From Corallium rubrum (Eukaryota; Cnidaria; Anthozoa; Scleralcyonacea; Coralliidae), in NCBI GenBank assembly GCA_964035015.1, contig OZ036000.1, positions 4,685,709-4,749,708 on the forward strand: a DNA stretch of 64,000 bases, read 5' to 3'. Shown in pieces: positions 1 through 64,000 of this stretch (the first letter of the stretch is position 1; each line of letters starts with the position of its first letter). The position numbers and the translations under genes were made by a program. The notes beneath the pieces were generated by a model that did no database searches, had not been told where the DNA came from, and saw only the letters and a program-made list of their open reading frames with translations.

Positions 1-1060
1 CAAGAAAGATTTTTCATGTTTTGTTTCTGGACTTCGCTATCGAAGTTCCTTCTTGATTATCTTAAGTATATGTTGTTTTGAGAGTTTCAGTAATAATCTA
101 CGAGAGTGACGATAGTGCAGACGGAAATTGAATTGGAAGGTTCTGGCACGCACGCGACTACCATAAGTGCTACTGCGGTTAATAATTGCGTTTATATATA
201 CAGACCCCAAATCGCTTTAGTGTAAGAACATCGTATTGAGATTTGGTATGTCCTTAAGTATATCAAATGATTTACGTTCTTAACTTCATATTTACTTAGC
301 TGTTATTTTCAGCACTCGTGTATATTGACCTCGTTGCGTTATTTCCTCATATACCATGATATATACTGTTTACAAGCCCGATGACATATGAGCTACGTAA
401 TTCCACTTTCATTTTAACACCAGGATTCCGAGTTTCTCGTGGCATTTGATATGTTTATAAATATAATAACTATGCAGGAGTCATCATGGGCAAAGGATTA
501 AATTCTCAGCTGCTCCAACAATAGACAAAGGTTAATGAAGTACAGATGAACGGAGCACTAAGTGTGTATAGTTTGAAGTACAAAGCTACGTGTTTCAAAA
601 TACAAATTCAGAAATCAAAGAATTTCTTTGAAAACTTGAATCAGCATCGCGTGGAGTCCTGTATGTGCCAACTCTTGTTTTCCGCACTTTTGTGGAGTGA
701 GCCATACTTCGTACCGTGTTCTTGGGTTGTTAAAGACTTTATAATTGTCACCACACGGATGTCAATGCATGGATTTTGTATGTGCCGATTTAAGTGACAA
801 CGACCTGTGTTTCAAACATCCAAATGCGAAAGCATCTTTTTAAAATTGAGACCTATTTTTCAGATGCTGATAGACTTAAATATATTTTAAAAAGATCCAC
901 AACTTTCTGGAACGTATTTTCACTTTTTTTCCCAGTGCTTGAATTTTCCTTCGTCTTAAGGACTCGTCGGATCTATGTCATTGCCATCCTGTCAAATTTT
1001 GTTGTCCCATTCACGCCATTTCCCTGTGTGTACCATGTCGAGTTCTTGTCTTACTTTTTG
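1..1060. other. No gene recognised
   Basis: AT-rich DNA with short ORFs only, none with a recognisable domain, signal peptide or codon pattern. No TIR pair or tandem array was seen by eye. Confidence 0.5.
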
Positions 1061-1342
1061 TCAATAGCGCCGTCCCCGAAACGATCTCTTCGCCTTTTGC
1101 ATCAACATCTCAACGTGTTTGTATCTGGTTTGGGCGATGAGTCTCTTTAGCTTTCGTATACACTGTCTATTTCCCGCACAGAGCGCAAACGATCTGTTCG
1201 CGGTACGCCGCTTTGGCCTGGACTTGCACCAACCCCCACAACCACCAGGGAAAGGTGCGAATCCTTCCGTCAAACTGAAACACCACGAAAAACTAGCGAG
1301 GAACAACGTCACTAGAAGTATAACAGTCCGAACTCGAGCCAT
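1061..1342 (-). CDS. Possible small secreted cysteine-rich basic peptide (93 aa)
   Basis: Not recognised as a known family. The single-exon ORF begins MARVRT, followed by a strongly hydrophobic stretch (about residues 7-23) typical of a signal peptide. The remainder (about 66 aa) is very basic. It has four cysteines, spaced C-x3-C-x15-C-x5-C, and dibasic sites (KRR, KR). It ends KRSFRGRRY then TGA, so a Gly-Arg-Arg near the C-terminus resembles an amidation/processing site. On the minus strand just upstream of the ATG a pyrimidine-rich stretch ending in AG (near 1410) could be a 3' splice site of a 5' UTR exon. An overlapping plus-strand ORF (1119-1379) has no such organisation. It could be a secreted peptide precursor or a chance ORF; function is not assigned. 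Confidence 0.4.
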   Translation of the reverse strand: MARVRTVILLVTLFLASFSWCFSLTEGFAPFPGGCGGWCKSRPKRRTANRSFALCAGNRQCIRKLKRLIAQTRYKHVEMLMQKAKRSFRGRRY

Positions 1343-2678
1343 GAATGTCTTGATTAAATTGGTTTTTCCCGCAAATTAGTCTCAGGAGCGTAGTCTTTGA
1401 CACAGCTTTCCTAAAATACAAGTAATAGATCTTAAGTGTAATTGAAAATGAACTTCGTTCCAATGGGAAGGCGATCTCGTGCTACTGCATGCACGCGTAC
1501 GTTGCTAACAAGATTCCTTCCTTGACAGTCCAATGCTGTTTACATAATATCTTAAATTCATCTTTATTTCGTCAAATTAAACACCCTTTCTAGACACTTA
1601 TAAGGTGATTTAATAACTCGCTAAACCAATAAGCGGCAAGCTTCGGTGACTAGTGCAGTGTTGGCTTGGCAAACCACGAGCATAAACTTATTATGAAAAT
1701 TGTATGGAATCAGAAATTCTCGTTCACCGAGGTTCTGTTTGAACACTGAAAAGAAATTGTGGTGTGAGCCTCTATATCTAGTCTTTGTGACGTCAGGGAC
1801 TTTATCTAGAATACAGTCCATTGTAATCAGTAAACAGTATGCCAACGTACTAATGTTTGGTCGCGGAAACCGCGACTTATTAACCTAACCCCATTTGAAT
1901 CCTATTAAAACGTCATAAAAAATGTTTTTATTCTGCTCCTATGAAAAGTTGTCATTTGTGAAAAGTTCTTCTTGCTCCTTCCAAACATGGCTATACAGTT
2001 TGGCTTGAGCCCAAACGTTACTTTATTTCTGGTCAGTTTTAGATAATTTAATATAGATGATTTTGCATAGTGTAATGTTCTTGCAACTGGTTGAAGTAAA
2101 ATTAAAATGGGGATTTAATACCGCATTATTAGGATTATATAATTTCTCTCGTTTAATTTCAAGTAATTTCAAAAATAAAATGATTCCTCTTTTTCTCGGT
2201 TTAAATTAAATATGTTATTCGAAATTATTCCCCATAAATCGTATTCATAAAATAATCGCCACCAATATGGCGTATTCAGAGAAATGTATCCAATCTATAT
2301 TTTTATATACATTATAGATTAGCCTTTCGAACCTTGTTCTTGTGTTTATAATTGAGAAGAACTTTTACACAAGAAAGAGTAATATATAGTATATTCCAAG
2401 TAATAAGTGGAATATAAATATATATTTATTCTTTATAAATACGGTTACCCGTATATACCCTGACTGTGATTATTGTTCCTATAACAAATACTTTGAATAT
2501 GTAAATGCCATTATTTACTAGAGAAAGTTTACCTACTAATTCTGTTTTGCAATTGAAAGAAAGTTTCAGAAGCTCGTTTATATGTGCACATGTACATATT
2601 GGATAAGAACGAACAAAAACCAAATCAGCTTTTACAAAGTGTCATAAAATTTTATTTAATTATCCAGTCCTGCGATTT
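1343..2678. other. No gene recognised
   Basis: Low-complexity AT-rich sequence with short ORFs lacking recognisable domains. No clear repeat was identified before the hAT-like element. Confidence 0.5.
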
Positions 2679-2686
2679 CTCTAGTG

Positions 2687-3163
2687 CAGGGATTATTTTA
2701 ACGTGCAGTGATAACCAATTTGTGCAGTGATAAATGAGATTTGTGCAGTGATAAATGAGATTTGTGCAGTGATAAGCGCAATTTTGTGCAGTGATAGATT
2801 TTTCTTTAATATTTAAGAATGGGTCTTATTCGTGAAAGGATTGCATCAGAAATTATGTTCAAAGGCACAGTATAGATACTACATTCCAACATATCTATTT
2901 AATATCAATATTTAAATTAGCACTGTTTGACCATTGTTATTCTGAAAATGCGAATCGGTATGCTGTGCGAAAGGGATTAAATCATTAAAAATTGGGAAAA
3001 GGAGGGCCGCTTATGTATACTATGACAGTATGACTAGTTGATTACTGACGAGCTACCGAGCTACTCAGTGCTCCATCGATGTTTAACGTGCTATACTGAA
3101 GTTAGATTTTATGCCTTTTTCAGCTCTTTGTGCAGTGATAAAAATTCCTTAAAATAATCCCTG
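2687..3163. mobile_element. hAT-like MITE with subterminal GTGCAGTGATAA repeats
   Basis: The ends are inverted copies of CAGGGATTATTTTAA (left 2687, right ending 3163). They are flanked by a perfect 8-bp direct repeat CTCTAGTG (2679-2686 and 3164-3171). An 8-bp duplication with CAGGG ends is characteristic of hAT transposons. The left interior carries five spaced copies of GTGCAGTGATAA and one more lies near the right end, like hAT subterminal transposase-binding repeats. No transposase ORF is present, so it is non-autonomous. Confidence 0.88.
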
Positions 3164-3224
3164 CTCTAGTGGCATGAATAACATCGCCTGAATGTGTTAA
3201 ACTAAAATGCTGCAGAGGTCAACT

Positions 3225-3610
3225 AATTCGGACAGGAAAGACTTATTGGGGGGCTGTTTATTAACTCATCGAGCCTGTCCGAATGTTTCCCTAGAGATCA
3301 ATAAAATAGACAGCATAATTATATAAGTAGGGTAACATACTAAATAGCAATGTGGAGAGGAAAGACTTATTGGGAGATGTTTATTAACTCATCCCTGTGC
3401 GAGGGTTTCCCTAGAGGTCAATAAAATTATATAGCTAGGGTAAAACACTAAGACCAATGTGGATATAGGATCAAACTTACTGGGGTGTTTGTTAACTCAT
3501 CCCTGTGCAAAGGCCAATACAATTGTCTGGTATAATTGCACATACTTAGGGTAAAATGCTCAAGATCAATTTGGACAGGAAAGACTTAGTGGGATGTTTG
3601 TTAATCTATA
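3225..3610. repeat. Degenerate minisatellite, about 115-bp unit, 3-4 copies
   Basis: The phrases GGACAGGAAAGACTTA, GTTTATTAACTCATC and TTTCCCTAGAG recur about every 115 bp with substitutions and small indels. No coding content. Confidence 0.65.
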
Positions 3611-3825
3611 AAGGTGATAGAATTTTCTGTTATGCAAGAAATTTTTTCACAAATGTGAAAAATGAGGGGTTTTCAAATGTTAAAATAAAAAGGTTTTCCA
3701 AAGAGTGTTTTCCGAAGAGAGCACACTACGTGCTATTTAGTTTAGCACCTGTCCATCCTACAGAATAGTAGTAGGACGTGCAATTTCAATAGATTTCCTA
3801 GAAGATTATTCATGCTTATTGATGA

Positions 3826-4140
3826 CTCACGGATGGCGTGTGCTGTTAGGGCGCTGCCTCTCACCAATAGTTAAGCCCGGTCGGACGGGGTTAATACTTG
3901 GATGGGTGACCATCTGGGACAACCCCGTTCTCGAGCTTGGGACTCATGTGAGTAGAGTTTAGTTGATCTCTCTTGTGCTCCGAGGGTTTTTCGCCGGGTT
4001 CTGCGGTTTTCCTCCCTCCGTAAAATCAACACCTAAGGCTTAGCTGGGATCCGTGGTCTGAACTGTGTCGTATGGCGGCTGCTTAAAAGCGCCTTTGATA
4101 TGCCTCGACACGGCCACATTGAAAAATCCTTAGGAGAAAT
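3826..4140 (+). mobile_element. 5S-rRNA-derived SINE (SINE3-like), longest copy
   Basis: The head contains GTTAAGC and TACTTGGATGGGTGACC (3870-3915). These match the internal promoter (A box / C box) and 3' half of metazoan 5S rRNA. A body follows containing AAATCAACACCTAA and TGTCGTATGGCGGCTGC. The same body recurs at 7503, 13878 and 11159/11745, showing dispersal. 5S-headed SINEs use the internal RNA polymerase III promoter. Exact ends and target-site duplication were not resolved. Confidence 0.78.
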
Positions 4141-5387
4141 TTGATTGTAAAGATACACGTTTGATGTATTCTCATTAATAAAGACCATTATTATTTCCAT
4201 TTACACGGTGGTCATACTCCTAAGCCTGTTTGGCTACCACAGATTTTTGAATGAAATGAAAATAAATAGATCCTCTTTATACAAAGTCTCATTATTTTAT
4301 CTCATCTATAAACATAACAAATTATAAGTTTTCTGTTATGGAAGAAATGTTTTGACTACAAATCTGATAAATGCTGTAGGATAAGTTTGAATACATGTTG
4401 GAAGTTACAGGATAATTAAAATATAAGAAGGGAATGTTGTTTGGGATAAGAATAAAAGAAAATTCACGAAGTTGGTTCTCTTTAGAAATGCAAATAATAA
4501 TCTTTTACAACTGAAGTCCTATTATCCTATTAGTTTATTATTTAATCTACAAATATAACAAAAAAATTTGTTATGCCAAAAATGTTTCCAAAAATTTGAT
4601 AAATGATATCAACAACACACATGTAATTGTTCAGATTTATCAACAATCTTAAAGATTAAAAAGAAAGAGAAAGCTATTGTTTCTTAGTTGTCAAATGTCT
4701 GAACAGGATCTAGAATTTAGGGTTATATTAATAGAAATTAAGGTCGCGGAAATTAACGCTCCACTTAATGAAAGTTGCGGAAATTAACGCTCGCAAAAAT
4801 TAACACGACTAATTAACACGAATTTTGGAATTACCTTAGCAAAATCAACGCTCCATGAAATTGGCATCATGCGCGGTATGTACATGTGACGTCAAAGGGT
4901 TAAATTTTTTAATTTGCTTATCAATCTCAAGTCATCTCAAGAACGAAGTGAGATATGGAAGAGTTCTTTCGAATAAGACAAAGTTATTTTTCGCACTCTA
5001 TAGAAAGTTTAAAATTCTGGAATGATGTAAAATTCCAAGAATTTCAGCTATAGATTTTAATCCCTTCCTCCCTGAAATTTCTGAAATTCATCTACATTCT
5101 AGAAAGTCTGGAACTAACTCTGTGGCTCAGCTAGCTAGAATTAACAGCTATTTTGTTATGAAGGCGCAGGCCGAAGGTTTCTTGCAGTTGATATATATAT
5201 ATATATGAAAATTAACATGTTCATGCTTAAATTACAAAACCAGCTTTTTTAGCTTCCTTACATTATACTCTGCCCAACGCCAGGCCTTGTTATTTTACTC
5301 CTCAAAATGAGAACCCTCAGACAGCTTAACAATCAGTGCAACAATGGGTTAAAAAGCTATTAACTCGTTCTTAACCAATAATTGAAA
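4141..5387. other. Gene-free AT-rich region with degenerate repeats
   Basis: Related phrases (ATAACAAATTATAAGTTTTC-like) recur near 3620, 4310 and 4550. A short direct repeat GCGGAAATTAACGCTC occurs twice at 4740-4795. Around 4930-5000 there is a fragment resembling one arm of the TTAA-flanked element at 58039-59053. No coding exon recognised. Confidence 0.45.
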
Positions 5388-5480
5388 TATAGTAAGGTTA
5401 GATATACTGCCGAAACAGAGAACGTAGGCGTCTAACGTTTCGCTCGGAACGTTAGACTGGCGTATAGTACATATATTTCA
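5388..5480. repeat. Foldback repeat copy (TAGTAAGGTTAGATATACTG family)
   Basis: Contains the family core GTAAGGTTAGATATACTGCC and AACGTTTCG. Relatives occur at 40312, 45205 and 56200-56520, several with inverted arms. Confidence 0.65.
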
Positions 5481-5496
5481 CCTCGCAAGAGCCTAA

Positions 5497-6378
5497 GGCC
5501 TATGACAAACGGCGTATTTTTCATGCACCGTATAAAATACCTGTTGAGTTATACGGCGTATTTTCGTCGTATTTATAATAAGTCGAATAAATTACAGTTC
5601 TCGAGTCGTAGGTCTGGAAACGATGTTACAAACATGAATTGTGGATAGAAAATGTATTATCATATTGTAAATTAATGTATGCATTTTATTCGGCGCATGA
5701 ATAGTACGCCGTCTGCACCAAGCCACCAACAGAGAGCTTAAGCATATATTAGGCGTTTTTGAGATACGGACGGTGACCGGAAGAACAGGAATACAATACA
5801 GAATTACTGAACCGAGTATTCTTTGAAAAGACTCTTTTACCCAAAACAAAGGCTATGAATAATCACATATCTAAACTGTTAGCTCATAAGCTTAAATTTC
5901 ATCTTTATATAAAAATACAGATCCTTTATTTTTTATATTGTACTGTAATGAAATTATCCCCCTCAAAATACAAGTTTCTACTTTAAAAGCACGTCTCATT
6001 GTTGTAAAACAACGATGACAGGCTTCATGTTCTAGAAGTTCCCGTCGTCTCAAGAACGTGAAAATGCGCTCAATGACGTCTTGTGTAGAACGACGACGGC
6101 GTTCACCATGCTCTTGGAATTTTAAATTGCTGATTGTCATTGTTTTCAATGAAAAATGCTATTGAATTCAATCGCCCTCCGTGGCTCTAAAACGTCTGTT
6201 GCTTAAGCTCTCTAACGCCGTACTTGAGTCGTATTATACGACTGGGCTCGTCGTATTTAATGGCACTGTCAAACTTAATGAAATTGCCGTATTTAATGGT
6301 CACAGACGGCGTATTTTTCATGAACTTAATTCTCATATTTTATACGGCGCATGAAAAATACGCCGTTTGTCCCAGGCC
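5497..6378. mobile_element. PIF/Harbinger-like element, 882 bp
   Basis: The ends form inverted repeats of about 45 bp, starting GGCC and sharing GACAAACGGCGTATTTTTCA. They are flanked by TAA on both sides (5494-5496 and 6379-6381). A 3-bp TAA/TTA target and GG-initiated ends fit PIF/Harbinger. Two minus-strand ORFs (5592-5849 and 5892-6149, 85 aa each) lie inside, the second arginine-rich. Neither is recognisable as a Harbinger transposase or Myb-like protein, so the element is probably non-autonomous. Confidence 0.75.
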
Positions 6379-6381
6379 TAA

Positions 6382-7500
6382 CTAGCGTAAAAGTAAACCT
6401 AGCACGTAGTCAACAGTAAGTTATATGGCGTGCAATCTGCGGGCACTCTGCGGCGGAATTACATTTCAAACAGATCGATTTCCACGTCCCTGTCCACGAT
6501 ATGCCAAATCTATATACGGAACAGTTACTGAGGTTGCGCTGACCCCTATCATGCATAGCTTCTGTTTGGTAAAATCAATTAAATTTTAAATATCATCAAT
6601 AAAATATTAAAGAAACGCTGATTTTAGACCCTTGTAAACGAGAAACGAAAGGTTTGTAAACGTGCTGGCTGCAGTATTAAGAACATTGCAGTGTGCTTGC
6701 TGAAATGGTTGATATAATGTCAGTAATTATATTTGAATAATGAGATTTTGCATTACTAGTCTAGAAAGATTTTCAAAAATACAACATTGTGTAAGATACT
6801 TACAATATACTTTATCAGTTTCGTTTAATATATGCTGACAAATAAGTGTGGCCAATATTTCAAGCTTCAACTTTATAAATGAGAAGCTTGTATGAAAGAT
6901 TTGAAGTATAATCGAAAGAGCTTCGGAGAACTAGTTGTCTAGACGACTGTCTTTCATCTGCGAGGTAGATAGTTCCAACCCAATACTTTATGGATTGATT
7001 CATCTCATATTCTCATGTGCAGGAAGTACTTTACCATCTCGATCGCTTGGAGAGATAGTTGGATTTTTCCTTCTACTCCGGTTTCCGCCCACAAGGGAAG
7101 TTGACATCATTAGGAAGTAATAATTATAGTCAAATAGCTGAGATACTTATGATTTTTTTTTTATGTCATCTCTCGCTGGAAAACCCTGAGGAGATGTGAG
7201 GGAGAACAAGTTGATGAAAGTTGTAGTTGTAATTGTCCTACTGTTTTGGTATTATATAAATGTCTGATAACTATACTGCCTAAGCATACACTACTTTAGA
7301 CTTTCTCAAACATTTTCATCAACATCTCAAGTCCTTTTCAAACATTTTTGACCTTTCGACATTTTTGGCCTTTCGGTTCCTCGTTGAAAAGGACTTTTCC
7401 CACCTGCAGCGCGCCAAAATTCACCGGTGAATTTTTCGACCGGTGACGTAATTCGGGAAGTAATTATATTCAGGCTAAATTGCTATGCAAGTGCTATCTT
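6382..7500. other. No gene recognised
   Basis: No conserved exon, tandem array or TIR pair seen. The 61-aa plus-strand ORF at 6935-7120 has no recognisable feature. Confidence 0.45.
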
Positions 7501-7502
7501 TG

Positions 7503-7697
7503 GAAGTTTATCCGTCCATAAAATCAATACCTAACATCTTAGCTGTGATCCGTGGTCTGAACTGTGTCGTATGGCGCCTTCATGGAGCGCCTTTGATATG
7601 GCCTCGACACGGCCACATTGATCTGCGTCCTTCGCAATTCAGCCGCTGGCTGCAAGTAATTATAAGGATGATCAGCCCCCATCCCTTTACTCTTTAA
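7503..7697 (+). mobile_element. 5S-SINE body, 5'-truncated copy
   Basis: Matches the body of the copy at 3826-4140 and of 13878-14112, from CCATAAAATCAATACCTAA onward. It extends into a 3' part with GCGTCCTTCGCAATTCAGCC shared with 13878. The 5S head is missing, consistent with 5' truncation. Confidence 0.75.
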
Positions 7698-7706
7698 GGC
7701 CTTTTT

Positions 7707-7931
7707 CAATCTCGTTCCCAGAGCCCACGTTCCTCTCACCCAGCGGGCGGGAAACGAGAGGCTCTGCCTCTGGGATAATCCGTTCACGCCATCACAGGAT
7801 TCTTGTTATCCGGAAGAAGAGTTATACAGAGTTCACTGTGTTCATCAGCCAATGAAATATCGATGTGAAACGGATTCTCCCAGAGTCTCTCGTTTCCCGG
7901 GTGGGGAACGTGGGCTCTGGGAACGAGATTG
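7707..7931. mobile_element. Mutator-like MITE, 225 bp, 9-bp target duplication
   Basis: Long inverted ends (about 60 bp with gaps) begin CAATCTCGTTCCCAGAGCCC and end with its complement. The flanks are perfect 9-bp direct repeats GGCCTTTTT (7698-7706 and 7932-7940). Long TIRs with a 9-bp duplication are the hallmark of Mutator-like elements. No ORF of note. It lies directly downstream of a SINE copy. Confidence 0.85.
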
Positions 7932-7940
7932 GGCCTTTTT

Positions 7941-8663
7941 CACAGTCGATTTTTTAGATAACTGAACTTTATTGTTGCCTTGACCTTCGAAATGATGTAT
8001 TTTCAATATTTAATTTCAGGTAACATTTTTAAAATGCAAATAGCAAAGTCTGTAGCAAATTTTATTGTAAAACCTTGCTTGAAACTTTATTTATGTTTTA
8101 GGACGTTTAGGAAGTAATTAAATATACCCTTGCCTATTTTGTTGTTGTTGTTAAAAATTATTTATTCATAATAAACAAAATTTGATTCGGTTTTCGATAG
8201 TTAACAGTTGTTCACCGAAGTATAGAGGCGAATATAGTGCTAAAAATATATTGTACCGAAGTGGACGCAAATCATGCTTAACCCACTCTGCTTGGCCTAT
8301 AGGCTATATACTAATTGATATGTGTTGATAAAATCGGGTTTTTACAAATTTTAGATATATTAATGACAAAATGTCAGGAAGAATTAAACTGTGTTTATAA
8401 GAATGACTTTTCTAGGTTATGAAAGAGATTTTGGGAAAAAACAAGACACTTGAACTGGCTTCAACCGCAATTGTTGTCTGTTTGTATAAAAATATAACCA
8501 CAATTGTAAAGAGGAATATACTGAAACTAGAGATCAAAATTTTTGTTGTTTTCATACACTTTAAGATATAGGAATTTGAATAACACGGAAAACTTCTATA
8601 ATGGAACTTTATTCATTGTTCTAGAAACATTAATATGGGAGAGTTGAAAAACTTGTAGAAATG

Positions 8664-8724
<61 letters not shown>

Positions 8725-9120
8725 TTTCTCGTTATTCTATTACACAAGTCTTGTTTTCAACAAAATGTCTTCCCACACTGAACAAAGCGAAATTGGCCGC
8801 CATTTTGTTTTTGTTTCTTCACGACAATGCAATTTCTCGTCCAATCAGATTTCGTGAAAAGCTCTATTCACCTGCGAGTGATATGCTAATGTTTGAGAGT
8901 TGTCTATTGATCTTGGTTTGTTTTATAAGTCTCAGATAATACATCTCTGGTGGGTTTGTGTTATCATTTCGCCTCGCTTTTTGTGATAAGATGATTTCAT
9001 AAGAAATCAGTATCTTGTTTATATTACGTGTGCGTGGCTGTTGTTCAAACTATATACTGTAGCTAAAAGAACGCACAAAGAAAAATATTTAACAATAATT
9101 CAATATTCAGTATTTATTAT
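7941..9120. other. No gene recognised; contains an (AT)n tract
   Basis: AT-rich DNA with an (AT)n microsatellite at 8664-8721. The 92-aa ORF starting at 8661 is driven by the microsatellite and is not taken as a gene. Confidence 0.55.
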
Positions 9121-9271
9121 ATGTCTTGCGAGTCCGAACTGGCGTATTGAACGCTGATTGGCTAACGTGCGAGTCCGTACTTTACCGTACGGACTCGGCG
9201 TACGGACCCGCACAAAAACAACAAACTACACCGAAACAATTTGTGAGCAAAATTAGACGAAATAGCGAAAA

Positions 9272-9625
9272 ATGGACGGCCAATTCTATTATCCGGAGGA
9301 ACTAACCGACGAAGATGATATATTAAATGCTACGGAGACAGAGTACATTAGAGAAAAAAAGCAAGCCATTTTAAAACGCCGGGCAAACCTCGCAACAACG
9401 TCAGCAATGTCGTTAGCACTTGAGCGACAACAAGAAAACGAAGACGACGTTTTCACAAAATTTATTTGTGAACAACAGTCTAAAAACACAGTGAATAAAA
9501 CTAAAGGCGATGTTAACAACTTTAGACGATTCTGTTCAAGTCAAAACGAAACAAAAGAGTTACAAGACATACCTGTTAAGGAGTTGAATACACTTTTGAG
9601 ACCGCTCAGCCTCCGCTTGCACTGA
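9272..9625 (+). pseudogene. Truncated recombinase-like (DUF3504/Crypton-type N-terminal) ORF
   Basis: The 117-aa ORF starts MDGQFYYPEELTDEDD and is acidic and helical. The stretch KNTVNKTKGDVNNFRRFC followed by ELQDIPVKELNTLL resembles the N-terminal core-binding (SAM-like) segment of tyrosine-recombinase-derived DUF3504/Crypton-type proteins. After LNTLL the reading frame runs into unrelated residues and a TGA. The catalytic recombinase domain is therefore absent and the gene is truncated. It is bracketed by a GC-richer upstream block (9125-9210, several GTACGGAC/GAGTCCG motifs) and a strong hairpin (9703-9849). Together these may be the remains of one element. The family call rests on motif resemblance only. 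Confidence 0.4.
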
Positions 9626-9702
9626 CGTACAGGAAGACGTACTGTAGACGATAATGTTTTCTCTAAATTATTTCTCGTTGTTGTGGAGACATATAATAAA
9701 TT

Positions 9703-9849
9703 CCTTATTAACCTCACAAGCTCGGTCCGTACGGGAAAATATTTTGCTTTCGATCTTTTGAGTACAGACCTCGCCCTTCGGGCTCGGTCTGTACTCAAAA
9801 GATCTCAAGCAAAATATTTTCCCGTACGGACCTCGCGCTCGGTTAATAA
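9703..9849. repeat. Foldback hairpin with about 47-bp arms
   Basis: GGTCCGTACGGGAAAATATT... is followed after a loop of about 16 nt by its near-perfect complement. The pairing extends outward to TTATTAACC/GGTTAATAA. Motifs such as GTACAGACC are shared with the dispersed repeats at 36035, 50095 and 52980. Confidence 0.85.
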
Positions 9850-9984
9850 GTACTTAATATATAAAATATAAAAGCTACATAGTTGAGTCATTTTAATGAT
9901 TTGCTCATATGCACATACACAAAGACGAAGGAATAAGCTGAAATAATAGTTTTGCCGGCTAGAAATATATTTAAAATCTTTATA

Positions 9985-10172
9985 GACCTTATTCAAAAAT
10001 GGCCGCCGAATTAACATTCTTTGAGGTGCATATAAATTAGCCCTTATGACCTCGTTTTAAAGTAAAAATTCTTTTGAATTTCCCACATGAAAAGGAGTTT
10101 ATATTATATATAAGGGCTAATTTATATCTATATAAAAGAATTTTAATTCGGCGGCCATTTTTGAATAAGGTC
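9985..10172. mobile_element. 188-bp MITE with perfect 31-33 bp TIRs
   Basis: GACCTTATTCAAAAATGGCC at the left end is repeated in exact inverse at the right. A second inner inverted pair, CATATAAATTAGCCCTTA, lies inside. TATA flanks both sides (9981-9984, 10173-10176); the duplication could be TA or TATA. No ORF. Confidence 0.85.
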
Positions 10173-10506
10173 TATAGGCTTTCATTTTCTCTGATTTGTA
10201 ACACAAGTGCATGCGCATGTACATGAATATGTGAATCAACCAAATAACTCAAGCAGTGTCTAACCGCATCAGACTGGATAACATGTCTTATAACGTGGTC
10301 TTGAGAAAAATACACCTGATAATAATCCGTGGTTGGCGAATACTTGAATACACGAGTTAGTTGGTTTGGCTATAAGAATTCTAATAACATATGCATGCAC
10401 GCTAAAGCTTTCACTGCAGATGGGCTACATGGCAAACAAGTTGTGGAGGGGGGGGGGGGGGGATTGACTTGTGCTTTTCTCACCAGTGCATTCTACAGTC
10501 CAAGTT

Positions 10507-11158
10507 TGGTCCTGTTTACTTTAAGTGGATTGAGTGTCCAAGTCAAATCTGCCATGTTGTTTCCCCTTGTGTTTACATGGAGAAGATTGAAAGTTTTCGA
10601 TCTGATCGAAACGGATGGCTGCATGAAGTCAATCCACGCAGTGGAATGGATTGACTTGTGATTCAAGCAAGGATCGACTTGAATGTCTCCAATCTGATTC
10701 ATGTAAACACGGTTTGACTTGAAAATGACTTGATACGCATGAGTGAAGTTGGTGCGTGTCGTCACAGAATAAAGACTATACAGAAGGGCCACTCGGGTCG
10801 GAACCTTTGAAGTTTTTGTCTCCGCGCATGTCGCATTACGCATGTTGCTCAGCCAGTAAACTGCATGTTCTGACCAATAAGCACGCTGAACTGGCTGTCC
10901 TAGCCAGTAAACTGCATATTTTTACATAAAAATACGAGGACACGTTGTACCGCTAAGTGGCCCTTCTGTATAGTCTTTATTCTGTGGTGTCGTGTTGAAT
11001 GGCAGACATTGAGGGAAGCACAGAAATAGTGTTCCAAAACCGAAAACAATGTTTCAAGCAGATCGGATTCTCCATGTATAAACATGTGCCCGGATTGACT
11101 TCACTCACGTTTTTCGGTCCCATTGGACTGTCAATCCACTTCATGTAAACAGGCCTTA
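10507..11158. mobile_element. TIR element (TGTTTACATGAAGTGGATTG family), interrupted
   Basis: The left end CCTGTTTACTTTAAGTGGAT and right end ATCCACTTCATGTAAACAGG are inverted copies. The interior matches a second copy at 25860-26083, for example GACTTGAAAATGACTTG and GTGTTCCAAAAC. This copy is split by the 224-bp MITE at 10763-10986. Its right end abuts a 5S-SINE remnant at the sequence TTAA. Confidence 0.75.
10763..10986. mobile_element. 224-bp MITE with perfect 31-bp TIRs, 7-bp target duplication
   Basis: The left end CACAGAATAAAGACTATACA (31 bp to 10793) is an exact inverse of 10956-10986. The flanks are identical 7-bp repeats GTGTCGT (10756-10762 and 10987-10993). The related, uninterrupted element at 25860-26083 shows the empty site. 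Identical TIRs suggest recent insertion. The superfamily is not assigned because a 7-bp duplication with CACAG ends is unusual. Confidence 0.9.
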
Positions 11159-11820
11159 AGCTTGGTTAGACGGGGCTATAGTACTTGAATGGATGTGTGA
11201 CTATGTTGGAATAATTTCGTTATCGAGCTTGAGACCCATGTGTGAGTAGGATTGTTGTCTTTACAGTAAAAGCCCGCATAAAAAACCAGTGGATTAAGAA
11301 CCAACAGCCTGAAATTTAGGCAATTAAGCACCAAAAATACAAGAACCACTTCAGGCTGACAAATGAGACTGGTTCTTAAAAAACCTTAACTTTTGTACTT
11401 TAGCTGAAGTAGAAAGCATGTTCTAAGGGCAGGTATGTGTCAGGTACATTTTCAACCTTTCATTGTATATATATGCAGTATATTTATTGTTATGACAGTA
11501 AATTAAATTATTGTTTGGCAATATGAAATACAATTGGGATGTTAACGTTCAATTTATGTGAATAATTAAGGAAACAAATCATTTAAAACACCAAACCAGG
11601 AACAATTGTTCTTGACTAGAAATACAGTAAGAACCAGTTAAGAACCAACTCGGCCTGATTTCTCACTAAGTATAGCCATTATATAAGAACCATTTCAGCC
11701 TGACGTCAAAAAATAGTGGTTCTTTTATGTGGGTTTTTACTGTAGTTAAATCTTTCTTATGTTAGGAAGGTTTTGCTCCGGATTTTATGCCTTTCCTTCC
11801 TCCGTAAAATCATCAATAAA
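11159..11820 (+). mobile_element. Degenerate 5S-SINE copy split by a TA-flanked MITE
   Basis: The head part (11159-11263) retains AGACGGGGCTATAGTACTTG and GAGTAGG. The middle part resumes at 11745 with TAGTTAAATCTTTCTTATG and CCTTCCTCCGTAAAATCA. It is interrupted by the MITE at 11264-11742. It is more diverged than the copies at 3826 and 13878. Confidence 0.68.
11264..11742. mobile_element. Tc1/mariner-type MITE, 479 bp, TA target
   Basis: The ends CAGTAAAAGCCCGCATAAAA and its inverse (2 mismatches, right end 11742) are flanked by TA dinucleotides at 11262-11263 and 11743-11744. CAGT ends and a TA duplication suit Tc1/mariner-mobilised MITEs. The interior carries repeated AAGAACCA motifs in both orientations. 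No transposase. Confidence 0.85.
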
Positions 11821-12308
11821 ATACAGTAAACTTTATTTAACGCAAGGGTAGCGCAGTTACAAAACTATAGGTATTCAGTTTTCGCCATTGCTGAAAGCTT
11901 TGCTCTTTCTTGTAGATTCATGCACATACAAACTACATTAAACGATACTGTCTCTGAGCAGGAGAACCAATTGGGAGAATGTTTCTAACGCTAGGAGTTC
12001 TTATGTGAAAGGTATTGTCTGAAAACTTACTGTTCTACATTATCTTTTTGTTCTTTCATTCTTGATTTTATTAACTAATAGAACTACAGAAATTTCTTTC
12101 TATGTTAAAAGTAAGTGTGTATTATGAGAATTGTTAATGCCTTACGATGGGAAACGAGCAAAAATTTTAAGAAACAGCCTTAAAAAACTTTTATTGCCGC
12201 AAAACAACAAAAACAATTGAAATAAGTGATAATGAACATTCTGAAAGTAATTTTTTGTATGCAGTTTTTTGAACGAATTAATTCTTTCTTGACTTGATTA
12301 ATTCTTTC
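11821..12308. other. No gene recognised
   Basis: AT-rich DNA, no supported feature. CTTGATTAATTCTTTCT-type phrases repeat just before the hairpin at 12309. Confidence 0.5.
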
Positions 12309-12350
12309 TCGGCGCATCATGCAGTCTCCTGGGACTGCATGATGCGCCGA
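12309..12350. repeat. Perfect 18-bp stem hairpin with 6-nt loop
   Basis: TCGGCGCATCATGCAGTC (12309-12326), loop TCCTGG, then the exact inverse (12333-12350). The arms are GC-rich in an AT-rich surround. No adjacent gene explains it. Confidence 0.9.
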
Positions 12351-13870
12351 TACGGACTTTTAGTATTTCACTCTGGGGCAAATGCCAGACGATTTTACTT
12401 GTCCCAGTCACCAAGGGGTTAAACGAACAAAAATAACGTTTGTGCGGTATTTTATCGAAGCTAAAGGAAGGAAATACATGAGATTGATTTTGTAATAAGT
12501 ACTATACAATAAATTACTTACTGCCAACCACAACTGTTCGGTCTTGTAACCTTCTAAAAGAATAGACTTCGGTCTTGAACGTATTAACCACGCTATTGCT
12601 TGGTTGAGACAGCGAGGCCTCACTTCGATATTTTATCGTAAATTTTAAAAACCCCACTCTGTGTTATTCAGTAATTATAGTTGTTTTAATTTATGAACAG
12701 CGTCACACATGCATATATAACTTCACATAAGGGTTTCAGAGATACAAATCTGTCAAATGATAATGACGTTCCATGTACCCTTGATAAAATCTGAGTGCTA
12801 TACTTTTCTTTCGGTGGGCGGCCAATTATCATGATGTGGGCTGGCAGGGCGTGGGACACATTAGTGAGAAAGGGCACAACCAGGATTTTTGAATTTGGGG
12901 TCGTTTTTAGATAAGGTTACGATACAAATCTAGGGGAGTCCGGGGGCATAGCCCCGCGGGAAATTTTTGAACTTTGGATCTGTAAAATGGCATTTTCTGC
13001 ATTGAGGACACTTTTTACCCACGTATAAAGGTTTTAAATCACATGATTTAGGCGTCAGAGAGAGTAGAAGTAATTTTTGACCTCCAAAATTTCCCTCGCA
13101 CCCCCCCAAAAAGGGGTGGCATTCGCACCCCCCTCCCCCTCCCCCTCCCCCCCCCCCCGTTGCGCGCCTGTTAGTGAGTATTGTGTACATACGTGTACAT
13201 TATTAGAATGTACATTATTATTATGCATTATTATACATATATATGTGTACATTATTGAGTATTGTGTAATACCCCCAAACATTTGACTAACTGGGGTTTT
13301 TTATCTTCGTCGACCTTTTGGCATATATGTTTGTTATAAAAGCTTTTTATTTAGAATATTAAGTTTTCGCTTGTTTGCTTTAGTTTTATTATACTCTAGT
13401 GAAAAGATGGTAAACTACCGGGATTTTTAGCAACAAAATACTGAATGTGAATTTTACTCGAAACCATTTTTTTACTCAAATGTAAGGCTCTTCTATATTT
13501 GTTGGTAATAGTTGATAAAAATCTAAGCAAAGACCTTTTTACTTAGTCCAATTCTGAAAGGCTTTTTTTTTAATTGCTTTATTCCTTAAACTTATACTTT
13601 CCATGATTAAAAGTAATTTCTCCAATGTGGGAAAAGTGCCTTGTTTGGTTAAATATATTGCTTGCCTTATACTGATACGAGACAGCGATTGCCAGTCAAG
13701 ATGTTAACAGACGTTCAGTGGACGTTCATGCATCAAGCTCAAAAACTCCAGCATCAACTATGCAACCTTCTATTGACCGGTTAGATCCTCGAACCAATGT
13801 TATTGAGATACTAAAGCTGATATATAGAGAGCTAACGTTGCAAATTTATAGTTATATGTGCTCCTAAGTG
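12351..13870. other. Gene-free; contains a hAT-like TE fragment and a poly-C tract
   Basis: From about 12885 to 13165 the sequence has the texture GGGGGCATAGCCCCGCGGG and AAATGGCATTTTCTGC. This resembles the hAT-like sequences at 39900, 40900 and 52850. It ends in C-rich low complexity (13100-13160). ORFs here are low-complexity. Nothing else recognised. Confidence 0.5.
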
Positions 13871-13877
13871 ATAGCGT

Positions 13878-14112
13878 TTGTGAGTAGAGTTGTAGTTGAT
13901 CTCTCCTGTGCTTCAAGGGTTTTTTCGCTAGGTTCTCCTGTTTTCCTAGCTCTCTCCATAAAATCAACACCTAACATCTTAGCTGTGATCCGTGGTCTGA
14001 ACTGTGTCGTATGGCGGCTGCCTGGAGTGCCTTTGATATGCCTCGACAGGGCCATGTTGATCTGCGTCCTTCGTAATTCAGCTGCTGGCTGCAAGTAAGG
14101 ATGATTAGCCCC
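13878..14112 (+). mobile_element. 5S-SINE body copy
   Basis: Begins GTGAGTAGAGTTGTAGTTGA and matches the body and 3' part shared with 3826-4140 and 7503-7697 (AACACCTAACATCTTAGCTG; GTCCTTCGTAATTCAGCTGC). The 5S head is missing. Confidence 0.75.
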
Positions 14113-14217
14113 CAGTCTTTTATCCCTTTTATTTTCCGAGTATTCGAGTTTGATCGGAACGTCTATACTGGACGTCTTTATAACTGTAGCAATCGATATT
14201 CCAGGCGAAAAATGTAA

Positions 14218-14340
14218 TCTCAGGAGAAATATAAGAGCCCAGCCCAAACTTCTGAAGTGGTTATAGTTTTTGTCATTCTTTCTCTTCAACATTGTTTTTA
14301 CTTTAAAATTTTTAGTTGGGCTCTTATATTTCTCCTGAGA
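14218..14340. mobile_element. 123-bp MITE with 26-bp TIRs
   Basis: TCTCAGGAGAAATATAAGAG at the left is inverted at the right end (25 of 26 bp match). No clear target duplication. Confidence 0.75.
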
Positions 14341-14396
14341 ACGTTTGTTACATTACTCCAAGCTAGCAGACGTACCACATGCACTACATGCACGTA

Positions 14397-14398
<2 letters not shown>

Positions 14399-14450
<52 letters not shown>
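14399..14450. repeat. (AT)n microsatellite
   Basis: An uninterrupted AT dinucleotide run. Confidence 0.95.
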
Positions 14451-14452
<2 letters not shown>

Positions 14453-15204
14453 TATATACTGTATACGTACCACTCTTAATATCAAGGTTCTCTCTGTTCT
14501 ATACAATTATTTGACCGCCAATCTGTAGCTCAGCATTTTCTTAGTAATAAGATATAACGACAGCTTGCCAGCAAGAACTAACAAAGTTACTATAGTTGTT
14601 GTTCTTTCTTTGTTACACAATTTCCTAATATGCATTTCTATGCGATACTTATTGTTGTTTATCTAATAATAACTAAAGTTATCGGTATCTTTGAATAGCT
14701 TTTTTTTTAAAGTTCTATCTTTTTAATTGCGACGCGTCGGCGTATCCGAAATTGTCGGTTTTACTTTGGCCAGATGCGCGAGCACTCGGAAAAATATCAT
14801 GCACCTGCCTTGCCTAGCACTCTTAATTTTTGTGCAGTTGATATTAAAGAAGATGGAAACAATGAAAGCCCATGGACAAAAGACGGATTTAGCAATGAAT
14901 TTTATTTACGTTGCTTAGTAAAATAAAACCACGTTTTTAAGTTTTTAAGTTTATCAGTATACTTCCCAGAACCAAAAACAAGACAATAAAATAATTAAGT
15001 CCAGTGATTTCTTTTCCATTTCTTCTGGGTGGCTATATATCTGAGTGTTGCATGCGGTCAATATTTCGGTATTCCGTATTTCAGGGACGCCGTTTATTTG
15101 AAGGGGGCTTATTAAATATTTTCTTTCAATGAATTCAACTGGACATCTATTTTGGATTAAGCACATGAAATTACAAGATAGGGGCGAATCAATCATCTTT
15201 ACTC

Positions 15205-15240
15205 ACAGCCAGCGGCTGAATTGCGAGGGACGCAGACCGT
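15205..15240 (-). mobile_element. 5S-SINE tail fragment, inverted
   Basis: AGCCAGCGGCTGAATTGCGA is the reverse complement of the SINE 3' part seen at 7620-7655. Only this short fragment is recognisable. Confidence 0.55.
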
Positions 15241-15472
15241 ATAGTCGGCAAGGAGTGTGGGGGCGCCTATTCCAGGGGGGTGCTTACTTACTTTTTTTCT
15301 GGAAGGGTGAACGCTTATTCGAGGCAACACGGTATATATTCATAGCATTACATTATTTGCGAATAGAAATAGAATAAACCCTTTCCCATGCAGCGACTAT
15401 GCCAACGACCAAATGGAAACCGTGCAGGCTTTGGAGCGTCTTACTGGGAATTGGAAGATTGTGAGTTTGTAT

Positions 15473-15600
15473 ACTACGCTCAATTTTTGGTACGGCTCGG
15501 ATAAAAATGGTACGCGTACCTATTTACAACAATGTCCGAGCACGGATAAAATTGGTCCGGGTAACAATTTAACCGAGCCGTGCCAAAAATCAAGCGTAGT
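15473..15600. mobile_element. 128-bp MITE
   Basis: ACTACGCTCAATTTTTGGTA at the left pairs with the inverse at the right end (about 28 bp, 2-3 mismatches). The inner GTACGGCTCGG/CCGAGCCGTGC also pair. Confidence 0.75.
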
Positions 15601-15604
15601 GTAA

Positions 15605-18600
15605 ATTGGCCTTGATGAGTCGCGCTTTGGAGCTCAGAAAATAATATTCACTCATAGGATGAATTTTAATTACTCGTGGAGTATACTGTTGGAAGTATAT
15701 ACTATACAGTATGTGTAGTATACGAATACGATGTGTTGTATAGAGCTTGCACTATAGAAATCTAAATATACACAATTCACAAAGCGGGTTCATATGGCTG
15801 TTTTTGAAAAATTTGGATATAGGTATAAACTATATTAGTAGAGAAAAGGCAGGCAACGTCATATACTGTTCCTTAAAACGTTTTGATCGACTATTTTAGG
15901 TTTTTCTCGGTTAAGCATTTTTTACATTTTCGACATACGGTTTTCAAGGACTACATTTGAATTTAATTTTCTTGTTTTTTTACACACTCGACCTTTCTGA
16001 CAGATTTGCATGTATACAATTTACTTTTTAACATTAAATAAACATAACTGATTGCGTCGTGGACATTCAGGCTATGTATATAGACAACGGTCATGACATT
16101 TTGTTCGGACAATGCATATCGGATTCTGAAATAGGTCGAAACACTGTATATGTCGTTGTTCATGCATAGATTACTGTTACATCTTTGCGAGAGAAAATCC
16201 CCCACACTCTAATTCTCAGTCTCGTGCACATATAGTCATAAACTAAACGAGTTCACTGTCCTCATGCAGTTCACTTAATAGTTTATTTAACATTTAATAG
16301 ATCAACGCCACCACCCCCCCCCCCCCCCCCCCCTGAAGTACTTCGACTTCGAAGCTCTCTTTGGTTAACTTGATATTTCTCGGTTTTCTTATAATTCCCA
16401 TTCGTTTAGAATAATTTTGGCATTTTTCTTTGCTAATCTTATTAATCGTAATTATTATATCCCCAGTATACAAGTATTAATAAACGCTCGTATTTATTCG
16501 CCATATACAATAATTCTATATTTAATTCCATATATTTTACCATTGTATAGATATACTTTATATCTGGAGAGACAATTTTAACCGAACTTCACTGCAGCTG
16601 GAATGAAGTGTAATCTGTTTTTCATCTCATATCTTCGAATTCACTTTCATCAAGGATTTTGCACGAAACGTGTCAAACTATATATTAAAAAAAAAACTTT
16701 CGCAGTACGAAGCTTTTTAACTGTCTAGTCTAAAGCCATGCAATTCTCCGCAGGCAATTTTAATAAGCATTTGATATATCGCTTTTGTTGGAATTCGCTG
16801 TGATACTCCACGCTCTGATTAGCGATTACAATTGCAGGCGATATACCATCCCTGCCACCCACACGCGCAGTTAAGTAGAATCGATTCGCTATTCAAACCA
16901 GATGCGAGACCGCGAGTAAAAGATCCGGTTTTGAATTCTGATCAATTTTGTGGTCTGGTCACCGTGAACTGAGCTAAAATGACCTGATATTGTTTCGGTT
17001 CACACTTATATATAAAGTCTTATATAAACTTAGGTGTATACAAAAGTTGTATATTTAAACGCGACAGAAACATGCTAAATTCGTTGCACAAGACATGATC
17101 TTCTATATAAAAAGAACCTTCAGTAGCCCCATCTTATTCTTTTATAACCTATATGGCTTAACTGTAGATAGGCTGTGATATATGCAATTGTCTTAATAAA
17201 ATTACTCTCTGTCAGTTTGACTTTGTTACTTACCTTAAATGACTTGAAACGACTTAGTTCTAAAAATGCCAACAGCCCTGCGTCGTTATAGGTGTAATAC
17301 TTTCTTCTTTTCACCTCTTCTTTTTTCTTTTTTCCTCGTTAGCCAATAGTGCGCCCTTGTCTGCAAACCAAAGGCATACATATAATTCTCGTCGCAAAGC
17401 TTGGAGAACCGTCTACTCTTCAAAGGATATTGCGCACCCACTCGCACAAGGGCAGGTGGGGATGAAGGCGAGCAAGCCAGGATGTGGGATATTTGTATAC
17501 AAATCACGCATACGATTATTTCTGCCAATAATTATTAGGGAGGAAATGAAATATCCTGTTAAGAAAACTTATCGCTTTCAATTACGGCTCTTTCGGACAG
17601 ACGCCGTAAACTGCTCGCCCATTACCTGTTTAGATGTATGTATATACAATCAGCGGCAGCGACACGTACAATATAACATTCGATACTGCTCTTTTGGTTG
17701 CAACAATAGCAGTACTAATCGATGCTGTCAATTCATAAACCAAGACAAAGACGTAGATGTTTGTTTTGTTTGATGCGTAATGTCATTGGGTTTTCTTCCA
17801 AGAGCTCTGATATATTTGATTCTATGACTATATGTTGCTGAACACTGGAGCACATATGAATAACATGAAATAAGATACACGGAACATCTCCATTTCATTC
17901 TGCCGTTTAAATTGAGGTTTATATATAATCCTACCTACAAGTGTTCTATACGTGTGTAAACTGTGAAGAACGTAGTGGGTTTTAAAGATTACCGAGAGCG
18001 TTTTTAAGTATAGGTTTTTTTGGTTAATACAATGGCAGCACGGAATTTTGTCGCTGTCTTAGCTTTTTTTGCTGTAAAAAGCTGTAAAAATTATCAGTAT
18101 GGATTTGTAAATAATCATGCAATAATAAATCACGATCCAGTTTAATGCCCACCATGTGAGCAAAAGCGATTCCTTCTATATAAAAACGTTCACGTTTGAA
18201 GGACTAACTATTCAGTTAGTTATGAGGATCCCTATAAGGAGAGCGAGTATTAAAATAAAACAGAGTCGTGTTTGCTTAGCAACAACAAACAGTTGGTGAA
18301 CGGTTTAGCATTCATCAGCTTCATGACGCCATATTTTTGCCTTTTAATCTTTTGTGAATGGCACCGGGGTTTTTTCACGACGTCGTATGTATATACTGAA
18401 GTAAAGGATCGTTGTATAGGGTTTAGGTTTTCATTGGAGCAATATTGTGTACTGTACAATTTCTAACACTTTCGCATAGAGCGACTAGGGTTAGTTGCAT
18501 ATACTCGTGTGTGAATTTACGAACAGCTTGTGAACGCATGCAAAATCCTCTACTAGGGCTAGCATTACGACGCTAACTCTGGACCAGTGGTACATTAGGC

Positions 18601-19440
18601 AATCGTTTAAGCACGGTGTTTATCGAGACAAAGAGTATATTTGCGTTTGTTATTTTACGTCGGCTAGAAACGCCAACACGAGGACTGTCAGCTGGAAAAA
18701 CCGGTCCTTAAGTCAATACTACTTAAACATTTCATCAAATGAGAAAGTTTTAAATTGGAACAGATGAAAAAGATTTTCTGATACGATTGTATAGAGCAAG
18801 ACCTGTTTTCTAACTTTTTTCTCCCTTTGTATACGTTCTTATTTCAGAATTTTATGTGTTCGATATTATTTCTACACAATTACCTACCTTTTACTCCACA
18901 CCGACGAAATGTTCGTCCGCCAGCTTTCAAAACGTTTCCTTTGAAAAGGGGTTTGCGTATACGTGTGTCTTAATTTATTAAGCGATTGTCATAAGTTAAC
19001 GAGCCGTTGACTTTTCAAATTGGTCTACTGTTTTATAAGGACTGAATTGACGGACGCCGGGAGCGCGGCGTCACGCCGACTGGCCTTCTTTTTCATTTTG
19101 TCTTTGTTTTACTTATAAAATACTTTTGTTTTTGAACAAGAGCAACCAAAATGCTAACGTGTTGCCATTGCGAACAGTAAGACTCAGTTCCTCTCTAAAG
19201 GATTACACTGTTGGCTTAATCACCTCTCGGTCGGACGCCTGTTTATTCGATTAATAAGATTCCGCCTACCTGCATGATAAGATTTCCTGCATGCATGCAT
19301 GGCCACAAAAAATATCGGAGAGCGAAAAGGTGGTGAACTGTCGAGATTTTTAAAAAGGAAAAACTGATGTTTCGAGCTGAATTTTTATCTGTTTTACTTA
19401 ATTCGATGTATGTCATCGCTCGAAACGCCAGTATTAGAGA
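15605..19440. other. No gene recognised in 3.8 kb
   Basis: AT-rich sequence with a poly-C tract at 16313-16333. The longest ORF (17357-17773, 138 aa, non-ATG start) lacks a recognisable domain, signal or flanking splice structure. No TIR element or conserved exon was seen. A small lineage-specific gene cannot be excluded. Confidence 0.4.
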
Positions 19441-19450
19441 CCTTAAGATA

Positions 19451-19568
19451 CCCCGGGTTCGGTTTACGGGTACGGGTACCGCCATCTTTGTTTACTCGTA
19501 ATGATCTATGGTCTACCCTAACATACGACTACGGGTAGATTACCCGTACCCGTAAACCGAACCCAGGG
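19451..19568. mobile_element. 118-bp TA-flanked MITE
   Basis: CCCCGGGTTCGGTTTACGGG and its inverse form 28-bp ends with one mismatch. They are flanked by TA (19449-19450, 19569-19570). The MITE is nearly all TIR. Confidence 0.82.
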
Positions 19569-19619
19569 TAGTTTACCGCCTTTTCGCTTTGCTATATCCA
19601 AAACACTATACCTACGAAG

Positions 19620-19846
19620 CTGCCAAAGACGACAAAGACTATAAATAGACGACAAAGACTATAAAAAGACGACAGAGTCTATAAAAAGACGACAAAGACT
19701 ATAAAAAGACGACAGAGTCTATAAAAAGACGACAAAGACTATAAAAAGACGACAAAGACTATAAAAAGACGACAAAGACTATAAAAAGACGACAAAGACT
19801 ATAAAAAGACGACAGAGTCTATAAAAAGACGACAAAGACTATAACA
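19620..19846. repeat. 20-bp tandem array, first block
   Basis: About 11 copies of AAAAAGACGACAAAGACTAT with a CAGAGTCT variant interspersed. The same unit forms the second block at 21841-22503. Confidence 0.95.
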
Positions 19847-19899
19847 AAAGGTCCGCTATGCGTACATGTATCTGCGCCATACCCACCACTGTGAGAATC

Positions 19900-20010
19900 A
19901 CTTGTCAAGATCTTGAAAGATCTTGTGCGATCTTGGAAAATCTTGGAAGGTCTTAAGAAAAATCTTATAAAAATTTTACACGTAGATCTTATAAGATTTT
20001 ATCGAGATCT
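19900..20010. repeat. Short degenerate tandem of AGATCTT(AT)A units
   Basis: Repeated AAGATCTT/ATCTTATAAGAT motifs about every 12-16 bp. Confidence 0.6.
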
Positions 20011-20269
20011 TATAAGATAATTAAAGATCAGAGAAAGTACACGTTCAATTCTCTGACCAAAATAATTTATCATGACTCACAAAAAACTGTGGTAGATCGC
20101 AGTCAAAAGTTTACTATAAGTCACGTTAAAAATACTTATCAGTTTTATCAGCAATATCCCCTATCTGCGAAATGTTTTAGTGCAAAGCTTCGTCGGAAAT
20201 ATAGAATTTAATGGCTAACCAACTGAAGATTTTTCCCAATACAGCTGTTGAGCCGGACACCGCGGGTCT

Positions 20270-21615
20270 AAAGTATACCCCTGAATCGCCTGTAGGTTTG
20301 TGCCATTTTGGAAACTTACACCGTTAGATAGAGTGTTAATTCTGTACAACAAATGTGAATTTAAAAAAATCGTAGAATAGCAATGGCGAAAAATCTATTT
20401 GAACTGAGATGAGCGCCAAATATCAAATGTCAATTATCGGGTCAAACGCATTAACGCAATCATATTTAAAGTATCCCTGAATCGTCTGTAGGTTTGTGCC
20501 ATTCACGAAACTGTCCTCTACAGTTAGATACAGCGTTAAATTAGTGTTTTAGTCCAAAACTTTGTTGGAAATATAGAATTTAACGGCTAACAGCCGTATT
20601 GGGATATACTCTTCATTGCAGTTGAGCCGCCCGCGGATACCGCGTTTTTAAAGTATACCCCTGAATCGTCTGTAGGTTTGTGCCATTCACGAAACTTCAA
20701 CAGTTATATAGAGCGTTAAATTCTGTACAACACATGTGAATTAGAAAACATGGTATAGAACAGCAACGGAGAAAAGGCTATTTGAACTGACGTGAGCGCA
20801 AATATCAGATATCAAATTGCATTATTACGCTATTTACTTGACATACGGTCAAACACAGTCATATTTAAAGTAAATCCCTGAATCGTCTGTAGATTTTCTG
20901 CCATTTGGGAAACTTGCACGGTTAGATAGAGCGTAAAATTCTGTACAACGTGTGTGAATTAGAACAAATCGTATATATAGAATAGCAACGGAGAAAAATC
21001 TATTTGAACTGAGATGAGCGCAAATATCAAATTGCATTATTATGCTATCACTTGGCGTACGGTCAGACGCAATCATTTTAAAGTATTCCCGAATCGTCTG
21101 TAGGTTTGTACCATTCACGAAACTTCAACAGTTATATAGAGCGTTAAATTCTGTACAACACATGTGAATTAGAAAACATGGTATAGAACAGCAACGGAGA
21201 AAAGGCTATTTGAACTGACGTGAGCGCAAATATCAAATATCAAATTGCATTATTACGCTATTTACTTGACATACGGTCAAACACGGTCATATTTAAAGTA
21301 AATCCCTGAATCGTCTGTAGATTTGTGCCATTTGGGCAACTTGCACGGTTAGATAGAGTGTAAAATTCTGTACAACGTGTGTGAATTAGAACAAATCGTA
21401 TATATAGAATAGCAACGGAGAAAAATCTATTTGAACTGAGATGAGCGCAAATATCAAATTGCATTATTATGCTATCACTTGGCGTACGGTCAGACGCAAT
21501 CATTTTAAAGTATTCCCGAATCGTCTGTAGGTTTGTACCATTCACGAAATTCGTACAGTTAAATAGAACGTTAAGTTATATACAAGATATGTGAATTTGA
21601 AAAAATCGTATAGAA
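20270..21615. repeat. About 200-bp satellite, 7 monomers, with a 428-bp higher-order unit
   Basis: The phrase CTGAATCGTCTGTAGGTTTG recurs at about 20281, 20477, 20661, 20878, 21089, 21306 and 21517. The last four monomers form two almost identical dimers offset by 428 bp, a recent tandem duplication. The ORFs read in it on the minus strand simply repeat. Confidence 0.88.
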
Positions 21616-21749
21616 TAGAACCCTGAAAATCGTAGTATTTTAATCCAAAACTTTATCGCTTCGAAGGACTTCGTGATATGGCGGACGAAATATTGTTACA
21701 CCAGTAACAGCACACACTACAGGTCAGTGGTTACCCAAAAAAGCTAACC

Positions 21750-21754
<5 letters not shown>

Positions 21755-21809
<55 letters not shown>
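21755..21809. repeat. (CA)n microsatellite
   Basis: An uninterrupted run of about 27 CA units. Confidence 0.95.
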
Positions 21810-21810
<1 letters not shown>

Positions 21811-21840
21811 CACGATAGCAATATATCTGCTGCGCAGATA

Positions 21841-22503
21841 CAAAAAGACGACAAAGACTATAAAAAGACGACAAAGACTATAAAAAGACGACAAAGTCTA
21901 TAAAAAGACGACAAAGACTATAAAAAGACGACCTCAAAAAGACGAGTCCGACTATAAAAAGACGACAAAGTCTATAAAAAGACGACCTCAAAAAGACGAC
22001 AAAGTCTATAAAAAGACGACAAAGACTATAAAAAGACGACCTCAAAAAGACGAGTCCGACTATAAAAAGACGACAAAGTCTATAAAAAGACGACCTCAAA
22101 AAGACGACAAAGTCTATAAAAAGACGACAAAGACAATAAAAAGACGACAAAGACTATAAAAAGACGACAGACTATAAAAAGACGACAAAGTCTATAAAAA
22201 GACGACAAAGACTATAAAAAGACGACCTCAAAAAGACGAGTCCGACTATAAAAAGACGACAAAGTCTATAAAAAGACGACCTCAAAAAGACGACAAAGTC
22301 TATAAAAATACGACAAAGACAATAAAAAGACGACAAAGTCTATAAAAAGACGACCTCAAAAAGACGACTCCGACTATAAAAAGACGACCTCAAAAAGACG
22401 ACTCCGACTATAAAAAGACGACAAATTAAGTCTATAAAAAGACGACCTCAAAAAGACGACAAAGACAATAAAAAGACGACAAAGTCTATAAAAAGACGAC
22501 CTC
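21841..22503. repeat. 20-bp tandem array, second block
   Basis: More than 30 partial or full copies of the AAAAAGACGACAAAGACTAT unit. A CCTCAAAAAGACGA variant recurs in a higher-order pattern. The block ends next to AAAAAACGTGAAAAG at 22505. Confidence 0.93.
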
Positions 22504-22539
22504 CAAAAAACGTGAAAAGAATATATAATTGGAATATAA

Positions 22540-22690
22540 AAATTACGGCATAATTCTGTACGCTCCCGACCCTACCTAGCTTTTCAGCTTTTGGCCCGCG
22601 AAATGCCGACCCTACTCTTTTTATTGAATTTTTGAGGAGCCTTGGCCTGAGTTGCAGCACGATTTGCATCTTGGGATAGCAAGCACCCAA
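22540..22690. repeat. Dispersed repeat, second copy inverted at 44985-45075
   Basis: GCATCTTGGGATAGCAAGCA here is the reverse complement of TGCTTGCTATCCCAAGATGC near 45000. Neighbouring phrases also correspond. Confidence 0.6.
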
Positions 22691-22720
22691 AATATACTAA
22701 CCCCGTCTAACCGTCCTCAA

Positions 22721-23088
22721 TAGGGACCTTGAGATACGAGGACGACGGCGGCGGTTAAAAAGCAATTCAAATTTTAGTATTAGAAAGAAGTCATGGTTAA
22801 CTGACTACTGTATTCAATACTTGAAGCTTGTTTTATAATTTTCAAAGTGTTAAAACGGTCGCAGTGTCTGTGTTAAGGCAATCTCAGACAACAGTTCTCA
22901 TCACCCCACGAGTCAACGTCGTCCTGAAGACGTGAAAATGGTCTGAGTGGCGTTGTATACAGAGTGAGGACGGTGTTCAGACCACTATTGGGACTAAACA
23001 TTACTCATTATCTTTGTTTTGCAAGAAGAATGCTTTTGTTTGAAGGACGTCGTCCTCGAAGTTACCGTCGTAGATCTTAAGGTCCCTA
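22721..23088. mobile_element. TA-flanked MITE (TAGGGACCTT family), 368 bp
   Basis: TAGGGACCTTGAGATACGAG at the left pairs with the inverse ...CGTAGATCTTAAGGTCCCTA at the right. The family recurs as the element at 36443-38335. Confidence 0.82.
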
Positions 23089-23676
23089 ATTTTTGGTGAG
23101 AGGCCGCGCGCTAACATGAGCAAACGCCACCCGCGCTCTCCTAGATAGAAATACATTTCAAATAAGCGGCAATGATTTTTTTGATATGATCATTCATTAA
23201 AGCAAAATACAATAGTTCTATATACAGCTAGCTCACATTTCCACCTTAAGTACTATACTTTTTCAGAATTTGTGCTCGAGTGCTTTCAAACAAATGAACA
23301 AATTTTGAACAAATGAAAGCTATGTGCTACACCTACAAATGTTGAGAGTCCAAGACCAAGGATTCTTGGTATTTATATAGCAAGCATGTTTTCAAAGAGT
23401 AATGGGGAAAAAATCAATGTATTTTCAGTTGAAGTTGGAGTGTTTCATCAGGGGTGCCAAACACGAGAAAACAACGCCAAGCTAGCGTTTAGCGAATAAC
23501 TATAGTTGTTTTGGAGTTTTTGAAACAAACGTTGTCCAGTGATAACTATATACGTTTGACAGATCAAATCAATAACGAGTAGGGGGTGTAACTTTCCGTT
23601 GTCAACACTTGTTGTCAATACATCGTTCTTTTTACACAGCAGCGTTTGCTTGGCATATTACTTGTCTTTGGCTTAA

Positions 23677-23816
23677 GGCGGTTTTCCACTAGGCGAAAAA
23701 TGTCGCGCGAAGCGTCATTTTCTTTTGTCTCGCAAGCTCTCGAGTGGAACTAATTAGCCAAGGCAAAAGAAAAATGTCGAGTCGGTCGACAAATGTCGCC
23801 TAGTGGAAATCCGCCT
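23677..23816. mobile_element. TTAA-target MITE, 140 bp
   Basis: GGCGGTTTTCCACTAGGCGA at the left and its inverse at the right are flanked by TTAA (23673-23676 and 23817-23820). This suits piggyBac/Kolobok-type mobilisation. It is similar in style to 39696-39842. Confidence 0.8.
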
Positions 23817-23862
23817 TTAATTATGAGAATCGGAATGATCAGCGAACGCAGATCGTCTGATA

Positions 23863-24226
23863 AAGCTACGGTTACACACACCGATTTGTGTCGCAATGCA
23901 TTGCGAGCTAAATCGGTCACCCGGCTACACACATCAATTTGTGTTGAAGAAAAATCAAGTTTAAAAATAAACCGAGGATAGGCGGAGCTTGAACAAAAGA
24001 AATTTGTCATGATTGCAACACAAATTGGCGACAGGTATGTTACACTTGTCGATTTGTGCGGCGTTGCAGATTTCCGTTGCAAGTTTTTGATCCCTTATCA
24101 AAAACTTGCGATGCTTCAGCAACGCATAAATCAGTGTCGACTGGGTATGTTACACACACCGATTTATCTCGCAATGCCGTTGCAACACAAATTGGCGAAA
24201 TAAATCGGTGTGTGCAACCGTAGCTT
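23863..24226. mobile_element. 364-bp MITE with ACACACCGATTT ends
   Basis: AAGCTACGGTTACACACACC at the left pairs with the inverse at the right. The interior holds further copies of the TACACACACCGATTT motif. Confidence 0.75.
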
Positions 24227-24329
24227 AAGGGTAGTTCCCTTCGCTATGACCTGCCGAACGCATTTATTTCGTATTCCATGTTTGCCGTGGCCCGTGAAAA
24301 AGTATCAATGCAATCTTGAAATTACTTGA

Positions 24330-24735
24330 AACGGAAGTAATAACAACGGAAGTAATACAACGGAAGTAAAAACAACGGAAGTAAAAACAACGGAAGTAAT
24401 AACAACGGAAGTAATAACAACGGAAGTAATAACAACGGAAGTAATAGCAACGGAAGTAATAACAACGGAAGTAATAACAACGGAAGTAATAACAACGGAA
24501 GTAATAACAACGGAAGTAATAACAACGGAAGTAATAACAACGGAAGTAATAACAACGGAAGTAATAACAACGGAAGTAATAACAACGGAAGTAATAACAA
24601 CGGAAGTAATAACAACGGAAGTAATAACAACGGAAGTAATAACAACGGAAGTAATAACAACGGAAGTAATAACAATGGAAGTAATAACAACGGAAGTAAT
24701 AACAACGGAAGTAATAACAACGGAAGTAATAACGG
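24330..24735. repeat. 15-bp minisatellite (AACAACGGAAGTAAT)n
   Basis: About 27 copies, very homogeneous except at the left edge. Being a multiple of three it keeps a minus-strand ORF open (poly-LLPLL), which is not a gene. Confidence 0.95.
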
Positions 24736-25146
24736 AAAATTACACGCCTTATTCCTCATTGACTTGATCTGTCAAACGTATAGTTATCATTGGATAACGC
24801 TTGTTTGAAAACTCGAAAACAGCATTCGCTAAATGCTTGAACGCAAATGGGGTAATAAATTGAAAATTTTGATTTTTGTTACCACTTCCCTTTAAATCCA
24901 AAAAAGACAAAAAAATAATTTTTGTTGCCCATAACTCTTAATTAAGTATTATGTATACCAAAGTCACTGCTGGTAACCATTATTTATATTGAATTCCCTG
25001 TTGGGAACATTTTTATATACTGAAGTTACTATCCAGGAAATTTATAATGGATGTTGGAGCTATAATTTTCAAATACTGGAGCCATGGTTTATCACTATAC
25101 ATGTAATTCCTAGAATCTGTAATTCCTGGAATCTGCTGGAACTTGC

Positions 25147-27381
25147 TCAATCCTTTACACTGACAGAGGTGGGACTAGCAAGTTTACTCGGTACTGAGGT
25201 TTTGCGATGGGGGATGTTATCCGGTGTTGGGATAGCAGCACCAACACCAGCCATTGTTCGTTTGCTTGTTTTCGCCATCTGGTAGTCTCCAGAATCAAAA
25301 TACTTCACCTTGAAGAAAAACAACATACAGCTAGCGCGTTGTAGGAATTTTAGGTAATGGAAAGTTTTGAGTGTAAGAATCAAGAGTAGAAATTCAAAAT
25401 ATTGTAGGTGGTCAGCAGGGAAACCTGTAGCCTGCATAGCTGGGCCATATTTCGAGGGTTGGAGGCAGGGTGCCATGAAAAATCAGAGGGGGGAGGAGAA
25501 ATGGGAGATATGGCCTGCAGAAAAACTAGGGCTATTTTTGTTCCATTAAATTTAGTTAAAGTTAAAAAAGCCTTGCTGAGTGATTGATTGAGTGATTGTG
25601 TATTTTTAATGTCTCCAATCTGTTTAATCTTAAGATGCAACAACTCACGGAGCCTATTAGGCCCAATAAACTGTTGCTATTAGAACTGTAATTATTATAT
25701 TATTGTCAATTGTCTATATTTATTTTTTTCAGTCTTTTGTGGGCCTGCAGTAATTGCCATGCTGTTGCGGATACCCAGCCATCTTCTTTTTAGTGTTATC
25801 ATTTTCAGTATTTATGTACATAATTAGATGGCAAAGCTAATAAAATAAAAAAAAAATCTAAACATGGTTTGACTTGAAAATGACTTGGTATGCATGAGTG
25901 AAGTTAGTGCATGTCGTGCTAAAAGGCAGACATCGAGGGAAGCACAACAAATAGTGTTCCAAAACTGAAAACAATGTTCCAAGCAGATTGGATTCTCCGT
26001 GTAAACACATGCCTGGATTGACTTCACTCGCATCTTTCAATCTGATTGGACTGTCAATCTGCTTCATGTAAACATGGCCTTATACTAGAAATTACTACTG
26101 TAAGTGAAGTGCTGCCTCAAATGGGAGAAAAAAGTTTACCTACTCCACAGGAAAATCTTTCCAGTCTGTGGCCAATGTGACACCCCCCTTGCACACTCCA
26201 CCCAAGATTGCCCACACTCCATCCAAGTTTGCCCACTCCACCCAACTTTACCCACTGCACACGAGTTTGGTCACACCACCCAAAATTACCCACTCCACCC
26301 AAGATTACCCACTCCATTCGAGTTTGCCCACTCCACCCAAGTTTACCCACTCCACCCAAGATTGCCCACTCCACCCAAGTTTGCCCACTCCACCAAAGTT
26401 TGCCGGTTCCACACAAAAAGAGCCCACAGGGTTGCCTGTGAAGGAGGCTGGAAAGTCCAAACATTTAATATTAATTACAATGGGCAGAGTATTTACACAT
26501 TTCTTCTATTTTTTTAATTATGAAACATATCACCAAGTGGGGAAAACAAAAATTTAAATTCCATGCTCTCACTGACTAGCACAATCTGGATTTTGTTATA
26601 AGCTTAAGAGAAACTCTGTCTCTACCAAGTTTTGAGGCTAAACTTAAACAAATTTTAAAGTGACTTTTTATAGTTGTCATACATTTTAATGCTTATACAA
26701 TCTTTACTTACAGTAATATGTTTTCACTTTATATTTTTTATTCAGGGCCCTACTGAAAATCGCTTTGCACAAGTAGGCTTCCTACATTTATTTATTTATT
26801 ATAGTATTTACGCATCTTAGCATCTAGACAAGTTTAGCTATTAATTAAGCCGGTTTAATATTAATATCACCTCAAAAGAAAACGTTTTTTCTGCAGCTCA
26901 TCCGAATCTGATCTGTACCAGACAGTAACCCAACCAACACACGTGTTTAATAGAAACGTTAAGCTTGGAAGAACCAAGCGAGATAGTCAAGTAATAACCC
27001 AACGGTTAACCTTATCCATATTTTAAAACTTCAGTCTTCACACAAAATACTTTGCATTTCTGCTACGAAATTTAATATTATATATTTATTACAAGGTCGA
27101 TAGAACTATTGAATTACCGTGTTATTTCATGTACTTACCCCTTTTTGTATTCTTTTCCTTAAAAAATCCGTTGAATCCGGCTTAGGAGCACTTGGGAAGC
27201 GAGATCGAAATTTCTGCTCCTCGGTTATCGTCTGAAAATATAAAACAAAACGTTCCTCAATATTTCAGTACTGTACAGCATGTTCTCAAACGATTTCAAA
27301 AGCCGGTAATTACAGTTTACAAACCTCCGCTGCCTTCTCTTCTATGGGTTTTTCCACAGAAGACGTTGTTGACTCGGCCAT
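25147..27381 (-). CDS. ENSA: Endosulfine-family PP2A-B55 inhibitor (ENSA/ARPP19), 3 coding exons
   Basis: Coding exons on the minus strand: 27325-27381 (19 codons from ATG), 27139-27231 (31 codons), 25147-25308 (to TGA), giving 103 aa; human family members are 112-121 aa. All junctions are phase 0 with GT/AG. Exon 2 ends FLRKRIQKG. Exon 3 opens VKYFDSGDYQMAK, the family signature FDSGDY (residues 54-59). Its serine (S56) is the Greatwall/MASTL site that turns the protein into an inhibitor of PP2A-B55 at mitotic entry. Downstream are IPTPDN (proline-directed site) and RKTSVPSKLAS (residues 85-95), the position of the PKA site in vertebrates. The protein should be small, disordered and cytosolic/nuclear. 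Intron 2 (about 1.8 kb) carries a TIR-element copy and a 19-bp minisatellite. ENSA versus ARPP19 cannot be separated; a pre-duplication orthologue is likely. Confidence 0.95.
25860..26083. mobile_element. Uninterrupted partial copy of the 10507-11158 TIR element
   Basis: Shares GACTTGAAAATGACTTGGTA, GTGTTCCAAAACTGAAAACA and the right end CTTCATGTAAACATGGCCTT with the 10.5-kb copy. It lacks the 224-bp MITE and so shows the empty site. It is 5'-incomplete and lies in ENSA intron 2. Confidence 0.8.
26190..26410. repeat. 19-bp minisatellite (GCCCACTCCACCCAAGTTT)n
   Basis: About 12 diverged copies in ENSA intron 2. ORFs through it on both strands are repeat-driven. Confidence 0.9.
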
Positions 27382-27786
27382 GCTTTATAAAAGAATGTTC
27401 TCGGGCAGTGGAATCCAAAGATTTTTGACCTTCGAATTTAGATTTCTTGACAACAAAAAAATCGTAATCTGTTCTGGAAAAGAAATACACACTGCGCATG
27501 GCAGTGGAGAAAGCGCGCGAGGTTCATAAAATCGTAGAACTGGGAGCGAATTTAGATTTCCATTGATTTGATTGGCCATTGAAGATCCATCCGACCAATC
27601 AGGACGTGATTAAAACAGCCCATGCAGAACCGGAAAAAAGAGTACTTTCATCATATGACTTGTTCTTGATTTTGAAATACCCCTTCTGATTTAAAATCTA
27701 CACTTTATCTTATTCGGACTGAAACCTCTGAACTGAAACGAAGGCAAAATGGTATAGGGAATTGTGAGGAACCTGTTGGACTTACA
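27382..27786. promoter_or_regulatory. Putative bidirectional promoter between ENSA and GLMP
   Basis: The two start codons point away from each other across 405 bp. The interval has two CCAAT-type boxes in opposite orientation (ATTGG at 27571-27575, CCAAT at 27595-27599) and no obvious transposon. Transcription start sites are not visible from sequence. Confidence 0.55.
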
Positions 27787-30700
27787 ATGGACTTTATTCG
27801 TAGCAGTTTTGTGCTACTGTGTGTTGTTTTCTTGACAAGAATAGCCGTTTCTGTTTCAACAAAACGCAAGGTCAGTGAAGCCAGTAATGTGCTATAAAAT
27901 ACTTAATGTAAAATTATCTAGAATGTGACCATGTTAAAATCTTTTGTTATGCATAAACATTGCACTCGTAATCTTTGTTTTTGAAATACAGGTAAGTTCA
28001 GTCAGTTATAAAAGTGGATAAACTAACTTCATGGTTGAGATAGTATGTGTTGCTTAATTGATGTCTTACTGTCACCCCCCAGGTTTGCAGTGTACACATG
28101 GAAAACCAGGGTTTGAAATTAAAAGCCACTAGGAGCAACCAAAATCCTAGTCAGGACACCCATGTTTGCACACACGCTACAGACTGCAAAGTTTATATCA
28201 TGCAAAAGATACCGTATTTTCTTGGCGATAACCTGCATGGCGTATAACCCGCACAGCAACAAAAATGTCACTTTTGGAAAAATAAATCAGCGTATTTCCC
28301 AGCATATTAAGAATTCAACAGATTACCCGCACCACTTTATTACCTGCACTAATTATGTTTCCTAGCAAAATTAAGCCCAAAATTAAATTAAATGGTATAC
28401 TATTACCTTATCATTGCACAATTTTCACAAAAAAATTTCCTGAAATGGTTGGGTGAGGCTATTAATTTATTGTATACTGAAAATTAATGATCCTTATTAA
28501 GTTTATTGTTTATCAATTTTTCTTTCTTAATTTTTAATTGATGATCTAGTTACTCATGAAACCAATCCCCTGTCTAACCACTAATCACTCCAAAAGTTTT
28601 AACGTTATTCATGTTCAAGCCCAAGCTGATGACAACAGCTCAACCATCCATTACTTTTGGACAACTTATCCTGTGCCAACCATTGTCATTGCTTACACAA
28701 CCTTCGAGCATACAATGCTGAACATAAGCTGTGAAAATTTGGCACTTCATTCAGATGGAATAAACTTCTTTCCTCCAGTAAATTATACAATTGGTTTTTC
28801 TATCCCGACGATATATGAATTCGAAGATGATGATGATAAGGTTGACTTAAATGACAACGATGGAATCGTAACACACAAACTTGAATCAGGTATAACTTGG
28901 CAAATGGAAATTATTGATAATTCTAGTGTTACATTTACTGGAAATGAAGCAATTATTTTTAAAGTAAGTATTCAACTTTTTGTGCTCCTCTGTGAAGAAC
29001 TCAGTAGTGTAGTGTAGTGTAGTGTAGTGTAGTGTAGTGTAGTGTAGTGTAGTGTAGTGTAGTGTAGTGTAGTGTAGTGTAGTGTAGTCCGACCCCAATA
29101 ATGTCTCAGATTACCACTCACCATAATGTTACATCTGGTGTTGCTACCCGCCTTTCAACCAGACCTGTTCGTAAAAAACGTTCTTCCAAACAACGATCTT
29201 TGACTTGTACAGATCAATCCTCCTTGCCATCCTCTGTCCAACAACCGTCAAGTCCACTTTTTGATCCTACCTTGGTCCCAAACCAGTCATCTTCATTACC
29301 AGATCTCCGTGATTCGTGTTCAACCCATCGTATACCTCATGTCTCCAATTTGGTCTTCTCTCCTTCCACACAACCACCAGCATCACCTGATCCTGAGTCG
29401 GATCCTGCCCTTTCATCAACTACTCCGCTTATCACTTTCCTCAATAAATCAATTGAATGCTCTCCTCCCACCATCATTCAGCATCAGACTTCCTCCGCCA
29501 ATTCTCAACAAACATTGGATTGTCTCAGTTCTTTGCTTCGTATTAACAAGCCTTTTTCATCACCCCGAAATGAACAAGCCTCAAACTCCTTATCGCGTTT
29601 CATTCGTGAATGCAATAATATTCCTCCTTCTGTTCCTCAACGAGCTCCCAAAACAGTTGGTTTACCTTCCTCACCTATTTCTTCATCAGAAGTCTCTTCC
29701 ATCCAAACTGTTATTAACGATTCCTCCCGATCCTCGCCTCCTGCACCTAGTCCTTCTCCTAGACGTTACCAAAGACCATCAACTGCTAGACTCTTTTCTC
29801 CCTGGTCATCTCCACAACCTCCTCATCGTTCACCTATCGTTGCCCAGTCAGATGTCGATGACCTAATTAATTCGACTCTACATTCTTCTGGTGAGATACG
29901 TACTCCTTCCTCATTATCGCACCCCACTCCGCCGTCTTCCTTTACTTCTGACAACGATGGAAATCCTTCGACAAATACATGTCCAACTTCTGAGTCGCGA
30001 TCTTCTCCTGTTAATGATTCTTCTTCTCCTAACATGAATGATGATGATTTCACACAATCTCAAAATTCACCATCGTCCAGTCCTTCAGAATCACGCTTGA
30101 AGAGAAATGCGTTTCGTGAAAAATGGATAACTGCCTTCTCCGGGGACATTCCGTGGTCGGACTTTTGCACCCTCTGCGATGAATTTGCCGTTGAATCTCG
30201 ATCTCTCGCTCTAGAAATCGCTGCAGAATCTTCATCTTCTTTTCGTCGCCCAAAACCTCTTCCTCGTCGTGATCGTCCATCTGGCCGCCGTCCTGCTTTC
30301 CGTCATCGACCGCTTTTATCCAATCCCGCCGAAGCACAACGCATTCAAACTTTATATCGTCATTCTAAGAAAAGAGCCGCTCGGAAAATCCTCTCTCCTA
30401 ACAGTCCTTTCTACACTGGATCAACAGACAAAGCAGAATCATTCTTTAGAAATACATTTTCCTTTCGTCAATGTGACACTACATCCCTTCAAGACAAATT
30501 AAAAGATCTCGTTACACCTGCTCCGAGCGATGACTTCCTCTTTTCACCTCCTTCTTGTGATGAAATCCGTCGAAAACTCTTCTCTGCTGCCAATACCTCT
30601 CCTGGGCCCGATCGCGTGGAATATCGTCACTTGAAAAGCATTGACCCATCCTGCTCTATCCTTTCTCTCCTTTTTCAACACTGTTTCAAGCAACGTGATG

Positions 30701-33700
30701 TTCCTCCAGCCTGGAAGTCTGCGACTACGGTGCTCATCTATAAGAAAGGTAGCACAGAGGATCCTTCCAACTTTAGACCCATCGCCTTAATGTCGTGTCT
30801 CTACAAGTTAGTTATGGGAGTCATCGCCAAACGACTAACATCATGGGCCATTGATCACGATCTTTTATCCCAAGAACAGAAGAGTGCACGTCCCAGTGAA
30901 GGTTGTTATGAACATACCTTTCTCCTCCAGTCCATCGTAGGTGATGCCCGACGTAATCGGAAAAATGTTTTTGTCGCTTGGCTTGATCTTCGCAATGCTT
31001 TTGGAAGTATCCCTCATTCTGCTATTACCTCTACCCTTTCCCATATTGGAGTACCACAACCACTAATTGAAATGATAACCAATTCTTATTCTGGAGCAAC
31101 CACCAAAATACGTACCCCCACCAGTTTGACCTCTGATATACCAGTTTTATCAGGTGTCAAGCAAGGTTGTCCGTTGAGCCCAATCATTTTCAATTTGACC
31201 ATCGACATCATTTTACGTGCAATTAAACAAAAAGCTTCAGACATTGGTCCTGCTAAACTCCATGGTATACCTGTCTCTGTCTTTGCTTATGCTGATGATC
31301 TTGTCATAATCTCCAGAAATAAAGACCGACTCCAGAAACTATTAGATGTTGCTTCTTCCACTGCGACAACCCTTGGTTTATCCTTCAGACCTGATAAGTG
31401 CGCCTCTATCAGCCTCACCTGTTCCAGATCTAATCATTCTGAATCTTCTTTTGAACTTAATGAATTCATCGTCCAGAACAATTCCATTCCTTCACTTGAT
31501 CGTGAACATCCTTACAAATACCTTGGTGTTCCTATTGGCCTAATCCATGATCCAGATAACATATCTGATTTGGTTCAAAACCTTTCACGTGATTTGGACA
31601 ATATTGAGAAATCCCTTTTAGCTCCTTGGCAGAAGTTAGACATGATTCGTACCTTCCTTCAACCTTCCTTAACATTCGCCCTTCGTGCTGGATACCCGAA
31701 AAAAGAACATCTTCGTGAATATCGTTCAACTCTCGTTTCCACCATCCGTAGAATATGTTCTCTACCATCTCGAGCTTCTGCTTCCTACATCTTCGCTCAC
31801 AAACGCGCTGGTGGTCTTGGCCTCCTTGATCCAATCCTTGAAGCTGATGTTCAAGCAATAATTCATTCGGCTAAGATTCTATCTTCCTCCGACCCGACTG
31901 TAATTCACATTGCTAATGCTGAATTAAACGAAACCGTCCGACATGCCTCCCGATCTAATCCTACTTCTGCTCTGAAATCCAACTACCTGTCCAGCCTTCC
32001 TGATGATCGTTTAAACAACCTGCATTACCGCATTCAATCGTTGTGGACCCGAGTCCGCAAATCCACTCGTAACCTTGGTATTGAAATTAAATTCAATGAC
32101 AATGGTCTTCCTGTCCTTTCGTCTCAAAACTCTGGTTCTGTTCTTGCTAAAGAAGCCAGTCGTTTCCTGCATTTCCATGTTCAAGACCGATTCGCTTCTA
32201 CTCTATTTGCTCTTCCTGATCAAGGGAAAGTTGCTCGGGCGCTTACCACTGACACCTTCGCCAATGGATCTACTTGGCAATACAATGGCCTCAATATCCG
32301 CTTCAGAGACTGGCGTTTCATCCATCGTGCTCGACTCAATTGCCTTCCACTCAATAATGTCAAGAGTCGGTGGTCTAATGCTAGCCCAAAATGTCGCCGT
32401 TGTACTTCAGATGAGACCCTTCCTCATGTCTTGTGTCACTGCCTTCCTAACATGCCTAGTATTCTTCGCAGACACAACACCATAGTAGACCGTATCACCA
32501 ACGCCGTTCAACATGGTACCATTACTACCGACAAACAAGTTCGCGCCGCCAACTCACGTTTACGTCCTGACATTATTGTTGAAGAGGATAACAAAGTACT
32601 TATCATTGATGTTTGTTGCCCCTTTGATAATAATGCTGAAGCCCTTCATGATGCTGAACAACGAAAAATCAATAAATATGATGGGTTGAAGCAATTTTTC
32701 ATTGGTCAAGGCAAGCAATGTGAGGTCTTTGGTTTTGTGGTTGGTGCTCTCGGCTCCTGGCATCCTCCAAATGAAAATGTTTTACGGCACCTTGGAATGT
32801 CCAAAAGATACCGTTCCTTGTTCAGGAAACTTTGTTGCACGGACGCAATTCAAGGCTCAACAAACATTTACCGTGAACATCTTGGCTTAACTGAGGACAA
32901 CTTGGAAGTAGAAGTTGGTCCTGAATAAACTGTTTAGATTGACTCTTTTTTTTTTTTTTTTTTAATTTCGTTATATTAGAAACTTTAATTTTATTTTTGA
33001 ACTTCTTTAAACCTATTAATGTATTGTATAAATTACTTCATGTATATAATTATCTACATTGTATGACCATTAATGGCACTTATTGTTATCTCGAAGGACT
33101 TAATCAAGACCCATCACCTGTAAATTTTAACTTGTAATAAAAATCAATAGTGTAGTGTAGTGTAGTGTAGTGTACTAGTGTAGTGTAGTGTATTGTAGTG
33201 TAGTGTAGTGTAGTGTAGTGTAGTGTAGTGTAGTGTAGTGTAGTGTAGTGTAGTGTAGTGTAGTGTAGTGTAGTGTAGTGTAGTGTAGTGTAGTGTAGTG
33301 TAGTGTAGTGTAGTGTAGTGTAGTGTAGTGTAGTGTAGTGTAGTGTAGTGTAGTGTAGTGTAGTGTAGTGTAGTGTAGTGTAGTGTAGTGTAGTGTAGTG
33401 TAGTGTAGTGTAGTGTAGTGTAGTGTAGTGTAGTGTAGTGTAGTGTAGTGTAGTGTAGTGTAGTGTAGTGTAGTGTAGTGTAGTGTAGTGTAGTGTAGTG
33501 TAGTGTAGTGTAGTGTAGTGTAGTGTATTGTAGTGTAGTGTAGTGTAGTGTAGTGTAGTGTAGTGTAGTGTAGTGTAGTGTAGTGTAGTGTAGTGTAGTG
33601 TAGTGTAGTGTAGTGTAGTGTAGTGTAGTGTAGTGTAGTGTAGTGTAGTGTAGTGTAGTGTAGTGTAGTGTAGTGTAGTGTAGTGTAGTGTAGTGTACAC

Positions 33701-36700
33701 ACATAAAAATGCACAGTCTGATCAGCTCTGATATCAGATCTGTTCAGAGAAATGTAGTGACCCTTGATGCAGCCTGATAGCTACATAATGTACCAGCACT
33801 GATGTATAAACATTTAGTTAGAATTTCTAACAGACTGGGACAGCTCCATAGACAACATACCTGTTCAGTCTGTTATATCAAAGTGATACAACACTGACTG
33901 TGTCAGGCTGATACAGTTTGACAGAATCTGTTCTGAACAGTCTGTTGTATAGCTGTAGGTATGATACAGATATGATATCATAGGTGTATCATAGCTGATA
34001 CTGCAACAGGCTCTATCAGGGGTCGCTACATTTTTCTGAACAGATCTGACATCATTCTGCATCAGGTCTGACACAGAGTGTGCGTTTTTGCGTGTGTAGT
34101 GTAGTGTAGTGTAGTGTAGTGTAGTGCAGTGCAGTGCAGTGCAGTGCAGTGCAGTGCAGTGCAGTGCAGTGCAGTGCAGTGCAGTGCAGTGCAGTGCAGT
34201 GCAGTGCAGTGCAGTGCAGTGCAGTGCAGTGCAGTGCAGTGCAGTGCAGTGCAGTGCAGTGCAGTGCAGTGCAGTGCAGTGCAGTGCAGTGCAGTGCAGT
34301 GCAGTGCAGTGCAGTGCAGTGCAGTGCAGTGCAGTGCAGTGCAGTGCGCAGCGCAGCGCAGCGCAGTGCAGTGCAGTGCAGTGCAGTGCAGTGTAGTGTA
34401 GTGTAGTGTAGTGTAGTGTAGTGTAGTGTAGTGTATTGCTGTGCTGTGTAGTACACAAGTGTAGTGGAGTGGAATAGTAGGGAATGTAAGATTCAGACAA
34501 CGGACTACGACTGCTGTAGAAAGTTTAACAGTGTAGTAAATGGTGGTGTATTTGTACATTCAAGGTTTCAAAATACACAAGCGCACAGACTCGTAGTTTT
34601 GTAGAATTTCTGAAGATGACTTGCTTATTCAGTGTTGGTTGCGAGAATAATGTTAAGCATTTCAAGGCTTCTGTGGTAACTCAGGTTCCGCGTTGTGTTC
34701 ACAACGTAAACATGAAATGCTTTTTCTACGTTGTCAATGGAGTCGCAGCAGCGTGTAGATTACTCGGCTTGGAACTGTCATTTGCACTGACACACTTTGT
34801 GTCTGACATAAAATTCTATTGTTTAAACACGCTGCCGTAGTCCGTTGCCTGAATCTTAAATTCCCTAGTGTGGAGTGTCGTACGGTGGGATAGGATGCAG
34901 TGTTGTCCAATGGAGTGGAGTGATCAGCTGGAGTGAAATAAAGTAGCGGAGTGTGTAGTCATAGTTAGTGGAGGGGGATGGTTTGGAAACTCGGCAAAAG
35001 TCATCGTTCCATGCTTTTGTTCAATTTGTCTAATTTCATGGTCACTAAACATATTGTATTTTCTGTATAATGAAGCAGTCATCCAATACCAACGTTCGGG
35101 TTTAATTAGTGTAGTCCTTCGTCCTCACGTGTTGTAACTCCTTTGTTCGTTGTGTAGTCGTTCGTCGTCACGTGTCCATAGAATTTCCTTTCTTCAACCA
35201 ATTGCTTTCCTCCAACATGAACCATTGTGTTCATCAACATGACCATTGCATAATCTTGAAAGACAATGAAGCTTCCAAACCATCCCCCTCCACTAACTAT
35301 GGTGTAGTGTAGTACAGTGTCGTGGTGCATGATGTTAGTAACATCACGGTGCATTGCATTCAATATTGTTTGTCTGACATTTAGTGCACAGCGTCGGATT
35401 CAGAAGGTCGAGAGTCATTGCTACCACATGCGAAGCACACGGCAGATAGCAGCAGGTTCTCTCTGTCTTTAAACAACATTAATGTAACCACAAATAAGAC
35501 ACGATTTGCCTTTGAGTTGAACTACATCGTCCACGGCAACCATAGACCAACACTTACCACGGAGAAGAGCATCGATGACGAGTACACCCCAGCTGTGTTT
35601 CAAACGGTTTATGGGAAGGTGCATGGGGGAAATGGAAAAGCTTATTCCCAGTGGAAACCGATCGCGTATACTCTACCTCAGCTGGGAAGGAAATATCAGA
35701 CCAAGGCATCTGCGTCTGATATTCAGAAAGTCGTTAACACGTCATGGAATATTGCCGAGGCTATTGTGTCCATGGACAAGTACGAAATTTATGGTGTCAA
35801 CGTGTCGTTTGGCTTGGCCAAGGATGGTTTTTATCAGAAGAACAAGTATTTGACTTGGTAGGATTTGTAAAATTTGTAAAAACTTTGCTAGCCAATAAGA
35901 CCTACGCAAGACTTTAGTACTGGTAGATATGCCTTAATAAAATCGTTATAATTAAAATTAACTGCTTGCTATTCTAGAGGTAACTAGGAAACAGTCCAAA
36001 AATTAATTTTGCATTTTTCCAACTACACCCGGTTTGGTTTCGGTACGGGAAAGTGTTTGCCTGAGGTTTTGGTACATACCGAGCGACGAAGGAGCAAAGG
36101 TTTGTTTCCATAAAACCGAGAGCAAATACTTTTTCGTACAGACCGAGCAAACAAAGTTAATAGGAATGGCTATTGGTTTATTTTATTTTTAAGTGTTGAG
36201 CACTGTTTTTGTCTTCGGAGTTTGCCGTTACCTTTTACGGTCTCAGAAATTTTCGCGCCAAAGCTTACTGCTCCGAGAAAAAAGCGTATGGACCGGGTCG
36301 GTCCCAGTGAACTCCATACTTCCTCCATTCTCCCCTCATATCTGGAACGCTTACTTCGGGTCAAAAAGTGAAGTCAAGCTCTATTAGGTCGCCTTCAGTC
36401 CCCCTATATACGCGGCCAAGACGTGGACTGGAAGCGACGTAATAGGGACTTTAAGATCTACGACGCGGCTAGCTCGACGACGCGGCCTTAAAAAGGTTAA
36501 AAAGCAATGCATTTAAAAGAAGACACGGTAAATTAACTGCTAACCTGAATGTCAGGCCTTTATTTGTTCCCGCCTTCCGCTAAACCCGGCAGGCGGCAGA
36601 GGTGCGGGCGAGCGAGAAGGCGAGAAAAATAAAGGCCTGAAGAAACTCTTAATAAAACTGTGGGTTCTCCGTCCATCTCATGGACGGGAGCTCTGATTGG

Positions 36701-38748
36701 CTGACTAATTGAAGTAAGGATTTTGATTGGTCCATTCAGATAAACAACGTTCCCAAAGGTGCACCGTCAAGGTGCACATCGTGACAACATCGTCATTTCT
36801 CGAATCTGTTTATCGTGCGTGTACGTTTCTGTGACCAATTCATTCATTAATCATTTATTATGTCGCAAAATCAAACCATAGAAGGATTTTTCGAAACTGC
36901 TTTGTTAAATTCATTGACGCATTTCGGCTATGAGTCTTTGAAACCAGAACAAACGACGTGCATTCGAAAGCTCGCTGTTGTCTACTTGTCTGTTGACAGC
37001 CAAGATGTCTTTGCTGTTCTGCCCATTGGTTTTGGTAAAAGTCTGATATATCAGATATTGCTATTTGTGTTCTGTGAACTTCATCGACTTCAACATGGCA
37101 CGGTGAGGAATTTCGTTGTAGCAGGTGGAGACCTTGCGAAAAGCAACCACGATCGAACGAAGGACCCAAGTAGCAAGTAGACTCGATGATTAGTGACGAT
37201 GGCTACTGAAGGCGAAGCCGATGCGAAAGTCCAAGTTGTTTATGGCAGTGCTGAACAATGATTGTCACTGTCAGACCCGTAAGTTACAAAACGGGAATCT
37301 CGCAGCAGTTTTACAGTTTATAGTCTTAGTTGTGGATGACTGAATTTATTTTATACTGGTTGAGACGTGTTTAAAATTATGTATCAATATATTAAATGGT
37401 CTACCTGCATTCTAAAATTTAAATTCTAATGCTACAAAATTATATATTTTATTAATTTAGTCGAAACTATATCAAGGCGGCTATCAAATCGTGTTTATCT
37501 TTTATTATGGTGGAATTTTGAATCAATATATATGTATACTCTCAAATTGTCAAATTTCTCGGTTTCTTATATCGTAGTTTCCAATTCTTCGACTTCTTCT
37601 CTAGATTCGAGTGCAAGTCTGCCTAGACTAGTCTGGACTATTAAAACCAGTTTAACCAGACGCGGAGAAAGACTATATATTTCTGTGGGATAAAATCAAA
37701 ACATACGCTTTGTTCTTTTGACAAAACATATCAATCATATCTCGTTCATGTTTAAAAATAACAAAGTGGGCGGAAGACGGTTTTGTTAAGAGTTTCCTCA
37801 GGCCTTTATTTTTCCCGCCTTCTCGCTCGCCCGCACCTCTGCCGCCTGCCGGGTTTAGCGGGAGGCGGGAACAAATAAAGGCCTGACATTCAGGTTAATT
37901 AACTGCCGTATTTCATGATTAAACTTGTTTATGACTTTCAAGACGCCCCAGTTCTTACTAAAACAGCTGCAGTGTCTGAGCTGAGGTCAACGTCAAGGAA
38001 CAACTCTTAGGCTATGTGCACACTGTAACGTTTTCGCAAGCATTTTCCTATTGTTTCAAGTAATGAGCTGATTGTTCTCGATTCCCTTGAGAAGAGTAAA
38101 CAATACGAAAACGCTCGGAAACGTTACCGTGTGCAACAACGCTAACACGCTGAGAAGTAAGGCTATGTCTGAAGACGTAAAAATGTTGAGAGTGGCGTTG
38201 TTTAGAGAACGAGGACGGTATTGATATTATACCCTTGGCATAACAAATTATTTATTGACATTGTTTTCATTAAGGATTCTTTTGTTTTTAAGGCGCGTCG
38301 TCGAGCTTACCGCGTCGTGGATCTTAAAGTCCCTAATAAGTAGTCCCTAATAAGTACAGATTGTTGACTTCACTTTTGAAGCGTGATAATGACCGAAGTT
38401 AGCGTCCCAGGTATGGGGATGGATATAGGAAATGGACTAATGGAGTTCACTGGTCGGTTCATATGGTATAGGATCCCAACCACTCGGGAACCAATCAGCA
38501 TACATCGTTTTCTCTACCAACGGGAAAACGAACGCAGTCGTATAATAACTTTCTTTTATCATTGCAGGAGTGGGATCATTGGTTATGGTGATCCAGCTGG
38601 TAGTTCTTTATCGTTCTTCGTCATTCTCATTATTTCAATTGGCCTGGGATTACCGCTGGCCATTATTATTTTCGGAGGCACGTACGTCCAGATACGTAAA
38701 CGATGCTGCAAGACGAAGGAGCAGACATCTTACGCCAGAATCAACTAG
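27787..38748 (+). CDS. GLMP: Glycosylated lysosomal membrane protein (GLMP/NCU-G1), 4 coding exons
   Basis: Exons: 27787-27870, 28550-28963, 35385-35857, 38568-38748, with GT/AG borders and phases 0, 0, 2; 383 aa (human 406). Exon 1 encodes a signal peptide (MDFIRSSFVLLCVVFLT...). Exon 2 is a luminal region with STIHYFWTT and N-glycosylation sites (NHS, NIS, NYT, NSS). Exon 3 contains SIDDEYTPAVF (residues 228-238) and QWKPIAYT, matching the SIDDEYAPAVF and QWRPVAY blocks of vertebrate GLMP. Exon 4 has GYGDP, one transmembrane helix (about 338-360), a basic RKRCCK stop-transfer and the tail SYARIN. YARI (379-382) is a YxxPhi lysosomal-sorting signal like YQSI in human. GLMP is the glycosylated partner that stabilises the lysosomal transporter MFSD1. 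Introns 2 (6.4 kb) and 3 (2.7 kb) are filled with transposons. Confidence 0.93.
29006..29088. repeat. (GTGTA)n array upstream of the retrotransposon
   Basis: About 16 perfect pentamers in GLMP intron 2. They end exactly where the retrotransposon sequence CCGACCCCAATA begins. Confidence 0.97.
29089..33147 (+). mobile_element. R2-superfamily non-LTR retrotransposon inserted in a (GTGTA)n array
   Basis: The unit of about 4.06 kb contains one long ORF (29101-32928), a 5' leader of only 12 nt and a 3' UTR of about 219 bp. The 3' UTR has a T-run of about 18 (32948-32966) and AATAAA near 33136, and shows no poly(A) tail. It is bounded on both sides by the same pentanucleotide array, (GTGTA)n to the left (to 29088) and right (from 33148). 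Because the target is itself a repeat, a target duplication cannot be recognised. It lies in the same orientation as the host gene GLMP. Confidence 0.92.
29101..32928 (+). CDS. Retrotransposon polyprotein: reverse transcriptase + CCHC + restriction-like endonuclease (1275 aa)
   Basis: An uninterrupted ORF. Residues 1-340 are Ser/Pro-rich low complexity with no C2H2 or Myb-like motif that I can see; R2-type proteins normally carry N-terminal zinc fingers. A basic segment (about 380-430) precedes the reverse transcriptase (about 490-800), which has SPGPDRVEY, FRPIALMS, AWLDLRNAFGSIPH, GVKQGCPLSP, the catalytic FAYADDLV (Y730-A-D-D) and KYLGVPIG. The C-terminal part has a CCHC knuckle C-x2-C-x7-H-x4-C (from C1098), then RPDIIVEE...LIIDVCCPF. 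Its P-D (1156-1157) and D1170 form the PD-(D/E)XK core of the restriction-like endonuclease, followed by KYDGLKQF. This order (RT, CCHC, C-terminal endonuclease, no APE) defines the R2/R4/NeSL/CRE group; the clade is not resolved. All catalytic residues are present, so the protein looks functional. Confidence 0.95.
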   Translation: MSQITTHHNVTSGVATRLSTRPVRKKRSSKQRSLTCTDQSSLPSSVQQPSSPLFDPTLVPNQSSSLPDLRDSCSTHRIPHVSNLVFSPSTQPPASPDPESDPALSSTTPLITFLNKSIECSPPTIIQHQTSSANSQQTLDCLSSLLRINKPFSSPRNEQASNSLSRFIRECNNIPPSVPQRAPKTVGLPSSPISSSEVSSIQTVINDSSRSSPPAPSPSPRRYQRPSTARLFSPWSSPQPPHRSPIVAQSDVDDLINSTLHSSGEIRTPSSLSHPTPPSSFTSDNDGNPSTNTCPTSESRSSPVNDSSSPNMNDDDFTQSQNSPSSSPSESRLKRNAFREKWITAFSGDIPWSDFCTLCDEFAVESRSLALEIAAESSSSFRRPKPLPRRDRPSGRRPAFRHRPLLSNPAEAQRIQTLYRHSKKRAARKILSPNSPFYTGSTDKAESFFRNTFSFRQCDTTSLQDKLKDLVTPAPSDDFLFSPPSCDEIRRKLFSAANTSPGPDRVEYRHLKSIDPSCSILSLLFQHCFKQRDVPPAWKSATTVLIYKKGSTEDPSNFRPIALMSCLYKLVMGVIAKRLTSWAIDHDLLSQEQKSARPSEGCYEHTFLLQSIVGDARRNRKNVFVAWLDLRNAFGSIPHSAITSTLSHIGVPQPLIEMITNSYSGATTKIRTPTSLTSDIPVLSGVKQGCPLSPIIFNLTIDIILRAIKQKASDIGPAKLHGIPVSVFAYADDLVIISRNKDRLQKLLDVASSTATTLGLSFRPDKCASISLTCSRSNHSESSFELNEFIVQNNSIPSLDREHPYKYLGVPIGLIHDPDNISDLVQNLSRDLDNIEKSLLAPWQKLDMIRTFLQPSLTFALRAGYPKKEHLREYRSTLVSTIRRICSLPSRASASYIFAHKRAGGLGLLDPILEADVQAIIHSAKILSSSDPTVIHIANAELNETVRHASRSNPTSALKSNYLSSLPDDRLNNLHYRIQSLWTRVRKSTRNLGIEIKFNDNGLPVLSSQNSGSVLAKEASRFLHFHVQDRFASTLFALPDQGKVARALTTDTFANGSTWQYNGLNIRFRDWRFIHRARLNCLPLNNVKSRWSNASPKCRRCTSDETLPHVLCHCLPNMPSILRRHNTIVDRITNAVQHGTITTDKQVRAANSRLRPDIIVEEDNKVLIIDVCCPFDNNAEALHDAEQRKINKYDGLKQFFIGQGKQCEVFGFVVGALGSWHPPNENVLRHLGMSKRYRSLFRKLCCTDAIQGSTNIYREHLGLTEDNLEVEVGPE
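33148..33695. repeat. (GTGTA)n array downstream of the retrotransposon
   Basis: About 108 pentamers over 548 bp with only three or four single-base interruptions. It keeps three minus-strand frames open (TTLHY repeats), which are not genes. Confidence 0.97.
33698..34096. mobile_element. TIR element (about 400 bp) inside the pentamer array
   Basis: CACACATAAAAATGCACA at the left pairs with the inverse of GCGTTTTTGCGTGTG at the right. Inner arms (CAGATCTGTTCAGAGAAATG and inverse) extend the pairing. It is flanked on both sides by (GTGTA)n. Superfamily not assigned. Confidence 0.78.
34097..34440. repeat. (GTGTA)n/(GTGCA)n array
   Basis: GTGTA pentamers at the left and right edges enclose a homogeneous GTGCA block (about 34125-34390), with a short GCGCA stretch near 34347. 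All frames stay open on both strands because the unit contains no stop; no gene is implied. Confidence 0.96.
34478..34867. mobile_element. TIR element with TAGGGAATGTAAGATTCAGA ends
   Basis: The left arm (31 bp) pairs with the inverse CGTAGTCCGTTGCCTGAATC... ending in CCCTA at 34867. It contains a 74-aa ORF (34616-34840) without recognisable domain. It lies in degenerate pentamer DNA of GLMP intron 2. Confidence 0.75.
34960..35301. mobile_element. TIR element with CATAGTTAGTGGAGGGGGAT ends
   Basis: 29-bp perfect inverted ends. Both sides are flanked by GTGTAGT (34953-34959, 35302-35308). This is either a 7-bp target duplication or simply the underlying pentamer repeat. Confidence 0.78.
36030..36306. 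mobile_element. Left part of a dispersed repeat, interrupted; right part at 38454-38560
   Basis: Shares GGGAAAGTGTTTGCCTGAGG, ACAGACCGAGC and GTCTTCGGAGTTTGC with copies at 50095-50169 and 52968-53430. The right part resumes at 38454 (TCGGTTCATATGG; AACCAATCAGCATACATCG). The copy in ubiquilin intron 10 shows the uninterrupted junction near 53340. Confidence 0.7.
36541..37897. mobile_element. Mutator-like element with long TIRs and a perfect 9-bp duplication, carrying a helicase fragment
   Basis: TIRs of about 112 bp begin TAACCTGAATGTCAGGCCTT, with only a few mismatches between 36541-36655 and 37790-37897. The flanks are identical 9-bp repeats ATTAACTGC (36532-36540 and 37898-37906). No transposase is seen. 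The cargo is a RecQ-like fragment. Each TIR also contains an inner inverted AGGCCTTTATTT pair. Confidence 0.88.
36860..37180 (+). pseudogene. RecQ-like DNA helicase N-terminal fragment
   Basis: The 106-aa ORF contains FGYESLKPEQ (residues 22-31; the RecQ motif 0 with its adenine-sensing Gln) and AVLPIGFGKSLIYQ (52-65; Walker A with G59-K60-S61). Similarity ends after FCELHRLQHG and the frame stops. Motifs Ia-VI, RQC and HRDC are missing, so it cannot be an active helicase. It lies in the middle of the Mutator-like element at 36541-37897 and inside GLMP intron 3. It is probably a captured exon or a degenerate ORF of a larger element. Confidence 0.7.
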
Positions 38749-38911
38749 CAGGAAAATCTAATCACACTGACTTGGAATTTATAAAAAAATATGTGATTTT
38801 GTAATATTTTAATATACATACAACGCTTTTTTCCAGCTGGGTTTTTTTTGTTTTATGCAAAGGCGATTCGAGTGACGAACAAGACGAACGGCATAAAACG
38901 TCAAATCACAT

Positions 38912-39108
38912 CACCTTACCTCACATTACCTTACCTTACCCTAACTGACCTCACCTTACATCACCTAATATACCTCATGTCATACCTCATCCTGATTTAC
39001 CTTCCTTTGCCTTACCTCATCTCACCCTAACTTACCTTATCTCACCTCACCTTACGTTATCTTACCCAACCTCGCCCTAACTGACCTCACCTTACCTCAC
39101 TTAACCCT
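38912..39108. repeat. Degenerate (ACCTT/ACCTC)n pentamer array
   Basis: Repeated TTACC/CTCACC phrases with 5-bp periodicity just 3' of GLMP. Confidence 0.75.
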
Positions 39109-39113
39109 TTACT

Positions 39114-39463
39114 AACACCGCTGCCAAACGTTTGCGCATGCGTGAATTCGCTGAGTAAACATTGCAAGAGAAGTGGGAACTATCCGTGGCGACAACAACC
39201 AGACAGTGAAGACTAAGTAAGACTCGACTATTCATTTGTGTTTTAAAAAAAGGGTAAAGAAAATTACGAAGGGGTAAATTCAGAATATGTTACAATATTG
39301 ACAAGGAAGCCATGCACAAATGACCTACCCTATCTTTTTGGTAGTATGCTTATAGTTTTAACTTTTGTGTCGGACTCTTGGACAAGTCCAAATATTTCAT
39401 TGTTTTCCCGCTCTTTTTCTGAGGCCGAGCTCGGACGTGCGCAAAACGTTTGGCAGCGGTATT
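39114..39463. mobile_element. Mutator-like MITE, 350 bp, 9-bp duplication
   Basis: The ends AACACCGCTGCCAAACGTTT and inverse (right end 39463) are flanked by perfect CCCTTTACT repeats (39105-39113 and 39464-39472). No ORF of note. Confidence 0.85.
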
Positions 39464-39695
39464 CCCTTTACTGGGCACGATTGCCATTTGGGAACTTATT
39501 GTTGTTACTCTGGCTAACGTCTGTTGCATTCGAGCCTGGAAGAATTGAACTCATTCCTGTCCGTGGCGTTAGTCACTCAGAATAAAGTACTAAAGACCAG
39601 TTGGGACAGGAAAAAGTTAGAGAGATAATTGCCACTGATTCTTACCCCCACCGTGGGGCATTTTCACCTGCTTTTCATCCCCACCGCACCGTTAA

Positions 39696-39842
39696 GGCTG
39701 ATTTCCAGTCAGTGGAATTTTGCGAGCGGGCGGAATTTTTCTTTGTCTTTTGTGCTCTGAATTAGATTAGTTCCGCTCGAGTGCTCACAAGACAAAGAAA
39801 AATTCCGCCCACTCGCAATATTCCACTGACTGGAAATCAGCC
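39696..39842. mobile_element. TTAA-type MITE, 147 bp, about 60-bp near-perfect TIRs
   Basis: GGCTGATTTCCAGTCAGTGG at the left and its inverse at the right. TTAA on the left, TTTA on the right (one mismatch). It can fold into an almost complete hairpin. Confidence 0.78.
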
Positions 39843-39868
39843 TTTAGTCGGCCTGGGAGGATTGACAC

Positions 39869-41250
39869 AGTGGCGTAGCCAGGGTTTTGGAAGGGGGAAG
39901 CCGAAATCAAAATAAATTTTAGGAGGCTCCGGGGCATGCTCCACCGGGAAATTTTGAAATCGAGAATCGCTGAAATGCCATTTCTTGGCTTTTGGAGGAA
40001 GATTTTACAGACTCTAAAGGTTAAAAAACGTCATATAAAATATTCAAAACACGCAAACGTCACATAGATACTCAAAATGCATACACTCATTAGATTTTAT
40101 ACACTGTTTACAGTTTATTTCCTGACACAATTCATATTGCATCAGTTTTGTAGTTACATGTCTGTTGTTTTATATCAAATGGATGGACACGGTTGGATTT
40201 GACTGATACAGACCATGCATGATGTATGCAAAAAAAACAAACCCCATGCATATACAGCCTGTGTAATCAAAGTAGCGTGCTGCGTAGGCAGTGTAGAAAC
40301 AACAATCGAAATGTAGTAAGGTTAGATATACTGCCGAAACAGGGCCTTCGCTCGAAACGTTAGACTCCTATACTGTACATATACAACCTGCAGTCAATTT
40401 CAACGTCAACTCTGCTACTGGGGGGTTGGGTGGGGGGTTGGGAATTAGTTTTTTAATGCTCACAATTAGTATATACAAACAATTTGAGGAAGAGAATGGG
40501 CTGGCATATATAATAGACGAAATCGGAGTTTCGACTGCGCAACAATCTGAGTCGGGATAAAACGTAGTTCATTTATAACATGAGGCTGAAGCAGCCGTAG
40601 TAAACATAACATTTCTGATTTCAGAAACTTTTTAATGTGTAGGTATTCTAGAAGGATAAAATTTGCTTATCGATTTATATCCTTGACAATATTAAATCCT
40701 AAACGTAGTGTCTAAATTCTAAAAATAATGAACTCAAAACATGAAAAAACAGTCCCAGCCTATGTTATCTTCCCGTTATGCTTTAATAGGCGAGTTTCAG
40801 GATGTTGCGCGCGCATCATTTTTCAAAACACACTGTTTAAAATAAAATAAACAAAGTATAGATAGAGTTTCTGGAGCCAGGACTGTGAAAGGGGGGGGAG
40901 CCGAAATCAAAATACATTTTTAGGGGGGTCTGCGGGCATGCTCCCCCGGGCAATTTTGAAACTCGAGAGTCGCTGAAATGCCATTTCCTGGCTTTTGGAG
41001 GAAGATTTTACAGACTCTAAAGGTTAAAAAACGTCATATAAAATACTCAAAACACGCAAGCGTCACATAGATACTCAAAATGCATACACTCAGTAGATTG
41101 AATACACTGTTTACAGTTTATTTCCTGACACAATGGCATATTGGACATATTGCATCAGTTTTGTAGTTACATGTCTGTTGTTTTATATCAAAAGGGGGGA
41201 GCCCCCCTGGCTACACCACTTACTCCCCCCCTGGCTACACCACTTGTAGC
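39869..41250. mobile_element. Two partial copies of a hAT-like element (CAGTGGCGTAGCCAGG ends)
   Basis: The first copy (39869-40180) starts CAGTGGCGTAGCCAGG. The second (about 40875-41250) ends CCTGGCTACACCACTT, repeated twice. They share a body of about 300 bp (TTTTGGAGGAAGATTTTACA; GTCACATAGATACTCAAAAT). Neither has both ends. A foldback copy (40312-40385) lies between them. Confidence 0.7.
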
Positions 41251-41349
41251 CCGCCACATTTCTTTGCAAAATGATCAATGATGCGTGCGCAATTCGCCTA
41301 TAGACACGATGTAATTTGCATAGGGACCCAAATTGAATAGGAAACTAAG

Positions 41350-41466
41350 ACCCCGTTTACACTAGAGCAAAAGTATCCGGATTCACATTGTTTTTTATTC
41401 TCATGAGGATGAAAAACATCTGAATCCCGGATACTTTAATTAATTTTGCTCTTGTGTAAACGGGGT
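41350..41466. mobile_element. 117-bp MITE immediately upstream of ubiquilin
   Basis: ACCCCGTTTACACTAGAGCA at the left pairs with the inverse TTGTGTAAACGGGGT at the right; AAAGTATCCGG/CCGGATACTTT also pair. It ends 75 bp before the ubiquilin ATG, so it lies in the promoter or 5' UTR. Confidence 0.8.
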
Positions 41467-41541
41467 GATTGGAACCTGGTAACTAGCCCAAGCTTCGCTT
41501 TCAATTTTTCGCTGAGGTCATATTCAATAACTAGTCATAAC

Positions 41542-63861
<22,320 letters not shown>

Positions 63862-64000
63862 ATGATTTAACTAACAATACAAGTTATACGAAACATTGCC
63901 TTAAGACTGCAGCAGCCAGTCATGGACGTCACTCGCTTCTTACCATACTGCTTATAATAATACTAATACAGGGAATCGTATAGGTGTCGACAGCTTCTCT

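Follow-up and report, generated by a model that had tools for sequence, protein, structure and literature searches.

Utopia-like retrotransposons have probably colonised, in the genome of Corallium rubrum, a microsatellite that holds their own cut-site word, a reading to which we assign a probability of about 70%. The window, a 64,000-nt stretch (C13:4685709-4749708) of the 474 Mb and 312 contigs searched, contains one copy of an element termed family A. Full-length and 5'-truncated copies of this family enter (GTGTA)n arrays across the genome in a common junction phase, and a sister element, family C, occupies the published Utopia site of a U2 snRNA gene.

The copy in the window spans 4059 nt (29089–33147, forward strand) and, as proposed in the initial annotation, its open reading frame is enclosed by two (GTGTA)n arrays. 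The upstream array comprises 17 copies with 100% matches (29004–29088; the flank scores 1.0 to the array), whereas the downstream array comprises 110 copies at 98% (33148–33697) and is entered at the junction ...AATCAA^TAGTG. The frame (29101–32928, forward strand) runs for 1275 codons without an internal stop, and the domains predicted for it were recovered: a reverse transcriptase domain (Pfam RVT_1, E 1.6e-35; residues 548–812, 30742–31536, forward strand), followed by a second stretch matched in R2 structures that covers a CCHC finger and a restriction-like endonuclease (RLE) region (residues 1038–1236, 32212–32808, forward strand). The best solved relatives by sequence were R2 proteins (9nl2, E 4.4e-60), ahead of LINE-1. 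The FAYADD, CX2CX7HX4C and RPD..D..K motifs were placed on a full-length sister copy (P0004) and are, by reading, also present in the window frame. Judged by this order of domains, reverse transcriptase, then CCHC and PD-(D/E)XK endonuclease, family A is an RLE-encoding non-LTR retrotransposon. Its last 90 nt (33058–33147, forward strand) form a tail ending in TTGTAATAAAAATCAA. A tblastn search of the 64-kb window with the frame returned no second copy.

The same annotation had regarded the element as intact, which does not hold. The full-length family A element measures 5271 nt (L011), and the window copy opens near element position 1210, lacking about 1210 nt at its 5' end. The full-length frame begins 128 codons ahead of the window ATG and encodes three regular C2H2 fingers (CX2CX12HX4H; sub-threshold matches only in Pfam), which are present in other family A copies and absent from the window copy. 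A frame of 1403 or 1418 residues was found in six of nine translated copies. Since deletion of the N-terminal zinc finger and Myb domains abolishes nicking by R2 (PMC10499050), the window copy would, by analogy, not target on its own. A search of Rfam at E up to 5, using 601 nt of copy L010 in which the initial ~550 nt of the element are included, revealed no R2-type self-cleaving ribozyme; the single match was a microRNA family at chance level (E 2.7).

Recent activity of family A is supported. Searching the genome with the protein gave 40 listed matches. Of 8812 first-look candidates 36 were scored, and all counts are therefore lower bounds: at least 32 belong to family A, at least seven to a family B and at least one (L025) to family C. 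Protein identity amounted to 82–100% for family A (94–100% for full-length copies), 70% for L025 and 50–53% for family B. At the DNA level, 40 places were listed when the terminal 218 nt of the element's 3' end served as query, with 40 scored out of 88 candidates. The window copy is 99.78% identical to L011 over the entire 4059 nt, and near-identical copies are spread over contigs C13, C1 and C18; the window copy is young, as had been suspected. For the window copy and L011 the ORF dN of 0.0024 and dS of 0.0011 give a ratio of 2.2 that is uninformative owing to too few changes. Ratios of 0.13–0.28, obtained in most pairings of L009–L012 with more diverged copies, point to purifying selection on the family A protein, and values among L013–L017 were 0.28–0.66. 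Scans of the viral_contigs and genome_contigs collections with P0002 yielded no relatives.

To the 3' side, all 50 family A ends examined (26 and 24 from two sets) enter (GTGTA)n or close variants, ruling out a chance association with the array. In 49 of them the array follows in a single phase, with TAGTR directly after ...AAAATCA[A/G]; the exception, on C34, lacks 11 nt of the tail, and its array starts GTGTAG. This set leaves out L048, whose tail ends ~20 nt early before a GTGCA-type array, and the A-like tails in L093 and L094, which are followed by just TAGTGTA before a piece of a further element, family D. The 50 ends are not all independent insertions, as flank variants are common to L022 and L036 and to L078 and L079.

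On the 5' side, the 37 aligned pieces comprised eight full-length starts, 16 assessable truncated starts and 13 that were set aside (six internal rearrangements, three beside N, four at the edge of a stretch). Seven of the eight full-length starts adjoin the array, on C23 with one extra CAGGTGT in between, and the remaining one, on C141, adjoins CAGGTGT repeats that extend over at least 276 nt. On this contig the array passes into CAGGTGT repeats 2 kb upstream (L098), with the intervening 2 kb unread. Array was likewise found upstream of 15 of the 16 truncated starts, with ~28 nt of A-rich filler in between at C18:575000 and two odd bases in between on C15 and C34; the start on C14 lies beside (ATCT)n. 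Because family A is truncated at many different points and the array still lies upstream, (GTGTA)n is the target and not a part of the element. The initial annotation had named a (GTGTA)n-specific insertion as its proposal, and copies in unrelated sequence or an array carried by the element itself as the findings that would speak against it; the junctions on both sides agree with the former. Family A is thus array-specific across the genome.

The array is shared with other elements. All eight family B 3' ends examined (L038, L039–L044 and L085) lie in the same array and phase, with a tail, ATAAATCATAAA, that differs from that of family A, and the only family B 5' end read (L045) adjoins array. 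The first ~700 nt of family B are 86.7% identical to the family A 5' UTR before its own UTR begins, which looks like an exchange of 5' UTRs between the two families. Family D, found via the tail of family C, encodes no reverse transcriptase. Its element D1 measures 2009 nt and carries a frame of 515 residues with no significant match in Pfam or PDB; only its last 90 nt are common to family A (92%). All 12 family D 3' ends examined (11 and one) lie in array. A relative of family D, L090, instead enters U2 from nucleotide 39 (Rfam U2, 104.4 bits). With families A and B in the array and C in U2, the autonomous and the RT-less type are therefore each present at both targets. Flank variants are also common to L093 and L094.

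Family C is represented by L025, the sole coding copy among 30 scored candidates and hence at least one, with a frame open over 1534 residues. Its tail, ...TTTGTAATAAAAATCAAT, is close to that of family A and is followed by TCTGTTCTTATCAG, which is U2 from nucleotide 39; the 3' flank scores 125.5 bits against Rfam U2. The 5' flank holds the U2 piece AAGATCAAGTGTAG, with U2, U1 and 5S genes upstream in U1/U2/5S repeat units, and neighbouring U2 copies score as complete. A genome search for U2, in which 46 of 22,294 candidates were scored, placed 45 at C1:17.13-17.6 Mb and one at C1:76.06 Mb. Utopia comprises U2 snRNA-specific RLE non-LTR retrotransposons whose 3' junction is described as U2 nucleotide 39 (Kojima and Jurka 2015, PMC4640811), and the family C insertion coincides with this site. 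C-like 3' ends elsewhere are mixed, with L088 at a U2 fragment, L089 beside (TA)n and L087 of unclear flank.

Comparing the U2 site GTAGTA^T with the five phases of the array, GTAGTG^T agrees at six of seven positions and the other four at 3, 3, 0 and 0. Provided that the junction T is part of the target, the phase used by family A is the one that best recreates the U2 cut site; the T could instead be the element's, in which case the phase used matches U2 at none of the seven positions. An extra T in family C hints at such an element origin. The reverse transcriptases are 81% identical between A and C, 63% between A and B and 62% between C and B, and the finger regions 59%, 64% and 66%, respectively. 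The lower identity of A and C in the fingers (59%) than in the reverse transcriptase (81%) is compatible with a changed upstream reader. Finger identity fails as a predictor of target, as the fingers closest to those of U2 family C belong to array family B.

An ordinary microsatellite-specific RLE retrotransposon resembling HERO, Dong or Togen, with no U2 history and with family C as an occasional hit at an array-like word, would account for part of these data. Elements of this kind with (TG)n or another microsatellite as target have already been published (PMC4640811), a single coding copy of C was found among the scored candidates, the C-like ends are mixed, and one U2 family is bracketed by two array families. 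We nevertheless consider this explanation unlikely, given that the C junction is the Utopia site beside complete-scoring U2 copies, that its long frame is open and that a second element, the family D relative, also runs into U2 from nucleotide 39.

Some LINEs carry terminal short repeats, and a reverse transcriptase slipping on the 3' tail might accordingly have seeded (GTGTA)n. The near-constant TAGTR opening of the 3' ends would suit such an origin of the array, and the U2 word GTGTAGTA could conceivably seed one; yet array precedes nearly all truncated starts, three of six sampled C1 array loci (0.8–3.3 kb each) hold no element, and one element-free C1 array sits, by reading, in a tRNA-Val-like gene, making this origin very improbable. 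Spread chiefly by array-mediated recombination or segmental duplication rather than targeted insertion, for which clusters on C18, C20, C23 and C141 and the shared flank variants in the pairs L022/L036, L078/L079 and L093/L094 might speak, is the least credible of the explanations in view of the many contigs, the differing truncation points and the near-identical copies on C13, C1 and C18.

For the colonisation of the microsatellite by Utopia-like elements we propose the following mechanism. Family A most likely enters (GTGTA)n by target-primed reverse transcription, with the enzymology taken over from R2. Its endonuclease would open a nick at ...GTAGTG^TAGTG in the bottom strand, from which the 3' tail of the RNA would be copied; incomplete synthesis would leave 5'-truncated copies, the window copy among them, that nonetheless lie within the array. 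This cut word matches the U2 site GTAGTA^TCTG, where family C and the Utopia elements of the literature are inserted. An ancestor that recognised the shared word in U2 probably also hit, and later specialised on, the microsatellite that repeats it. In R2 the RLE contacts positions -6 to +1 of the target, while the N-terminal zinc finger and Myb domains read an upstream motif (PMC10499050). By analogy, the endonuclease would read the shared word GTAGTR^T, with an upstream context that differs between U2 and pure array, and the N-terminal fingers may have a role in family A targeting. Utopia families of weak specificity are described to insert at U2-like words; in crocodilians, for instance, TGTAGTATCTG is among the words at which Utopia copies lie when they are not in U2 (PMC4640811).

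The proposal of a new lineage in the initial annotation thus stands with respect to array targeting; given the sister family at the U2 Utopia site, the array use of family A is a probable target switch rather than the mark of a free-standing lineage. We infer its direction, from U2 to the array, from how widely U2-specific Utopia is described in the literature. As the U2-using family C is closer to family A than the array-using family B is, the direction is not proven, and two switches, one switch with a return, or an ancestor using both targets would each fit. Tentatively, and at somewhat below even odds, we extend the reading to a whole community of parasites: both autonomous families, together with the RT-less hitchhiker and its ORF, would have moved from U2 to the microsatellite because it repeats the endonuclease cut-site word, the array serving as a shared, self-renewing habitat with tandemly placed elements that trade 5' UTRs.

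In its mode of action family A seems to resemble other RLE elements that have a specific target. Full-length copies, unlike the window copy, display the Utopia layout of a single ORF with one to three N-terminal zinc fingers (here three, of C2H2 type), reverse transcriptase, C-terminal CCHC finger and RLE, and they have the cut-site word in common with the sister at U2 nucleotide 39. In contrast to Utopia, the examined ends of A (50/50), B (8/8) and D (12/12) all lie in (GTGTA)n and none in U2; as this U2 junction is found in family C and not in family A, we do not file family A as Utopia, and regard it as the sister of a Utopia-like element that is inserted in U2. R2 has the same arrangement of reverse transcriptase, CCHC finger and RLE and differs in its 28S rDNA target, with family A having three N-terminal fingers and its examined ends in (GTGTA)n. 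Dong targets (TAA)n, and neither this repeat nor the rDNA of the R4/Dong group is the target of family A. Togen is (TG)n-specific, again other than the (GTGTA)n of family A, and HERO includes microsatellite-specific families (PMC4640811). All three resemble family A as RLE elements with a simple repeat as target, but the pentanucleotide of family A carries an snRNA cut-site word used by a sister family.

RT-less elements with an autonomous partner are familiar from HeT-A with TART and from SINE/LINE pairs. Family D similarly has the 90-nt end of its RNA and its target in common with its autonomous partner; it differs in its 515-residue ORF and its microsatellite target. In searches of the open-licence PMC literature we found no (GTGTA)n-specific element, no link from U2 to a microsatellite and no ORF-bearing hitchhiker of Utopia; records elsewhere, Repbase included, may exist. 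Kojima and Jurka regard reliance on a low-copy target such as U2 as an unfavourable way to survive, and find it difficult to explain why several U2-specific families have persisted (PMC4640811). Here, (GTGTA)4 has 24,336 overlapping exact matches in 474 Mb versus 6,169 for the reversed pattern, and the targets of families A and C suggest a move from a scarce, risky site in an essential RNA gene to a plentiful one. A sister pair in one genome, one member in U2 and the other in an abundant repeat that shares the cut word, offers a testable route of target change in which the endonuclease word is kept and the location changed, and array-cutting enzymes, with their simple substrate, would serve for studying site choice by R2-like proteins.

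The array that hosts the family A copy in the window also holds another guest, a palindromic MITE-like insertion outside the retrotransposon (33698–34093) with 48-nt inverted arms at 88%, behind which the array resumes (34094–34452) as a mixture of GTGTA and GTGCA units, the former grading into the latter.

At the 5′ end of family B, the autonomous relative of the window's family A retrotransposon that occupies the same (GTGTA)n array, an A-type 5′ UTR with 86.7% identity over ~700 nt precedes the element's own UTR (L038/L045). A UTR exchange is the likely origin of the A-type segment. Some family A copies exhibit tandem CAGGTGT heptamers in variable number at their 5′ end (L032 1–276, L098, L043). 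Family D, an element devoid of a reverse transcriptase and carrying its own ORF (L102 1570–3578 and L091–L101), has its 3′ tail and its target in common with the autonomous family.

Within the window, the array that holds the retrotransposon also hosts a MITE-like palindrome at 33698–34093, comprising 48-nt inverted arms with 88% identity. On another contig of the same genome, a gene that reads as tRNA-Val-like (L001/L008; G000:C1:3427510–3427849) contains an array made up of GTGTA and variant units, which is bordered by GTTTCTG on one side and by GTGGTTATCACG on the other. The array's position corresponds to the D-arm, reading TAGTGTAGTGG, and this D-arm is a possible birthplace of the GTGTA-type arrays.

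The U2 genes of the same contig (L052–L060; G000:C1:17.16–17.52 Mb and 76.06 Mb) contain different insertions directly ahead of AAGATCAAGTGTAG, with at least two 3′ variants among them; the one fetched in full spans ~1.8 kb and includes a CCHC-like reading frame. These insertions constitute a separate U2-targeting family. The U2, U1 and 5S genes are linked as one repeat unit with a period of ~1.06 kb (L046, L052; G000:C1:17.13–17.19 Mb). Near the U2 cluster, an ORF block including a P-loop ATPase-like protein (L103; G000:C1:17778800–17782750) appears virus- or Maverick-like by reading only. The window itself harbors reading frames at 41440–41721 and 48966–49784 that are putative ubiquilin exons, judging by their resemblance.
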